From the NCBI RefSeq assembly GCF_001443605.1, contig NZ_CP013118.1, positions 4,303,001-4,367,000 of the forward strand: a stretch of 64,000 bases of DNA. The letters are read 5' to 3'. The DNA comes from Salinivirga cyanobacteriivorans (GTDB taxonomy: Bacteria > Bacteroidota > Bacteroidia > Bacteroidales > Salinivirgaceae). The translations under genes were made by a program, and so were the position numbers. The notes beneath the pieces are model-generated. The model did not search any database. It saw only the letters and a list, made by a program, of their open reading frames with translations, and was not told where the DNA came from. This document shows, one piece after another, positions 1 to 64,000 of the stretch (positions within the stretch are counted from its first letter, which is position 1; each line of letters starts with the position of its first letter).

Positions 1-542
1 AAGTGTTCGCCCATATTTTTTCTTCCGTTAAACAGGTTCCACAACTCTGGCCGCTGGTTCTTTGGATCCCACTGCCCAAAATCGTCACGGTGTGAGAAGA
101 ACCGTTCTTTGGCACGGGCTTTTTCTTCATCCCTGCGGCCGCCACCCATAGCTGCATCTAATTGCTCTTCTTCGATTCCGTCAAGTAGTGTTACTGTTTG
201 CAATACATTGCGACTGGCATCGTATCCGGTTTCTTCAACAACTTTTCCTGCGTCAATTGTATCCTGTACATATTTAACCAGCATTTTTGTGCCGGTTTCT
301 TTTGCCAATCTATCCCGAAATTCAATTGTTTCGTCGAAATTATGCCCTGTATCAATGTGCATTAAAGGGAATGGTACCCTTGCCGGCCAAAATGCTTTTC
401 TTGCTAAATGAAACATGACAATAGAATCTTTCCCTCCAGAGAACAGCATTGCAGGCCGGTCGAACTGTGCTGCTACTTCACGGATTACAAAAATCGATTC
501 TGCCTCTAACTCCCTTAAGTGTTTAACTGCGTATTTTTCCAT
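1..542 (-). CDS. cysD: Sulfate adenylyltransferase subunit 2 (partial, 3' end off window)
   Basis: Small catalytic subunit of ATP sulfurylase, which makes adenosine 5'-phosphosulfate from ATP and sulfate together with the GTPase CysN. About 180 residues are visible on the minus strand. They start MEKYAVKHLRELEAESI and carry the PP-loop motif LFSGGKDS near residue 33 and the conserved GGGRRDEEKARAKERFFS stretch. The frame stays open upstream of the chosen ATG, but family alignment from memory (E. coli CysD starts MDQIRLTHLRQLEAES) fixes the start at 540-542. Divergent from cysH across 240 bp, which fits joint control of sulfate assimilation. cysN would be expected off the left edge. Confidence 0.93.
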   Translation of the reverse strand, partial: MEKYAVKHLRELEAESIFVIREVAAQFDRPAMLFSGGKDSIVMFHLARKAFWPARVPFPLMHIDTGHNFDETIEFRDRLAKETGTKMLVKYVQDTIDAGKVVEETGYDASRNVLQTVTLLDGIEEEQLDAAMGGGRRDEEKARAKERFFSHRDDFGQWDPKNQRPELWNLFNGRKNMGEH

Positions 543-583
543 AAGTCGTTTTAAAATTGTAACTATGGCTGATTTAAGATCCA

Positions 584-591
584 CAAAAGTA
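584..591 (-). promoter_or_regulatory. Candidate -7 box for cysD
   Basis: CAAAAGTA on the plus strand reads TACTTTTG on the minus strand, a match to the Bacteroidota TAnnTTTG -7 element about 42 bp upstream of the cysD ATG. No clear -33 TTTG is visible, so this rests on one motif. Confidence 0.4.
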
Positions 592-651
592 AAAAAAAAA
601 TGTGTACGGCGAAAATTCCTGTCTGAATTAGCTTAAATTTTAGGAATTGAG

Positions 652-659
652 TATTTTTG
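652..659 (+). promoter_or_regulatory. Candidate -7 box for cysH
   Basis: TATTTTTG matches TAnnTTTG and lies 123 bp upstream of the cysH ATG, which implies a leader of about 115 nt. The -33 element is not evident. I did not recognise a riboswitch in the leader. Confidence 0.3.
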
Positions 660-782
660 CACCAACCTTGTAGACAATTAAAAACCAGAAATCGCCAACT
701 GTTTAGTGCTGCTTGTAAATAAAAATCTTTTGCTAAAATAGATTTTCTTGCGATTTTAGTGGTTTAATGATACACTTAAATT

Positions 783-1538
783 ATGGATAGAAAAGAAATT
801 GAACGTGTAAATGAAAAACTGGCTAAAGCTGATGCGCGCGAGACATTGGATTGGGCCATTGAGCGATTTGGTGCAGATTTAGTGCTATCTTCCAGTATGG
901 GAGCAGAAGACCAGGTGCTTACTGATATGTTGATGAAGAAAGCACCTTCTGTTGAAGTATTTACACTTGATACCGGACGGCTATTTCCCGAAACTTATCA
1001 ACTGATAGATGAAACAAACGAATTTTATAAAACTAAAATTAAAATCTATTTTCCCGATTACAAACAGGTAGAGGAGATGGTTAATAATAAAGGCGTCAAC
1101 CTGTTTTATCACTCTGTTGAAAACAGAAAGATGTGCTGCCACATCAGGAAAATTGAACCCCTTAAGCGTGCATTTTCAGGACGAAAAGCCTGGATTAGCG
1201 GACTCAGACGCGAGCAATCCATCACACGTACTGAAGTGCAAAGAGTAGAGTGGGATGAGGCCAACGGACTGGTTAAAATAAATCCACTCATTGACTGGAA
1301 GGAAGATCAGGTATGGGATTATATTACAGTGAATCATGTACCTTATCATAAATTGCACGACAAAGGTTATCCGAGTATAGGTTGCCAGCCATGTACCAGA
1401 GCTGTTAAACCCGGAGAAGATGTGCGTGCCGGACGTTGGTGGTGGGAAGATCCTGAGCATAAAGAGTGTGGTTTACATGTACAAGATGACCTGAAAACAG
1501 AAGTCTCGTTTGATTTCAAAAACCTTGATAAGAAATGA
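783..1538 (+). CDS. cysH: Adenylyl-sulfate (APS/PAPS) reductase
   Basis: Reduces activated sulfate to sulfite in assimilation, using thioredoxin. The 251-residue protein has the SSSMGAEDQ phosphate-binding loop near residues 36-43 and the CC (118-119) plus CxxC (201-204) cysteines that hold a 4Fe-4S cluster in the APS-reducing branch. The C-terminal ECGLH places the catalytic Cys at 229. The four cluster cysteines argue for APS rather than PAPS as the substrate. It sits opposite cysD, and its TGA overlaps the ATG of the next gene (ATGA), so the two are probably translationally coupled. Confidence 0.95.
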   Translation: MDRKEIERVNEKLAKADARETLDWAIERFGADLVLSSSMGAEDQVLTDMLMKKAPSVEVFTLDTGRLFPETYQLIDETNEFYKTKIKIYFPDYKQVEEMVNNKGVNLFYHSVENRKMCCHIRKIEPLKRAFSGRKAWISGLRREQSITRTEVQRVEWDEANGLVKINPLIDWKEDQVWDYITVNHVPYHKLHDKGYPSIGCQPCTRAVKPGEDVRAGRWWWEDPEHKECGLHVQDDLKTEVSFDFKNLDKK

Positions 1539-1945
1539 TACACTCCAAAGAATTTACGGTAAGTGGAGGAGGTCGTGGATTTCATCTCATTACAAGGCAG
1601 GTGGAGAAAGCCCTGGGTGATTTACCTGAACAGGGATTTTTACATCTGTTTCTGCGACATACTTCAGCCGGACTTACCATAAATGAGAATGCAGACCCTT
1701 CGGTTAGGGACGATTTTGAGACTTTTTTCAATCATATGGTACCTGAGAATTTCCCTGACTTTACACATACCATGGAAGGATCTGATGATATGCCCGCCCA
1801 CATCAAAACCAGTCTCGTTGGTAATGAGGTTACTATTCCCATACGCAATGGTAAACTCGATATGGGGACGTGGCAGGGTATTTATCTTTGTGAATTCAGA
1901 AACCGCGGAGGACACCGGCGGATTACAGCTACTGTTTTTAGTTAG
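1535..1945 (+). CDS. YjbQ-family protein (UPF0047)
   Basis: 136-residue member of the YjbQ/UPF0047 family, small beta-rich trimeric proteins described as having weak secondary thiamine-phosphate synthase activity. Visible family signatures are LHLFLRHTSAGLTINENAD (about 41-59), the HTMEGSDDMPAHIK segment (about 78-91), GTWQGIYLCEFR, and the RRI end. The start overlaps the cysH stop by 4 bp, so it is coupled to cysH. Its physiological role is not established, and the link to sulfur metabolism is only by position. Confidence 0.88.
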   Translation: MIHSKEFTVSGGGRGFHLITRQVEKALGDLPEQGFLHLFLRHTSAGLTINENADPSVRDDFETFFNHMVPENFPDFTHTMEGSDDMPAHIKTSLVGNEVTIPIRNGKLDMGTWQGIYLCEFRNRGGHRRITATVFS

Positions 1946-2163
1946 GAATGCAATAGGGTGACCGGGATAATTCGCTTGAGTTGTTTCGCCGATGATTTGC
2001 GGTTTGAAAGTAATTGCTGTCAAACGCGGCGATGCTTCTGCTTAGAGTGATGTACCCGGAGCGTTGCCCGTGGGTTGTTGCTGGTTGCCCCTTCGGGGCG
2101 TGTAAGGTTGATTGAGTTGTGAGGTGAGTGGTTAATTGGTTGACTAAGCCACGACTTTGATAC

Positions 2164-3066
2164 TTACTCATACAAATGTTTCGCGACTCTAAAAGTATTA
2201 CAATGGGCTTCGACAATATCGCGCAAGCGGTCGGCGTAGCCGCCACCCATTGAAACTGCCACCGGAATGCCTTTGGTGTAGAGCGTTTCGAAAACAATCA
2301 TATCGCGTTCGCGGCAGGCTGACATACTAATGCTGACTTTTCCCAGTTTGTCATTCACCAGAATATCCACGCCCGATTGAAAATAGATGAAGTCCGGTTT
2401 CACGCGGTCGATAAGCTCCACCAGATTTTCCTGCACGATTTCAAGGTACTGTCTGTCTGTGGTTGTGTCGGCAAGCGGAATGTCAAGATCTGATTGTTCT
2501 TTGTGCATGGGGTAGTTTTTTTCGCCATGCACGCTAAAGGTAAATACGCGCGGTTCGTCTTTGAAAATATGGGCTGTACCATTGCCCTGGTGTACATCTA
2601 AATCGACAACCAGTATTTGGTTATTCGGGAATTTATGTAAATAATCGCGGGCCGCTACGGCTATGTCGTTATAAATGCAGAATCCTTCTGCGTGATCGGG
2701 ATAAGCATGGTGCGTGCCACCTGCCAGGTTAAATGAAACACTTTCCTTCATGGCTGCGTAAGTTGCAGCTATAGTACCGCCTGTAATACTTTCTTCGCGC
2801 AGCACCAGGTCGCGGCTGTATGGAAACCCGGAGCGCCTTATTTCATGTCGTGTTAAATTGCCACTGTTGAGCTTGTCAATGTAAGATTGATCGTGTACAG
2901 TCACAAGCTGCTCGTGCGTGGCTGGTTTTGGCGATATAAAGTTACTTTCGGTAAATGTACCTTCATAAATGAGTTGTGCTTTGGTCAGACGGTACTTATC
3001 CATCGGGAACCTATGTTTGGGCGGAAGCTCAAGGTGATATTTTTCGTTGAAAAAAATCTGAATCAT
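2164..3066 (-). CDS. Histone deacetylase / acetoin-utilisation family amidohydrolase
   Basis: 300-residue Zn-dependent deacetylase of the HDAC/AcuC/acetylpolyamine amidohydrolase superfamily. The active-site His pair is in [15 protein letters not shown] (His119, His120). The metal ligands are in [12 protein letters not shown] (Asp157, His159) and in [10 protein letters not shown] (Asp234). The substrate in bacteria is often unknown: acetylated proteins, polyamines or acetoin-pathway enzymes are possible. The start overlaps the uvrB stop by 4 bp, so the two genes are co-transcribed with uvrB first. Confidence 0.9.
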
Positions 3067-5105
3067 TCCTGCAAAGCCTTTTTCTTTTTATGAATATCCT
3101 CAAGTTTTTGCATTTCGTCACGGTATCTGGCAGCTTCAATAAAATTAAGATCAGCAGCCATTTTTTCCATGTTTTGTTTGGCTTCTTTTATGGCAACCTC
3201 CAGTGCAGGCAGTGTCATGTAATCGTAAGCTTTTTCTGCAACTTCTCCCATTGGTTCCTGTGGCGGAATATAGGCTTTTTTCTCCGGTTCGCCATCGCCT
3301 TTTTTCGCCAGAGTATCGGAAATTGTTTCCAGTTGCTCTTTTTTCAGCGGTTGCGGAATAATGCCGTGTTCCTGGTTGTAATTGATTTGTTTTAATCGTC
3401 TGCGTTCGGTTTCATCAATGGTTTTTTGCATGGAATTGGTTACTTTATCGGCATACATAATAACCAGTCCATTGACATTTCGTGCTGCGCGCCCTGCTGT
3501 TTGGGTGAGTGATCTTTCAGAACGTAAAAAGCCTTCTTTATCGGCATCCAGAATGGCTACCAGTGATACTTCGGGCAGATCGAGCCCCTCGCGCAGCAGG
3601 TTTACACCTACCAGTACATCGAAGCGCCCTGCTCTCAGGTCACTCATTATTTCCACGCGTTCGAGTGTGTCGATGTCGGAGTGTATATAGCGGGTTTTTA
3701 TTTGTAGTTTAATAAAGTATTTGGTTAGTTCCTCTGCCATGCGTTTTGTGAGGGTTGTAACAAGTATGCGTTCATCTCTTTGTGCACGATCGTTTACTTC
3801 TTCTATCAGGTCGTCAATTTGGTTCCCGCTGGGGCGCACTTCAATTCGGGGGTCGAGCAGCCCTGTGGGCCTAATTACCTGCTCAGCTATGATACCTTCA
3901 CTCTTCTCGAGCTCATAGTCTGCCGGTGTTGCGCTGACATAAACAATTTGGTTTACCAGCGACTCAAATTCTTCTATTTTTAGTGGTCTGTTATCCAGGG
4001 CTGCCGGCAGCCTGAAGCCATGCTCCACCAGTGTGAGTTTTCTTGAATGGTCGCCCCCGTACATGGCTTTAATCTGGGGGATACTTACGTGGCTTTCATC
4101 AATAAATACAAGGTAATCATCCGGAAAATAGTCCAAAAGGCAGAAAGGTCTTGTTCCGGCTGCGCGGCCATCGAAATAGCGAGAATAGTTTTCAATACCC
4201 GGACAATGGCCAAGTTCTCTGATCATCTCCAGGTCATAGGTTACACGATCCTGGAGTCGTTTGGCTTCGAGGTGTTTCCCAATTTCTTTAAAATATGCCA
4301 CCTGTTTAAACATGTCCTGTTCAATATGCTGAACGGCTGTTTTAACTCTTTGTGGAGAGGTTACAAAAATATTGGCCGGATAGATAGTGGCCTCTTCAGG
4401 CTCATCGAGCATTTCGTTTGTAACGGGATCAAATGTGGTGATTTTATCAATTTCATCGCCCCAGAATTCAATTTTAAATGCTACTTCTCCATAGGCAATC
4501 CAAACATCGATAGTGTCGCCGTTTACTCTGAATTTTCCCCGGTTAAAATTTACGTCATCACGGCTGTATAAACTGCCCACAAGATCGCGGAGGAATTTAT
4601 TACGGGCTATTTCCATACCGGTATGAATATTTATCACATTTTCATTGAAATCATCCGGATTTCCAATACCATATAAACATGAAACTGATGAAACCACAAG
4701 TACATCTCTTCTGCCACTCAGCAATGCAGATGTTGTGCTGAGTCGGAGTTTTTCTATTTCATCGTTTATCATCAGGTCTTTTTCGATGTATGTGTCTGTA
4801 ACCGGTATGTAGGCTTCGGGTTGATAGTAATCGTAATACGACACAAAATATTCTACGGCATTGTCAGGGAAAAAGCTTTTAAATTCGCTGTATAGTTGCG
4901 CTGCCAGTGTTTTATTGTGGCTGAGTACCAATGTTGGCCGTTGCACCTTTTCAATTACATTGGCCATGCTGAAAGTTTTTCCCGATCCTGTTACGCCAAG
5001 CAGGGTTTGATGTTTGGTATCTTCCAAAACACCATTTGAAAGTTGCTCAATTGCTTCCGGCTGATCTCCTGTAGGTATATAAGGTGCTTTTATTTTAAAT
5101 TGCAT
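3063..5105 (-). CDS. uvrB: Excinuclease ABC subunit B
   Basis: Damage-verifying helicase-like subunit of nucleotide excision repair; it is loaded by UvrA and recruits UvrC. At 680 residues it is full length for the family. Visible are Walker A GVTGSGKT (37-44), the DNA-threading beta-hairpin [21 protein letters not shown], the DESH Walker B, helicase motif [11 protein letters not shown], and the C-terminal UVR motif [13 protein letters not shown] that contacts UvrC. It ends in a 4-bp overlap with the HDAC-like gene. The 203 bp upstream hold no obvious gene. Confidence 0.97.
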
Positions 5106-5308
5106 GTGATTATTAATTTGGTACCCGTGTAGACGGTAAAAACTTCCAAAAGTTTAATTAATAGTAGCCTCAAATTCTATAAAATAGTGTTATAGAAATA
5201 CTGGTAGTACTACAATAAATGTTTACCACGCCAGCTCACAGTTTCAAAAACCTTGCCGTGCAATGCATTAAGTAGCGTAAGTTGATGCTAAGGAGTGAGT
5301 TTTTCGGA

Positions 5309-5644
5309 TTATTCGAAAGAACTCAGGCACTGTTCCACGTTTTCGTGCAATTCAAAAATATTATCCAGTTTGGTAATTTTCATAAGCTCGAGCGCTTCTG
5401 GACTAACGTTACAAATTTTAAATGTTTTGTCGTTTTCTCTTGCACGCTTAAAAATGGTTATCAGGGTGCCAAATCCTGTACTGTCAATAAAAACAACACC
5501 TTCAAGGTCCAGTATCAATCTGTCGTAATCACGCAAGAGCAATGTAAGTGAGTTTTTTATTTCTTCAGCGTTAAGTACATTCAGCTTGGTATCGTCTGAA
5601 ATTTTAGCAATTACAATGTTGTTTTCTACCCTGGATGATATCAT
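5309..5644 (-). CDS. STAS-domain protein (anti-sigma factor antagonist type)
   Basis: 111-residue single STAS domain. The phosphorylatable serine site is in [10 protein letters not shown] (Ser55), as in SpoIIAA/RsbV-type antagonists. It is the last gene of the OmpA-YfiR-kinase operon, with its ATG overlapping the kinase stop by 4 bp (ATGA), so it probably works in the same signalling path. It has no transmembrane segment and should be cytosolic. No partner anti-sigma kinase or PP2C phosphatase is nearby, so the target is unknown. Confidence 0.88.
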
Positions 5645-7914
5645 TGATTCTGTTTTAAATAAGTTTCCAATTCTTGCTTTGCTTCTTCAGCCTGCACTTC
5701 AAATTTACGAATAAGTTTCTCAATTTCAACAATATTTTTTCCTTCTTTGGCCAGGAGCTCGAGGGCTTTCATTTTTTTCGCTAATTTATTCATCCCCATC
5801 ATACCTACTGATGATTTTGCTGTATGTGCAACTTTTGCCAGCTTTTGATAATTACGGTCTTCGTATAATTGATTGAAATCGGCCTTGAAATCAGGAACTT
5901 GCTTTACAAATATTGCAATGAATTCATTAATAAGTTTTTGGTCATTGCCGGCAGCTGTTTTAATATAATCGAGATTGGTATGTGTTAATTTAATAGCATC
6001 AGTATTGGATTGTGATACATGCTTTTTTGTAGTACCGAGTACTTTTGCTATTTTATCGGTTAGTTCCTCCGGATCATATGGTTTGGATATGTAAGCATCC
6101 ATTCCTTCGTTGAAACAACGCTCTTTCTCTCCTTTAATGGCTGCAGCGGTTACGGCAATAATTGGAATACTGCTATAAGCTGCATCTGAATTACGAATAA
6201 TGCTGGTTGTTTCGTAACCATCTTTTTCGGGCATATGTAGGTCCATAAGTACCACATCATAAGGTTTTTCCTGCAAAAGATTTAATACCTCATTTCCATT
6301 GATGGCAACTTCTACATGAAAACCATGTTTTTTCAGAATGGTGGTGGCAAATGTTTGGTTTATCAGATTATCTTCGGCAAGCAAAACGTGCACCTCAGAT
6401 GGCATAAAGGAAGTTTTTGTGCGGTCTTCGTTTTCTGTTTGGGTTTTTTGTTTCTCTTTTTCAATGGCCGACCGCGGTGGAATGTTAAATGTAAGGTGAA
6501 AAGAGAAATCGCTGCCTTCTGTTTTCTTACTTTTCACTGACATTTTTCCGCCCTGCAGTTCAACAAGTTGTTTTGAGATGGTTAAACCCAGTCCTGATCC
6601 ACCATACTTGCGAGTTGTTGAGCTCGTTTCCTGCTGAAAAGAGTTGAAAATATCCTTTAGTTTTTCTTGTGCAATACCTATTCCTGTATCTTTTACCGAG
6701 AAGAGGAGCGTTATGGTTTCAGGGTCACGGTTAATTACGCGCACAGATAAAATAATCTCTCCATGCTCGGTAAATTTTACGCTATTGCTTAGCAGGTTAT
6801 TTAGTATTTGGTTTAACCTTACCTGGTCACCATTAATATACTCCGGCAGCGTATCGTCTATTTCGGTATAAAAATCCAGGTTTTTCTCTTTGGTTTTAAC
6901 TTCAAAGGTTTTATATAGCCTGTCAATGAGATTGTTGAGGTTGAAGTTGGCTTTGTCGAACTCGATTTTCCCCGCCTCTATTTTTGAAAAGTCCAGTATA
7001 TCGTTAATAATTACAAGCAGGGTAGAGGCCGAGGCATTGATGCTGTCCAGATAAGCTTTTTGTTCTTTGCTAAGGTTTGTGTCGTTCAATAATTTGGCCA
7101 TTCCCGCAATACCATTCATCGGTGTGCGGATTTCATGTGACATATTGGCCAGGAATTTTTCCTTAATTTTTACAGAGCGTTCGGCCTGTTCTTTTGCCAG
7201 TTGCAGTGCTGTATTTTGTTTATATATCTGCGCAAGCATGGTATTGAAGCCGCTGATGAGCTCGTTAATTTCATCTTTGCCTTTCTCTTTGAGCCTGATA
7301 GAGAAGTCTTTTTTCTGCGAAACATGCTCCATTGCATCGGCCAGCGACATAATGGGCCTACTGATGAGTTGTTGCAGTTTTAGAGCCAGCAAAATAGCAA
7401 TACCAAGGGCTGTGAGCAGAATAATGGCAATGACATTAAAAAAATCACTTACTCGCTGCTTGTACTCTTCGAGTCCAGAGCGAATGGATATCCGGCCTAT
7501 GGTGTCATTGTTGAGTAGTATGCTTTTTTGAAGGAACAGGTTATTTTGATTAAAATAACTTGTATCGGCTTTAGTTCTGATTGGCATTTTTACTAAGCCT
7601 TTTTCTCTGTTGTATGCGGCCAGGGTGTCGTTATTTTCTATGATTATAAAGGCATTTTTCACCTGTTTTTCTGCCACAAGAGAATTAAGTATCTCATTGG
7701 CTGTTTCAGGGTCTTTATATGTGATTGCTGCCGTGCTGTTATCTCCAATTACTTCTGCAAGAATACCCAGGTCGTTTACAGTACGTTTTTCAAATTGTTT
7801 TTTATCATAAGCAAAGAAAATACTACCTGCCAGTACCAAAACAATGGTTGTGATCAGCAATATAATGCTTACAATTTTTACTTTTATGGAGAAGTTATTA
7901 AAATTTAATTTCAT
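5641..7914 (-). CDS. CHASE8-HAMP hybrid histidine kinase with REC and HPt domains
   Basis: 757-residue inner-membrane phosphorelay kinase. In order: TM1 (about 12-35); a periplasmic domain (about 37-155) whose [20 protein letters not shown] segment resembles CHASE8, the YfiN/TpbB sensor; TM2 (about 160-180); HAMP (about 182-235); HisKA with SHEIRTP (His260); HATPase with [22 protein letters not shown] and GGSGLGL; a receiver with LLAEDN and the phospho-acceptor in VVLMDLHMP (Asp558), Lys in ISKPY; and HPt with KVAHTAKSS (His697). It can therefore relay His-Asp-His, but no response regulator with a DNA-binding output is encoded nearby. It overlaps the YfiR gene upstream by 17 bp and the STAS gene downstream by 4 bp. 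Confidence 0.93.
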
Positions 7915-8449
7915 CTGTGGTGATGATTTTAGAAAGCATCAGCAATTTTGAGCTTATCGATAATCGTGCATTTTTGGCAGCCTTATTGTTTATTTCAAAT
8001 CGTTTTGGCGATTTTTTGGGTGTAAAATTTATAATCCCGCCTTGCTGACTAAACTTATCAATTTCGTCGCCAACGGTAAGTATCGGTTTGTTTTCAAGGT
8101 GCATAATTAAACTGCGCAATTCACTTTGATTAATATCCGTAATAAACAAAATATGGCATTGTTTTATTTGTTCCGGTCTGCTGTAATATTTCACAATCCA
8201 TTTTCTGTCATTCGATTGCCTGGTTCCAATAATTTTTTTAATTACACTTCCAAAAGGGTCATTTCCGTATATGCCCAATACATAGGGAGATGTTGAATTG
8301 TCGAAGGAGCTTGCCGGCCATTTTATGAATTTGGTAAAATTGAAAATATAGGCAGCTTTAACTTCGTATTCAGTAAATTGCTGCGCTTTGGCACTTACTG
8401 CAGTAAATACGAGTATAATAAGCCATATGTGAATAATCCTATTTTTCAA
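7898..8449 (-). CDS. YfiR-family periplasmic protein (DUF4154)
   Basis: 183 residues with a Sec signal peptide (about 1-22, ending AKAQ). The DUF4154/YfiR hallmarks are [50 protein letters not shown] and [20 protein letters not shown]. In Pseudomonas, YfiR binds the periplasmic domain of YfiN and represses it until YfiB titrates it. Here it lies between an OmpA-domain gene (11-bp overlap) and a CHASE8 kinase gene (17-bp overlap), the same three-part logic. That it represses this kinase is an inference. Confidence 0.9.
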
Positions 8450-10802
8450 TTTCTGATTGAATTATTGGTTCGAAAATTACAATGTCAACTCTTCTTGATT
8501 TGGCAAGTTTTCCTTTGTTTCTATTAAGATCCTCTTCGCCATGGGCCTCAATAATGATTCGGTTTGATTTTATGCGGTTCGATTGTATTTTCTTAAATAC
8601 TTCATTTGCACGTCTTCTGGAAAGTTGTTCATTATATCTTGCTGTGCCTCTTTCATCGGCATACCCGTGAATTTCAATACCCAGTGAAGCATTATTGTAA
8701 AGCAAGTCTGTTATTTGCGAAATATCGAATAAATATTTGGTCTTTATTTGTACCTCATTCACATCGAAATATATTGTTTTGTGCATCACTACACGCTTCT
8801 CTTCAGCTTTGAGTGCGCGATAATTGAAATCGTATTTAGAGTCTTCTGCCTGAACCTGCTTTTCTTTATTGGTGTTGAGCCTGGGTTTTGTATAGAGGGT
8901 ATCTCCATTGTATACTGTCTTGTTGAGGTATTCGTGCGGCAACTGGTTCGAAGAATAGAAATATATGTTTGATGTTTCCTCGTTTTCTACTGTTTGCTTA
9001 TCAAGCAGGGCCAGGCTGACGCTGTCGGTATTTGAAATTGCTGTTTCAATGAGATTAACTAAATGATCGTATGATTCCTGTTGCTCATTTTGAGATGTTT
9101 TAGGCGCTTCGCGCATCTCGTTTATGTTTTCAATTCCAATACTGTCGGTAGTGTTAATGATATCTTCTACCATTTTGAGCAGATGATCGTAGTTTTTCTC
9201 TCTTTGTGGTTTGTACTTTTCAATGAGTGAATCTGAAAGGTTGGTTTGATAAATATCATAAAAAACGTTTTCTACTTCTACCTTCTCACCAATTTTTTCT
9301 TCGGCGAGTTCAATGGTATATAACCTGATTTCCTGAAATAGTTCATAGAAATACTTTTGTCCCGGTACCACAATTTGTATCAATTGCGGCAGAAAACCAC
9401 CAGCTTCAACTACCATTTCGTAATCTTTACCCGGCGGAAAAATCATGAGATACTTACCTGTGTGCGGATTAGGGTTGTAAATATATTTCATCCGCTCTTT
9501 GGTTTCCTGGTCGTATACTTTAATGTCGGCTGCAACAGGAGAGAGGGGCGATCCGGCCAGAATTGTTCCTTTTACAATGGTTAAAGGTATGTTCTGACTA
9601 AGGTTTACGCTCCAGAGGTGTTCTTCTTCAGGCTCAAAATCTTTGGGGCGACTAAATACCACAAAATTTCCATTTCCTGTTTGCGAGAATGAAAGATCAT
9701 CATAAATGGTGTTTATGAAAGCTACATTTTCTGGGTTACTCCATGAAATACCTGTTTTTGTGGATTTAAAAATGTCGAATCCGCCCATGTTTTCGTGGCC
9801 GGTTGATGCAAAGTAAAAATATTTTCCACTGGCTTGTAAAAATGGTGCGCGCTCCAGGTAAGGAGTGTTGATTTCGGGCCCGATGTTTTCAGCCGTACCC
9901 CAATCATTTTCACTAATTCTGTTTATGCGGTAAATGTCTGTTTTACCATAACCACCGGGTCTGTCGCTACTGAAATACATGGTTGTCCCATCAGGTGAAA
10001 TGGTTAGGTCATATTCGTTGAACTTACTGTTTATTTCGCCCGGAAATGCTTTTGGCTTTTTAATGGTCAGGCCTACCAGGTTGGCTTCGTAAAGGTCGAA
10101 GTCTCCTTTTTCCTTTTGATTGAAATAGAGTATTTGTGCATCATACGAAATGCCTACAAGGTTTGCTTTCTCCAGCCTGCCATGCGAAAAAAGTTTATTC
10201 GGTTCCTGAAAGCGTCCCTGCTTAATCTCACTTTTGTATAACGTGTAATCCTGTGTTTGAAATATAATTTCCCGGCCATCAACCGTGGTAAATACATTTT
10301 TGGTGTTGTATTTACTGAGCGGGTAGGGAAGTGGATTTATTTCGTATTCCTGTCGCGCTTCAACAATTTTTTTTGCGTTATTACAAGTTTCCAGCATGCG
10401 TTCGCAATAAATAATAAACCGGTCCTCTCTGCCCGCATTATCCAAATAAGCTGTAAAATGCTCTATGGCCTTATCGAACTGAAACACTTTGTGATAGAGT
10501 GTACCAAGGTTTTTATGGATAAGCTGGTGATTGGTTCTTCTTGTATTTAGTGCTTTTTCAAAGTATGGAATAGCTTCCAGCTCCCGGTCGGGAGAATTGA
10601 GCAGACTCCAGGCCAGGTTTGCAGCATCCAAAGGATTAAGTGGTTTTACTGAATCAGCTTTTAGATAAAAATATATTGCATCCTGGTATTGTTCGTTATT
10701 GTAATAGCGCTCACCCAGTTTGAGGTCTTTTTTTACATCCTCCTGACTGCTGGCAAGCAATGGTAGCAAAAATAATATTATGAGTAGGTTTTTAATGCGC
10801 AC
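8439..10802 (-). CDS. PorE-like OmpA-family protein (TPR, PD40 propeller, OmpA)
   Basis: 787 residues with a signal peptide (about 1-20, LLPLLASSQED). TPR-like helices lie at about 25-140, then PD40/WD40-like propeller blades at about 165-400 (for example DGTTMYFSSDRPGGYGKTDI). A carboxypeptidase-regulatory-like domain (about 405-480) follows, then a linker. The C-terminal OmpA/Pal peptidoglycan-binding domain (about 680-780) contains IHGYADERGTARYNEQLSRR. This order matches Porphyromonas PorE of the T9SS. As first gene of the operon it would take the YfiB position, anchored to peptidoglycan in the periplasm. A paralogue with the same domain order lies at 12091-14136. Confidence 0.9.
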   Translation of the reverse strand: MRIKNLLIILFLLPLLASSQEDVKKDLKLGERYYNNEQYQDAIYFYLKADSVKPLNPLDAANLAWSLLNSPDRELEAIPYFEKALNTRRTNHQLIHKNLGTLYHKVFQFDKAIEHFTAYLDNAGREDRFIIYCERMLETCNNAKKIVEARQEYEINPLPYPLSKYNTKNVFTTVDGREIIFQTQDYTLYKSEIKQGRFQEPNKLFSHGRLEKANLVGISYDAQILYFNQKEKGDFDLYEANLVGLTIKKPKAFPGEINSKFNEYDLTISPDGTTMYFSSDRPGGYGKTDIYRINRISENDWGTAENIGPEINTPYLERAPFLQASGKYFYFASTGHENMGGFDIFKSTKTGISWSNPENVAFINTIYDDLSFSQTGNGNFVVFSRPKDFEPEEEHLWSVNLSQNIPLTIVKGTILAGSPLSPVAADIKVYDQETKERMKYIYNPNPHTGKYLMIFPPGKDYEMVVEAGGFLPQLIQIVVPGQKYFYELFQEIRLYTIELAEEKIGEKVEVENVFYDIYQTNLSDSLIEKYKPQREKNYDHLLKMVEDIINTTDSIGIENINEMREAPKTSQNEQQESYDHLVNLIETAISNTDSVSLALLDKQTVENEETSNIYFYSSNQLPHEYLNKTVYNGDTLYTKPRLNTNKEKQVQAEDSKYDFNYRALKAEEKRVVMHKTIYFDVNEVQIKTKYLFDISQITDLLYNNASLGIEIHGYADERGTARYNEQLSRRRANEVFKKIQSNRIKSNRIIIEAHGEEDLNRNKGKLAKSRRVDIVIFEPIIQSEIEK

Positions 10803-11003
10803 TTTTTTTATTTAAAATTCGGGTTTTTTACGCAGATATCTAAATGCAATATAATAATTTTGATCAGTTGTTTCATGTAAAGGACAAAATTCGTAATTTT
10901 AATTGCAAAATTCATAATAATTAACAATTTTACAACAATAATGTAACTAATTATAAATTAATTTGTTTGCTGACTTGCAATAGAAAAACATAATTTACAA
11001 AAT

Positions 11004-12083
11004 ATGAAAAACAAAATGAAAATCAGGTTACTCGCAATTGTGTTTATAATAACACCGTTTTTTGTCATTGCTCAGACTGATTCAACTATTATTGATACCA
11101 GCTCCACGCTGGTTGTAGCCGAGAACCAGGAGGCAAAACTTGCATACAACCGGGGGATAAAACTTTATGGTGCTAAAGATTATAATGGTGCAGTTGAGCA
11201 GTTTAACCAGGCTATTTCCTTTGAGTCGGTATTTACCAAGGCATTTTATAACCGTGGTTTAGCTTATATGGAACTCGGACAGTATCAGAAAGCCACTGCT
11301 GATTTTAAAAAAACCATTGAGCTCGACAAGAACTATGCGAAAGCCTATTTTTCATTGGGTATGGCAAAGTTTAAAAACCGCGACTATAAGCGAGCTGTGG
11401 TAAACTTCGATTTGGCTATGCGCACAGGTTTTCAGGATGTGGACTTGTTCTATTTAACAGGCCAGTCGCAATTTCAACTAAAAAATTATGAAAAGGCCAT
11501 TGAATCATTTACCCTGGCGATACGTCAAAACGCTGAACGGTGGGAAATATTTAACGACCGCGGAAGTGCTTACCGCATGCTTGGAAAACTAAATAAATCA
11601 ATCGAAGATTATAAAACTGCAAGCCGGTTAAATCCTACGGAGAGCCTGGTTTACAATAATTTGGCCAGTGCACTCCGCAAAAAAGAAAATTACGACGATG
11701 CTGCATTGAATTACGGCCTTGCCATAAAAATGGATAATGATAACCCGTTTTATTACAATAACCGTGGAACAGCTTATTATCACCTGAAAAAATACGATGA
11801 GGCCATTGACGATTATCAAAAGGCCATTGAGCTGAAAAGTGACTATGCCTATGCATATAACAATATGGGTGCTGCCTGGATGAAAAAGCGTAATTTTACA
11901 GAAGCCATTAAGGCTTTTTCAAAGGCAACTGCCCTGAATGCAAAATATGCCCAGGCATGGATTAATCTGGGTTCGGCCAAAGAGATGAACAACGACATTG
12001 AAGGCGCCATTGCTGCATGGAAAAAGGCTGTGGTTAATGGCTCTGAAGAAGCACAACAATTTATCAATTACTATCAAAACTAG
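11004..12083 (+). CDS. Secreted/periplasmic TPR protein (nine repeats)
   Basis: 359 residues, a signal peptide (either MKNKMKIRLL or from the second Met at 11016; cleavage near VIAQ) followed by nine consecutive 34-residue TPR units filling the protein (for example AFYNRGLAYMELGQYQKA, YYNNRGTAYYHLKKYDEA). A protein-protein scaffold in the periplasm is the plain reading; I cannot name a partner. Only 7 bp separate it from the PorE-like gene downstream, so both are likely one operon divergent from 8439-10802. Confidence 0.88.
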   Translation: MKNKMKIRLLAIVFIITPFFVIAQTDSTIIDTSSTLVVAENQEAKLAYNRGIKLYGAKDYNGAVEQFNQAISFESVFTKAFYNRGLAYMELGQYQKATADFKKTIELDKNYAKAYFSLGMAKFKNRDYKRAVVNFDLAMRTGFQDVDLFYLTGQSQFQLKNYEKAIESFTLAIRQNAERWEIFNDRGSAYRMLGKLNKSIEDYKTASRLNPTESLVYNNLASALRKKENYDDAALNYGLAIKMDNDNPFYYNNRGTAYYHLKKYDEAIDDYQKAIELKSDYAYAYNNMGAAWMKKRNFTEAIKAFSKATALNAKYAQAWINLGSAKEMNNDIEGAIAAWKKAVVNGSEEAQQFINYYQN

Positions 12084-12090
12084 TCAGATT

Positions 12091-14136
12091 ATGGCACAAA
12101 GAATATTTACAACAATCATATTGCTCACCATGGCCGGTATGCTTGCCGCCCAGAATGTACCATTCGACAAATCGTATTTTAAAGACCGCAAAAGTGAATT
12201 CCGCGATGCACGGAGCCATTACAACGATGGCGACGATTACTTTGACAATATGCAATACTATCTTGCATTGCAGAGTTACCTTAAGGCACACGATTTTAAC
12301 CCGGATAATGCCAGACTCAATTTTCAGATTGGTGTAAGTTATATGGCGTCGGTGCAGAGCTACAAATCCCTAAAATATTTTTTACGGGCACGTGAACTTG
12401 ATGCTGCAGTGAGCCGTGATATTATGTACTACATAGGCCGGGGGTACCACATGAACGGCCAGTACAAGAAAGCCCTCGAGGCCTATCGTGAATACAAAAA
12501 AGGACTGCTGCCCAACCAGGTCGAAGATATTGAATATACATCCAAACACATTAAAGAGTGCGAAACAGCCCTTGAACTGGTCGATAAGCCTGCACGGGCT
12601 TTTATCGATAATTTGAGGGATATCAATACCGGTTATACTGAACACAGCCCGGTGATAACAGCCGATGAATCGAAAATGATGTTCACTTCCACAAGAGAAG
12701 GTTCTGTAGGCGGCCGCATGGATGATTTCACCCAGGAATACGACGAAGATATTTACATTTCTTACAAAGTAAACGACCGATGGACCCGTCCGGTAAACGC
12801 AGGTGAACCGCTTAATTCTCATATGAACGACGCTACAGTAGGCCTTGCCTCAGACGGGCAATTGCTGCTCATTTACAATGGCCGTAAACGCAATGGCGAC
12901 ATTCAGTCGTCGATGCTTGAAGGTGATGAGTGGAGTTATCCCGATTGGTTGCCACGTAGTGTAAACAGTGGCGAAAAAGAAACCTCTGCCTCGTTGGCCA
13001 ATAATGACCAGGTGCTGTATTTTATCAGTGGTCGTGAAGGCGGATATGGTGGTAAAGATGTTTACGTAGTGCACAAAGACCGCCGCGGAAACTGGGGCGA
13101 TGCACGTAATCTTGGACCTGCCATCAATACCCAGTACGATGAAGAGAGTGTGTTTATGCACCCTGACGGCCGTACCCTTTATTTTAGCTCCAAAGGGCAC
13201 AATACCATTGGCGGTTTCGATATTTTCAGAGCCATACTTGGAGATGACGGCAAATGGGGTAAACCAGAAAATGTGGGTATGCCAATTAATACCCCGGATG
13301 ATGACCTTTCGCTTGTGCTCTCTGCAGATGGCCGGCATGGATATTTTTCCTCCACCCGAGAGGGAGGTAAGGGCCGGTATGATATCTATCAAATTACGTT
13401 CCTCGGACCCGAAAAACCACTCTATTTAAGTAACGAGGATCAATTGTTGGCCAGTTTCGAGAAATCTGTTAGCGACAACGTGCTCGAAAAATCAGTTGAA
13501 ATTAAAACCATTAGGCTTACTGTAGTAAAAGGTGTGGTAAAAGATGCCATTACCAATGAGCCCATAAAAGCCAATATTGAAGTGGTGGATAACGACAAGG
13601 ATGAGATTGTGTTTAACAATGTTTCGAATAGTAAAACCGGCCGATTCCTGGTTACCCTGCCTTCTGGTAAAAACTATGGGTTGGCTGTAAAGGCGGAAAA
13701 TTACCTGTTCCACTCAGAAAACTTTAATATACCCAAAGCTACGGCGTACCAGGAGATTGAGAAGGAGATCCTGTTGAATAATGTGAAAAAGGATGTGAAA
13801 ATAGTGCTGAAAAACGTCTTTTTCGATCAGGGTAAGGCTGTTTTAAGGCCCACTTCGTATCCTGAGTTGAACCGCCTGGCTAAGCTGCTGAAAGATGTGC
13901 CCACCCTTAAAATAGAGATTTCGGGACATACAGATAACACGGGAAGTGCCACTTTCAATCAAAAGTTGAGTGAAGACCGTGCCAAAGCCGTGGTCGAATA
14001 CATTAAGGCCCAGGAAATTTCAGCCGACCGGTTAACTTATGTAGGTTACGGTGAAACCCAGCCCATTGCCGACAACACGACCAAAGACGGCCGCCAGCAA
14101 AACCGCCGGGTAGAGTTTAAGGTACTCAGTAAATAA
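12091..14136 (+). CDS. PorE-like OmpA-family protein
   Basis: 681 residues from the ATG at 12091, chosen because it starts a good signal peptide (MAQRIFTTIILLTMAGMLAAQ). An in-frame ATG at 11998 would overlap the TPR gene by 86 bp. TPR helices lie at about 30-150, PD40 propeller repeats at about 180-430 (SREGGYGGKDVY, DGRTLYFSSKG), a carboxypeptidase-regulatory-like fold at about 475-560, and an OmpA C-terminal domain with ISGHTDNTGSATFNQKLSED at about 585-680. The order matches PorE, a peptidoglycan-tethered T9SS component. A role in T9SS is an inference from architecture and the T9SS-rich window. Confidence 0.9.
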   Translation: MAQRIFTTIILLTMAGMLAAQNVPFDKSYFKDRKSEFRDARSHYNDGDDYFDNMQYYLALQSYLKAHDFNPDNARLNFQIGVSYMASVQSYKSLKYFLRARELDAAVSRDIMYYIGRGYHMNGQYKKALEAYREYKKGLLPNQVEDIEYTSKHIKECETALELVDKPARAFIDNLRDINTGYTEHSPVITADESKMMFTSTREGSVGGRMDDFTQEYDEDIYISYKVNDRWTRPVNAGEPLNSHMNDATVGLASDGQLLLIYNGRKRNGDIQSSMLEGDEWSYPDWLPRSVNSGEKETSASLANNDQVLYFISGREGGYGGKDVYVVHKDRRGNWGDARNLGPAINTQYDEESVFMHPDGRTLYFSSKGHNTIGGFDIFRAILGDDGKWGKPENVGMPINTPDDDLSLVLSADGRHGYFSSTREGGKGRYDIYQITFLGPEKPLYLSNEDQLLASFEKSVSDNVLEKSVEIKTIRLTVVKGVVKDAITNEPIKANIEVVDNDKDEIVFNNVSNSKTGRFLVTLPSGKNYGLAVKAENYLFHSENFNIPKATAYQEIEKEILLNNVKKDVKIVLKNVFFDQGKAVLRPTSYPELNRLAKLLKDVPTLKIEISGHTDNTGSATFNQKLSEDRAKAVVEYIKAQEISADRLTYVGYGETQPIADNTTKDGRQQNRRVEFKVLSK

Positions 14137-14235
14137 TAGAAATAACCGCAAGTGATGTTCGGTTATCCAGAAGTAGCAAAAATGCCCAACCCGACAATTG
14201 GGAATAAATTTTGTATTTTTATAAAAAAACATTAC

Positions 14236-14247
14236 TGTCCGATAAAA
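14236..14247 (+). repeat. Left terminal inverted repeat of the IS4-family element
   Basis: TGTCCGATAAAA, matching the reverse complement of 15610-15621 base for base. Confidence 0.85.
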
Positions 14248-14331
14248 GCACGGAATTGATCAATTGATTTTTCAAAACTATGATTTTCTGAGAATTAAGG
14301 TTTGCATTTAATGAATTTTTTAAAGTAAGCC

Positions 14332-15532
14332 TCAGAATAGAGAGGGCTGCATCAATTCGTCATAAGTTTTCTGCCAATCTTTGTCCGGATGCTCAAGAAA
14401 CCTGAATAAATGAATGTAGTTAAACAAATGAATTTTACAGAAGCTAACTAAATTGGAAAACGCCCATTTCCTCTTGAGCGTTTTTTGGATAACAGTCATC
14501 AATAGGTTTGCGATTAAGGCACAGTATATCTGTATTTTAATCGCATTTTCATTGTCCCCGAGAAAATATTTTAGCGGGAAATTTTGTTTTAATTGTTTGA
14601 ACAGAAGTTCAATTTGCCATCGTAGTTTGTAAATAGCAGCTATTAAATCAGCCCTCATTTCAAACAAGTTAGTTAAAAACTCAAACCGTCTTTTAAGGTT
14701 TCTGTCGTAGAACTGGACTTTACGCAGCTTTAAAGGGCGTGTGTTATTCTCATATTTTACCTGAACTTCTATGATTTCATCTTTTTCAACCCCACTATGA
14801 ATATGTTCTTCTATCTTACAATCATTTAGCGTTTTATATGCTGCATTGTCTTTTATTCGGGTGACAAAACCTGTATCTGTTTGCGAAAATTTATCAAAGG
14901 CTTTGTAGTCATTATAGCCTTTGTCAAATACGTATATTGTGTTTGCATTATGCTTAAGACTATTTAACAATACATGGTCATGAGTGGCAGCACTGGTGAG
15001 CCAAACCATCTTGGGTGCAGTTTCGTCTACATTTATCGTTGCATGAAGTTTTATACCGCCTTTCTTTTTACCGGTTTTAGGATGCCGTCCAACACACTTC
15101 AATATATCCTTAAACAAACTGATGGTTGAGCTGTCAATAATCTCTACTTGTTTGTTTATTACATCTTTAATTCTGCTGTCCGAAATATAATGACCATATT
15201 GTTTGAGTAGCTTATTGTAGATTTCTCCGAACACATCACAATCTCTACGTTTATTTGAATCTGACAAGGTACTTTTCTTTGGAATATGATTTAACTGAAA
15301 ATGTTTGGTTTTACCTGATAAACCAAGCATTGCGCCACTTACTTCGCGTAAAGATGTGCATTTAGCAAAAGAACAAAACAGCATGCTAATTAAGTGATCT
15401 TTTGTTTTGAACTTGTTCACATAGTGATCTGAATTGTGCTTTTTTGCACTGGTAGTGATGATTTTTGAATCAATTAAGGAAATCAGCTGTCCGAAAACCG
15501 ATGTGCCAAAAAAAATGTGTACTTTTATCCAT
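14332..15532 (-). pseudogene. IS4-family transposase with a frame break in its first codons
   Basis: DDE transposase. Catalytic segments are VEIIDSSTISLF and VFDKGYND (Asp residues), and the IS4 YREK signature YKLRWQIELLFKQLK. The natural start appears to be the ATG at 15530-15532 (MDKSTHFF), but the 8-A run at 15508-15515 (T8 in the mRNA) puts the rest one base out of frame. Removing one base would give MDKSTHFFGTSVFGQLIS, which looks like a normal family N-terminus. As written, the long frame is open only from an unrelated start at 15585 (MPPPTLF). Either it is a frameshift pseudogene, or slippage on the T8 run restores the frame, or a sequencing error is present. Confidence 0.7.
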
Positions 15533-15609
15533 AGTAGTTTTTTTTGTGGTAAAACAAAACTACAAAAAAGAGTTGGGGGAGGCATTCAAGTCTCCTCACT
15601 CTTAATTTT

Positions 15610-15621
15610 TTTTATCGGACA
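15610..15621 (-). repeat. Right terminal inverted repeat of the IS4-family element
   Basis: TTTTATCGGACA, the perfect inverse of the left end at 14236-14247. Confidence 0.85.
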
Positions 15622-15657
15622 ACAGTGAATCTAAATATTTTTTTAATACATTAAGTT

Positions 15658-15837
15658 ATGGATTATTTATTGGGTGTTTTGATAGTATTAACCATGGTAC
15701 TTTGGGTATGGGCAGTTTACGATATTAATATCTCGCGACTCAAAGGGAAAAACCATCAGAATAAATGGCTGCTGGCTGTGGTAATATTTCCGCTTTTAGG
15801 CCCTATTCTCTATTTCCAGTTCAAGCGTAAAGGTTGA
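15658..15837 (+). CDS. Small two-helix membrane protein (PLDc_N-like)
   Basis: 59 residues, ATG at 15658 and TGA at 15835-15837. Two hydrophobic helices (DYLLGVLIVLTMVLWVWAVY and WLLAVVIFPLLGPILYF) flank a short basic loop, and it ends FKRKG. The spacing and the FPLLGPILYF motif resemble the phospholipase_D N-terminal-like (PLDc_N) membrane family, whose role is unknown. The IS4 element sits just 36 bp upstream and probably cut it from its original promoter region. Confidence 0.75.
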   Translation: MDYLLGVLIVLTMVLWVWAVYDINISRLKGKNHQNKWLLAVVIFPLLGPILYFQFKRKG

Positions 15838-15941
15838 CTTTTAGCGAAAACTCCTTACTTTGGCGTATAACAAGTTAATTTTTTGGTCTCTGAGCAACAA
15901 GGATTCAGGCCTAAACATATTCAATTAACCATTCAATTTAT

Positions 15942-15949
15942 TACATTTG
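15942..15949 (+). promoter_or_regulatory. Candidate -7 box for gcvT
   Basis: TACATTTG matches TAnnTTTG and lies 40 bp upstream of the gcvT ATG. No -33 TTTG is evident. Confidence 0.4.
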
Positions 15950-15989
15950 TGGTCAAGCAAATAATGTATCATTTTTTAAACTTATTATA

Positions 15990-17093
15990 ATGAAAACCAC
16001 AGCTTTCACGGCAATTCACGAAGACCTGGGTGCACGTATGGTTGATTTCGCAGGTTTTAAAATGCCAATAGAATATACCAGAATTAAAGATGAACACACC
16101 AATGTACGAGAAAAACTTGGTGTTTTTGACGTTTCTCACATGGGCGAATTTTGGGTAAAGGGACCCGAAGCGTTTAAGTTGGTTCAGCGAATTACGACCA
16201 ATGATGTGGCAGCGCTTTATGATGGCAAGGTTCAGTACAGTTGCATGCCCAATGGAGAAGGAGGTATTGTTGATGACCTGCTGGTGTACCGTTTCGATGA
16301 AGAAACATACATGCTTGTTGTAAACGGAGCCAATGTAGAGAAAGACTGGAACTGGGTAACAAAAAATGCTGAAGAGCTTGGCCTTCAGGTTGGCAAAGAG
16401 GTTTATAATGCTTCTGATGAAATAAGTCTTTTAGCTGTGCAGGGACCACTTGCTCTTAAAGCTATGCAAAAAATTACAGAGCAAAATATCATGGACATGG
16501 AATTTTATACCGTTCAAAAAGTCAATATAGCCGGTATAAAAGATGCCATTTTATCTACAACAGGGTATACCGGTGCCGGAGGCTGCGAAATTTATGTGTC
16601 AAACGAAGATGGTCCAAAACTCTGGAAAGCAGTAATGGAAGCAGGGGAGGAGTTTGGCATAAAACCAGCCGGACTTGCAGCACGCGATACGCTGCGTCTT
16701 GAAATGGGTTTTGCCCTTTACGGAAACGATATAGATGAAACTACATCACCAATTGAAGGGGCCTTAAGTTGGATTACCAAGTTTGTAGAGGGTAATGATT
16801 TTATTGATCGTGAATATCTGGAAAAACAAAAAGCCGAAAAGCCTGAAAAACGACTCAAGCCATTTATCCTCGATGATAAAGGGATCCCACGTAAAGGCTA
16901 TAAAATAGAAGATGGCGATGGTAATGAAATTGGAGAAGTAACTTCAGGCACAATGTCGCCCTCAACCGGACAGGCTATTGGTTTAGGTTATGTGAAAAAC
17001 GGATTCTGGAAATCAGATACTGAAATTTATATCCGCATACGCAAAAAAGCTGTCAAAGCGCATATTACGAAGCTGCCATTTTACAAAGGTTAA
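15990..17093 (+). CDS. gcvT: Glycine cleavage system T protein (aminomethyltransferase)
   Basis: Transfers the methylene group from aminomethylated H protein to tetrahydrofolate, releasing ammonia. 367 residues, normal length. The N-terminus has the family start TAFTAIHEDLGARMVDFAGF, then VFDVSHMGEF (about 45-54), QYSCMPNGEGGIVDDLLVYR with the folate-site Asp, STTGYTGAGGCEIY, and the GLAARDTLRLEMGFALYGND segment, ending in the barrel GTMSPSTGQAIGLGYV. No gcvH or gcvP is adjacent. A terminator-like hairpin follows. Confidence 0.97.
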   Translation: MKTTAFTAIHEDLGARMVDFAGFKMPIEYTRIKDEHTNVREKLGVFDVSHMGEFWVKGPEAFKLVQRITTNDVAALYDGKVQYSCMPNGEGGIVDDLLVYRFDEETYMLVVNGANVEKDWNWVTKNAEELGLQVGKEVYNASDEISLLAVQGPLALKAMQKITEQNIMDMEFYTVQKVNIAGIKDAILSTTGYTGAGGCEIYVSNEDGPKLWKAVMEAGEEFGIKPAGLAARDTLRLEMGFALYGNDIDETTSPIEGALSWITKFVEGNDFIDREYLEKQKAEKPEKRLKPFILDDKGIPRKGYKIEDGDGNEIGEVTSGTMSPSTGQAIGLGYVKNGFWKSDTEIYIRIRKKAVKAHITKLPFYKG

Positions 17094-17114
17094 TACCGAA
17101 ATGCAAATAATATC

Positions 17115-17145
17115 AAAGCATCGCCTTTTAAAGCGGTGCTTTTTT
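17115..17145 (+). terminator. Rho-independent terminator after gcvT
   Basis: Stem AAAGCATCGC / GCGGTGCTTT (one G-T pair) with an 8-nt loop CTTTTAAA, running into a T-tract. It begins 22 bp after the gcvT stop. Confidence 0.8.
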
Positions 17146-17148
17146 CAT

Positions 17149-17156
17149 TAATTTTG
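17149..17156 (+). promoter_or_regulatory. Candidate -7 box for the comB-cobO-arfB cluster
   Basis: TAATTTTG matches TAnnTTTG, just after the gcvT terminator and 27 bp before the comB ATG. The -33 region falls inside the terminator stem and has no clear TTTG. Confidence 0.4.
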
Positions 17157-17183
17157 TTTTACTAAAATGAACCCGGAACGATT

Positions 17184-17909
17184 ATGAAGAACGCACGACA
17201 CGTCGATATATGTTTTTCACCTGCCTTGCATGCCAATTATCACCGCGAAGGTAATCTGGTGGTAGTAATAGACCTTTTCAGGGCTACAACAGCCATTATA
17301 ACGGCTATGGCCAATGGAGCAAAGAGTATTAAGCCGGTGGCAGACATTGAATCGGCACTGGCATGCAGAGACAATGGCTTTGTGGTCGCTGGTGAGCGCA
17401 ATGGACATAAACTTGCAGAATTTGATTTTGGAAATTCGCCATTGGAGTTTACAACCGGGCGCATTCAGAATAAAGATCTTGCCATTACAACTACCAACGG
17501 CACCCAGGCTTTTGCAGCAGCACAGGGGCAGGAGGCCATCGCCGCGGCACTTATTAACTACAAGGCTGCAATGCAGTACATTCAATCGGGTAAACAAGAT
17601 GTGCTTTTACTCTGCTCAGGCTGGACAAATAAAATGAATATTGAAGATACACTGCTGGCCGGAAAATTTGCCCGGGACTTGTTGGCTGAAGCTGGTTTTT
17701 ATTCTACATCAGATTCCATTGCCATTGCAGAAGCAATGTTGGAGGCAGCAGGAAGTAATTGGTTGGAGTTTATTCTGGATTCATCACCAAGGCTTAAAGG
17801 GAAGTATGAGCTATTAAAAGATGATATGGCCTGGGCTATGCGCCAGGATATTTTTAATGTAGTGCCACTACTTAAAAACGACAGGCTGGTGCCAGCCTCT
17901 GAATATTAG
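17184..17909 (+). CDS. comB: 2-phosphosulfolactate phosphatase family protein (ComB-like)
   Basis: 241 residues of the ComB family, which hydrolyses 2-phosphosulfolactate to sulfolactate (coenzyme M synthesis in methanogens; sulfolactate formation in some bacteria). Signatures: VVVIDLFRATTAIITAMANG (about 24-43), LAITTTNGTQAFAAA (about 98-112), and LLLCSGWTNKMNIEDTLLAG. No ComA-like gene is adjacent, so the true substrate here is uncertain. It is followed after 28 bp by the corrinoid adenosyltransferase gene. Confidence 0.82.
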   Translation: MKNARHVDICFSPALHANYHREGNLVVVIDLFRATTAIITAMANGAKSIKPVADIESALACRDNGFVVAGERNGHKLAEFDFGNSPLEFTTGRIQNKDLAITTTNGTQAFAAAQGQEAIAAALINYKAAMQYIQSGKQDVLLLCSGWTNKMNIEDTLLAGKFARDLLAEAGFYSTSDSIAIAEAMLEAAGSNWLEFILDSSPRLKGKYELLKDDMAWAMRQDIFNVVPLLKNDRLVPASEY

Positions 17910-17937
17910 AAACTGTAATAAAAGTTCGATTAAAACA

Positions 17938-18441
17938 ATGTATCATGTCATAACTGGCAACGGAAAAGGAAAAACCACTGCAGCTCTGGGTATGGCTTTG
18001 AGGGCAGCCGGATCAGGTATGCGTGTTTTTATTGCACAATTTGTGAAAGGCAAACCCTATGCCGAGCATCAAATACTGGAACAGGTGCCAGGTATTGATT
18101 TTGCACTTTTTGGCAGAAGGTGTTTTATACATAAAGCTCCTGAACGGGAAGATATTGAAGTGGCACAAAAAGGGTGGTTGCAAGTACAACAAATTGTGCA
18201 AAACAAAACCGTCGATTTGCTAATTCTCGATGAACTTCACATTGCTTTATACTATCAGTTGCTTGAAGAGAAAGAGGTAGCTGAGTTTATTGCCCAAAAT
18301 AAAAAAGATATTGAAATAGTTACAACAGGCCGCTATGCTCCGGATGGGCTCATTGACCTGGCAGATCTGGTATCGAACATAGAGGAGGTAAAACATTACT
18401 ACGAGCAAGGTGTGGAAGCCCGGAAAGGTATTGAATTTTAA
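17938..18441 (+). CDS. cobO: Cob(I)yrinic acid a,c-diamide adenosyltransferase
   Basis: CobO/BtuR-type ATP:corrinoid adenosyltransferase, which makes adenosylcobalamin. 167 residues with P-loop GNGKGKTTA (residues 7-15), AQFVKGKPYAEHQ, the LLILDELHIALYY Walker B-like segment and VTTGRYAPDGLIDLADLVS. Shorter than E. coli BtuR but normal for this family branch. No cobalamin-synthesis gene is adjacent, so a salvage role is likely. 6 bp separate it from the next gene. Confidence 0.9.
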   Translation: MYHVITGNGKGKTTAALGMALRAAGSGMRVFIAQFVKGKPYAEHQILEQVPGIDFALFGRRCFIHKAPEREDIEVAQKGWLQVQQIVQNKTVDLLILDELHIALYYQLLEEKEVAEFIAQNKKDIEIVTTGRYAPDGLIDLADLVSNIEEVKHYYEQGVEARKGIEF

Positions 18442-18447
18442 TAAGCT

Positions 18448-18858
18448 ATGAGTGATATACGAAATATTGATTTTGAAGATGAATTTGATTTTCAGACTTC
18501 CCGCAGTAGCGGGCCCGGCGGACAACATGCCAACAAAACGGAGACAAGGGTTACGCTGAGGTTCGATGTCAATGCTTCAGCTCATTTATCAGATGCACAA
18601 AAGGCACGGATTTTTGAAAAACTCGGCAATGCCATCAACAGTGAGGGTGTATTATTAATTAGCTCGCAAGAAAGCCGCTCACAGCAACAAAATAAAGAGA
18701 TATGTATTGCCCAGTTTTACGACACTATAGCGGCAGCGTTGAAAAAGCCTAAAAAACGTAAACCCACTAAACCCACAAAAGCCTCAAAAAAGCGAAGACT
18801 TGAAAATAAGCGCCAACATGCCGAAAAAAAGGCCCGCAGACAAAAGCCCGATCTCTAA
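18448..18858 (+). CDS. arfB: ArfB/YaeJ-type peptidyl-tRNA hydrolase (ribosome rescue)
   Basis: 136 residues. The class I release-factor catalytic GGQ is at 24-26 in SRSSGPGGQHANKTETRV, without the codon-recognition domain of RF1/RF2. The C-terminal tail is strongly basic (KKPKKRKPTKPTKASKKRR), as in ArfB where the tail lies in the empty mRNA channel of stalled ribosomes. It frees ribosomes stuck on non-stop mRNA. Last gene of the comB-cobO cluster and convergent with the dCache/CheD-like gene 7 bp further on. Confidence 0.93.
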   Translation: MSDIRNIDFEDEFDFQTSRSSGPGGQHANKTETRVTLRFDVNASAHLSDAQKARIFEKLGNAINSEGVLLISSQESRSQQQNKEICIAQFYDTIAAALKKPKKRKPTKPTKASKKRRLENKRQHAEKKARRQKPDL

Positions 18859-18865
18859 ATATTTG

Positions 18866-20359
18866 TTATAATTCTGCCATATTAGCTAAAGTTGCATTTG
18901 GATTTACGTACTCGTTTACCATTTTTGAACTGTTGGGGTGCTGCCAGTGAATTACGGTACTGTCTTGTTCAACAAAGTGCGATATTGCGGCTTTTGATGC
19001 ATCGGGATTCATTACAATTTGAATCTGATCGATCATAATGCCTTTTTTTAATAAAGTGTTTACTACATTAATAGCTGTATGTTTGTTTGGCGTAATAAGT
19101 TTAAAACGCAAAAGCTTCTTTTGTGCCCTGGTAATTTCCAGGTAGTTTATTCTGTTAAAAAGCTGGCTAAGCATATCTGTTCTTGTTTCGCCGTAGATTT
19201 TATCATATGGACTGATATGTGCCATATAGGCAAAGTTTTGTTTGAGCGATACAATCAACCCTGAGCAGGTAGATATACCATGGGTATACAATACCTCGCC
19301 ACTTTTACCGCGTTTAAATTCGTCGATATTTACATTTATGGCTTCACGCACAGGTCTATATTTAAGATAATCATGCTTTTGTTGTTCAATATACTTCAGC
19401 AGCATCACTTTGAGTGAATCAGGGTTTTTCAGATAAAAATTAGAGCGTGCTTCGGCCTCGTTAATTTTAGCTATTATGAGCCATTCATTATTCATAAAAG
19501 AAAATACTTCGAAAGCACTAATTACATCAAACCCCATGTAGTCGGTTACTTGTTTGTGCCCTTTGCCTAATGCAAATTTACTTTCAATATTGTTGCTTGC
19601 CAGCTTTTTCTGTAAAATGGTCGACTGGGGCTTAAATCGTGAATCAGTAAGCATGTAATGCGCCTTGTTTACAAGGATTACTTCCCCACTTTGTCCGAGG
19701 TGCTTATTTAATGAAAATATATGATTGATTTTACTGACGGAAAATTGCATCACGATCCAACCGAGAAATTTACCATTTTCGTAAAATGGCTCTATAAAAA
19801 AGGCAGACGGCTCACCTGATATTTAGTAAAACCTGAAATCCACAAGTGATTTTTTGATATCCGATTTCAACTTACGCGAAAGGGCTGTGTGTCTGAACTC
19901 AGGGGTAAATATATTTTGATGGTAATCAGCTTCTTTTTTTATCGTATAAAAGATATTACCCGAAGTATCAACCATCAGAATGTCATAAAACCTTTGATAT
20001 TTGTTTATATAGTGACGCCTGAAAGCCAATTCAAGTCTTTCTTTTTTAACCAGGGTTGATTTTGGTAAATTCGATTTATCTTCAATCGCCTCAAAAGCCT
20101 TTTGTGTCTTAAAAAAGCTTTTCACCAGATCATCCTGTACAACCTCACCGGCATTGCTCTGCGTATGCTGAAGGTAGTTGATGAGTTGCCGTTTTGTATT
20201 TTGAACTGTGGAATCAAGCGTGCTGTATGCATGGTCAAAAGCAGCTTCCATGCTAATTTTGGGGTTTTGTTTTTCAAAATTGCATTGCAATGATACGAGG
20301 GTAATGATAAAAATGGCAACCAGATTCTTTATCGTGGGTAAAATGGCAATGTGCTTCAT
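18866..20359 (-). pseudogene. Exported dCache sensor fused to CheD-like domain, split by in-frame TAA
   Basis: One frame of 497 positions from the ATG at 20357-20359 to the stop at 18866, broken only by TAA at 19823-19825 (codon 179). The N-terminus MKHIAILPTIKNLVAIF runs to LVSLQC, a signal or anchor with a poor lipobox. A dCache ligand-binding fold follows, with DILMVDTSGNIFY and, straight after the stop, ISGEPSAFFIEPFYENGKF, SGEVILVN and DSRF. The last third has a Thr-x5-Cys-x15-His arrangement in YTHGISTC...YMAHI like the CheD deamidase triad. The downstream part could restart at GTG 19753. No transmembrane helix separates the two domains. I read it as one gene with a nonsense change; readthrough or a base error are alternatives. 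Confidence 0.75.
19823..19825 (-). other. In-frame stop codon inside the dCache domain
   Basis: TAA between RFY and ISGEPSAFF. In related dCache domains the frame runs through here with a residue between the aromatic motif and the (S)GEP(A/S)AF motif. Both flanking stretches stay in the same frame with no other stop. Confidence 0.85.
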
Positions 20360-20480
20360 ATGCAAAAACTCTGAATGTTTTACATACAAAAATAAAGAAT
20401 CATATTTTTCGCAGACACGTGAAAATACCCTTTATAAAATAAAGATAATCAGGATAAAAGGCTCTTAATATGTTTGGTTC

Positions 20481-22943
20481 CTAGTGGCAAACCACTTCTC
20501 TGATGTTCTCTTTTACGGTGTCGGTTAATGTGTCGAAATCATGTTTCTCAGGATAAACGGGAGGCATGTAGGTTACCTGTATGCGTGTAAACAAGCGAGG
20601 TAATTTTTTACCTGTTGGCAAGGCATTGTAGGCGCCTTTAATAGCTACCGGTACAACGGGTACATCGAGCTCTTTACTCAAAATAGCAAACGTTTTTTTG
20701 AAATCACCAACTTTACCATTTTTGGTACGGGTTCCTTCAGGAAAAATTACCACTTTATTATCCTGCTTCAGGGCTTCTGCCAGTTTCTGAATCGACTCTT
20801 TTATGCCCTGATCGAGGTCAACTACAATTACGTTATGCTTACCTGCCAGGAAGTTCATGAACTTTGTCTTTATGTGTTTTCGCTTGGCATAGAAAAAGGT
20901 ACGACGTAATTCTCTGTTTTTGATAAAAGCAGAAATAAAAACCGCATCGAGGTAACTCTGATGGTTTGGTGCAATAATAGCAGGGCCGTCGGGTATGTTT
21001 TCTTTGCCATTGCTTTTTATTCTGAAGAGCACTTTAAATAGGTATTTTAAGCCCTTAAACAACAATATTTGACTGAACCAGGATTTAGGCAACTTAATGT
21101 GCACCCTTTCTCTGATAATGGCAGACCAGTCGGGCATTTCGAATTTGTGGAAGATTTTGTTTTCCCGCACATGTTCGGCTATTTTACTAATTGAGGGGAA
21201 TCTTAAAAGTTTCTCTTCATCGAGCTTAACCCCGAAATTACGGTCAATGAAATCAATTAATGACAATTTATCGAGTGAATCAAGTGCGATATCAAATTCA
21301 ATATGGTGGTCTGGAGCCACATTCATATCAACTTGCTGTTCGATAAATGTTTTTATTACTGTAAATTCTTCTGAATCGTCTTGTTTGTCAGCTGTAATTC
21401 TGCTTTCTACCGGGTTCTCGAATAACTCAGGAAGCTTAAATCTTTGTAGTTTACCAAGTCTTGTACGAGGCAACTCTTCTGCTGTAATGGCAAATTTCAT
21501 TACGCGTTTATAAGAAGTAACCTGCTGGTTGAACCATGGTAGCACTTCTTTTCTGAATTTAAGGTTAATTTCAGCAGCATCAGTATTGGCAAATTGTTCC
21601 ATATCAGGTACAATAAGGGCATGTAAGAAACCCTTATGGAAAAATATTGCTGCCTCTGCAATACTTTCATGCTGTTCTAACTTCTGCTCAAGCAATACCG
21701 GATTGATATTTTTACCACTGGGCAGTACAATAATTTCTTTTTTACGACCGGTAATATTTAAGAACCCTTTTTTATCAACACGTCCCAGGTCCCCTGTATG
21801 CAGCCAACCGTCTTTAATTACTTCTGCTGTTTCCTCGGGTCTGTTAAAATAGCCGCGCATAATGTTTGGCCCGCGTGCAATAATTTCATCATCTTTTATG
21901 CGCATCTCGAGGTCGGGTAGGGCCTGACCCGGTGAAGAAACTTTGAATTTTCCTGGTCTGGTAAAGGTAATCATTGGAGCGGCTTCGGTCATACCATAAC
22001 CTTCAAGTACTTCAAACCCTAATGAGTGGAAAAATTTACCAACTTTAGGGTCCAGTGCAGCTCCACCACTGATAAGGTAGGTTAGGTTTCCGCCAAAGCG
22101 ATCATGTACTTTTTTAAATACTTTTTTGGCAACTTTTTTACTGCCAATTAGTTTTACAATTCTAAATACGGCCCTGAGGATGAATTTCTGATTAACTTTG
22201 TCGCTGATGCTCTGGTAAAGTAATTTGTAAAGTTTGGGAACCCCAATCATGAGATCAATTTTATTGTCCCCAAAAGTCTTTAAAAGGTCGGTAGATTGCA
22301 TTGAAGGCGATTCAACAATGGTCGCTCCCGTGTATAGAGGTATAAGCATGGAGCCAGCTAAAGGAAAAATGTGGTGTAATGGCAGCAGCATAAGTATCTG
22401 TTGATTGCCACTGTAAATAGGTACTTTTTCGGAAACTGCAATTATGTTGGCTCTGAGGTTATTAAATGAGAGTTCCACACCTTTTGGCGATCCTGTAGTT
22501 CCCGATGTGTAGATGATTACAGCGGTTTCATCTTTCTTCTCTGGTGCTTTCCATTCAGGTGAATCCTGTCCGTTTATGTTTTTTGGGGCTAGTAAATCTA
22601 CCGTTTTAATATCGTAACTGAGATTCGACTCTACTTGTTCCAGTTTTTCCCGGGTAGTTTCATCGTAAAATATCATTCCGGGTTTACAATCATTCAGAAT
22701 ATATTCTAAATCCTCCTCGCTTGCCAAAAAGTCTATTGGCACTACCGTGAAACCAGCATTCCATGCTCCGTAAAAAGCAAATACCCAATCGGCACTATTT
22801 TTTGCAAATATTGCCACTCTCTCTGTTTGCAGGTTTTGGCCAAATTGACTGTAATATTCTATATTGCGAAGCAAATCACCATAATTGTAGGTTTTCTCCG
22901 CGCCTATAATAGCTGGCTTGTTTATATCCTGAGTATTAATCAT
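20481..22943 (-). CDS. Acyl-CoA/acyl-ACP ligase - ACP - PlsC acyltransferase fusion
   Basis: 820-residue three-part enzyme for fatty acid activation and lysophospholipid acylation, comparable in logic to Aas. An AMP-forming ligase has IIYTSGTTGSPKG (about 143-155), the EGYGMTEAAP and WLHTGDLG motifs, and GKNINP. An acyl carrier domain has a phosphopantetheine-site serine in ALDSLDKLSLIDF. A C-terminal PlsC domain has NHQSYLD (HX4D) and FPEGTRTKNGK. The Aas enzymes I know place the acyltransferase first and lack a built-in carrier domain, so this layout is different. Probably membrane-associated. Confidence 0.88.
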   Translation of the reverse strand: MINTQDINKPAIIGAEKTYNYGDLLRNIEYYSQFGQNLQTERVAIFAKNSADWVFAFYGAWNAGFTVVPIDFLASEEDLEYILNDCKPGMIFYDETTREKLEQVESNLSYDIKTVDLLAPKNINGQDSPEWKAPEKKDETAVIIYTSGTTGSPKGVELSFNNLRANIIAVSEKVPIYSGNQQILMLLPLHHIFPLAGSMLIPLYTGATIVESPSMQSTDLLKTFGDNKIDLMIGVPKLYKLLYQSISDKVNQKFILRAVFRIVKLIGSKKVAKKVFKKVHDRFGGNLTYLISGGAALDPKVGKFFHSLGFEVLEGYGMTEAAPMITFTRPGKFKVSSPGQALPDLEMRIKDDEIIARGPNIMRGYFNRPEETAEVIKDGWLHTGDLGRVDKKGFLNITGRKKEIIVLPSGKNINPVLLEQKLEQHESIAEAAIFFHKGFLHALIVPDMEQFANTDAAEINLKFRKEVLPWFNQQVTSYKRVMKFAITAEELPRTRLGKLQRFKLPELFENPVESRITADKQDDSEEFTVIKTFIEQQVDMNVAPDHHIEFDIALDSLDKLSLIDFIDRNFGVKLDEEKLLRFPSISKIAEHVRENKIFHKFEMPDWSAIIRERVHIKLPKSWFSQILLFKGLKYLFKVLFRIKSNGKENIPDGPAIIAPNHQSYLDAVFISAFIKNRELRRTFFYAKRKHIKTKFMNFLAGKHNVIVVDLDQGIKESIQKLAEALKQDNKVVIFPEGTRTKNGKVGDFKKTFAILSKELDVPVVPVAIKGAYNALPTGKKLPRLFTRIQVTYMPPVYPEKHDFDTLTDTVKENIREVVCH

Positions 22944-23091
22944 TTTGTTGGTTTATTATAAGGTTAGATTGGTTCCGCAAATACTGTGCAATTCTTTAAA
23001 ACTTTTTTTAGCCGGGAATTTATGCTTGATAGAATGAATAAATGGCAGGCTGAACAATAACAATTTATGAAACGATTTAAATTCTTTTTTG

Positions 23092-23123
23092 TTTGTAAAT
23101 CATGCAGTTATTTACTATTTTCG
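23092..23123 (+). promoter_or_regulatory. Candidate promoter for the ADP-ribosylglycohydrolase
   Basis: TTTG (23092-23095), 20 bp, then TATTTTCG (23116-23123), close to the Bacteroidota -33 / -7 pair. It lies 31 bp before the ATG at 23155 and inside the longer frame from 23089, so it supports the later start. Confidence 0.45.
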
Positions 23124-23154
23124 GACATATTTACTAAAAAACTATAAAATAGCT

Positions 23155-23943
23155 ATGATTGGAGCCATCCTTGGAGATATTTTGGGCTCTGTATATGAAT
23201 TTGGTCCAGAAAAAGATATCTCGAAAATAAAATTTTCTGAACGCTCAGATTTTACCGATGATACAGTTTTGACCATTGCTGTAGCAGATGCCATTTTGAC
23301 GGGTAAAGAATTCCGTGATAATTTACATCTTTTTGGCAATAAATATCCCGGTCGTGGGTATGGAGGTCGTTTTGTTCAGTGGCTGAAAGCCGATGGTGCC
23401 GGGGCTTACAATAGTTATGGCAATGGTTCAGCTATGCGTGCCAGTCCCGTGGGGTGGGTTGCCCGTACCGAGGCAGAAGTGTTGGATGTGGCAGAAAAAA
23501 CAGCCAATGTGACTCATGACCATCCTGAAGGGATTAAAGGTGCTCAGGCCATAGCGCTGGCCGTTTTTTTGGCTCGCAATGGCTCCGATAAGGAAATAAT
23601 TAGAGAAAAAATTGCTGAAACCTTCGCTTACGATCTGGAGCAGCAATACAATGATATTCAACCCGGTTATTTTTTTGATGTCACCTGTCAGGGGTCTGTA
23701 CCGCAGGCTATTATTGCTTTTCTGGATAGTAACGATTATCAATCGGCCATACGTAAAGCTGTTGCACTCGGGGGTGATGCCGATACCCAGGCGTGTATGG
23801 CAGGTGCCATTGCAGAAGCGTTTTATGGTATCATTCCAGATTCAGATTGTAAATACCTGGATCGCCTACCGGATGAGTTTTTATTTACAATCCGGCAGTT
23901 TTATACCAGTTTTGACATTGCAATGCCTTGTGGAATAAAATAA
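23155..23943 (+). CDS. ADP-ribosylglycohydrolase family protein
   Basis: 262 residues from the ATG at 23155, which opens directly with the family motif MIGAILGDILGSVYEF; a frame from 23089 would add 22 residues with no family match. The Mg-binding motifs of DraG-type hydrolases are visible: DFTDDTVLTIAVADAIL (about 39-55) and GGDADTQACMAGAIAEAFYG (about 205-224). It probably removes ADP-ribose from proteins, nucleic acids or small molecules. No ADP-ribosyltransferase is adjacent. Convergent with the helicase gene 9 bp on. Confidence 0.92.
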   Translation: MIGAILGDILGSVYEFGPEKDISKIKFSERSDFTDDTVLTIAVADAILTGKEFRDNLHLFGNKYPGRGYGGRFVQWLKADGAGAYNSYGNGSAMRASPVGWVARTEAEVLDVAEKTANVTHDHPEGIKGAQAIALAVFLARNGSDKEIIREKIAETFAYDLEQQYNDIQPGYFFDVTCQGSVPQAIIAFLDSNDYQSAIRKAVALGGDADTQACMAGAIAEAFYGIIPDSDCKYLDRLPDEFLFTIRQFYTSFDIAMPCGIK

Positions 23944-23952
23944 AAGGTTTTT

Positions 23953-26166
23953 TTATGTCTCAGATTTTATAATCCCTTTTGCGCGCATGGCAGCAAGGGC
24001 CATTTTTATATCTCCATAACCAAAATCATTGCTCATTACCTCTTTTATGGCACCTGAACTGTAGCTGCCCACATGTTTGGCTGCTTTCTGCACAAGCTCG
24101 AAGTTTTCCTGAGTCATGAAGTCTGTTATTTCCAATACGCCCGATTCCACGTACTGGCTTAAGTGCCCCTGAATTGTATTCGGGACCAATGATCTTTGTT
24201 CAGCGATCTCTTCTATGGATAAGCCTTTTTGGTATAACTCAAACGAAATTTCGGCTGTGGGCTTTTTCCTGGCGGGTTTAAATGACTTTTCCAGTGCTTT
24301 GCGTTGCTCAGGTTTGTATTGATAATCGGTAAGCTCCGGAGTTGTGTTTTCTACATAGGCACGGGCCAAAACCTGTGTTTTGTGCATCTTTTCAATTTGG
24401 TTCCAAAGGTCTTGCTCGAGGGCTTTAAGTTCTTTTAAATATTTTTTCGTACCGGTTTTTTTGTTCACCTCCTTTGCATGTGCAGCGACCTTTTCTGCCA
24501 GACCTTTGAAGTGCTCCTCAAAATATTGGCGCGCAGCTGTTATTCGCTCGAGTAAATATGCTGATTCTTGTTTGTCTTCAGCGTCGTTTAGTTTGTTTAC
24601 CTGTTTCACGAATTTTTCCCCTGTAGCCACATATTTTGGAATGATAGCAGCCATTTCTCTTGCCCATTGCTGATATTGTTGCTTCTTTGAATGCGATGCA
24701 GATTTATTATAACTTTTTACGTGATCTTTAAAACTGTATTCGAGTTGTTTGAAATTAAAGTTACTTGCCGCACTCTGCTTTAAATATACCCAGGCCTCTG
24801 TTTTAAAGCCTGCGTTAAGGTCCGATTCTGTTTGTTTTTCCCCGGTGAAGGTTTTCAAAGCAGTTTCTGTTTCTGGCGGACTTTGAGGAATGGGGGCGTT
24901 TAATGTAAGCCCATCAAGCGATGTAAGCCGCGAAAGGGCCACATATATTTGTCCTGGTGCAAAGGCTCTTGAAACATCAATGGTTGCATTTTCAAAAGTG
25001 AGGCCCTGACTTTTATGTACAGTTACTGCCCAGGCTAGTTTTAATGGGAAATGTATAAATGTTCCTTTTACACTGGTTTCAATTTCGTTCGATTCTTTAT
25101 TTAGTTTATAGCGTTTATTTTCCCATGTGTAGCGTTCCACAACAAAGGGCGATGTCCCATCTTCGAAACTAACTATGGGGCCTTCTTCTTCGAATCCTGT
25201 TACGGTTCCTATTTTGCCATTAAAATAACGCTGCTCGCCGGAATAATCGTTTTTAATGAACATAACACGGGCACCTTTTTTTAACTTCAGCTCCGGCTCA
25301 ATCGGATACATGTGTGGTTTGAAATCATTATGAACGGTAGCTTTAAATGAGGTTGGCTTTTCATCTATTTTATCGAGTTCCAGCTGGTTGATTTCGTCAG
25401 CCAACTTGTTGTGTGTGGTAATAAAAATGGCTTTGTCAGAATTACTATCTGACCCGGGCGGTTGATAATGTTGGTTCAGAATTTCAATATCATGCTGCGT
25501 AATTTTGTTGTGCCGCAAGTTGTTTAGTAGATCTATAAATTTAGGATCTTGCTGCCTGAATACTTTTTCCAGTTCAATGTATACGGGCTTATTATTTTGC
25601 AGGGCTTTTGCTTCAAAAAAATAGAGTGTTTCGTAATATTTTCCTACCGTATTATACTCTTCTCTTTTTACCACCGGAGGTAGTTGCAGCAAATCGCCAA
25701 TGAACAATATTTGAATGCCTCCGAAACTTTGATTGTGGTTGCGTCTGACAGACTTTAGCATTACATCGATGGCATCCAGAATATCGGCACGCAACATACT
25801 CACTTCGTCGATGATGAGCAGTTCAATGCTTTGAAGTAGTTGCCTTTTGGCTTTGTTGAGTTTTATTGTTTTGAGCAGTGTCCGGGGAGTGTTTAATGCT
25901 TCTGTAAGGTTGGGCGGGATGTTGAAATTCTGATCGGGAATAAAGCTTCCAAAGGGCAGTTGAAACAGAGAGTGAAGCGTCACACCTCCGGCATTAATTG
26001 CCGCAATGCCTGTGGGCGCAGCTATTACTGTGTTTTTATGGGTTTTATGAACGATGTCACGTAAAAAAGTTGTTTTTCCTGTACCTGCTTTCCCTGTCAG
26101 AAATATATGTTTATTGGTGCTGTTGATGTATTTCGCAGCATATTCTGCCGGTTTGTTTGCTTCCAT
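23953..26166 (-). CDS. PIF1/RecD-like SF1B helicase with C-terminal helix-turn-helix
   Basis: 737-residue DNA helicase. Walker A is GKAGTGKTTFLR (about 26-37), Walker B is LLIIDEVSMLRADILD (about 116-131), with GGIQILFIGDLLQLPPV, the VTVHKSQGLTF motif VI region, and IYVALSRLTSLDGL, all typical of PIF1-like enzymes. The last 100 residues form a predicted winged/HTH unit (YQKGLSIEEIAEQRSLVPNT) like the one found at the C-terminus of some RecQ helicases. It probably unwinds structured DNA during replication or repair. Confidence 0.9.
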   Translation of the reverse strand: MEANKPAEYAAKYINSTNKHIFLTGKAGTGKTTFLRDIVHKTHKNTVIAAPTGIAAINAGGVTLHSLFQLPFGSFIPDQNFNIPPNLTEALNTPRTLLKTIKLNKAKRQLLQSIELLIIDEVSMLRADILDAIDVMLKSVRRNHNQSFGGIQILFIGDLLQLPPVVKREEYNTVGKYYETLYFFEAKALQNNKPVYIELEKVFRQQDPKFIDLLNNLRHNKITQHDIEILNQHYQPPGSDSNSDKAIFITTHNKLADEINQLELDKIDEKPTSFKATVHNDFKPHMYPIEPELKLKKGARVMFIKNDYSGEQRYFNGKIGTVTGFEEEGPIVSFEDGTSPFVVERYTWENKRYKLNKESNEIETSVKGTFIHFPLKLAWAVTVHKSQGLTFENATIDVSRAFAPGQIYVALSRLTSLDGLTLNAPIPQSPPETETALKTFTGEKQTESDLNAGFKTEAWVYLKQSAASNFNFKQLEYSFKDHVKSYNKSASHSKKQQYQQWAREMAAIIPKYVATGEKFVKQVNKLNDAEDKQESAYLLERITAARQYFEEHFKGLAEKVAAHAKEVNKKTGTKKYLKELKALEQDLWNQIEKMHKTQVLARAYVENTTPELTDYQYKPEQRKALEKSFKPARKKPTAEISFELYQKGLSIEEIAEQRSLVPNTIQGHLSQYVESGVLEITDFMTQENFELVQKAAKHVGSYSSGAIKEVMSNDFGYGDIKMALAAMRAKGIIKSET

Positions 26167-26300
26167 TTCGACGTTTTTGATTGTGATTGCAAGTTAATGG
26201 TTATCATGTTAATCACAAAAGTTATGTGTTTTCCTTTTACCATGGCCATTTTACGACTAATTATATATCGCATTTATATAGCTTGTAGCCAATTTTTTGG

Positions 26301-26308
26301 TACTTTTG
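26301..26308 (+). promoter_or_regulatory. Candidate -7 box for hutU
   Basis: TACTTTTG matches TAnnTTTG, 20 bp before the hutU ATG, which implies a leader of about 13 nt. Confidence 0.45.
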
Positions 26309-26328
26309 TGTGATTAAAAAACGAAGCT

Positions 26329-28335
26329 ATGACAAAAGAAGAATTTCAACAACTAATTCAAGAGGGAATTCCTTCAGAATTGCCCCCGAAAAAAGCATAC
26401 GATTCGCATATAAATCATGCGCCCAAACGAAAAGAGATACTTACCGATAAAGAGAAAAAGCTGGCATTGCGTAATGCACTTCGCTATTTTCCCAAAGCGC
26501 AGCACGCTGAGTTAGCTCCAGAGTTTGCTGAAGAGTTGAAAGCCTATGGCCGCATTTACATGTACCGTTTTCGCCCCGATTGGGAGATGAAGGCAAGACC
26601 AATAGATTGGTATCCGGGTAAATCAAAACAGGCAAGAGCCATTATGGTAATGATTCAGAATAACCTGGATCCTGCCGTAGCTCAGCATCCACATGAATTA
26701 ATTACTTACGGTGGAAATGGTGCTGTATTTCAGAATTGGGCACAGTACAGGCTTACCATGAAGTACTTATCTGAAATGACCGATGACCAAACATTGGTCA
26801 TGTACTCAGGTCACCCCATGGGATTGTTTCCATCGCATAAAGATGCTCCGCGTGTGGTAGTAACCAACGGTATGATGATTCCTAATTATTCAAAACCCGA
26901 TGACTGGGAGCGTTTTAATGCCCTTGGTGTAACACAATACGGACAAATGACTGCTGGATCGTATATGTACATTGGTCCGCAGGGAATTGTACACGGAACA
27001 ACAATAACAGTACTGAATGCTGCACGCATGATTGCCGAAAAAGGCGATGCATCGAAACCCAGGCTTTTTATAACCTCTGGTTTGGGTGGTATGAGTGGTG
27101 CACAGCCTAAAGCAGGCAATATTGCAGGCGTTGTAAGCATTTGTGCAGAGGTAAATCCCGATGCTGCTTATAAGCGACAGGAGCAAGGCTGGGTCGATGA
27201 AGTGATTGAAGATGTAGATCGCACTATCGATACGGCAATAGCCTACCAAAATAAAAAACAACCCCACTCAATTGCATACCTGGGCAATATTGTCGATTTG
27301 TGGGAGCGATTGGTTGAGCGTAATATCTACGTGGATCTTGGTTCTGACCAAACTTCGCTGCATAACCCGTGGGCCGGGGGGTATTATCCGGCAGGACTAA
27401 CTTTCAGTGAATCGAATGAAATGATGGCAAAGGAGCCTGAAAAATTTAAGGAGAAAGTACGGGAATCGTTGCGCCGGCAAGTTGCTGCTATAAACGGGCT
27501 TACCGCAAAAGGAATGTATTTTTTCGATTATGGAAATGCTTTTTTACTGGAGTCCAGCCGTGCAGGAGCAGATATTATGGATGAACAAAATGAAAATTTC
27601 CGGTATCCATCATATGTTCAGGATATTATGGGCCCAATGTGTTTTGATTATGGCTTCGGTCCATTTCGCTGGGTATGTACATCGGGCAAACCTGAAGACC
27701 TTGAAGCAACTGATCGCATAGCTTCAGAAGTTTTGGATGAAATTCGCCAAAATTCACCAAAGGAGATACAACAGCAAATGGCCGATAATATTCAGTGGAT
27801 AAAAGGTGCACAGGAGAATAAACTTGTTGTGGGCTCACAGGCCAGAATTCTCTATGCCGATGCCGAGGGCCGCATGAAGATAGCTGCGGCTTTTAACGAA
27901 GCCATTAAAAAGGGAGATATCGGCCCGGTAGTTTTAGGTCGGGATCATCACGATGTTTCGGGAACCGATTCACCATTCCGTGAAACTTCTAATATTTACG
28001 ACGGATCGCAGTTTACAGCCGACATGGCCATTCAAAATGTTATTGGCGATGGTTTTCGCGGCGCAACCTGGGTGTCTATCCATAACGGCGGTGGTGTAGG
28101 CTGGGGAGAAGTGATCAATGGCGGCTTTGGTATGTTACTCGATGGCACAGATGAGGCCGATCGCAGATTGAAAATGATGCTGCACTGGGATGTAAATAAT
28201 GGTATTGCCCGCAGAAGCTGGGCCAGAAACGAAGGTGCTGTATTTGCGATTAAAAGAGCCATGGAGCATGAACCCAGACTGAAGGTTACCGTACCAAACA
28301 ATGCTTCAGATGATATAATTGACCGGGTACTGTAG
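26329..28335 (+). CDS. hutU: Urocanate hydratase
   Basis: Second enzyme of histidine degradation: urocanate to imidazolonepropionate, with tightly bound NAD+ as electrophile. 668 residues, longer than the roughly 555 of Pseudomonas HutU, as in other Bacteroidota forms. Signatures: MYSGHPMGLFPS, TAGSYMYIGPQGIVHGTT, FITSGLGGMSGAQPKAG (NAD-binding), LGSDQTSLHNPWAGGYYP, YGFGPFRWVCTSGKPEDL with the catalytic Cys region, and GDGFRGATWVSIHNGGG. No other hut gene is adjacent, so the pathway is dispersed. Convergent with the following gene over 13 bp. Confidence 0.97.
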   Translation: MTKEEFQQLIQEGIPSELPPKKAYDSHINHAPKRKEILTDKEKKLALRNALRYFPKAQHAELAPEFAEELKAYGRIYMYRFRPDWEMKARPIDWYPGKSKQARAIMVMIQNNLDPAVAQHPHELITYGGNGAVFQNWAQYRLTMKYLSEMTDDQTLVMYSGHPMGLFPSHKDAPRVVVTNGMMIPNYSKPDDWERFNALGVTQYGQMTAGSYMYIGPQGIVHGTTITVLNAARMIAEKGDASKPRLFITSGLGGMSGAQPKAGNIAGVVSICAEVNPDAAYKRQEQGWVDEVIEDVDRTIDTAIAYQNKKQPHSIAYLGNIVDLWERLVERNIYVDLGSDQTSLHNPWAGGYYPAGLTFSESNEMMAKEPEKFKEKVRESLRRQVAAINGLTAKGMYFFDYGNAFLLESSRAGADIMDEQNENFRYPSYVQDIMGPMCFDYGFGPFRWVCTSGKPEDLEATDRIASEVLDEIRQNSPKEIQQQMADNIQWIKGAQENKLVVGSQARILYADAEGRMKIAAAFNEAIKKGDIGPVVLGRDHHDVSGTDSPFRETSNIYDGSQFTADMAIQNVIGDGFRGATWVSIHNGGGVGWGEVINGGFGMLLDGTDEADRRLKMMLHWDVNNGIARRSWARNEGAVFAIKRAMEHEPRLKVTVPNNASDDIIDRVL

Positions 28336-28348
28336 GCTGTGCTTCTGG

Positions 28349-29431
28349 TTATTTAAAAATAAAAGCTGTGGGGATGATACCGACTCTGAAGGTGTCTATG
28401 GCTGTACCATCTGTTAGATGGCGATATACAGCCCCCCTCTGTATATTATCAATTGCATCGGCAACATAAATGTCACCATTACGCGGGTCTACACCTATTG
28501 CAGCGAAACCGCGGTCGTATGCGCCATCGTAAGGGCTTTCAATAAAAAGCTCTGTAGTGCTGTTTTCATAAATTGACCGGCGATATACATCTCCGTTGAT
28601 GAAATAGAGCGTGTCGCCAGTGTTGTTTATTGCCAGATCAGAAGGTGATGTTGATAAATCGAATCGCTGCATTGAAACTATTTGTCGTGTTTGCGGATCT
28701 AATTGGAGTAACGCAGGCTCCTCATGTCCGAAAGGGTTTCCGGCAAAACCTCCGTCAGTCAGTACCCATATATTTTCATTTTTATCCATTACCATGCTTC
28801 TTGGTTGTATGGGTACAGCAATGGAGTCAATCCATTGGTCGGTTTCTGTGTTAATAACCAGAAGTTTGTCATCGTAGCTCCAGCAATTTACAAAGAGGTA
28901 TTTACCGTGTTGAAGCATTTGTTCTGTAGCATGCTGTGCAAAATCAGGATGGTTATTATCCACATCTATGGCTCCTGTAACCTCAAAAGTCAGTGGGTTT
29001 ACTATGTTTATTGTTTTACTGTAAAGGTCAGTTACATAAGCTTTCGAATCATTTATAAAATGTATGTACCGTGGTGAAGTCAGTCCTGTGATTTTTCCTG
29101 CAAACTCAAAAGTATTGGTATTGATGACATAAATTTTTCCGCTATTGTTAAGGACTATAAATCCAAGACTGTCTTTGATTGTCATCGATTGTGCTACATC
29201 GCCCAGCGGTGCTCCATTTGCTTCTGCAAAAATATTATTTTGCACAATAAGTGAGTCGGGTTTGTAAAAAGAGAGCGATGCATTGTCGTACATGAAATTG
29301 CCCTCGTTTAGTATAAAAACTCCAGTTGATTGTTCATCATAATCATTGAGGTTATACCACTGGTCATCATTCATGCATGAATGCATCAACAAGCCGACTA
29401 AAAGCAATATGTATGAAAGTTTTAGTGTCAT
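28349..29431 (-). CDS. Beta-propeller lipoprotein (YncE/DUF5074 type, BtuG-like)
   Basis: 360 residues. A lipoprotein signal peptide ends LLMHSC, followed by the acidic MNDDQ typical of surface-exposed Bacteroidota lipoproteins. The rest is a seven-bladed YncE-like propeller (GVFILNEGNFMYDNASLS, SKTINIVNPLTFEVTGAI, DPRNGDIYVADAIDNI). Members of this DUF5074 group often lie beside TonB receptors for corrinoids, and BtuG of Bacteroides binds cobalamin. No receptor is adjacent here, so ligand binding is only suggested. A TAAATTTG box (29440-29447, minus strand) lies 9 bp before the ATG, giving an almost leaderless mRNA if used. Confidence 0.78.
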   Translation of the reverse strand: MTLKLSYILLLVGLLMHSCMNDDQWYNLNDYDEQSTGVFILNEGNFMYDNASLSFYKPDSLIVQNNIFAEANGAPLGDVAQSMTIKDSLGFIVLNNSGKIYVINTNTFEFAGKITGLTSPRYIHFINDSKAYVTDLYSKTINIVNPLTFEVTGAIDVDNNHPDFAQHATEQMLQHGKYLFVNCWSYDDKLLVINTETDQWIDSIAVPIQPRSMVMDKNENIWVLTDGGFAGNPFGHEEPALLQLDPQTRQIVSMQRFDLSTSPSDLAINNTGDTLYFINGDVYRRSIYENSTTELFIESPYDGAYDRGFAAIGVDPRNGDIYVADAIDNIQRGAVYRHLTDGTAIDTFRVGIIPTAFIFK

Positions 29432-29494
29432 GAATATGCAAATTTAGCTTTTTTGAGTGGCACTATTCCGAATAGTGAAATCTTTTTTGAATTG

Positions 29495-29636
29495 ACAAAT
29501 CCGTTGGTTTAGTTTTTCACCTTTTTTATCAAAATCAGAGACTTGATTTTGAAGGATTTTGAACCCTGCAGCGAAAATTGCGTATATTTTCATAACTTCA
29601 CATAAAATTTTGACCAATGAGAATCATAACTATTTT
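29495..29636 (+). repeat. Left copy of 142-bp target duplication flanking the IS1634-type element
   Basis: Identical over 142 bp to 31259-31400. It contains the upstream region and the first 20 bases (ATG at 29617) of the lipoprotein gene whose complete copy starts at 31381. Very long, variable target duplications are known for IS1634 and IS1549. Confidence 0.93.
29529..29552 (+). promoter_or_regulatory. Perfect 9-bp inverted repeat (left copy)
   Basis: TCAAAATCA - GAGACT - TGATTTTGA, with a second copy at 31293-31316 inside the other half of the target duplication. No T-tract follows. It lies between the divergent propeller lipoprotein and 130-residue lipoprotein genes, so an operator is possible; nothing else supports a function. 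Confidence 0.35.
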
Positions 29637-29679
29637 CCTGTTTTCCGGATTATTTTCACCTAAAAAAATAAGCTATTAG
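29617..29679 (+). pseudogene. Orphan start of the lipoprotein gene read into the IS end
   Basis: The duplicated ATG and six codons (MRIITI) fuse to 14 codons of the left IS end and stop at TAG 29677-29679 (20 residues). It is a by-product of the duplication; the intact gene is at 31381. Confidence 0.8.
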
Positions 29680-29705
29680 TTATCAGCACATTATCATAAT
29701 GATTC

Positions 29706-29723
29706 TTTTAAAAGTGGGTGTCC
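29706..29723 (+). repeat. Subterminal direct repeat in IS1634-type copy 1 (left)
   Basis: TTTTAAAAGTGGGTGTCC, repeated with one change (G to A) at 31226-31243, just inside the right end. The pair brackets the transposase gene; the left member is followed at 29729-29736 by TATATTTG, a -7 box match. Confidence 0.7.
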
Positions 29724-29740
29724 CGTGCTATATTTGTTGA

Positions 29741-31231
29741 ATGTTTGTTCGGAAGAAGAAAAATAAAAGTGGTAGTGTAAGCATTCAAATCATTAAGAAA
29801 ATTGATAGGAGTAATAAAGTTATCAAGACTATAGGCTCCTCATCAGAACCAGATGAAATTGAACGACTTTATTACAAAGCCTTATATGAACTGCCTCGTT
29901 TATATGGCCCTACGTTATTTGATCCACTAAAAGAATCCAGAATATGCGATCTAACAAATGATGATATTCATGTAGTTGGACCTGAGCTTATTTTCAGCAA
30001 AATTTTCAATTATATAGGATTTAATCAAATAAAGGATGAGTTGTTTAAAGCCTTGTGTATTTCCAGGATAACACATCCAGGCAGTAAACTTAATTTATCT
30101 CTATATCTACAGGAAAACCATAAATCAGATATTTCTGTAGATAGGATTTATTATTTCATGGATCGTTTAAACTCGAGGTATAAAAAGCAAGTTGAAGAGA
30201 TCAGTTTTCAATACACAAAAAAAGTATTGGGGGGCAAAATAGGAATTGTCTTTTATGATATGACTACGATTTATTTTGAAAGTAGTCAACCAGACGAACT
30301 AAAACAAACAGGTTTCTCAAAGGATGGGAAACACCAGCACCCACAAATATTTTTAGGGCTGCTAGTCGGCAAGGAAGGGTATCCAATTGGATACGATATT
30401 TTTGAAGGTAGTATCTATGAAGGCCATACTTTGATCCCTATATTAGAAAAATTTGAGCGGCGGTTTAGTTTAAATAAACCCATTGTAGTAGCTGATGCCG
30501 GGTTATTATCAGCAAAAAATATTGAGTCACTGAAAATCAATCGATATACATTCATTTTAGGAGCAAGAATCAAAAATGAAAATAATATCATAAAAAAACA
30601 GATCAGGGAACTGAACCTGCAAGATGGACAAATTGCAAAAATAGAAAAGCCAGATAACACTGTCTTATTTATAAGTTTTTCTGATAAAAGGGCAAAGAAA
30701 GACCTTTCAAATAGAGAACGTGGATTAAAAAGATTAGAGAAAAGCCTAAATGCAGGTCGATTGACAAAAAGCAATATTAACAACCGTGGTTACAACAAGT
30801 ATCTAAAAATGCAAGGAGAACTCAAGATAAATATTGATTATGAAAAGTTTAGAAATGATTCTACATGGGATGGTTTAAAGGGATATCTCACAAACACAAA
30901 ACTATCAGGGAAAGAAGTAATTGAAAACTATAATAACCTATGGAAAATTGAAAAAGCATTTAGGATATCTAAGACTGACCTTAAAATCAGACCAATTTAT
31001 CATCGATTAAAAGAAAGAATTGAAGCTCATATTTGTATTTCATTTGTTTCATACTTACTGTACAAAGAATTAGAAAAAACACTTAAAGAGAATGACACTG
31101 GCATATCTATAAATAAAGCAATTAAAGCTATAAATAAGATGTATGAAATTCAAGTCGGTAATAAAAGAATTCTACTTAGGAACAATGAAACTCAACAAAA
31201 CATTATTGACCTAATAAACTCGAAATTTTAA
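29741..31231 (+). CDS. IS1634-family transposase
   Basis: 496-residue DDE transposase. The N-terminus MFVRKKKNKSGSVSIQI is the usual family start. Catalytic residues are in IVFYDMTTIYFES, PIVVADAGLLS and WKIEKAFRISKTDLKIRPI. A TATATTTG -7 box (29729-29736) ends only 4 bp before the ATG, so the mRNA may be leaderless. It appears intact. The copy at 62613 differs at one residue that I could see (Glu to Asp late in the protein). Confidence 0.95.
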   Translation: MFVRKKKNKSGSVSIQIIKKIDRSNKVIKTIGSSSEPDEIERLYYKALYELPRLYGPTLFDPLKESRICDLTNDDIHVVGPELIFSKIFNYIGFNQIKDELFKALCISRITHPGSKLNLSLYLQENHKSDISVDRIYYFMDRLNSRYKKQVEEISFQYTKKVLGGKIGIVFYDMTTIYFESSQPDELKQTGFSKDGKHQHPQIFLGLLVGKEGYPIGYDIFEGSIYEGHTLIPILEKFERRFSLNKPIVVADAGLLSAKNIESLKINRYTFILGARIKNENNIIKKQIRELNLQDGQIAKIEKPDNTVLFISFSDKRAKKDLSNRERGLKRLEKSLNAGRLTKSNINNRGYNKYLKMQGELKINIDYEKFRNDSTWDGLKGYLTNTKLSGKEVIENYNNLWKIEKAFRISKTDLKIRPIYHRLKERIEAHICISFVSYLLYKELEKTLKENDTGISINKAIKAINKMYEIQVGNKRILLRNNETQQNIIDLINSKF

Positions 31232-31243
31232 AAATGGGTGTCC
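31226..31243 (+). repeat. Subterminal direct repeat in IS1634-type copy 1 (right)
   Basis: TTTTAAAAATGGGTGTCC, overlapping the transposase stop codon; partner of 29706-29723. Confidence 0.7.
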
Positions 31244-31258
31244 TATCCGGAAAACAGG

Positions 31259-31400
31259 ACAAATCCGTTGGTTTAGTTTTTCACCTTTTTTATCAAAATC
31301 AGAGACTTGATTTTGAAGGATTTTGAACCCTGCAGCGAAAATTGCGTATATTTTCATAACTTCACATAAAATTTTGACCAATGAGAATCATAACTATTTT
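31259..31400 (+). repeat. Right copy of 142-bp target duplication
   Basis: Identical to 29495-29636. It supplies the upstream region and first 20 coding bases of the lipoprotein gene at 31381, so that gene stays whole despite the insertion. Confidence 0.93.
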
Positions 31401-31773
31401 AATCGCATTGTCCTTTTTCTTTTTCGGTTGCGAAAAAGATAAAGATGAATATAAATCCATCACAGGTGAATGGCTTGTTGAGGATACCGGTGATTTAACC
31501 AATTACAGACGTTATGAGGTTGGTATACAACGTTCACAAGCAGATACTTCATTGTTTATAATTACCAATTTTTACAGAACAGGCATTAACAGTGAAACGT
31601 ATGTTTTAGTCGAGGGCCTGAACATCAGCATAAATACCCAACAGGTAGGCAATTATATTATTCAGGGTTCAGGTACCATAGAACCAGATTATAAGCAAAT
31701 AAATCTTGAATATGAGGTAAATGGAGGCGAAGTAGGTTACGAAACCGTCATTAGTTTAATGACAAGGGATTAG
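31381..31773 (+). CDS. Small lipoprotein of unknown function
   Basis: 130 residues. A lipoprotein signal peptide (MRIITILIALSFFFFGC) has lipobox FFGC, then a charged EKDKDEYK linker. The mature part begins SITGEWLVEDTGD and is rich in beta strands, which recalls lipocalin-like lipoproteins (GxW near the start), but I do not recognise a family with confidence. It was the target of the IS1634-type insertion and survived because its start was duplicated. Its last 4 bases overlap the convergent thioredoxin-like gene. Confidence 0.72.
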   Translation: MRIITILIALSFFFFGCEKDKDEYKSITGEWLVEDTGDLTNYRRYEVGIQRSQADTSLFIITNFYRTGINSETYVLVEGLNISINTQQVGNYIIQGSGTIEPDYKQINLEYEVNGGEVGYETVISLMTRD

Positions 31774-32027
31774 TCCTGGAAACGCAAAATAAAGTCTTCC
31801 ACCTCATTGAGCCCAAAATTACGCACAAAACGCTTCATTTCTTTTTCTCCGTCTAAAAAAAGCAGGGCGGGGGCACTAAAAAGTAAGTATTTACCCTTTG
31901 CTTCGGGGTTGGCAGCCAAATCAACAGTTTCGAATGGAATATCATAATGTGCGGCCAGCTTTTTAGCGCGTGGCTCCAGGGCATGGCATGTGCTGCAGTG
32001 TGGTGTAATGAAATATTTTATCTTCAT
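31770..32027 (-). CDS. Small thioredoxin-fold protein
   Basis: 85 residues with redox motif ITPHCSTCHALEP (Cys11, Cys14), a cis-Pro-like SAPALLFLDGE strand and C-terminal helix. No signal peptide, so cytosolic. It follows ispF by 4 bp at the end of the porU-porV-ispF operon. Likely a minimal thioredoxin/glutaredoxin-like protein; partner unknown. Confidence 0.82.
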   Translation of the reverse strand: MKIKYFITPHCSTCHALEPRAKKLAAHYDIPFETVDLAANPEAKGKYLLFSAPALLFLDGEKEMKRFVRNFGLNEVEDFILRFQD

Positions 32028-32031
32028 AATT

Positions 32032-32511
32032 TTAAATAGCTTGTATTATAACAGATGCGTAGGCTTCGACACCTTCTTCTCTACCTACAAAACCCAGTTT
32101 TTCTGTTGTTGTGGCTTTAACAGATATTTTTTCGGTTGGTTCGCCAAGTGCTTCTGCAATTCTGAAACACATTTGGTCTATAAAAGGTTTTATTTTTGGC
32201 TGCTGAAGTGCTATGGTGGCATCGAGGTTACCTAGCCGGTAGCCTTTCTTTTTTACCAGGTCATAACTTAATTTCAATAAATCCAGGCTATCAGCATTTT
32301 TATACTTTGGGTCGGTATCCGGGAAGTGTGTGCCGATATCTTTTAACGCAGCAGCTCCTAAAATTGCATCGCTGATGGCATGCAATAATACATCACCGTC
32401 GGAATGGGCTATGGTACCTTTGTGGTGTTCAATTTTCACCCCTCCAAGAATCAGACTTTCGCCTTCAGCCAGCCTGTGCACATCGTATCCAAAGCCTGTT
32501 CTGATTTGCAT
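32032..32511 (-). CDS. ispF: 2-C-methyl-D-erythritol 2,4-cyclodiphosphate synthase
   Basis: Fifth step of the MEP isoprenoid pathway: cyclises CDP-methylerythritol 2-phosphate, releasing CMP. 159 residues, normal length. Metal ligands Asp10 and His12 are in GFGYDVHRL and His44 is in SDGDVLLHAISDAILGA. DIGTHFPDTDPKYKNADS and KATTTEKLGFVGREEGVEAYA complete the signature. It lies 24 bp downstream of porV; the order porU-porV-ispF is also known from Porphyromonas gingivalis. Confidence 0.97.
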   Translation of the reverse strand: MQIRTGFGYDVHRLAEGESLILGGVKIEHHKGTIAHSDGDVLLHAISDAILGAAALKDIGTHFPDTDPKYKNADSLDLLKLSYDLVKKKGYRLGNLDATIALQQPKIKPFIDQMCFRIAEALGEPTEKISVKATTTEKLGFVGREEGVEAYASVIIQAI

Positions 32512-32535
32512 ATGTAAGATGTATGGTTAGCGTTC

Positions 32536-33726
32536 CTAGTTAGGCTCTGCCATTGCATCGAAATTGAAGAGCAATGAGAACCTGATGGTATTTTTTAATG
32601 GATTGTTAGCTGTGGTTGGAATTAAATACGCCACATCGATTCCAAAAACATTAAGTCTCAATCCTGCTCCCATAGTAAAATACTTACGATTACCTTTCTC
32701 ACGTGGCTCGTGGAAATAGCCTGCACGGAAAGCCAGTTTTTTATCGTACCAGTATTCAATGCCTATCGAAGTATTTATTTCTTTCATTTCTTCTTCAAGG
32801 GTAGACATGCCGCTAATTCCAGGGGCGTCATAGAATGATTCTACAATTGCTGTTGCTACAGAAACATCTGTTACATCGTCTGCCACAAAAGCACTATCCT
32901 GGTTGTAGCTATAGGTTGTAGTTGGGGCCAGTAGTTTATTAAAATCAATGGCAATGCCCAGGCTGTTGTAATCGTCGAGCTGATACATGAATGCACCACC
33001 TAACCGCATGTTCATGGGCAGGAAGTTTTTTGTGTTTTCTGAATAGGCCACTTTTGACCCTATATTGGAGAAATTTAGTCCATAGTTCATCTTTGCATCT
33101 TTTCCTGCCACATCCAACTCCTTGGTGTAAAATAAACCCAGGTCAAATGCAAAAGCGTTTCCGGGGTGGGTGTTTTCATCAGTTGATCCTGTAAGGTTGG
33201 AGTGGATGTATCTGGCTGATAAAGCCATTGAGAATTCTTCACCTAGGCGCCTTGCGTAAGTACCGGAAAGCGAAAACTCATTTGGGTTAAATGTTTTAAT
33301 AGCTTCTCCCTGGTTATCGGTAAATTGAATATCGCCAAGTGAAAAATACCGTAACCCTGCTGCTATCACCTGGTTTTCGTCTAGTCTGTAGTGTCCTGTA
33401 AGGTAGGCCAGGTTAATATCATCTACCAGAAAACGCAACCATGGGGTGTATGATAATGACATTCCAAAATCGTTTTCAATAAAGCTTAGTTTTGCAGGGT
33501 TCCAATACATTGAGGCTTCATCGGGAGTAGTTGCTACACCGGCATCGCCCATTCCTGCTGATCTGGAGTCAGGTGCTATCATTAAAAACGGCACCGCTGT
33601 ACGTATAGGGTTATATTCTTTCCCTTGTAATTCGTCAATCGTTATTTCGTTCTGTGCATTAGCTGAATTTGCTGCTATGCTTATAATCAGTGCTAGGAAA
33701 GATACTACTTTTACAAATCTCATCAT
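32536..33726 (-). CDS. porV: T9SS outer-membrane protein PorV (LptO)
   Basis: Outer-membrane beta-barrel that delivers T9SS cargo from the translocon to the PorU sortase. 396 residues from the ATG at 33724-33726, which starts the signal peptide MMRFVKVVSFLALIISIAAN...SANAQ. A TTG 45 bp earlier is open but adds residues unlike a signal. The PorV hallmark is FLMIAPDSRSAGMGDAGVAT with SMYWNPAKL. The C-terminus ends in barrel strands (NTIRFSLLFNFDA). It follows porU by 45 bp. Confidence 0.93.
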   Translation of the reverse strand: MMRFVKVVSFLALIISIAANSANAQNEITIDELQGKEYNPIRTAVPFLMIAPDSRSAGMGDAGVATTPDEASMYWNPAKLSFIENDFGMSLSYTPWLRFLVDDINLAYLTGHYRLDENQVIAAGLRYFSLGDIQFTDNQGEAIKTFNPNEFSLSGTYARRLGEEFSMALSARYIHSNLTGSTDENTHPGNAFAFDLGLFYTKELDVAGKDAKMNYGLNFSNIGSKVAYSENTKNFLPMNMRLGGAFMYQLDDYNSLGIAIDFNKLLAPTTTYSYNQDSAFVADDVTDVSVATAIVESFYDAPGISGMSTLEEEMKEINTSIGIEYWYDKKLAFRAGYFHEPREKGNRKYFTMGAGLRLNVFGIDVAYLIPTTANNPLKNTIRFSLLFNFDAMAEPN

Positions 33727-33771
33727 CGTGCTTTTTAAAAATAAGGGTACAAAATTAAGTATTTTTTTCAA

Positions 33772-36700
33772 TTATCGTAATATTACCAGCTTTTCAAATT
33801 TTTCGCCACTTTTCCCGTCTGCTGTTGATAACCGTACTTTGTAGATGTATACGCCACGTCCGATACGGTCGCCAAAATCATCTCTTCCATCCCAAACGAT
33901 AGGGTTATTCATATATTGTGTGCCCGAAACAGAAGTTTCCAGTGTTTTAATGAGTTTTCCTGAAATGGTAAATATTTGAATGCGCACATCGATCATTTCA
34001 TTGGCCTGGTTATGCTCGAAGAGAAAACTTGTTTTGGTTGTAAAAGGGTTCGGATAGTTCAATACGTGCTCTAAAACCACATCAGCCGAGTTGGCTACAT
34101 AAAATTCCACATACGATTTCGATGAGTTATTGAGTATATCCCAGGCTTTAACCTCAATGGTATTGAGTCCTTCATCAAGATCAATCAGTTGGTATTCTAC
34201 TTTACCCGATTGATAGCTGTTGAGATCGTTTTCGTAAAAATCGTTAAGGTTTATTCTGTTGTTGATGTCTTCATTCAGGGTGGCTGTTAAATCGTGGCCA
34301 ATTACATTCCCCGTGGTATTTACTCCGTATTCATCGCGCAAATGCGCAATTAATAGTGGTGACTCATCGGTTGTACCCCCACTAACAAATGTGGTATCGT
34401 TCATGTAAACATCTATTTGCGGTCCCTGACTATCATCAACAATTAAAGAATCTGATCCACCGACTATAAAGTTGTCAAAGTGGCCATAGGCATCTGTTTG
34501 TGTGTTTTCGGCATAATAGGATATCTTGCCCTGTCCGAACTCATAGTTGATGTCGATGGGTACAATAAATTCGAAACTGAACTCACCGTTTTGAACAGAT
34601 GCTTTACCTTTATATATAACATTTGAATATTCGTAGTAATTGAAACTGCCAGAGGGGCTGTTATCATTATTGAGGGTCTGTTTTTTCTTTAGTTTATCGT
34701 AAATTACAGGGTAAACCGTTCCATTAAAGTTCATTTTTGAGTTTCCTGTGGAGTCTGCAATATGGCCGTGAATTCTTATTTTCTTCAGTGCTTTAAGAGT
34801 GTCAGCAATAGCTGTATCGGGCTCATTGAAAGCTTCAATTCCGTTTATGGAGTCTGTAATAATTCTTTTGGGCGGCACATCTAATCTTACCGCCGGGTCG
34901 CCGAAAAGCGTGAAGTTACGCAGGTTGTTTCCGGAGGTTAAATTTTTAGTAATGGCAATTACTTCTCCCAGGGTTTTGTACTGGCCGTCTTCATTTGGTT
35001 CAAAAATGGTATTGTAAAGGTTCTCGCTTAATGTTTGATTGGCATTACCGTAAACAACCCGGGTGGTGGAAAACAGGGTGATGGCACCACCGTTTTCTTT
35101 TAATAAAATGGCTTCGCCTAGCGATTGGCGGTTTTTATTGTCATACCGACTTACTTCACAAGATCCGGTTACAAAAAACGGAAGTTTATCGTTAGTCCAG
35201 TTTTTTACTGTGTTTTTGTTTAAAATACCTTCATGGGCCAGACGGGTTTCGCTACCGTGCCCCGTATAGTTGAAGATGAGTACTCCTCGGTGTATGTTTC
35301 CGTTAATGGCTTTGGTTACCTCCGGATATCTTTCACCGGCGGGCGTTGATTCCTGTGGGTAGGCATCCATCAGGATCATTTTTGGATTCATCCATTTGTA
35401 TTTGTTTCTTACAATTGTAGCCAATTCATAGGCATCTTGTTGCAGGTAATAATCTATACCATCTGCGTCGTCGCCCACAAAAACAAGATCGTTTTTCCAT
35501 GGGCCAAGGTTCGGGTTTGCAACATAATCAATGGTTTTGTCTACCATTATTTGTGCCTGATTTACTGTGCTTACTGGAAAGCGACCAACACCCATGTCTA
35601 ACGTTCCGTTGAGATCCAGGCTACCTTCATCACCTCCCTCGCCACTATCGAGCATTACAAAAAAGTCGTCACATGCTACAGATCGATAGCTATACACCCA
35701 ATCGGTCTGAAATGTTGGTATGTAATTGCTATTGTTGTTTTCTGAAATATTGTCATAAGAACCGTCTCCAAAAAGTAAGAGGTGTTTGGGCATTTCAGCA
35801 TCGTTTGAAGCCCTGTCGTAATACATTCTAAGATAGTTTCTGATTGCCGAGACATCCTGATTTCCGCTTGAAAATTCGTTATAAATTTTTTGTGGCTCAA
35901 TTATTCTTACTGTGAGGTTTTCACGATTTCTATGGAATTGTGCAAGCTCTTCAGCCTGGTCCCTGAAATCTGGGTGAACCAAAATGAATAAATCATAGAA
36001 TCCTTCACCATGTAGGTTTTGATTTTCAACTGCGCCGGCGTCTGTTGGAGTGAGCGCATTTTCATGTTCAAATGCTACAAACATGTTTTGATCGTCGGCA
36101 GGGTATTTGAAACTTGTAGTGGTCCCATTTCTATTCAGATTCACATTTACCGGTGCTCCTGTATTGCTGATATTCCATACAATACCATTTTCAGGCAGGT
36201 TGCTCAGCTGATACCGTACAATATCTGGTTTACCAATATCCTGAAAGTTTTGCATTATCAATTGGTCCTCTTCATAAATCAATGAACGTTCTGCAATAAC
36301 TGCAACATCACCCACATAACCATTTGCTGTTACGTTGGAGGAGGCGTACTCCATGGTTATTGTAAATTCATCTGATGTTGTATTTACTGTCGCTTCTGAA
36401 ATTGTAGAGCGACCTTTGTCGTAGGACCCGCTTTGTGCCACACTGGTTTGGTGAAACATGTTTCCATCGAGGTACATCCTGAAATATGAAGTTACCCCTG
36501 AGCAGATAGCCCCAACATGGGTTTTGACTTTAATAGGGCTGCTTTCAACAATATTCGGAAAGTTAAAGTTAAACGATTCATCTTCTCCGGGTTGCAGTGG
36601 TTCGCCAAAAAAGGTGCGTCCTGTATAATTTAGATTTGTTGTCCGGTGATTAAAATATTGTACGTCGGTAAATGTATTTCTGCTAAGCGTATGGTTCTCA

Positions 36701-37599
36701 TTATTGTAGTTTTGGGTATTTATAGTGGATGCAGGCCCCAGCGATGTAGTAATAAAATAGTGTCCTTCGAGTGTGTAATCATGCTCTTTTATAGATAGCT
36801 CATTTGTCGCTGTATCAATACCGCGGTTTAAAATACCATTGCCGTAGAACAGAATGTAATCTCCACTATTAAAAACACCATCACTACCTTTTTCCATCCA
36901 AATGGGAACCTGAGGTAAATAATACGGGTCTTCCGAATCTACCCTGAATGAAAGTTGTTTTCCGCCAAATCCATAAACTCTTACGTCGGCAAGGTTGCTA
37001 AAGCCCCAGTCAGATAGTTGATTATAAGTAATTTTGTAAATCCCATTTTCCCGTACTTTAATTTTTCGCCATTCACCTGTATTCAGTACAGAATTATTAG
37101 GATACTGTTTCTTTTGTGGTAAAGCAGCCTGAAGCTTTGATTTTTCGAATGAAACCGTGACTCGGGCTTTTTGCAATAAATTAAATTGTCCGTTTTTGTT
37201 TACAGCTGCATTTACCCACAAATAAAGTTTCTTTTGTTTTTTGGTCGTAACTATTTTGTAACTATAGTCAATTTTACCGGGTATTTTTTTTGTTGAAAAC
37301 TGGGTATGTTTTGGAGGGGAGGTTAATGAAATATTTGAAATGCCAATTTCAATATTTGATGTTTGTTTGGGCATATCAATAATCCTGAAATAGTGAGGCA
37401 AATGCCGCAGACTGTCAAAATAATAACAGTTTTCAAAATAGGCACGATTTAGCTCTGGGTCATTGACCCATTTAATATTAATATCAAATACCTGTTTTTC
37501 CTGACCATTTAGTATGGTAGGCAGTGCAATGAAGAAAAAAATAAGTAAACTTAGAATTGAATTACTTCTGAATAAGATATGTTTGATTTTATTTTTCAT
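33772..37599 (-). CDS. porU: T9SS C-terminal signal peptidase/sortase PorU
   Basis: Gingipain-family (C25) cysteine protease on the cell surface that removes the C-terminal sorting domain of T9SS cargo and attaches the cargo to lipopolysaccharide. 1275 residues with N-terminal signal. The catalytic His is in FNYTGHGSETRL (near residue 779) and Cys in VTGSCEVSRYD (near 813). The protein carries its own sorting-type end, from YPNPFTTKTSFLFEH through GRGVYIYKVRLS to KLVILR. First gene of the porU-porV-ispF-thioredoxin operon. Confidence 0.95.
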   Translation of the reverse strand: MKNKIKHILFRSNSILSLLIFFFIALPTILNGQEKQVFDINIKWVNDPELNRAYFENCYYFDSLRHLPHYFRIIDMPKQTSNIEIGISNISLTSPPKHTQFSTKKIPGKIDYSYKIVTTKKQKKLYLWVNAAVNKNGQFNLLQKARVTVSFEKSKLQAALPQKKQYPNNSVLNTGEWRKIKVRENGIYKITYNQLSDWGFSNLADVRVYGFGGKQLSFRVDSEDPYYLPQVPIWMEKGSDGVFNSGDYILFYGNGILNRGIDTATNELSIKEHDYTLEGHYFITTSLGPASTINTQNYNNENHTLSRNTFTDVQYFNHRTTNLNYTGRTFFGEPLQPGEDESFNFNFPNIVESSPIKVKTHVGAICSGVTSYFRMYLDGNMFHQTSVAQSGSYDKGRSTISEATVNTTSDEFTITMEYASSNVTANGYVGDVAVIAERSLIYEEDQLIMQNFQDIGKPDIVRYQLSNLPENGIVWNISNTGAPVNVNLNRNGTTTSFKYPADDQNMFVAFEHENALTPTDAGAVENQNLHGEGFYDLFILVHPDFRDQAEELAQFHRNRENLTVRIIEPQKIYNEFSSGNQDVSAIRNYLRMYYDRASNDAEMPKHLLLFGDGSYDNISENNNSNYIPTFQTDWVYSYRSVACDDFFVMLDSGEGGDEGSLDLNGTLDMGVGRFPVSTVNQAQIMVDKTIDYVANPNLGPWKNDLVFVGDDADGIDYYLQQDAYELATIVRNKYKWMNPKMILMDAYPQESTPAGERYPEVTKAINGNIHRGVLIFNYTGHGSETRLAHEGILNKNTVKNWTNDKLPFFVTGSCEVSRYDNKNRQSLGEAILLKENGGAITLFSTTRVVYGNANQTLSENLYNTIFEPNEDGQYKTLGEVIAITKNLTSGNNLRNFTLFGDPAVRLDVPPKRIITDSINGIEAFNEPDTAIADTLKALKKIRIHGHIADSTGNSKMNFNGTVYPVIYDKLKKKQTLNNDNSPSGSFNYYEYSNVIYKGKASVQNGEFSFEFIVPIDINYEFGQGKISYYAENTQTDAYGHFDNFIVGGSDSLIVDDSQGPQIDVYMNDTTFVSGGTTDESPLLIAHLRDEYGVNTTGNVIGHDLTATLNEDINNRINLNDFYENDLNSYQSGKVEYQLIDLDEGLNTIEVKAWDILNNSSKSYVEFYVANSADVVLEHVLNYPNPFTTKTSFLFEHNQANEMIDVRIQIFTISGKLIKTLETSVSGTQYMNNPIVWDGRDDFGDRIGRGVYIYKVRLSTADGKSGEKFEKLVILR

Positions 37600-37911
37600 T
37601 TTTTCAACTTATTTTTTTGTTAAGGCCCCTTATATTATTTCGGGCTCCGAAAATAACTTCATTTCTATATAATCTAAAATAGTTTTGCCTTTAAAATATA
37701 TTAAATTGCTGGAATTATATTTTCAATGCTTCAGATATGTATTAGATTTGAGTTATGGTATGGTGTTGTATTGAGTGAATATTTAAACAAAGTATTAATA
37801 TTAAAGTTGATTTTGTATTTTTACCTGAAAAAGAAAACGCCCTAAATAATAAAATATTGCTGCTGAACGTATGCAAATTGGGTTAGCATTACTTTTAACA
37901 AAAGAATTGTT
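37600..37911. promoter_or_regulatory. Divergent upstream region of porU and the PorP/SprF-gldJ genes
   Basis: 312 AT-rich bases without a gene. Plus-strand -7-like boxes are TAGTTTTG (37680-37687) and TAGATTTG (37743-37750); I could not choose between them. No clear box was found for porU on the minus strand. No terminator, repeat or RNA gene seen. Confidence 0.4.
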
Positions 37912-38865
37912 GTGGGAAAAAAGTCATTAAATGGTTTGTGCCTTGTTTTTATTTTGTTGTTTGGTCTTAAATCAAGCGCGCAGGATGTGCTTTTTTCGCA
38001 GTTCTATAAAAACCCGATTTATTTAAATCCTGCATTAACAGCACTTCAAAAGTGTGGGCGTGCATATATAAATTATCGAAATACATCAATCGGTCCTTTG
38101 GATCAAACTTTTTACGCCGTTGCATTTGATATTCCTTTTATTGAGACTAACTCAGGTTTGGGAGGTATGATTCAATGGCATGAAGATGGACTAAAAAGAG
38201 TCGGAACATTTGGCTTTCAGTTCTCGCGTAAGGTGAGCATAACTCCTGATCTCTTTATTACAATGGGTATGGAAGCGGGTGGTATTTATCGGACGTGGAA
38301 CAAATCTGATATCAGACTACCCTCTGATGTTACAAATGGCACATCAAATTCGGGATTAACACCGCCGTCAACATTAATTTATGACCTGGCTGCCGGCGCC
38401 GGAGTAAGCTATAAACATCATTATGCAGGTTTTGCGGTACGACATATTACAGAAAGTCAGGCAAAAGCAATACGGGTAAATTCACCTGTTTATCGCAAGT
38501 ACATTGCACACTATGCCGCGCGCATACCATACCGTTTACCCGGTGCCCGATATGGTTTTATTGCGCCCCAGTTTATTTTTGAGCAACAAAATGGTAACAA
38601 TCATCTGACATCTGGCGTATACGCAGTTTATGAAAAAGTAGGAGCGGGTATGTGGCTTAGGAACCATTTTCCGTTAAAAACGAGTTTTTTAATTTTTATG
38701 GCCACAATAAAGCATAACAATTTAGAGTTTTCATATAGTTATGACTTCCCGCTTAATGGTGCTGGCATCGTTTCAGGCGGCCATGAAATAGCAGTAATTT
38801 ATTATTTATCAACCTTTAAAAAGAAGCATGATAAATTAAATCAGAAGAATTGTTTAAGTTTTTAA
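37912..38865 (+). CDS. PorP/SprF family outer-membrane protein
   Basis: 317 residues from a GTG at 37912; no ATG lies in frame before the signal peptide (GKKSLNGLCLVFILLFGLKSSAQ). The PorP/SprF signature VLFSQFYKNPIYLNPALTAL comes directly after cleavage, followed by an outer-membrane barrel. Members support surface presentation of specific T9SS cargo, often the gene next door, and SprF is needed for SprB display. Here the neighbour is gldJ, 63 bp on. Confidence 0.9.
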   Translation: MGKKSLNGLCLVFILLFGLKSSAQDVLFSQFYKNPIYLNPALTALQKCGRAYINYRNTSIGPLDQTFYAVAFDIPFIETNSGLGGMIQWHEDGLKRVGTFGFQFSRKVSITPDLFITMGMEAGGIYRTWNKSDIRLPSDVTNGTSNSGLTPPSTLIYDLAAGAGVSYKHHYAGFAVRHITESQAKAIRVNSPVYRKYIAHYAARIPYRLPGARYGFIAPQFIFEQQNGNNHLTSGVYAVYEKVGAGMWLRNHFPLKTSFLIFMATIKHNNLEFSYSYDFPLNGAGIVSGGHEIAVIYYLSTFKKKHDKLNQKNCLSF

Positions 38866-38895
38866 TAAAATATTACGAAATCAGTTCATTTTATA

Positions 38896-38903
38896 TATAT
38901 TTG
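38896..38903 (+). promoter_or_regulatory. Candidate -7 box for gldJ
   Basis: TATATTTG matches TAnnTTTG. It ends 4 bp before the ATG at 38908, so transcripts would begin about there and the second ATG at 38929 is the better start. Confidence 0.45.
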
Positions 38904-38928
38904 TAACATGAACCTAAATCGGAAAACT

Positions 38929-40407
38929 ATGAAAATTCGTGCGTTCAATTTATTATTAATTGCAGCTTTATTTGCACTAGCATCGTGCAGTAAGGAAACA
39001 TCCAGTGTTACGGGGTGGGAGTATAACAACCCCGACAATGGTGGTTTCCAGTATTATGGAGATTATTATGAACAGGAAACAGGTCCTGGTCTTGTATTGA
39101 TAGAAGGAGGTACTTACATCATGGGTCGCACCGATCAGGATGTAATGCATGAATGGGATAATTTCCCAAGGCAGGTAACCGTATCCTCGTTCTATATGGA
39201 CGAAACAGAGGTGACCAATACGGCATACCGTGAGTTTCTATATTGGCTCAATCGGGTTTTTGTTAGCTACCCTGATGTACATAAAAATGCACTGCCCGAT
39301 ACGCTTGTATGGCGCAGACCACTTGCATATAACGAACCTTACGTTGAATACTACTTCCGTCACCCTGCATACCAATCATACCCTGTTGTAGGTGTAAACT
39401 GGCTGCAGGCTAGTGACTTCTGTGAGTGGAGAACCGATCGCGTGAACGAAAAAATATTGATTGATTATGGTGTTCTATTACAGGATCCTAATCAGCAGGA
39501 CGAAGCAAACTTTAATACAGAAGCCTATTTGGCTGGGCAATATGAAGGTGCTGTAGATGAGCCACTTCCGGATTTAGACCCTAACAAAGATACACGTAAG
39601 GTACGTATGGAAGATGGTATCTTTTTACCTAAATATCGTTTGCCAACCGAGGCTGAATGGGAGTATGCTGCACTAGCATTGATTGGTGAAACAACAGGCG
39701 AAAGAGTATACGAACGCCGTATTTATCCATGGGGAGGCGACCGTCTTCGCAAAGAGGATCGTGGTGAGCAAGGTGAAATGCGTGCCAATGCTGTTCGTGG
39801 TGCTGGTGATATGATGGGTGTTGCAGGAGACCTTAATGACCGTGCAGATATTACACACAATGTATATTCATATTGGCCAAATGACTTTGGTCTTTACAAT
39901 ATGGCTGGTAATGTTAACGAGTGGGTTTTGGATGTATATCGCCCAATGAACTTTGTAGATTTTAATGAATTCCGTCCATTCCGTGGTAATGTTTTCAAAA
40001 CTCAGGTACGTGATGCAGAAGGTAAAATCGCCAGAAAAGACAGTCTTGGACGTATACAATATCGCCCAGTGACCGACGAGGAAGCCTATGGAAGAAGAAA
40101 TTATCGCCAGGCTGACAACATTAACTATATGGACGGTGATTTAGCTTCAAGTATTTATTACAATGAAGAAGATGCTGCCCGGGGTGAAGGTTCACAGCGT
40201 ATGTATTATACCGGAAAAGATCTTCAGGATCCAAATGCAGCCTCACTTATTAACGACCACACACGCGTATATAAAGGTGGTGGTTGGAGAGATCGTATAT
40301 ATTGGTTAAGTCCGGGTACACGTCGCTATCTTCAGGAAGATGATGCAAGGGATGATTTAGGTTTCCGTTGCGCGATGACAAGACTTGGAGAACCAGCAGC
40401 ATATTAA
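38929..40407 (+). CDS. gldJ: Gliding motility / T9SS lipoprotein GldJ
   Basis: 492 residues from the ATG at 38929; the ATG at 38908 is less likely because it sits at the predicted transcript start. The lipoprotein signal is MKIRAFNLLLIAALFALASC. The body has the formylglycine-generating-enzyme fold (GLVLIEGGTYIMGRTDQD, FYMDETEVTNTAYREF, YRLPTEAEWEYAA, GLYNMAGNVNEWVLDVY, LGFRCAM) but is not expected to be catalytic. GldJ works with GldK in the periplasmic/outer-membrane ring of T9SS. Assigned as GldJ rather than GldK by sequence character and its place beside porU/porV and before murF. Confidence 0.82.
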   Translation: MKIRAFNLLLIAALFALASCSKETSSVTGWEYNNPDNGGFQYYGDYYEQETGPGLVLIEGGTYIMGRTDQDVMHEWDNFPRQVTVSSFYMDETEVTNTAYREFLYWLNRVFVSYPDVHKNALPDTLVWRRPLAYNEPYVEYYFRHPAYQSYPVVGVNWLQASDFCEWRTDRVNEKILIDYGVLLQDPNQQDEANFNTEAYLAGQYEGAVDEPLPDLDPNKDTRKVRMEDGIFLPKYRLPTEAEWEYAALALIGETTGERVYERRIYPWGGDRLRKEDRGEQGEMRANAVRGAGDMMGVAGDLNDRADITHNVYSYWPNDFGLYNMAGNVNEWVLDVYRPMNFVDFNEFRPFRGNVFKTQVRDAEGKIARKDSLGRIQYRPVTDEEAYGRRNYRQADNINYMDGDLASSIYYNEEDAARGEGSQRMYYTGKDLQDPNAASLINDHTRVYKGGGWRDRIYWLSPGTRRYLQEDDARDDLGFRCAMTRLGEPAAY

Positions 40408-40428
40408 TTGAAACGCATACAATTATAT

Positions 40429-40460
40429 AAAGACCGCATTATTTGCGGTCTTTTTTTTTA
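40429..40460 (+). terminator. Rho-independent terminator after gldJ
   Basis: Perfect 10-bp stem AAAGACCGCA / TGCGGTCTTT with loop TTATT, ending in a run of T. murF therefore probably has its own promoter. Confidence 0.9.
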
Positions 40461-40541
40461 CTTTGTGGTGTTTGATGGAGTTATGTGCCTGTTTTTGTCG
40501 CAAAATATGTACATTTAAGCAAATATTTTTAACTTTACTAC

Positions 40542-41870
40542 ATGAACATATTGGAGTTGTACAAAATATTTCAGCAAAATCCGAAAATTTGCATAGATAG
40601 CCGTAAAGCCGAATCCAATAGTATTTTTTTTGCCCTGAAAGGGGAGCGTTTTGATGGAAATAAGTTTGCAGCAGATGCCCTGAAAAAATGTGCCTTTGCT
40701 GTTGTAGATGATCCCGATGTTGCAACATCGGATCGTTATATATTGGTTAATGATGTATTAGAGACACTTCAGGAACTTGCAAAGACCCATCGTCAGGAGT
40801 TTTCAATACCCTTTATTGCTATTACTGGTACCAATGGCAAAACAACTACTAAAGAACTTATTGCGCGAGTATTATCTCAGGGATATAAAGTTTTTAGTAC
40901 TAAAGGCAACTTTAATAACCATATTGGAGTACCACTTTCACTCCTTGAATTAACCCCAGAATATGAAATTGCCGTTATTGAGATGGGAGCCAACAAACCA
41001 GGAGATATCAGAGAATTATGCGAAATTGCCCAGCCCACACATGGTATCATAACAAATGTGGGAAAAGCTCATCTGGAGGGCTTTGGCTCATTTGAAAAAG
41101 TAATGGAAACTAAAGGTGAACTATATGATTACCTTTATGTTAACAATGGTACTGCTTTTGTAAACTATGACAATGAGTACCTTGAAGATATGAACCCACC
41201 CCGGAAAACCATTCATTATGGTGTAAGTAAGTTTACACATTGCCAGGGAAAGTTGATTTCAGATTCCCCATTTGTTAGTTTCAGATGGATGTCAACCGGT
41301 GAAATGGTTTACGATGAAACAGAGTTAGACTGGTCTGATAATAAAAGATATGTTGAGCTTAATTTGGTTGGTAGCTATAACTTTGAAAATGGGCTTGCCG
41401 CAGCTTGTATAGGTAATTTTTTTGATGTTGATGATAAGAAAATCAAGAAAGCACTGGAGTCATATAAACCGGATAATTATCGATCACAATACATGAAAAC
41501 TGATAACAACGTGCTTATAGTGGACAGTTATAATGCCAACCCAACTTCTATGAAATTGGCAATAGAGGACTTTGTAAAGTTTGATGCGAATTCTAAAATA
41601 TTAGTGTTGGGTGATATGCTTGAACTTGGCAAAGTAAGTAGTCGAGAGCATGATGTTTTGATACACTTCATTTCAGATTTAAATACTTTTGAAGATGTGT
41701 ATTATGTTGGCGAGGAGTTTTGTAGTTTGAAAGATGAATCAACAAAACATTGGTTTAAGGATGTTAATGAGTTGGCTGCAGAATTAAAAAAGAAGAAACT
41801 CAAGAATAAAACTATCCTTCTGAAAGGATCACGTGGCATGCAATTGGAACGTATTATCCCGGAACTTTAA
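40542..41870 (+). CDS. murF: UDP-N-acetylmuramoyl-tripeptide--D-alanyl-D-alanine ligase
   Basis: Last cytoplasmic amino-acid addition to the peptidoglycan precursor: attaches D-Ala-D-Ala using ATP. 442 residues. The ATP loop is ITGTNGKTTTKEL (about 94-106). Also visible are the NFNNHIGVPLSLLEL and EMGANKPGDI motifs and the C-terminal DSYNANPTSMKLAIEDF and VLGDMLELG segments of the Mur ligase family. It lies 134 bp after gldJ, separated by a terminator. Confidence 0.96.
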   Translation: MNILELYKIFQQNPKICIDSRKAESNSIFFALKGERFDGNKFAADALKKCAFAVVDDPDVATSDRYILVNDVLETLQELAKTHRQEFSIPFIAITGTNGKTTTKELIARVLSQGYKVFSTKGNFNNHIGVPLSLLELTPEYEIAVIEMGANKPGDIRELCEIAQPTHGIITNVGKAHLEGFGSFEKVMETKGELYDYLYVNNGTAFVNYDNEYLEDMNPPRKTIHYGVSKFTHCQGKLISDSPFVSFRWMSTGEMVYDETELDWSDNKRYVELNLVGSYNFENGLAAACIGNFFDVDDKKIKKALESYKPDNYRSQYMKTDNNVLIVDSYNANPTSMKLAIEDFVKFDANSKILVLGDMLELGKVSSREHDVLIHFISDLNTFEDVYYVGEEFCSLKDESTKHWFKDVNELAAELKKKKLKNKTILLKGSRGMQLERIIPEL

Positions 41871-41889
41871 TTTTCACATTATATGCTTT

Positions 41890-41914
41890 ACCCTGCTGTA
41901 TGCAGGGTTTTTTT
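41890..41914 (+). terminator. Terminator between convergent murF and PorP/SprF genes
   Basis: ACCCTGC - TGTAT - GCAGGGT followed by seven T on the plus strand; it ends 14 bp before the convergent gene's stop. Confidence 0.85.
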
Positions 41915-41927
41915 ATTGAATTAACTT

Positions 41928-42938
41928 TTATTCATAGTGACAATGCGGGCAGGGCATTGGTTTGCGTTTGGTTTTGATGTTAGTATTGAAATTAAACATC
42001 ATTACAATCTCGTGTGCACCTCCGGTACCCGTACCCATGAGTTTAGAAATAGTCAGGTCGTAGCTGTATGAAATGGTTAAGTTGTCTTGCCTGAACCCGG
42101 CAAGAAAAATCACGGCATCTGATCCGGCATACTTTTTAAATACAGGAATCCCCCTGTAGCGGAGTCCAAAAAGCATAGGTCTTATTTCCCAATAAATACC
42201 GGCATCGAGCTGTTTGTATACGCCCTGCCACTTAAACTGAATGTTTGGATATAGGTACTGTCCCATGGGGAATCGCGCACTGATATCGTGCAGGGTAAGT
42301 TTCGATCCCGCATAAAAAGTAAAATACCGGTTAAGGTTCATTTCATCGCCCAGGAACGAGACATTGGGTACGGTCAGGTGCTTGGCCGTAGTCCCGAACC
42401 AAATATTTTTGTTAAAGAAAATGGCCGAAGCCGAGAAGTCGAGTCGCTGCACATTTGGCGCTTCAATGGTTTCAATGGTTGGGTTACCCGAAACGAGCTG
42501 ATCTGAAAAAATCAGTTGTGAGAAATCGATATTGCGTCTGAGGTAACTCATCATCAGTCCCGGCCTCATGCTCCAGTTGCGGCTCAGTTTAATGTGGTAA
42601 GCATAAGCCCCTCCAATGTATGTAGAGCTTAGCTTGCCGCTCCCGGCCTGCTCCCTTAGGGCCATAATACCCACACCACTGTTGAGTTTGCCAAAGAAAT
42701 GGTCGGCCGAGAAGAGGTAGCTCTGAAAACCATTGGCAATAAAAGGCCATTGATTACGGTAATTGAGCGTGACCTTTGTGCCATCGGAAGATCCGGCCAG
42801 CGAAGGGGCCAGGTAAAGTGATGTACCGTAAAACTGGGAGAACTGGGGGTCCTGCGCCCTTAACGTTCCGCCCAGCATTAGCACAATGCCCAGTAAAAAT
42901 ATTTTTATATGAATCGCTTTATCGCAGTAGTGTAACAT
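41928..42938 (-). CDS. PorP/SprF family outer-membrane protein
   Basis: 336 residues from the ATG at 42936-42938; an earlier in-frame start at 42965 would add nine residues before the signal peptide. The signal KIFLLGIVLMLGGTLRAQ is followed by the family motif DPQFSQFYGTSLYLAPSLAGS, then barrel strands and an unusual CPHCHYE tail. Its first 20 bases overlap the end of the giant PKD gene, so translation is probably coupled. The pairing suggests it serves the giant protein's surface display. Confidence 0.9.
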   Translation of the reverse strand: MLHYCDKAIHIKIFLLGIVLMLGGTLRAQDPQFSQFYGTSLYLAPSLAGSSDGTKVTLNYRNQWPFIANGFQSYLFSADHFFGKLNSGVGIMALREQAGSGKLSSTYIGGAYAYHIKLSRNWSMRPGLMMSYLRRNIDFSQLIFSDQLVSGNPTIETIEAPNVQRLDFSASAIFFNKNIWFGTTAKHLTVPNVSFLGDEMNLNRYFTFYAGSKLTLHDISARFPMGQYLYPNIQFKWQGVYKQLDAGIYWEIRPMLFGLRYRGIPVFKKYAGSDAVIFLAGFRQDNLTISYSYDLTISKLMGTGTGGAHEIVMMFNFNTNIKTKRKPMPCPHCHYE

Positions 42939-45900
42939 CTCCAGTTTTTTCAAAGGTTTTACCATTGATAAATTTTCCTTCTACCTTCCAGATATATACA
43001 TCCTGGGGGCATAACTTTCCGTTGTAATAACCGTCCCATCCCACATCTACATCTTTACTTTCGAACATGAGTTCGCCCCAGCGGTTGTAAATATACAGAT
43101 TGTATTCCACAACCCCTTCGGCCATTGGGTGGAAAATGTTGTTACTTACATCAGAATCGCTGTAGGCACCATCCGAAGGCCCTGCCAGCGAAGGGGTAAA
43201 GGCATTAGGAAAAACAACCTGCCCTTTGCCAATAACCTCAATGTAGTTTTCTCGTGTGGCTGAGGCCTGGCAGCCAAAAGCACTGGTGGCAGTGAGTGAA
43301 ACAGTATATTGTCCTTCCGTGCTGTAGTAATGCGTCGGGTTTTTGTCAGTGCTGGTCGATCCATCGCCAAAGTCCCATAAATAATCAGAAGCATACTGGG
43401 TGAGGTTGTAGCACTGGGTCTGATCGCCGGGAATCATAAGCAGGCGGGGCTCCATGGTGAATGATACCTCAGGCAGTGGATATACCTTGACAGAACCAGC
43501 TGCATTTACAGCACCATTATCACCCACTACGGTCAGTGTAATGGGATAAGTGGCAGCCGAATCAAATGTGTGTGTGGGCTGCTGCTCTGTAGATGATGTA
43601 CCATCGCCAAAGTCCCACAGGTAATCGTAATTGTCGTCGGGGTACTGCGAAGCTTCAGCCGTAAAAGTGACGGTATGTGGCACACAACCTGCGGTATCGT
43701 CAATATTGAATTCAGCAGTAACCACGGGCGGATCAATGGTGATGCTTTCGCTGGCATTGTCTGCACAATTAAAATCATTGTTCACCACACTCAGATCAAT
43801 GGTGTAAGTACCCCATGTATCGTAAGTGTGCGCACCCGGGAACATTTGTGTCGAAGTATTACCATCGCCAAAGCTCCATTGGTAGCTGAAAGGCCCGCCA
43901 TTGGTTAAATCAGTAATGGTAACTGTACTTTGCGGGTATTGCTGCGTAGCCGGATCGGCCTCAAACTCGGCCGCAGGCTGCACATACACGGTTACATTTT
44001 TTGTGATGGAGTCTGTACACTCATAATCAGAAGCTGCCACGAGCTTCACGGGAATAGTTTGGTTGGTGTATCCCTGAATTTCGAATCGGTTGGTTGGGTT
44101 CTGCTGATTAGATGTGGTGCCATCGCCAAAGTCCCAGTAGAAATTGTCGGCATTGACCGATAAATTGTCAAAGGCCGTAGTGAGAGGGTTACACCCGCGG
44201 TCGGTTTCAATATTGAAATCAGCCGATACGTTGGGGTATACATTGAGCAATAGCGAACTGCTGTCGGTACAGCCCCTGTTGGTCTGGGTAAAGAGCTCCA
44301 GCTGATAACTGGCCGTGCTGTTTCCTGTGTTGTTGTACGTATAATTGAGTGTGGCACTGGATGAGGTCTCCCCGTTTCCGAGGCGCCACTGGAAATCGTC
44401 ATACCCGATGGAGGTATTTTGAGCCAGAATTTCGAGCGGACTGCAACTTTCGGTATTGTCAATTGTAAACTGGCTTTTGGGCAGGTGATTAACCCTGATG
44501 GTTGCAGTGGTATCATCCTGGCACTCAAAATCATTGGTGGCCAGTAAATAAACATCGTAAAACACATCGTTGGTAGAGCTGAAATTGGTAAATGTGTGCG
44601 TCGGGTTGGTTACCGTGGCACTGGTCTGGTCGTCAAAATCCCAGTAAAAATTGTTGCTACCCAGCGAAGTGTTTGTAAAGTCGACGGTAAGAGGATGACA
44701 CCCTTCTGTAGAAGAGAGGTCGTAGGTGGCCCTGACATTAGGATAAACCGAAACGGTTTTGGTCATAGAGTCGCGGCAGTTACCGGCAGTGTTGGTCACC
44801 AGTAGCTGGGCATCAAAGGTTGCGGTGTTGGTGTATGAGCTGTTGGTGTACTGATGGCTTACATCCTGCAGTACATTTACATCATAGGTATCGCCATCGC
44901 CAAAGGTCCACTGGTAGGTATCGGCCCCCTGTGTGGTATTTACAAATGTAGCATCGAAAGGATTACACCCTGCACTTGGGTCAATGGCAAATTCTGCTTT
45001 CAGTGCTTTTTCAACCACCACGGTCGAAGATTGCTGATCGGTACACCCGTATTCAGAGGTTGTGGTGTGCCAAACCTCAAAAGTTGTGGTACCATTGTAG
45101 TTGAAATGCTCGAAATTGTGAGGTGGGTCCTGCTCGTCAGAAGATGTACCATCACCAAAGTCCCAGTCGTGGTTCACGTTGACCGTATTGCCACCGGGCT
45201 CATAAGTGAAGTTCACCGGCAGCGGGTTACAACCGCGATCGGTATCCTGGCTGAAATTGGCCGTCACTTCCGGATAGGCCGTAATTTGCTTTGTCACCGA
45301 GTCGACACAATTTCCGGGCCCTGAATTAGATACCACGAGCTTCACATCCTGTGTAATATTGAAATTAGTGGTGTTGTTCAGCGTAGTCGATGCCGTGCTT
45401 GTGCTGCTTACCGGGTTACCATCGATGTACCACTGCCATGAATTAATATCACCTACAGAAGCATCCTGGAAAGAAGCACTGAAAGGTGAGCAGCCAGCAG
45501 CAGCCGGCATTACAAATTTGGCATCGAGCCTTGAAGCCACCTCCACCGAGCTGTAAGTAGAGTCTTTACAACCATGTTGCGACTCTACCAGCAGCTTAAT
45601 ATTGTAAGTGCGCGGCGATTCGGTCTGGTTATTAAAAGTGTGTGTTGGGTTGGCCAGGTTGCTGCTCGACTCATCGCCAAAATCCCATGTGTAGTCAACC
45701 GGTATGGGGAATGCCGGGTTGTGTGTAAAATCAACCGTAAGCGGATTACACCCCTGGGTAACGGGATGATTGAAAGTGGCATCCACTTCGGGATAAATGG
45801 TAATGATTTTTTGAGCCGTATCGGTACAGCCAAACCCACTGCCATTTTCTACAATGAGCATAATGGTATCCTGCCTTGCAACCCCGCTGTTGTTATTGAT

Positions 45901-48900
45901 AATAATTTGCGGGTTGGCCAGGTTAGAGAATGAAGTCCCGTTACGCAGCCATGTTCGTGTGGCCACATCACCATTGGAAATATCCTCAAACTCGACCTGG
46001 AAAGGGGCGCAACCGCTGACTGCGCTAACCGACATCCGGGCTTCCACATACGAACCTACTGTAACCACGGAGTTGGCAGAATCTTTACAGTTGTATGGTG
46101 AGGTGACATTGAGTTGCACATTATAAATTTTAGATGCAGCAGTGTTGTTTACAAAGGTGTGGGAAGGATTTTGCAGTGCCGAGGAGTTGTTGTCGTCAAA
46201 ATCCCAGTTGAAACTCATGGCCGGGTTGTTGGCCGGGGTATGAGTAAAATTCACAGTTAAAGGATTACAACCTTCGTCTACATCCTGAATATAGGTAGCA
46301 TCAACAGATGGGTAAATGGTTACGGTACGTTGCATGCTGTCTTCGCAGGCCCCACCGGTGTTTGAGCCAATGAGTGTAATGACCGTATCAATAGGGTTGT
46401 TGGTGGTGTTGTACAGCGTAATGGCTGCAGGCGACTGAGCAGAAGAGAAAACCACATCTTCTTTTTTCCATGTCCATGTATCAATACCACCCGATGAAGT
46501 GTTGGTAGGCCTGATTGTAAAAGGCGAACAACCCTGGGCAGTATCGAGGGTGAAAGCAATATCGTAATATGGACCCACATCCACGGTAGTGGTAGCCGTA
46601 TCTTTACAACCGCGGGCCGTTTGCACTGCCAGCTCCACGTCGAAAGTGGTTGTGGTTGTATTAAAGTGCTGATAGGTGTGGGTAATGGCACTGTCGCTGC
46701 CCGAAGAAGCATCGCCAAAATTCCAGCTGAGTTGCACATCCACATTATTGGTGGGTGTGTGTGCAAAATCCACATCCAGTGGGTTGCAACCACTAAGTGG
46801 TGCTGCGGTGAAGGTGGCGTCGGGTTCCGGGTAAACTTCAAAAAGTTGTGTAATTGTATCGGAGCAACCGGCAGCATTAAACACTACCTGCTGCGCTGTG
46901 TAAAGCAATGTGCCCGAGGTTGCATTGGTATAAGTATGTGTGAGTGGGCCACTGCCATTTTCAAGCGGAGAGCCATCGCCCCAGTCCCATTCATACGAGC
47001 TTACCGGACCAAGGGATTGGTCCAGAAAGTTTACGTCTAAATCCGTACATCCGCTGTTTTTGTCGCTTGTGAAACCAGCAGAAATAGCCGGGTGCACTAA
47101 AATATCAATTGAAGCTGTGTCTTTACATCCTGCATTTCCTTCGACAATTTGATATACGGTGAATAACGAATCAGTATCGCCAAAGTTTTGGAATACATGA
47201 GTTGTGTCGCCAACTCCGTTGAGTACTGTACCATCGCTGAAGTCCCACTTTCTTGATGTAATGGGGCCAATTGCAGTGTCGGTAAATTGAACAGCTGTGC
47301 CATGACAGATGTCTATTGCATCCTGATCGAAACCAGCCGATACCTGGGGATAAACCAGAATATCAGTAGAATCGGCATCCTGGCAGCCATCGCTGCTGAA
47401 TACTTCCAGTTTAAGCTTTCTTAATAGATTGCCTGCTGTTGTATTTTGATAAATATGCGATCCGGGGTTGTTGATAAATGATGTATCACCGTCACCCCAC
47501 ACCCATTGTAGGTTGTCGATTGTGGCAAGTGACGATAAGTTTGTAACGTCTACCTCTAAAGGTGCACAGCCGGCAGTTTTATTAATGAAATAATCTGCAT
47601 TAACCGGAGGGTGTACTGTTACAGTTTGATTTGCTGTGTCTTTGCAATTGTAGGGCGATGTAGCCACCATCTCTACATCAAAAATATCATCAGTGGTGCC
47701 GGAATTTGAAAAAGTGTTCGACGGATTCTCGCTGAATGCCAGGTTTCCGTCACCAAAATCCCACTTATATGTATTCCCGGTTGATGAAGTAGTATTGTTA
47801 AATGTAATATCCATTGGGCTACAACCGGCAGTATCAATGGGGGTAAAGTCTGCATTTACATCGGGATATATAATGGCCTGTCTTTCAAATGCGTCAGCGC
47901 AGAGTGTTCTGTAAGCGGCGAGTAGAATATTTATAGTATCGGGCTCGGTGCCGGTATTGTCATATATTAGTGTTGGTTCTGCATCCGATGAAAAGGCTAC
48001 TCCATCTATATACCAGTTATACCCAGCGGAAGCCCCTATGGAATTATTTATGGTGTTAACATGCAATGAGTCGCAGGTAATAATTGGATCGCTAGTAGTG
48101 TAATAAGCTTGTACAAGTGAATCTACATTAACGGTAACTTCTTTTGTTTCGATACCTGTACACGGATTATTAATTTCAACTAAAAACTTATGGCTCCCTG
48201 GTGTGGGCTTAACTTTTATGATATTTGAGGTTAGATCGCCTTCCATACAACCAGGACATGTAGAGGAACTCCATTGGTAGCTGATACCTCCCTGTGCCCT
48301 GAGGAAAGTCGAATCGCCATAGCATAGCTCTATTAAGCCTGAATTTGTGCCGGTTGCAACTGCAGCAGATTCGTTGGTTTTAAAATCCGAAAAGTACCCA
48401 TATTTACAGCCTGTAGTTGTAGTTCCGTTGTATAGTCCGAGCTGAAAAATACCTTTTGTATTGTATATGGTAGTAACTTCTCCAATGGGCACTCCACCAC
48501 CAGTACCATTGGCAAACTGATTCTGGTTCCGATCAAGGTAATACCAGGCATTTCCGGTATTGGGCACCGGAAGGAAATAACCGGTAGGAATGTTCCAGGT
48601 ACTTCCATCTTCATATTCCATTACAAAACCGTCCCTGTCATTTTCTTTGACCAAAAGGTTGATGAAAAAATCACCGCCCACTGTACGGGTGAAACTAACT
48701 CGTGTCGATCCTTTACATCCATCAATTGTGGGCAATAGCGCGCCCCCCATTTCTTCTCCGAATCCACCAACATGGAAAAGATATACGGGTTCAGATGTAT
48801 TAACATAATCCGTAGCGTCGGTCATTGAGTGGGCGTAGGTTTCTCCCTGATCCAAATCCGGATCTACAATTACTCCGTCTACTTCTACCTGGGTATTATC

Positions 48901-49764
48901 TGCTGTAGCTAAAATAAAAAAATACTCATCTACATGTGCTAAAGTTAATCTTGTTCGTACAACAATATATTCCTGTCCAATTTTTAACTCACCATCAACA
49001 CCTGGTGTTTCGATGGGGACCAGTTGGTCTCCAAGCAGATCCCAGCCGCCAGAAGGAGAATCTACAGAGTCATCTGAAACGGTAACGGCGATAGCTTTAT
49101 CATTTGTTACTGTTATATGTGTTCCACCCAGGTGACTGCCTATATTTTCATCTTGTGATACGACAGAATAGGTTTCACCTCTGTTCAATGTGATGGTAAA
49201 TGTGCCTGCCGGGTGATTGTTGGAGGCAACAGGTAAGTCTATTTCTATTTGTGTGTTATCTTCTGTAGCGACAATATCAATGCGGTTTCTTGCCACAGGT
49301 GTATAGCCAAAATGATTATTGAATTTGTCCTGCACGGGAACCCAAAATTCATAGCCCAATCCATTATGTCCTTTAAGTGAATATATATCTCTGTTATTGT
49401 TTGGGTCTACTTCATAATATGCCGTTACAGGGTTGTCGGAGACTATCAGTATTCCATTAACATCCGGGCCTCCCATTTCTCTCGATTCTACAATGGCTTT
49501 TCTGGCATCGAGGTTTATACTCTGCGTTTCATACCCGTTTAATGTAATATTTATTGGGTTGAAAGCACCCGGAGGTGCAACCGGCATGGTTATTTCCACA
49601 TTTGTAGGTACGGCGTCCTGCGTTGACGATATGACAAGATTGATGGGTTCATCATTATGTTGTTCCGTTACTGCAGGAGCCACAAACCAAAAAATCGAAT
49701 CTACCTGGGCAGACGATATGATTGGTATAATTGACAAAAATATAATCAGGATAGTATTACGCAT
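42919..49764 (-). CDS. Giant T9SS-secreted protein with IgGFc-binding-like N-terminus and about 18 PKD domains
   Basis: 2281 residues. Signal peptide MRNTILIIFLSIIPIISSAQ. Residues about 25-480 resemble the IgGFc-binding N-terminal domain (GTFTITLNRGETYSVVSQ, GGTHITVTNDKAIAVTVSDD). About 600-2170 holds roughly 18 PKD domains with GC(N/S)P(L/F) starts and WDFGDG cores. The end (about 2190-2281) is the gliding-motility-associated sorting domain (VVFPNAFTPS, YNLYIYNRWGELMFES, TGDVTLLR). This is a surface adhesin or gliding-type filament, with SprB as a comparison for size and sorting. Eleven PKD units in the middle alternate between two types. The gene overlaps the PorP/SprF gene by 20 bp. Confidence 0.93.
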   Translation of the reverse strand: MRNTILIIFLSIIPIISSAQVDSIFWFVAPAVTEQHNDEPINLVISSTQDAVPTNVEITMPVAPPGAFNPINITLNGYETQSINLDARKAIVESREMGGPDVNGILIVSDNPVTAYYEVDPNNNRDIYSLKGHNGLGYEFWVPVQDKFNNHFGYTPVARNRIDIVATEDNTQIEIDLPVASNNHPAGTFTITLNRGETYSVVSQDENIGSHLGGTHITVTNDKAIAVTVSDDSVDSPSGGWDLLGDQLVPIETPGVDGELKIGQEYIVVRTRLTLAHVDEYFFILATADNTQVEVDGVIVDPDLDQGETYAHSMTDATDYVNTSEPVYLFHVGGFGEEMGGALLPTIDGCKGSTRVSFTRTVGGDFFINLLVKENDRDGFVMEYEDGSTWNIPTGYFLPVPNTGNAWYYLDRNQNQFANGTGGGVPIGEVTTIYNTKGIFQLGLYNGTTTTGCKYGYFSDFKTNESAAVATGTNSGLIELCYGDSTFLRAQGGISYQWSSSTCPGCMEGDLTSNIIKVKPTPGSHKFLVEINNPCTGIETKEVTVNVDSLVQAYYTTSDPIITCDSLHVNTINNSIGASAGYNWYIDGVAFSSDAEPTLIYDNTGTEPDTINILLAAYRTLCADAFERQAIIYPDVNADFTPIDTAGCSPMDITFNNTTSSTGNTYKWDFGDGNLAFSENPSNTFSNSGTTDDIFDVEMVATSPYNCKDTANQTVTVHPPVNADYFINKTAGCAPLEVDVTNLSSLATIDNLQWVWGDGDTSFINNPGSHIYQNTTAGNLLRKLKLEVFSSDGCQDADSTDILVYPQVSAGFDQDAIDICHGTAVQFTDTAIGPITSRKWDFSDGTVLNGVGDTTHVFQNFGDTDSLFTVYQIVEGNAGCKDTASIDILVHPAISAGFTSDKNSGCTDLDVNFLDQSLGPVSSYEWDWGDGSPLENGSGPLTHTYTNATSGTLLYTAQQVVFNAAGCSDTITQLFEVYPEPDATFTAAPLSGCNPLDVDFAHTPTNNVDVQLSWNFGDASSGSDSAITHTYQHFNTTTTTFDVELAVQTARGCKDTATTTVDVGPYYDIAFTLDTAQGCSPFTIRPTNTSSGGIDTWTWKKEDVVFSSAQSPAAITLYNTTNNPIDTVITLIGSNTGGACEDSMQRTVTIYPSVDATYIQDVDEGCNPLTVNFTHTPANNPAMSFNWDFDDNNSSALQNPSHTFVNNTAASKIYNVQLNVTSPYNCKDSANSVVTVGSYVEARMSVSAVSGCAPFQVEFEDISNGDVATRTWLRNGTSFSNLANPQIIINNNSGVARQDTIMLIVENGSGFGCTDTAQKIITIYPEVDATFNHPVTQGCNPLTVDFTHNPAFPIPVDYTWDFGDESSSNLANPTHTFNNQTESPRTYNIKLLVESQHGCKDSTYSSVEVASRLDAKFVMPAAAGCSPFSASFQDASVGDINSWQWYIDGNPVSSTSTASTTLNNTTNFNITQDVKLVVSNSGPGNCVDSVTKQITAYPEVTANFSQDTDRGCNPLPVNFTYEPGGNTVNVNHDWDFGDGTSSDEQDPPHNFEHFNYNGTTTFEVWHTTTSEYGCTDQQSSTVVVEKALKAEFAIDPSAGCNPFDATFVNTTQGADTYQWTFGDGDTYDVNVLQDVSHQYTNSSYTNTATFDAQLLVTNTAGNCRDSMTKTVSVYPNVRATYDLSSTEGCHPLTVDFTNTSLGSNNFYWDFDDQTSATVTNPTHTFTNFSSTNDVFYDVYLLATNDFECQDDTTATIRVNHLPKSQFTIDNTESCSPLEILAQNTSIGYDDFQWRLGNGETSSSATLNYTYNNTGNSTASYQLELFTQTNRGCTDSSSLLLNVYPNVSADFNIETDRGCNPLTTAFDNLSVNADNFYWDFGDGTTSNQQNPTNRFEIQGYTNQTIPVKLVAASDYECTDSITKNVTVYVQPAAEFEADPATQQYPQSTVTITDLTNGGPFSYQWSFGDGNTSTQMFPGAHTYDTWGTYTIDLSVVNNDFNCADNASESITIDPPVVTAEFNIDDTAGCVPHTVTFTAEASQYPDDNYDYLWDFGDGTSSTEQQPTHTFDSAATYPITLTVVGDNGAVNAAGSVKVYPLPEVSFTMEPRLLMIPGDQTQCYNLTQYASDYLWDFGDGSTSTDKNPTHYYSTEGQYTVSLTATSAFGCQASATRENYIEVIGKGQVVFPNAFTPSLAGPSDGAYSDSDVSNNIFHPMAEGVVEYNLYIYNRWGELMFESKDVDVGWDGYYNGKLCPQDVYIWKVEGKFINGKTFEKTGDVTLLR

Positions 49765-49867
49765 GAGGTTTTATTTTGTTTATACGGAAATTTTAAAATT
49801 TGTTTCCTTTAATTAACAATTTATTAACTACTGAAGGTGTGTTAAAAAACTATGGATATTGCTGATG

Positions 49868-49875
49868 CAAAACTA
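49868..49875 (-). promoter_or_regulatory. Candidate -7 box for the giant PKD gene
   Basis: CAAAACTA reads TAGTTTTG on the minus strand, about 104 bp before the ATG. The divergent adhesin has the same octamer on the other strand at 49913-49920. Confidence 0.4.
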
Positions 49876-49912
49876 AGTATCCCTGTTTTATATTTCATTA
49901 ACATACTGAGAT

Positions 49913-49920
49913 TAGTTTTG
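49913..49920 (+). promoter_or_regulatory. Candidate -7 box for the 2016-residue adhesin
   Basis: TAGTTTTG, 100 bp before the ATG at 50021, mirror-placed relative to the minus-strand box at 49868-49875. Confidence 0.4.
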
Positions 49921-50020
49921 TTAAAATAATATTAAAAATACTAATTTAGCAAAAAAAATTGACTAAACCTTTTTACTTTTACATACGTAAGTTAAAATAT
50001 GATCATTAAAATATTCTGTA

Positions 50021-53000
50021 ATGTGCTATAAGAAATTTATTTTAATAATATTTGTTTTTCTAACTAATGCTTCAATTGCTTTTTCACAGGTCTTTTTTGA
50101 AGAAGATTTTGAGCACGAAGGGGCATTACCAGAAACCTGGACACAGGAATATATTCATGACAATTATGATTGGAGGGCCTCCCCTGGGGGGCATACCGAA
50201 ACTCCAAGTATTCCGGGTTCAAGAAAACCACCCGAAGCCTTTGAGGGTGAGTATAATGCAATGTTTGAAAAACTTACCCTCACAAATGCTACTACGCGCT
50301 TTATAACACCAAAGATTGACTTAACTTTTGCCATTAAGGCCCAATTAAGGTTTTATCATGCTCAGCTTAAGAGAACATTACTTTCTGGTGGAACCTTTAA
50401 TGATAAACTAAAGATTTATGGCAAATATACCGATGAGCTCGACAATGTTTCATGGGTTTTATTGGCTTCCTATGAAGAGGAAGTACCAGAATGGACGCTC
50501 AGGACTATAAATATCCCGGACTCACTAAATCAAAATAATTTTCAAATCGCTTTTGAAGGCATCACAGGTCCCGGTTGGGGTGTGTGTGTCGACAGTGTGT
50601 CATTGATTGAAAATGGTTTGATTACAAGATATATAGATCGTATTGAGGTCAAACAGCCGGTGACAAGTTATGTCCCATCAGGTTCTTTAAACAACCCCAT
50701 ATTGCGGGTTGATTTTTCGGTTAAAGGAAATCAAGGTGAAATTACACTTGATTCAATGCTATTTGAATCTTTGAATGATGCTGCAGTAAATTTGACCACT
50801 GACGGTTTGAAAATTTATGCTTCAAATGATACGCTTTTCCGAAATGTGCAATTACTTTCGACACCAGGTAATTATGTGTCTCAAGAACACTTATTTACAG
50901 GTATTGATTATAGCTTTGAAACAGGAGTGACATCCATATGGTTGACATATGACATGCCAGCAAGCATTACGCATGATCTCCATGGAGCAGTGCTTGATGC
51001 AATGATTCCTGCCGGAGGAATAAGGGTTGAAGGACAGGCTTATCCCATACAGAATGCTTCTCCCTCAGGACATAGAGAATTGGCAGAAACTTTATTTTTT
51101 GATGATTTTGAGACAGATAAAGGTTGGAGTTTTACAACTGAATTTCAACGCGGGGCTCCCCAGGGTGAAGGTGGAATTAACTATGGTTTTCCCGATCCAT
51201 TGGAGGCACATTCCGGAGTTAATGTGATTGGTACCGATTTAGAAGGCCTCGGTAGTAAAAGTGGTGATTATGAAAATCTATTAGTGAAAGATCAGTATGA
51301 CGCTGAGACACCAACAATAAATACGGATTATTTTGCTAATATGGAATTTAAGTTTCAACGTTGGCTTAATATTGAAAGCTTCGATACAGCCAGAATCTAT
51401 TACGACTTGAATGGTGATAACCAATGGAAAGAGATTTGGCGAAATAAAGGTGTTGTTTTAGAGAATAGATGGAACGAAGTTGGAATGACACTGCCAGAGC
51501 AAACCAATTTTAATAACTCCATAAGACTTAAATTTACCCTGGGAGGAACAGATGATTATACAGTTTATTCGGGTTTGAACATTGATGATTTGGCGTTGGT
51601 GGGTAATTTTATAAGTTATGATATTGGCGTTGTCCAATATCTTGGACCTACCTGTAACTGCTACCATACCTCTCAGGAACAGATATCAGTAAAAGTTACC
51701 AACAGGGGGTATGAAACTGCCAGTAATATTCCAATTGGATTTTCATTTGATGGCGGAGAGACCTGGACCATGGATGAAATAGCTGCCAGTATTGCAAGCA
51801 ATGATACCATTACTTATACATTTTCAGAGTTTGCTGATTTTTCAAATGGAGGTTGGTACGATATTTTAATAAAGACATTTCTCCCTGAAGATGAAATTCC
51901 GGAAAATGACATGCTTCAAAAAGATCAGTTTATGCCCTACAGGGAAGCTTTGCCTTATTACACAGGGTTTGAGACAGACGATGGTAGATGGCATATAACT
52001 GATACCAGTGATACGTGGGAGCGAGGCGTTCCAAATTATGATGTAATTAATGAAACCGCAACCGGAAATAAAGCCTGGGTAACCAAATTGACGTTTAATT
52101 ATACAAATAATGCCAATGCATTACTTGAGGGGCCATGTTTTGATTTATCTCAGCTGGAAAAACCTGTTTTTGAGTGTAAGGTTTGGGGCCAAATTAATGA
52201 TGAAGGAGACGGATTAACACTGATGTATAGTATTGATGGAGGTGAGACATGGCAACCAGTAGCCGATGATCAGTATTACAATTGGAACTGGTATAACAAT
52301 CAAACTCCTAATCCCCCGGCTACCACTGCCTGGGATACATCTTCGACAGATTGGATTGTGATGCGTACCATACTTCCCGATGCACTGGATGCATACGACT
52401 ATGTCAAATTTGGATTCCTTTTCACCTCTGACGAAGGTGGAGTTAGTGAAGGGGTTGCTGTCGATGATGTGGCTATTTATGAATCACCTTTGGATTTTAC
52501 CGTTTCAGCCCTAAATTATCCGCAAACAGATTGTGAATGGCCGGATACCACACATGTGAAAATTAATATTGAGAACAAAGCTCCCGTAACGGCACTCTCC
52601 GGTACAGAGGTTCCTGTGAAATTTATTTGGCAGGAACAACACATTGTAACCGATACAGTAATTCTCGATCAGGATTTGGCACCCGATACCCCGTATGAGC
52701 ATTTATATAGTGCTACTGTACCTATGGATTCGGCCGGTGATTATGATTTTAAGTTTATCACTCTATATGAAGATGATCCGTATTATTATGGGGCAAGTAA
52801 CGATACAACCACCTCATTAGTTAGCGTAAATGGAATGCCGCAATACAATCCATTTCCTCCAATTACAGGGAAGCCCTCAGGGTCAGTAGACTTAGATGCC
52901 GGAGCCGGTTATACCGGTTATGCCTGGAGTACTGGTTATACCGGACAGGTGCTTTCAGTTTTTGCAGACGATACTTACACGGTAACAGTTACAAATGGTG

Positions 53001-56000
53001 AAGGATGCACTGCTGTCGATTCAACGGAAGTTATCACTTCTACCGATGATCTGGAAATGAACGAAGTTTTAACCTCCATTGATAATGTATGTTTAAGACC
53101 AAATCCATTCGATTTAGAAGTCAGGATATTCAATAGAGGGGAAGAGCATTACGGCCCCGGAGAAGAAATACCGCTGGCCTTTCAACTTAATGGAATGGAA
53201 CCCTATGAAGATACCCTTGTACTTGCCGATAGTTTACACATTGACAGCTCAATAAATTACACCTATTCACAGCAGGTTGATATGAGTGAATCGCGGCAAC
53301 ATACACTGGTAGTTTATGCTAATAATGCAAAAGACCTGAATCGTGCCGATGATACATTATCTATTGTTGCTAATACCTGGGGAACACCTCAGCCCGCAGT
53401 TACCGGAGATACAGTATTTTCTTCCCGGATAGATACTTTGAGTATTGATGCCGGAGAGGGTTTCGATTCTTATTTATGGCAAGATGCATCAACAAGCAGG
53501 TATTATGATGTGAATAGCGATATTGCCCAATGGTATCATGTTACAGTTGATGATGTGCATGGCTGCGGGCCTACAGACGATTCAGTTTATGTAAATACAA
53601 ATGATCTGTACCTTACATCGCTAGAAAGTCCAATTGATGCATGTGAGCATAGTACAACAGAATATCCATCCGTTAGAGTTTACAACAATAGTGGTAATTT
53701 AATTCCAGCAGGGGAAAATATTCAGATTGGATTTTCTGTCAACAATGGCACAGCACAAACTGAAACCCTGGCTTTACCCGCCAATTTAGAGGGGGGTAAC
53801 TCCCAGGTTGTAACATTAACTAATAGTGCAAACCTCGCTGATACAGGGGTTTATAATTTTGTAGTTTGGGTAAAGGCAACAGAAGACGCCAATCATGAAA
53901 ACGATTCATTAACAGAAACGGTATTTACTTATGGATATCCGAATGTTGATCTGGCATATGATAGTATTTATACATTGACACCAGATACACTTGAATTTGA
54001 TGCAGGTGAAGGATTTGCAAGTTATTTATGGTACGATGGAGCTACATCACAAACGCATATAGCTGACCGTGATACCTCTTTTGTTTATTCCGTTACAGTG
54101 AGCAACGAGGATGGTTGTGGTACCGATAGCGATTCTGTATTCGTATTTACACAAGACTTGCGTTTGGTTGATATTAATAGACCTTTAAGTAGTTGCGAAT
54201 TGTCAGATCAGCAACTTGTAAGGCTGAAGATTTATAACAACAGCGCTGATAAACTCTTGCCGGGTACTGTAATACCAGGTTCTTACAAAGTGAATAATGG
54301 TAGCTGGCACAATGAAGAATTTATATTAAATGACACAATAGTCCCGGGAGCGCAATTTTTTATGGCATTTGAGCAAACTGTTGATATGAGCAGTGGTAAT
54401 TATTTTAATATTGAAGCTGCAATTCATTATGCTACAGATGCCAATAGAAATAATGATTCAGCCAGTAGCTCTGTTGATGTTTGGGGATACCCCGAATATA
54501 CTTTAAACTATGATTTTGTGAGTTCAACCCAACCCGATACTGTAGAATTAATAGTAACGCCCGGAAATTATGCCGGTTACATGTGGAATGTGGGTGTGGA
54601 TAACGATACGCTCTCGCTGGAAGGATACGATGAGCCCTGGTATGCTGTAACAGTTACCACAATTAATGGATGTAGCAAATCAGATACAGTTTATGTAAAT
54701 AGTAAAAACCTAACAATCGATCAATTGCTTGCTCCGGTTGATGCTTGTGCACATACCACAACAGAGAATGTAAGTATCAGGATTAAAAATACAGGATCCG
54801 ATACCGTTTATGCTGGCAATAGTATGACACTGGAAATTACCAGTCCCGAAACAATTTCTGAGAATTATAACTTCTCCAATCCACTGGCGCCGGGGGATAG
54901 CATCGATTATACCTTTACGGGGAATCTCGATTTAAGTGAGGAAGGAAATTACCAGGTTGAAGTTACCCTTAATGCTGACTTCGATGCCAATAGCGATGAT
55001 AATGTGCTTGTTGAAACCATCACTACCCACGGTCCAGCAGATGTGAACCTGGGTAATGAGATTACGGTTTCATCGCTGCCTTTTGTACTTGATGCAGGTG
55101 CCGGATTTGAAAGTTACGTGTGGCACGACAATTCAACAGACCAGACATTTGACATTGACGAGACCAATATAACGGGTACTGGCTTGTATTCTGTAACTGT
55201 TACAAATAATCTTGGTTGTCAGGGCAGTGACAGCCGAAGGGTGAATGTTGATATTATTGATTGGTCAGCAGACGATGTTTTATCACCGGAAACAGGATGC
55301 TATGGCATAAATCCACCTGTTTTAATACTTAGAATGAGTAACCAAAGCAGTGTGCCGATACGCGAAGGACGCTCTTTCTTCGTAAATTATGTTTTAAATG
55401 GCGATAATACTGAGCAGGAAACATTTACTCTGACAGATAGTGTTTATCCGCAAGAATCATATGATTATACCTTTAATGTGGTGCCTGATTTTAATGCATA
55501 TGAATCCAATGTAATAGAAATTCTGCTTGATAATGCCGGTGATATTAATAACGGCAACGACGCCATAACCCATACGCTTACACCTTATATTCCGGAACTT
55601 GAATTTGGGCAGGATAGCATTAAGCCTGAAGATTTTCCATACATACTAACGGCTCCCGATGGTCTTGAGGACTATGAATGGAGTACCGGGGAGTTCGGAC
55701 AATCTATTGAGGTCGATGAACAGGGATGGTATACCGTTACGGCATACGATGACTTTGACTGTGCCGCCATGGACTCTGTATTCATCGTCGATCCAACCGG
55801 ACTTAGTGATCTTACTGCAAATGGCAACCGAATTGAGATTTGGCCAAATCCGGCAAAAAACACCGTTTGGATTGATCTGAACCGTACCACTGGCGGTAAG
55901 CTCCATTACGAACTGGTAACCACAGCAGGGGAGGTTGTACATGTGGCAGAAACCACAATGAACAAAGGCGAAATAATTGAACTTTCGATAGATCATTTGG

Positions 56001-56071
56001 CACCAGGAATGTATCTGTTCCGCTTTTACGACAATGATGAATATGGTAACCGTAGTTTGATAATAAAATAA
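50021..56071 (+). CDS. Giant T9SS-secreted repeat adhesin with type A sorting domain
   Basis: 2016 residues. Signal peptide ends NASIAFSQ. MAM/choice-of-anchor-J-like jelly-roll units come first (FFEEDFEHEGALPETW, LFFDDFETDKGWSF, TGFETDDGRWHI), then six tandem units of about 184 residues. Each combines a short Ig-like piece (LDAGAGYTGYAWSTG, IDAGEGFDSYLW) and a CARDB-like piece beginning near L..P.. .C (for example LESPIDACEHST). The C-terminus IWPNPAKNTVWIDL to GMYLFRFYDNDEYGNRSLIIK is a type A T9SS sorting domain. It is probably displayed on the surface after PorU processing. Divergent from the PKD giant. Confidence 0.92.
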   Translation: MCYKKFILIIFVFLTNASIAFSQVFFEEDFEHEGALPETWTQEYIHDNYDWRASPGGHTETPSIPGSRKPPEAFEGEYNAMFEKLTLTNATTRFITPKIDLTFAIKAQLRFYHAQLKRTLLSGGTFNDKLKIYGKYTDELDNVSWVLLASYEEEVPEWTLRTINIPDSLNQNNFQIAFEGITGPGWGVCVDSVSLIENGLITRYIDRIEVKQPVTSYVPSGSLNNPILRVDFSVKGNQGEITLDSMLFESLNDAAVNLTTDGLKIYASNDTLFRNVQLLSTPGNYVSQEHLFTGIDYSFETGVTSIWLTYDMPASITHDLHGAVLDAMIPAGGIRVEGQAYPIQNASPSGHRELAETLFFDDFETDKGWSFTTEFQRGAPQGEGGINYGFPDPLEAHSGVNVIGTDLEGLGSKSGDYENLLVKDQYDAETPTINTDYFANMEFKFQRWLNIESFDTARIYYDLNGDNQWKEIWRNKGVVLENRWNEVGMTLPEQTNFNNSIRLKFTLGGTDDYTVYSGLNIDDLALVGNFISYDIGVVQYLGPTCNCYHTSQEQISVKVTNRGYETASNIPIGFSFDGGETWTMDEIAASIASNDTITYTFSEFADFSNGGWYDILIKTFLPEDEIPENDMLQKDQFMPYREALPYYTGFETDDGRWHITDTSDTWERGVPNYDVINETATGNKAWVTKLTFNYTNNANALLEGPCFDLSQLEKPVFECKVWGQINDEGDGLTLMYSIDGGETWQPVADDQYYNWNWYNNQTPNPPATTAWDTSSTDWIVMRTILPDALDAYDYVKFGFLFTSDEGGVSEGVAVDDVAIYESPLDFTVSALNYPQTDCEWPDTTHVKINIENKAPVTALSGTEVPVKFIWQEQHIVTDTVILDQDLAPDTPYEHLYSATVPMDSAGDYDFKFITLYEDDPYYYGASNDTTTSLVSVNGMPQYNPFPPITGKPSGSVDLDAGAGYTGYAWSTGYTGQVLSVFADDTYTVTVTNGEGCTAVDSTEVITSTDDLEMNEVLTSIDNVCLRPNPFDLEVRIFNRGEEHYGPGEEIPLAFQLNGMEPYEDTLVLADSLHIDSSINYTYSQQVDMSESRQHTLVVYANNAKDLNRADDTLSIVANTWGTPQPAVTGDTVFSSRIDTLSIDAGEGFDSYLWQDASTSRYYDVNSDIAQWYHVTVDDVHGCGPTDDSVYVNTNDLYLTSLESPIDACEHSTTEYPSVRVYNNSGNLIPAGENIQIGFSVNNGTAQTETLALPANLEGGNSQVVTLTNSANLADTGVYNFVVWVKATEDANHENDSLTETVFTYGYPNVDLAYDSIYTLTPDTLEFDAGEGFASYLWYDGATSQTHIADRDTSFVYSVTVSNEDGCGTDSDSVFVFTQDLRLVDINRPLSSCELSDQQLVRLKIYNNSADKLLPGTVIPGSYKVNNGSWHNEEFILNDTIVPGAQFFMAFEQTVDMSSGNYFNIEAAIHYATDANRNNDSASSSVDVWGYPEYTLNYDFVSSTQPDTVELIVTPGNYAGYMWNVGVDNDTLSLEGYDEPWYAVTVTTINGCSKSDTVYVNSKNLTIDQLLAPVDACAHTTTENVSIRIKNTGSDTVYAGNSMTLEITSPETISENYNFSNPLAPGDSIDYTFTGNLDLSEEGNYQVEVTLNADFDANSDDNVLVETITTHGPADVNLGNEITVSSLPFVLDAGAGFESYVWHDNSTDQTFDIDETNITGTGLYSVTVTNNLGCQGSDSRRVNVDIIDWSADDVLSPETGCYGINPPVLILRMSNQSSVPIREGRSFFVNYVLNGDNTEQETFTLTDSVYPQESYDYTFNVVPDFNAYESNVIEILLDNAGDINNGNDAITHTLTPYIPELEFGQDSIKPEDFPYILTAPDGLEDYEWSTGEFGQSIEVDEQGWYTVTAYDDFDCAAMDSVFIVDPTGLSDLTANGNRIEIWPNPAKNTVWIDLNRTTGGKLHYELVTTAGEVVHVAETTMNKGEIIELSIDHLAPGMYLFRFYDNDEYGNRSLIIK

Positions 56072-56090
56072 CGTTAATGTAAACATTCAG

Positions 56091-56117
56091 AGGCCGGTGT
56101 AATCCGGCCTTTTTTTA
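56091..56117 (+). terminator. Terminator after the giant adhesin
   Basis: AGGCCGG - TGTAAT - CCGGCCT followed by seven T, starting 20 bp after the stop codon. Confidence 0.88.
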
Positions 56118-56173
56118 TTTTAGCCTGCAAACAAATAAAGAAAACACCTGTTTGAACTATAAAGCTGATAACT

Positions 56174-57223
56174 ATGGCAGAAGAAAAGAAACATACAATA
56201 GTAGTAACCGGAGCTACCGGTTACGTAGCCTCATGGGTAGTAAAGAATTTATTAGACTCAGGACATAACGTGCGTGCTACAGTCAGGGATAAATCAAATA
56301 AAAGTAAGTATGACCATTTAACAAATATTGCCGAAAATAATAAAGGACAATTAGAAATTTTTGAAGCCGATCTTCTAAAGCCCGGCAGTTTCGATGAAGT
56401 TGTTCATGATGCAGATATGGTAATACATATGGCATCGCCATTTAAAATTTCTGGCATTAAAAATGCCCAAAGAGATTTAATTGAACCGGCTGTAGTAGGA
56501 ACGCGAAATGTATTGGAATCAGTCAATAAGGCCAAATCAGTTAAGCGCGTTGTACTTACATCCAGTGTGGTGGCCATATACGGCGATGCTATTGATATTG
56601 AGCAAACACCCGAACAGGTTTTCAATGAAACCATTTGGAATGAAACCAGTACAGAAAATCACCAGCCTTATGCCTTGTCGAAAACGCTTGCTGAAAAAGC
56701 TGCCTGGGGCATATATGATGCTCAAAAAAATTGGTCGCTGGTGGTTATTAACCCGGGATTTGTACTGGGCCCCTCGTTAAGCAAGCGTAAAGACTCCACC
56801 AGTATTGATTTTATGCGAAGCCTGTTAAACGGTAAATATAAATCAGGCGTACCCGATTTGTATTTCGGTATCGTGGATGTTCGAAATGTAGCACAGGCTC
56901 ACGTTAACGGCGCTTTAAAGAGCGAAGCGAGTGGTCGCCATATCCTGGTTTCTGATACTTTAAGAGCACTTCAGATTGCCAAAAAACTAAAACAAGCTTT
57001 CCCCGATAATCAGAAAATCCCGAAAAAGGTGCTTCCCAATTTTTTACTATATCTGCTGGGGCCATTGCAGGGTTTTACATGGAAGTTTTTAAGGCGCAAC
57101 CTTGGCATTAAACTGCGGTTTGATAACAACTACAGTATCAAAGATCTTGATATTGATTACATTAAACCGGATGATACACTTCGCGAACATGGGAAGCAGT
57201 TATATGATGATGGACTGCTTTAA
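56174..57223 (+). CDS. NAD(P)-dependent extended SDR (dihydroflavonol reductase-like)
   Basis: 349 residues. Rossmann motif VTGATGYVASWVVKNLL (about 11-27), the acidic/basic ATVRD cofactor-specificity stretch, DMVIHMASP, and active-site YALSKTLAEK with the YxxxK pair near residues 163-167. Related proteins reduce aldehydes, ketones or flavonols (DFR, cinnamoyl-CoA reductase, methylglyoxal reductase types). The substrate here cannot be told from sequence alone. Convergent with hemH across 8 bp. Confidence 0.88.
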   Translation: MAEEKKHTIVVTGATGYVASWVVKNLLDSGHNVRATVRDKSNKSKYDHLTNIAENNKGQLEIFEADLLKPGSFDEVVHDADMVIHMASPFKISGIKNAQRDLIEPAVVGTRNVLESVNKAKSVKRVVLTSSVVAIYGDAIDIEQTPEQVFNETIWNETSTENHQPYALSKTLAEKAAWGIYDAQKNWSLVVINPGFVLGPSLSKRKDSTSIDFMRSLLNGKYKSGVPDLYFGIVDVRNVAQAHVNGALKSEASGRHILVSDTLRALQIAKKLKQAFPDNQKIPKKVLPNFLLYLLGPLQGFTWKFLRRNLGIKLRFDNNYSIKDLDIDYIKPDDTLREHGKQLYDDGLL

Positions 57224-57231
57224 TCCATTGA

Positions 57232-58242
57232 TTATTTTTTAATGATCATGCTGATTGCTTTGGCCCAGTCATCGGAATCGTTTAAACTCTCCACCATTTC
57301 GAGTTTTTCGCCACCATGTTGTTCGAAAAGTAGTTTGTATTCATGTCCGAGCTCAATAGTTGTTTCAAGGCAATCGGCAACAAAAGCCGGGGCTGCAATT
57401 AAAATACGTTTTTTGCCCGCTTTGGCCAGGCTTATTAATGTTTCGTCTGTAAATGGGCGCAACCAATTTTTCGATAGTCTTGACTGGTAGGATGTAGTAT
57501 AGTGCTCTTCGGCCAGATTAAGTTCCCTTGCAAGCAATCGTGTGGTATGGTAGGTTGTGGCCTTATAGCAGTATTGGCCATGCACGGGCAGATCCTCGGT
57601 GCACGGGCAGGTTTCACTCTTTATGCCCGGATGCATTTTATCTATCTGTCGCAGAGGTAAACCGTGATATGAAAATATCACATGGTCATAATTTTCTGGT
57701 TCATATGCAGCAATACGCTTTTTAAATGCCTGAATAAAGGCTGCATGATTGTAAAACTGCCTCACAAAATGAATTACGGGTTTGTTTTTCCACTTTGGTA
57801 GTATTTCATTTATTATGTCTGCCACCGATTCGGTAGTTGATGTGGCATATTGAGGATAGAGCGGCATAATTACTATCTCATTGTAACCTTCATACTCCAG
57901 TTCCCTGAAAAGTTTCCTGAAAGATGGATTACCATACCGCATAGCTCCATATACATCAAATTCGTCTCCAATGATTTGCTCAACTTTTTTTGTCAATGCC
58001 TCCAGATGAATTAGTAGTGGTGAGCCGTGTTTTGTCCATAAACGCTGATAGAGTTTGGTTGATTTGGGTGCTCTGAATGGCACTATGATAAGATTTACAA
58101 GTAGTTTGCGCAACAACCATGGTATATCGATGATTCTTTTGTCATTCAGGAACTGGAACAAATACCTGCGCACTGCAGGTACTGTTGGTTTGTCTGGAGT
58201 GCCGGTGTTGACCAAAATCAACGCTTTGCTTTTTTGACTCAT
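57232..58242 (-). CDS. hemH: Ferrochelatase
   Basis: Inserts Fe(II) into protoporphyrin IX, the last step of heme synthesis. 336 residues. The start ALILVNTGTPDKPTVPAVRRY is typical. The catalytic His is in FSYHGLP (about 191-197). GHEYKLLFEQHGGEKLEMVESLN carries the second conserved acidic residue. CPCTEDLPVHGQYCY has several Cys residues, though I cannot tell whether they bind a cluster. The start overlaps the hemY stop by 4 bp. Confidence 0.96.
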   Translation of the reverse strand: MSQKSKALILVNTGTPDKPTVPAVRRYLFQFLNDKRIIDIPWLLRKLLVNLIIVPFRAPKSTKLYQRLWTKHGSPLLIHLEALTKKVEQIIGDEFDVYGAMRYGNPSFRKLFRELEYEGYNEIVIMPLYPQYATSTTESVADIINEILPKWKNKPVIHFVRQFYNHAAFIQAFKKRIAAYEPENYDHVIFSYHGLPLRQIDKMHPGIKSETCPCTEDLPVHGQYCYKATTYHTTRLLARELNLAEEHYTTSYQSRLSKNWLRPFTDETLISLAKAGKKRILIAAPAFVADCLETTIELGHEYKLLFEQHGGEKLEMVESLNDSDDWAKAISMIIKK

Positions 58243-59606
58243 GAGGTTAGCTTTTTACTTAAATCCACGGCTTGTTTTACACGATCTGCCATTCCAATGC
58301 CATCTCGAATATTACCTGCCAGGATCAAACCCGGGTATTGCTGTTCAATACTTTCAATAGCGTTTATCCGTTCAGGTGTGGTTTCTGTATATTGTGGAAT
58401 GGCGTGTTTATACCTGAAAACATGTGCCAGTTCAGGCTCATTTCTGGCTTTTAATGTTTCGGTTACTGTATTTTTGGCCAGTGTCAACAGTTGTTCGTCT
58501 GATTGTTCAATGATATCCGGATGCCGCATTCCACCCATAAAAACAGATAACAGGGCGCCTGATTCAGGTGCGCGATTTTTAAATATGGATGAAGGAAAAA
58601 GTATTCCAAGTACTTTGCGTTGTTCGAGTTTTGGAATCAGTCCACCAAAAGCATTAAGCTCGCGACCATCCCAATTTTTGAACCCCAATACCACCTGCAC
58701 TACTTTGGCATAAGTAAGATCTGTAATTGGTTGGGTAATATTTTTATCAATAAAGGGTAGTAATTTCTCAATGGAAGGCGCGGGAACTGTTGTAACTACT
58801 TTTTTAGAGGTAACAACAAATGTTTCTGTTTCTGTACTCCAGGATGTTTTAAATCCGCTCTCATGTGGCTCAATAGTAGTGTTGTGTGCGCCTAATTGAA
58901 TATTTTCGGAACCAATATTTTTTGCCACGGTATCGGTTAAATGCTGAAGGCCATTAAAGGCAGAAAATACCTCTTTTGTTGCCTTGCGATCCCGGTCGGT
59001 TTTCGGTTCTTTCTTTTTTTGTATGGCTCCACGAATAAAGCTACCATAAGTTTGCTCCAGGTTGTAAAGCTTTGGAAGTGCATATTTGGGAATCAGTTTA
59101 TTCGGGTCTCCTGCATAGATTCCCGAAATAAATGGATCTACAGCATAGTCCAGAAATGATTTTCCCATACGACGCTTCACAAGTTGAGCCAATGTTTCGT
59201 GCGGATTAGTACCTGGTTTGCGCCAGGGTTCTCCCAGTATCCTGAATTTATCTTTTAATGAAAAAAGTGGTGTAGTGATTCCTCCAATCAGCCCTGAAGG
59301 GATGGCGTGGAAGTGATTGTTTTTTAAAATCCACCTGTTTTTAGAATCTGAATTGGCTGTTTCAAGTTCGGCTTCGCTATTGTCTTCAAAAAGCTCAACC
59401 AGCTCAGGGTTTGACAAGACCCCTGTATTGGGTCCGGTTTCATATATAAACCCATTTTCTTGTTTGGTTTGTATTACACCTCCAACATGGTCTGACTGAT
59501 CTATAATGGTTACTTTTTTACCGGCTTTCTGAAGATAAAAGGCCAGAGTTAGTCCTGTGATTCCTGCACCTATTATTACAACGTCTTTAGTTTCATTTTC
59601 TTTCAT
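58239..59606 (-). CDS. hemY: Protoporphyrinogen oxidase (HemY/HemG-type flavoprotein)
   Basis: FAD enzyme oxidising protoporphyrinogen IX (or coproporphyrinogen in the Gram-positive route). 455 residues. Dinucleotide motif VVIIGAGITGLTLAFYL (9-25) with the following acidic VTIIDQSDHVGG, PFISGIYAGDPNKL in the middle, and the C-terminal LAGNIRDGIGMADRVKQA FAD motif. With hemH next and hemN upstream, the classical protoporphyrin route is the likely one. 69 bp separate it from hemN. Confidence 0.93.
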   Translation of the reverse strand: MKENETKDVVIIGAGITGLTLAFYLQKAGKKVTIIDQSDHVGGVIQTKQENGFIYETGPNTGVLSNPELVELFEDNSEAELETANSDSKNRWILKNNHFHAIPSGLIGGITTPLFSLKDKFRILGEPWRKPGTNPHETLAQLVKRRMGKSFLDYAVDPFISGIYAGDPNKLIPKYALPKLYNLEQTYGSFIRGAIQKKKEPKTDRDRKATKEVFSAFNGLQHLTDTVAKNIGSENIQLGAHNTTIEPHESGFKTSWSTETETFVVTSKKVVTTVPAPSIEKLLPFIDKNITQPITDLTYAKVVQVVLGFKNWDGRELNAFGGLIPKLEQRKVLGILFPSSIFKNRAPESGALLSVFMGGMRHPDIIEQSDEQLLTLAKNTVTETLKARNEPELAHVFRYKHAIPQYTETTPERINAIESIEQQYPGLILAGNIRDGIGMADRVKQAVDLSKKLTS

Positions 59607-59675
59607 ACAGTCTTTAGTTTTCGCTTTTTGGAATAAGTATAAAAGTCTAAACCGATTCTACTTTGTGCTTAATCT

Positions 59676-61055
59676 CTAAACCGATTTGGAGTATTTTTGT
59701 TGCTGCTCTTTATATGCAGGATCCAAAGCTGCTGCAATATTGCGTATAAATAACGAACCTAACTCAGTAACCTCAAAACCATTGGCTTTAGGGTTTATTA
59801 GTTTGTCTTTTTTAAACATTTCGAAAGCAGCTTTATCTGGCTGTGCAATTTTATTAAGGTTTTCTTCTGAAATATTGAGCTTTTCTGACATTTCTTGCCA
59901 GTCAATTTCTTTATTGCACATTAAATGCGTAATTATTTCACGCACTAAGATTTGTTCTTGGCTTACGTGCATTCCTTTGACTGTGGCATATTGCCCACTT
60001 TCAATTTTATCGATGTACGCTTGTGTATCTTTCTCATTTTGCGCGTAACCGCTTTCTGTCTGGCTGATGGCCGACATCCCAAAAGCGTATACCTGCCCTG
60101 TTGTGCGGCGTGTGGCATACCCCTGAAAATTCCTGTGCAGTTGTTTGTTCTTGAGGGCAATGAAAAGTTCATCGTTTTCACGTACGTAATGGTCAAGCCC
60201 TATGGCGTGATATCCCGCATGAATGAGGAAATGGTATGCGGCGAGAAACATTTCCATTTTAGTTTCTGTTGATGGGAGCCCTCTCTTTTCAAGTATTTTT
60301 TGTTGCTTTTTAATCCAGGGCACATGAGCATAAGAGAAGGTAACCAAACGGTCGGGTTGAAGCTGCACGGCCTTTTCCATAGTTTCAACAAAGCTCGCCG
60401 GTGTTTGCAATGGCAACCCGTAAATAAAGTCGAGGTTAACGGCCACTTCCGGGTTATCTGAGCGCATCAATTGCATGAGCTCCTGTACCGGCATTTGGGC
60501 CGGATCACGATTCACCGCTTTTAGTACTTCTTCATTAAAGTCCTGTATCCCCATGCTGAAACGGTTAAAACCAGCATCTTTTAGTTCGCTAAGGTATTTT
60601 TTGTTCAGATGTGCCGGATGAGCTTCAATGGCTATTTCGGGCTTATCTATAAATTCAAATGTATTGAACAGGTATTCGTTAATTTCCTTGATAAATTCAG
60701 ATGCAATGGAGTTGGGGGTTCCTCCGCCGTAATGTATTTGGGCCACTTCCCGATTTTTATCCAAATGGGCGGCAACCATTGCAATTTCTTTCTTTAGTGC
60801 CTGTATGTAAGGTTTTATTAGCTTTTTATCGCCAGTTAAGCACATGTTACACCCACAATAGAAGCACATTTTATTACAAAATGGAATGTGTATGTATATC
60901 GAAATAAGTTCTGGTTGTAACATATTCGATTCTACGAGCAGATCTTTATAATTACTGCCATTAAAATTATCGCTGAAATGGTTGGCGGGCGGATAACTCG
61001 TGTACCTTGGAACAGGTACATTATATTTTTTGAGTAAACTATCAGGTACTTGCAT
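59676..61055 (-). CDS. hemN: Oxygen-independent coproporphyrinogen III oxidase
   Basis: Radical-SAM decarboxylase acting on two propionate side chains of coproporphyrinogen III without O2. 459 residues. Cluster cysteines C60, C64, C67 are in YIHIPFCNKMCFYCGCN, the extra Cys69 seen in true HemN is present, and YGGGTPNSI and FSMGIQDFNEEV follow. The length and the start (YNVPVPRYTSYPPANHF) fit HemN proper rather than the HemW group. It overlaps the MFS gene upstream by 14 bp. Confidence 0.95.
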   Translation of the reverse strand: MQVPDSLLKKYNVPVPRYTSYPPANHFSDNFNGSNYKDLLVESNMLQPELISIYIHIPFCNKMCFYCGCNMCLTGDKKLIKPYIQALKKEIAMVAAHLDKNREVAQIHYGGGTPNSIASEFIKEINEYLFNTFEFIDKPEIAIEAHPAHLNKKYLSELKDAGFNRFSMGIQDFNEEVLKAVNRDPAQMPVQELMQLMRSDNPEVAVNLDFIYGLPLQTPASFVETMEKAVQLQPDRLVTFSYAHVPWIKKQQKILEKRGLPSTETKMEMFLAAYHFLIHAGYHAIGLDHYVRENDELFIALKNKQLHRNFQGYATRRTTGQVYAFGMSAISQTESGYAQNEKDTQAYIDKIESGQYATVKGMHVSQEQILVREIITHLMCNKEIDWQEMSEKLNISEENLNKIAQPDKAAFEMFKKDKLINPKANGFEVTELGSLFIRNIAAALDPAYKEQQQKYSKSV

Positions 61056-62250
61056 AATGCTGATTTTTATTGAGAACGTAAAATACTGTAAGAAGCGCTA
61101 TAGCACAAAATGCTGCTTCAATTGTGAACAGGCCGGTATAGCCTAATAAATCACCTATTTTACCACTAACTACGGCAAAAATGAGGCCACTAAGGTGCGT
61201 AATTACAATTTGTACAGTAAAATCAGTCCCTTCATGACCCGGCCTGACCATATCCATAGATGTAGTATAAATTACTACTGTGGAGAGGCCATATCCACCC
61301 CAAAGCAGACCAATACCCAGATAAAGCGCAGCCAGAGCCGGTGTACCATGCGAAATTGCAACAAACCATAAGGCTGTTATCAAATTAATTGAGGCAAATA
61401 AGTATAAAGCTTTTCGCCGGCCTATTTTCTTTTGAATAAACCCGCCAACGAATGCCATAGCTGCCGCTATTGATGTACCGAATATACCGGACATGAAACC
61501 AATTTCTTTAACTGTGTAGCCTAAATCGACCATGTAAGGTTTGAGCATGGCCAGTGTACCAATAATTCCTGAATAGTAGAAAACCAATAGCAATACACGT
61601 TTATGCATGCCTTTCCGCGCAAAAAAACCTTTTATTGCAGCTGGCGTTATTGTTTTAACTTCGGGTTTTTCCACCGGATTTTTACGGTGATAAAAGGGGA
61701 GGGGAATAAGCGCAAATAGAACGAATGAAGCCAGTAGCCAGAGTAATACCTGCCATCCGAAATAGTAATAAGCGATTAATAGTACCCCGGTGCCCATAAG
61801 GCTGCCCACAAAACTTCCGCCCGACTGCATGCTGTTGCCCAAACTGCGTTCATTTTTCTTGAGTATGAGTATGGCAAAAGCATCGGTGGCAATATCTTGC
61901 GTGGCAGAGGCTGTAAATGCAATCACCATTAATATCACAATGAGCTGAAAGCTGGTGCCCAGGTCAAGCCAGCCAATACCAAATATTACAATGGCATAAA
62001 AAATTTCAGAAACAATGATCCAACGCCTTAATTGCCTGCTGTTATGTGTTTTGCTGTCGATTACAGGTGCCCACAAAAATTTAAGAATCCATGGTAGCTT
62101 TACCAGTTGAAGCAACCCAATTGATTCCAATGAATAGTTTTCCTGGCGCATTATTACCGGAACAACCGTAGAAAAAAAGCTCATCGGTATCGATTGAGCT
62201 ATATACAAACTAAATAGAAGCGGAAATTTATGCCAGTTTTGTCCTTTCAT
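61042..62250 (-). CDS. MFS transporter of the AmpG/PAT type
   Basis: 402 residues with about 12 hydrophobic helices and no signal peptide. The IGLLQLVKLPWILKFLWAPVID segment and the ATQDIATDAFAILIL motif are characteristic of the AmpG / acetyl-CoA (PAT) transporter branch. AmpG imports muropeptides, but members lying beside TonB receptors import siderophores or other chelates. First intact gene of the heme operon here, with a receptor fragment just upstream, so a porphyrin, heme or siderophore substrate is possible. Substrate not shown. Confidence 0.85.
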   Translation of the reverse strand: MKGQNWHKFPLLFSLYIAQSIPMSFFSTVVPVIMRQENYSLESIGLLQLVKLPWILKFLWAPVIDSKTHNSRQLRRWIIVSEIFYAIVIFGIGWLDLGTSFQLIVILMVIAFTASATQDIATDAFAILILKKNERSLGNSMQSGGSFVGSLMGTGVLLIAYYYFGWQVLLWLLASFVLFALIPLPFYHRKNPVEKPEVKTITPAAIKGFFARKGMHKRVLLLVFYYSGIIGTLAMLKPYMVDLGYTVKEIGFMSGIFGTSIAAAMAFVGGFIQKKIGRRKALYLFASINLITALWFVAISHGTPALAALYLGIGLLWGGYGLSTVVIYTTSMDMVRPGHEGTDFTVQIVITHLSGLIFAVVSGKIGDLLGYTGLFTIEAAFCAIALLTVFYVLNKNQHYAST

Positions 62251-62332
62251 TGGATGTGAAAATTTTAAAGAGGGCTAAATTACAATAAAAGGAGAACCTA
62301 CAACAAAAAGTATGCAGGTTTCCCTTTTATTC

Positions 62333-62508
62333 TTAAAAGTTATATGTCAGGCTAAACCCATAGCGCGAGGGTTTTCCGGGTTGAACGTATTGATTACCCA
62401 ACGCATCGAAAGCGAATGAGTGATATTCTGTTTCGAGTAAGTTTTTGCGCCAAAAATTGAGTCCAAATTTATCTTTGATAAATGAGACTTTTGTAGAAAA
62501 AAGGTTGT
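62333..62508 (-). pseudogene. 3' end of a TonB-dependent receptor, cut by IS1634-type copy 2
   Basis: The last 58 codons of an outer-membrane barrel: KVSFIKDKFGLNFWRKNLL and QYVQPGKPSRYGFSLTYNF, ending in the terminal Phe typical of such barrels. The reading frame runs into the IS end at 62509. It lies 82 bp upstream of the MFS gene and in the same direction, so it was probably the first gene of that operon. The rest of the gene should lie beyond the right end of the IS. Confidence 0.82.
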
Positions 62509-64000
62509 CCTGTTTTCCGGATTATTTTCACCTAAAAAAATAAGCTATTAGTTATCAGCACATTATCATAATGATTCTTTTAAAAGTGGGTGTCCCGTGC
62601 TATATTTGTTAAATGTTTGTTCGGAAGAAGAAAAATAAAAGTGGTAGTGTAAGCATTCAAATCATTAAGAAAATTGATAGGAGTAATAAAGTTATCAAGA
62701 CTATAGGCTCCTCATCAGAACCAGATGAAATTGAACGACTTTATTACAAAGCCTTATATGAACTGCCTCGTTTATATGGCCCTACGTTATTTGATCCACT
62801 AAAAGAATCCAGAATATGCGATCTAACAAATGATGATATTCATGTAGTTGGACCTGAGCTTATTTTCAGCAAAATTTTCAATTATATAGGATTTAATCAA
62901 ATAAAGGATGAGTTGTTTAAAGCCTTGTGTATTTCCAGGATAACACACCCAGGCAGTAAACTTAATTTATCTCTATATCTACAGGAAAACCATAAATCAG
63001 ATATTTCTGTAGATAGGATTTATTATTTCATGGATCGTTTAAACTCGAGGTATAAAAAGCAAGTTGAAGAGATCAGTTTTCAATACACAAAAAAAGTATT
63101 GGGGGGCAAAATAGGAATTGTCTTTTATGATATGACTACGATTTATTTTGAAAGTAGTCAACCAGACGAACTAAAACAAACAGGATTCTCAAAGGATGGG
63201 AAACACCAGCACCCACAAATATTTTTAGGGCTGCTAGTCGGCAAGGAAGGGTATCCAATTGGATACGATATTTTTGAAGGTAGTATCTATGAAGGCCATA
63301 CTTTGATCCCTATATTAGAAAAATTTGAGCGGCGGTTTAGTTTAAATAAACCCATTGTAGTAGCTGATGCCGGGTTATTATCAGCAAAAAATATTGAGTC
63401 ACTGAAAATCAATCGATATACATTCATTTTAGGAGCAAGAATCAAAAATGAAAATAATATCATAAAAAAACAGATCAGGGAACTGAACCTGCAAGATGGA
63501 CAAATTGCAAAAATAGAAAAGCCAGATAACACTGTCTTATTTATAAGTTTTTCTGATAAAAGGGCAAAGAAAGACCTTTCAAATAGAGAACGTGGATTAA
63601 AAAGATTAGAGAAAAGCCTAAATGCAGGTCGATTGACAAAAAGCAATATTAACAACCGTGGTTACAACAAGTATCTAAAAATGCAAGGAGAACTCAAGAT
63701 AAATATTGATTATGAAAAGTTTAGAAATGATTCTACATGGGATGGTTTAAAGGGATATCTCACAAACACAAAACTATCAGGGAAAGAAGTAATTGAAAAC
63801 TATAATAACCTATGGAAAATTGAAAAAGCATTTAGGATATCTAAGACTGACCTTAAAATCAGACCAATTTATCATCGATTAAAAGAAAGAATTGAAGCTC
63901 ATATTTGTATTTCATTTGTTTCATACTTACTGTACAAAGACTTAGAAAAAACACTTAAAGAGAATGACACTGGCATATCTATAAATAAAGCAATTAAAGC
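62509..64000 (+). mobile_element. IS1634-family insertion sequence, copy 2 (right end off window)
   Basis: It starts with the same CCTGTTTTCCGGAT end as copy 1 and matches it without indels to the window edge (offset 32872). Four substitutions were noticed. If the length equals copy 1, it should end near 64130. Confidence 0.94.
62613..64000 (+). CDS. IS1634-family transposase, copy 2 (partial)
   Basis: Same start (MFVRKKKNKSGSVSIQI) and same DDE segments as the gene at 29741. 462 complete codons are visible and the frame is open to the edge. Among differences from copy 1, two coding changes are silent and one changes Glu to Asp (YKELEK to YKDLEK). The copy looks intact, so both could be active. 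Confidence 0.92.
   Translation, partial: MFVRKKKNKSGSVSIQIIKKIDRSNKVIKTIGSSSEPDEIERLYYKALYELPRLYGPTLFDPLKESRICDLTNDDIHVVGPELIFSKIFNYIGFNQIKDELFKALCISRITHPGSKLNLSLYLQENHKSDISVDRIYYFMDRLNSRYKKQVEEISFQYTKKVLGGKIGIVFYDMTTIYFESSQPDELKQTGFSKDGKHQHPQIFLGLLVGKEGYPIGYDIFEGSIYEGHTLIPILEKFERRFSLNKPIVVADAGLLSAKNIESLKINRYTFILGARIKNENNIIKKQIRELNLQDGQIAKIEKPDNTVLFISFSDKRAKKDLSNRERGLKRLEKSLNAGRLTKSNINNRGYNKYLKMQGELKINIDYEKFRNDSTWDGLKGYLTNTKLSGKEVIENYNNLWKIEKAFRISKTDLKIRPIYHRLKERIEAHICISFVSYLLYKDLEKTLKENDTGISINKAIK

What the first reader, a model, noticed from the sequence alone, without database searches (positions are those of the whole stretch)
19823..19825. Single in-frame TAA splits an otherwise open 497-position dCache/CheD-like gene
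Translating from 20359 to 18866 in one frame gives a continuous dCache domain broken only by this TAA between RFY and ISGEPSAFF, two adjacent parts of the same dCache fold. No other stop or indel is present, so the change is very recent, or tolerated by readthrough or by restart at GTG 19753, or a base error.
Basis: seen in the sequence. Interest (0 to 1): 0.65.

Follow-up and report, generated by a model that had tools for sequence, protein, structure and literature searches.

The report
Recently broken exported sensor-like gene
One stop codon cuts in two a bacterium's gene for an exported sensor-like protein that related bacteria keep whole; this is an ordinary recent gene breakage or a base error, but the little-known protein family it belongs to is of some interest.

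Summary
The minus-strand frame 20359-18866 has 498 codons and is open except for TAA at 19823-19825 and its terminal TAA. The stop falls inside one dCache domain. Four relatives hold the same gene whole and read Glu, Leu, Glu, Glu at that column; one is a same-genus genome with both flanking genes conserved. So the halves are not naturally separate genes, and the stop is derived. After the stop the window keeps 66 of 73 residues invariant in the other four, as well as before it (23 of 26), without frameshift: the lesion is recent or an error. Nothing found supports functional readthrough or restart. A 464-kb sample of the genome holds at least one more broken gene. Best reading: a fresh nonsense mutation in a dispensable gene; an assembly error cannot be excluded without reads. 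"CheD-like" rests on fold (top PDB match CheD, but from a low-confidence model with background-level Z) and on Thr/Cys/His spacing, not on sequence profiles. The unusual part is the family: lipoprotein-like dCache plus CheD-like proteins, beside chemoreceptor genes in two of four intact genomes.

The parts
18866..20359 (-). Whole interrupted gene: lipoprotein-like, dCache plus CheD-like domain; 498 codons including the internal and the terminal TAA
   Evidence: intact relatives
19823..19825 (-). Single in-frame TAA (codon 179)
   Evidence: relatives have Glu, Leu, Glu, Glu at this column
19826..20359 (-). Upstream open part (178 codons): signal-like sequence and first half of the dCache domain; the only product expected under ordinary translation
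20282..20359 (-). Lipoprotein-type signal sequence ending at Cys26; a Cys at this column is present in 5 of 5 family members. Lipobox judged by eye, no signal predictor was run
   Evidence: alignment
19472..20224 (-). dCache_1 domain (residues 46-296 of the read-through), cut by the stop
   Evidence: Pfam PF02743; the ortholog scores above the cut-off, 56.4 bits
18866..19753 (-). Downstream ORF from GTG (ATG at 19750): rest of the dCache and the CheD-like domain, no signal sequence seen; probably not translated
18869..19345 (-). CheD-like C-terminal domain
   Evidence: low-confidence model of the G002 ortholog's domain: top PDB match 2f9z_C (CheD)
19217..19285 (-). Candidate catalytic triad: Thr359 (19283-19285), Cys365 (19265-19267), His381 (19217-19219), invariant in 5 of 5 members
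   Evidence: CheD triad Thr21/Cys27/His44 seen in passages of PMC7022378

Best explanation
A single recent nonsense mutation interrupts a dispensable gene for an exported, probably lipid-anchored dCache plus CheD-like protein. As read, ribosomes would make a 178-residue fragment with the signal and half a dCache domain, which should not fold or function, so the gene is a fresh pseudogene in this strain. Shown: the stop, its place inside one domain, the intact relatives, and the lack of further decay. Inferred: the truncation, the loss of function, and that the change is real rather than a base error.
For: One internal stop and no other lesion. Four relatives carry the gene whole, one of them syntenic in the same genus. 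Residues invariant in the other four members are kept after the stop (66 of 73) as well as before it (23 of 26); leave-one-out values after the stop for the four intact relatives are 66/73, 66/69, 66/70 and 66/92, before it 23/28, 23/26, 23/23 and 23/34. The stop cuts one Pfam domain. No second copy was found in the genome. In the third genome of the genus, G001 (93% complete), the flanking genes lie about 0.6 kb apart with no trace of the gene between them, and no full-length match was found elsewhere in it, so it is not needed throughout the genus. Another gene in the sampled 464 kb is broken by TGA plus a frameshift and is open in both same-genus genomes, so such damage is part of this genome record's background.
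Against: No reads and no second genome of the species were available, so a base error is not excluded; the second broken gene could equally be an assembly fault. Full conservation after the stop is also what a still functional gene, or a wrongly called base, would leave.
Confidence: 0.68

Rival explanations
1. Assembly or base-calling error: the real genome has a sense codon and the gene is whole.
For: No sign of decay after the stop; a second gene in the sample has a stop and a frameshift, as a somewhat error-prone assembly would give.
Against: The lesion is a clean substitution-type change (no gap in the alignment), whereas long-read errors are mostly indels (recalled; how this genome was sequenced is not known to me). 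Of seven further candidate pairs read in 464 kb, one was a clear broken gene.
Confidence: 0.22
2. Tolerated readthrough: some full-length protein is still made through the TAA.
For: The downstream part is conserved. A survey infers that in-frame stops with readthrough are widespread in prokaryotes (PMC7918605, passages seen).
Against: TAA ends 148 of 208 long ORFs in the sample, and TAAA is the commonest stop context (62 of 208), so this is the genome's usual terminator. None of four relatives has the stop. The same survey holds many such events to be short-lived and calls TGA leaky. Both halves are in the same frame, so a single frameshift cannot rescue it.
Confidence: 0.06
3. Gene fission: the downstream part is translated on its own from GTG 19753 or ATG 19750.
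For: A start codon pair lies 24 codons after the stop.
Against: The product would begin inside the dCache domain, lack a signal sequence and leave the CheD-like domain in the cytoplasm, unlike all four relatives. No clear Shine-Dalgarno sequence precedes it by eye, though that is weak evidence, since Bacteroidota use such sites little (recalled).
Confidence: 0.03

Closest known systems
Nonsense-mutation pseudogenes of bacteria
   Same: One in-frame stop, an intact ortholog at the same locus in a same-genus genome, no second copy found
   Different: No further decay yet, so the change is very young or an error
CheD receptor glutamine deamidase (Thermotoga maritima, PDB 2f9z chain C)
   Same: Predicted fold of the C-terminal domain (Foldseek E 0.011, probability 0.99, TM 0.55; VIA Z 6.8) and Thr-x5-Cys spacing with a His 16 residues further on (17 in CheD)
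   Different: No sequence-profile match; carries a signal-like sequence and a dCache domain, whereas CheD is a small cytoplasmic protein (localisation recalled). This genome has a separate true CheD
NTAN1 and YfiH/YlmD, CNF1/YfiH-like cysteine hydrolases
   Same: Same fold group, next best matches, tied with CheD within one Z unit
   Different: Different substrates; 10-13% identity in the top rows
dCache chemoreceptors (MCPs)
   Same: The ligand-binding domain type is shared (for example G001 L005 and Vibrio L093)
   Different: No HAMP or MCP signalling part found by Pfam: the dCache is followed by a CheD-like domain instead

Membership tests
Nonsense-interrupted pseudogene | In-frame stop absent from orthologs | tested here: met
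   0 of 4 relatives have it
Nonsense-interrupted pseudogene | Stop removes a large, conserved part of the protein | tested here: met
   Cuts the dCache domain and removes the whole C-terminal domain
Nonsense-interrupted pseudogene | Loss of constraint after the stop | tested here: not met
   66 of 73 invariant residues kept; so if a pseudogene, a very young one
Nonsense-interrupted pseudogene | No functional product made | not testable with these tools
   Needs proteomics or a reporter
CheD (PF03975) | Sequence-profile match | tested here: not met
   No PF03975 match to either full-length protein (E up to 1 and 10) or to the two C-terminal domains (E up to 10); hhalign of the 5-member domain against 16 CheD proteins: probability 0.4%, less than the dCache control's 1.0%
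CheD (PF03975) | CheD fold | tested here: inconclusive
   CheD is the top match, but the model has mean pLDDT 52 and Z 6.8 lies in the range the tool gives for background
CheD (PF03975) | Thr/Cys/His triad | tested here: met
   Invariant in 5 of 5 members, spacing 6 and 16 against 6 and 17
CheD (PF03975) | Glutamine deamidase activity on receptors | not testable with these tools
   Needs an assay
dCache_1 (PF02743) | Profile match over the curated cut-off | tested here: inconclusive
   Window 42 bits read through (cut-off 45); G002 ortholog 56.4 bits

The most novel reading that the evidence does not exclude
The intact relatives form an apparently undescribed family of exported, lipid-anchored enzymes in which a dCache ligand sensor is fused to a CheD-like cysteine deamidase, acting outside the cytoplasm, perhaps on the outer face of chemoreceptors encoded next door. 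The window holds a strain in which this gene has just been lost.
Probability: 0.3. Interest if true: 0.55.

Novelty: new member of a known kind. Interest (0 to 1): 0.2.

Why it matters
The stop itself matters little: it is one more recently broken gene, or a base error, in a bacterial genome. If the family is what it looks like, CheD-type receptor modification, known inside the cell, would have an extracytoplasmic, ligand-linked counterpart in a few Bacteroidota. That could be tested directly on the intact proteins.

Tried and rejected
Sequence-profile links of the C-terminal domain: Pfam and NCBIfam gave no CheD match. Profile-profile comparison with 16 CheD proteins gave none: probability 0.4%, and the dCache part, run as a control, gave 1.0%. 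The PDB profile search gave 7 sequences at E 1 or better, best E 0.07 (IpaD, profile positions 194-248), taken as chance. The full-length structure model is poor (mean pLDDT 43) and was not used.

Wider occurrence: genome contigs with the single protein found nothing, with the two-member alignment one locus. Order-level search: 7 of 393 genomes at E 0.01 or better, of which 4 are clear (own, G324, G286, G161). Three at E about 0.006-0.007 (G298, G267, G017) lie in UvrC-like, coiled-coil and protease-like ORFs by eye, and I dropped them. Phylum-level search: 2 of 395, own and one partial match (G782, E 8.7e-4, 74-residue frame with a TAG), not pursued. Viral contigs: no relative. Plasmids: 32 records, none covering 80% of the query; of the five listed, the best reached residue 381, past the candidate Cys, so I looked at it: it is an ordinary dCache-HAMP chemoreceptor. 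The other 27 were not listed.

Readthrough as general recoding: rejected because TAA ends most of the sampled long ORFs. tRNA scan of the 20 sampled stretches: 2 tRNAs, no suppressor, but this is only about 8% of the genome.

Other stop-separated ORF pairs: 620 pairs examined in 464 kb, 37 candidates including this one. Of the other 36 I read seven in protein: six look like separate neighbouring genes or noise, and one, in L074, is a broken gene. The remaining 29 were not read, so the count of broken genes is a lower bound. Frameshift-only damage was not searched for.

A first codon-usage scan of the window alone was too weak to list even this case. The order of gain or loss in the genus could not be set: the three genomes are about equally distant at the flanking genes (66-67% and 58-62%).

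Full report
Observation. On the minus strand, 20359 to 18866 is one frame of 498 codons with an internal TAA at 19825-19823 and a terminal TAA. The upstream part has 178 codons. The downstream part is open for 318 codons from the stop, with its first standard start at GTG 19753, followed directly by ATG 19750. The window lies in a genome held as one 4.81-Mb contig, in which a single copy of the gene was found.

One gene, not two. In the read-through protein Pfam dCache_1 spans the stop (residues 46-296, E 1e-10, 42 bits, cut-off 45); the upstream part alone gives E 0.012 and the downstream ORF from GTG 19753 nothing. Of 60 genomes searched, 17 (the window's own included) have a match. One besides the own genome has the whole gene: G002, same genus, 47% over residues 13-470, E 4.1e-130, open frame. 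The other matches listed fall within residues 26-324, the dCache part; of these I looked at one protein, a chemoreceptor of G001. There the gene stands between homologs of the same flanking genes, the long acyl-activating/acyltransferase gene on one side and the release-factor-like gene on the other (gene names by eye). Three more whole copies come from an order-level search with the C-terminal domain: G324, G286 and G161. All four relatives are single open frames, of 487-518 codons.

The stop is derived and young. At the column of the stop the four relatives have Glu, Leu, Glu, Glu. The alignment needs no frameshift. Of residues invariant in the other four members, the window keeps 23 of 26 before the stop and 66 of 73 after it. 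The leave-one-out values after the stop are 66 of 73 (L039), 66 of 69 (L033), 66 of 70 (L034) and 66 of 92 (L035). So no decay is visible, and the change is recent, or an error, or tolerated.

Which of these. Against a working stop: TAA ends 148 of 208 mechanical ORFs of at least 250 codons in 464 kb of this genome, and TAAA, the context here, is the commonest (62). None of the four relatives has the stop. The halves share a frame, so a single programmed frameshift cannot help. A restart product would lack the signal sequence and begin inside the dCache. For ordinary breakage: the gene is not needed throughout the genus, since in G001 (93% complete) the flanking genes lie about 0.6 kb apart with no trace of it (best tblastn E 0.39, chance), and a ParD-like antitoxin frame is found there instead. 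Whether G001 lost it or the others gained it is open. The genome has other damage: in L074 (G000:C1:4245488-4248022) a gene open in both same-genus genomes carries a TGA and, further on, a frameshift. Whether such lesions are mutations or assembly errors cannot be settled here. A survey of in-frame stops in prokaryotes argues that they are common and that many are short-lived (PMC7918605, passages seen).

What the gene encodes. All five members start with a signal-like stretch ending in a Cys (column conserved in 5 of 5), as in lipoproteins; no signal predictor was run. A dCache domain follows, then a C-terminal domain of about 160 residues. The latter has no profile match. A model of the G002 ortholog's domain, with the window's as second row, is of low confidence (mean pLDDT 52, pTM 0.50), yet its first PDB match is CheD of Thermotoga maritima (2f9z_C, Foldseek E 0.011, probability 0.99, TM 0.55; VIA Z 6.8, rmsd 4.0 over 129 residues). 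NTAN1 and YfiH/YlmD-type proteins, of the same fold group, fill ranks 2 to 10 (Z 5.5-6.2). No match passed Foldseek E 0.001, and the tool warns that best Z values of 7 to 8 are common without real kinship, so the fold evidence is suggestive only. Independently of the model, Thr, Cys and His are invariant in 5 of 5 members with spacings 6 and 16; CheD has Thr21, Cys27, His44 and NTAN1 Ser69, Cys75, His92 (PMC7022378, passages seen). The window's genome also has an ordinary CheD elsewhere, so this is not its only CheD-type protein.

Context of the family. In G324 the gene lies beside hemerythrin, response-regulator, chemoreceptor and, one gene on, CheW genes; in G286 beside CheW and chemoreceptor genes (Pfam). 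In the window, in G002 and on the 5.1-kb G161 contig no chemotaxis gene is adjacent, by eye. The family is rare: 4 clear cases in 393 genomes of the order, own genome included, plus G002, and no further clear case among 395 of the phylum. Three literature searches showed nothing on a dCache-CheD or exported CheD-like protein in their listings (7 of 7, 12 of 14 and 15 of 18 papers listed, none of these opened); only open-licence papers are held.

Verdict. The most likely cause is a nonsense mutation (0.68), then a base error (0.22); readthrough (0.06) and fission (0.03) are unlikely. Interest is low for the stop and moderate for the family.

Noticed in passing
L074:5488-8830 (G000:C1, about 4245488-4248830): A second broken gene in the same genome: in-frame TGA at L074:6220 and a frameshift near L074:8000; open in both same-genus genomes.
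   Followed up: partly
L092:1371-1562 (G001): At the site where the same-genus genome G001 lacks this gene there is a ParD-like antitoxin frame.
   Followed up: partly
window 17938-18441: A cobalamin adenosyltransferase-like ORF (by eye) lies between the comB-like gene (by eye) and the release-factor-like gene in the window but not in G002, where those two ORFs overlap slightly.
   Followed up: no
window 20387-20394, strand -: TATTTTTG, 28 bases before the start codon, fits the -7 promoter element of Bacteroidota (TAnnTTTG, recalled); so the broken gene may still have its promoter.
   Followed up: no
L070:11051-15379, stop at 13406: A long ORF resembling a glycoside hydrolase (by eye) directly follows an amylase-like ORF in the same frame, with its first ATG 123 codons after the stop; perhaps a non-ATG start.
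   Followed up: no
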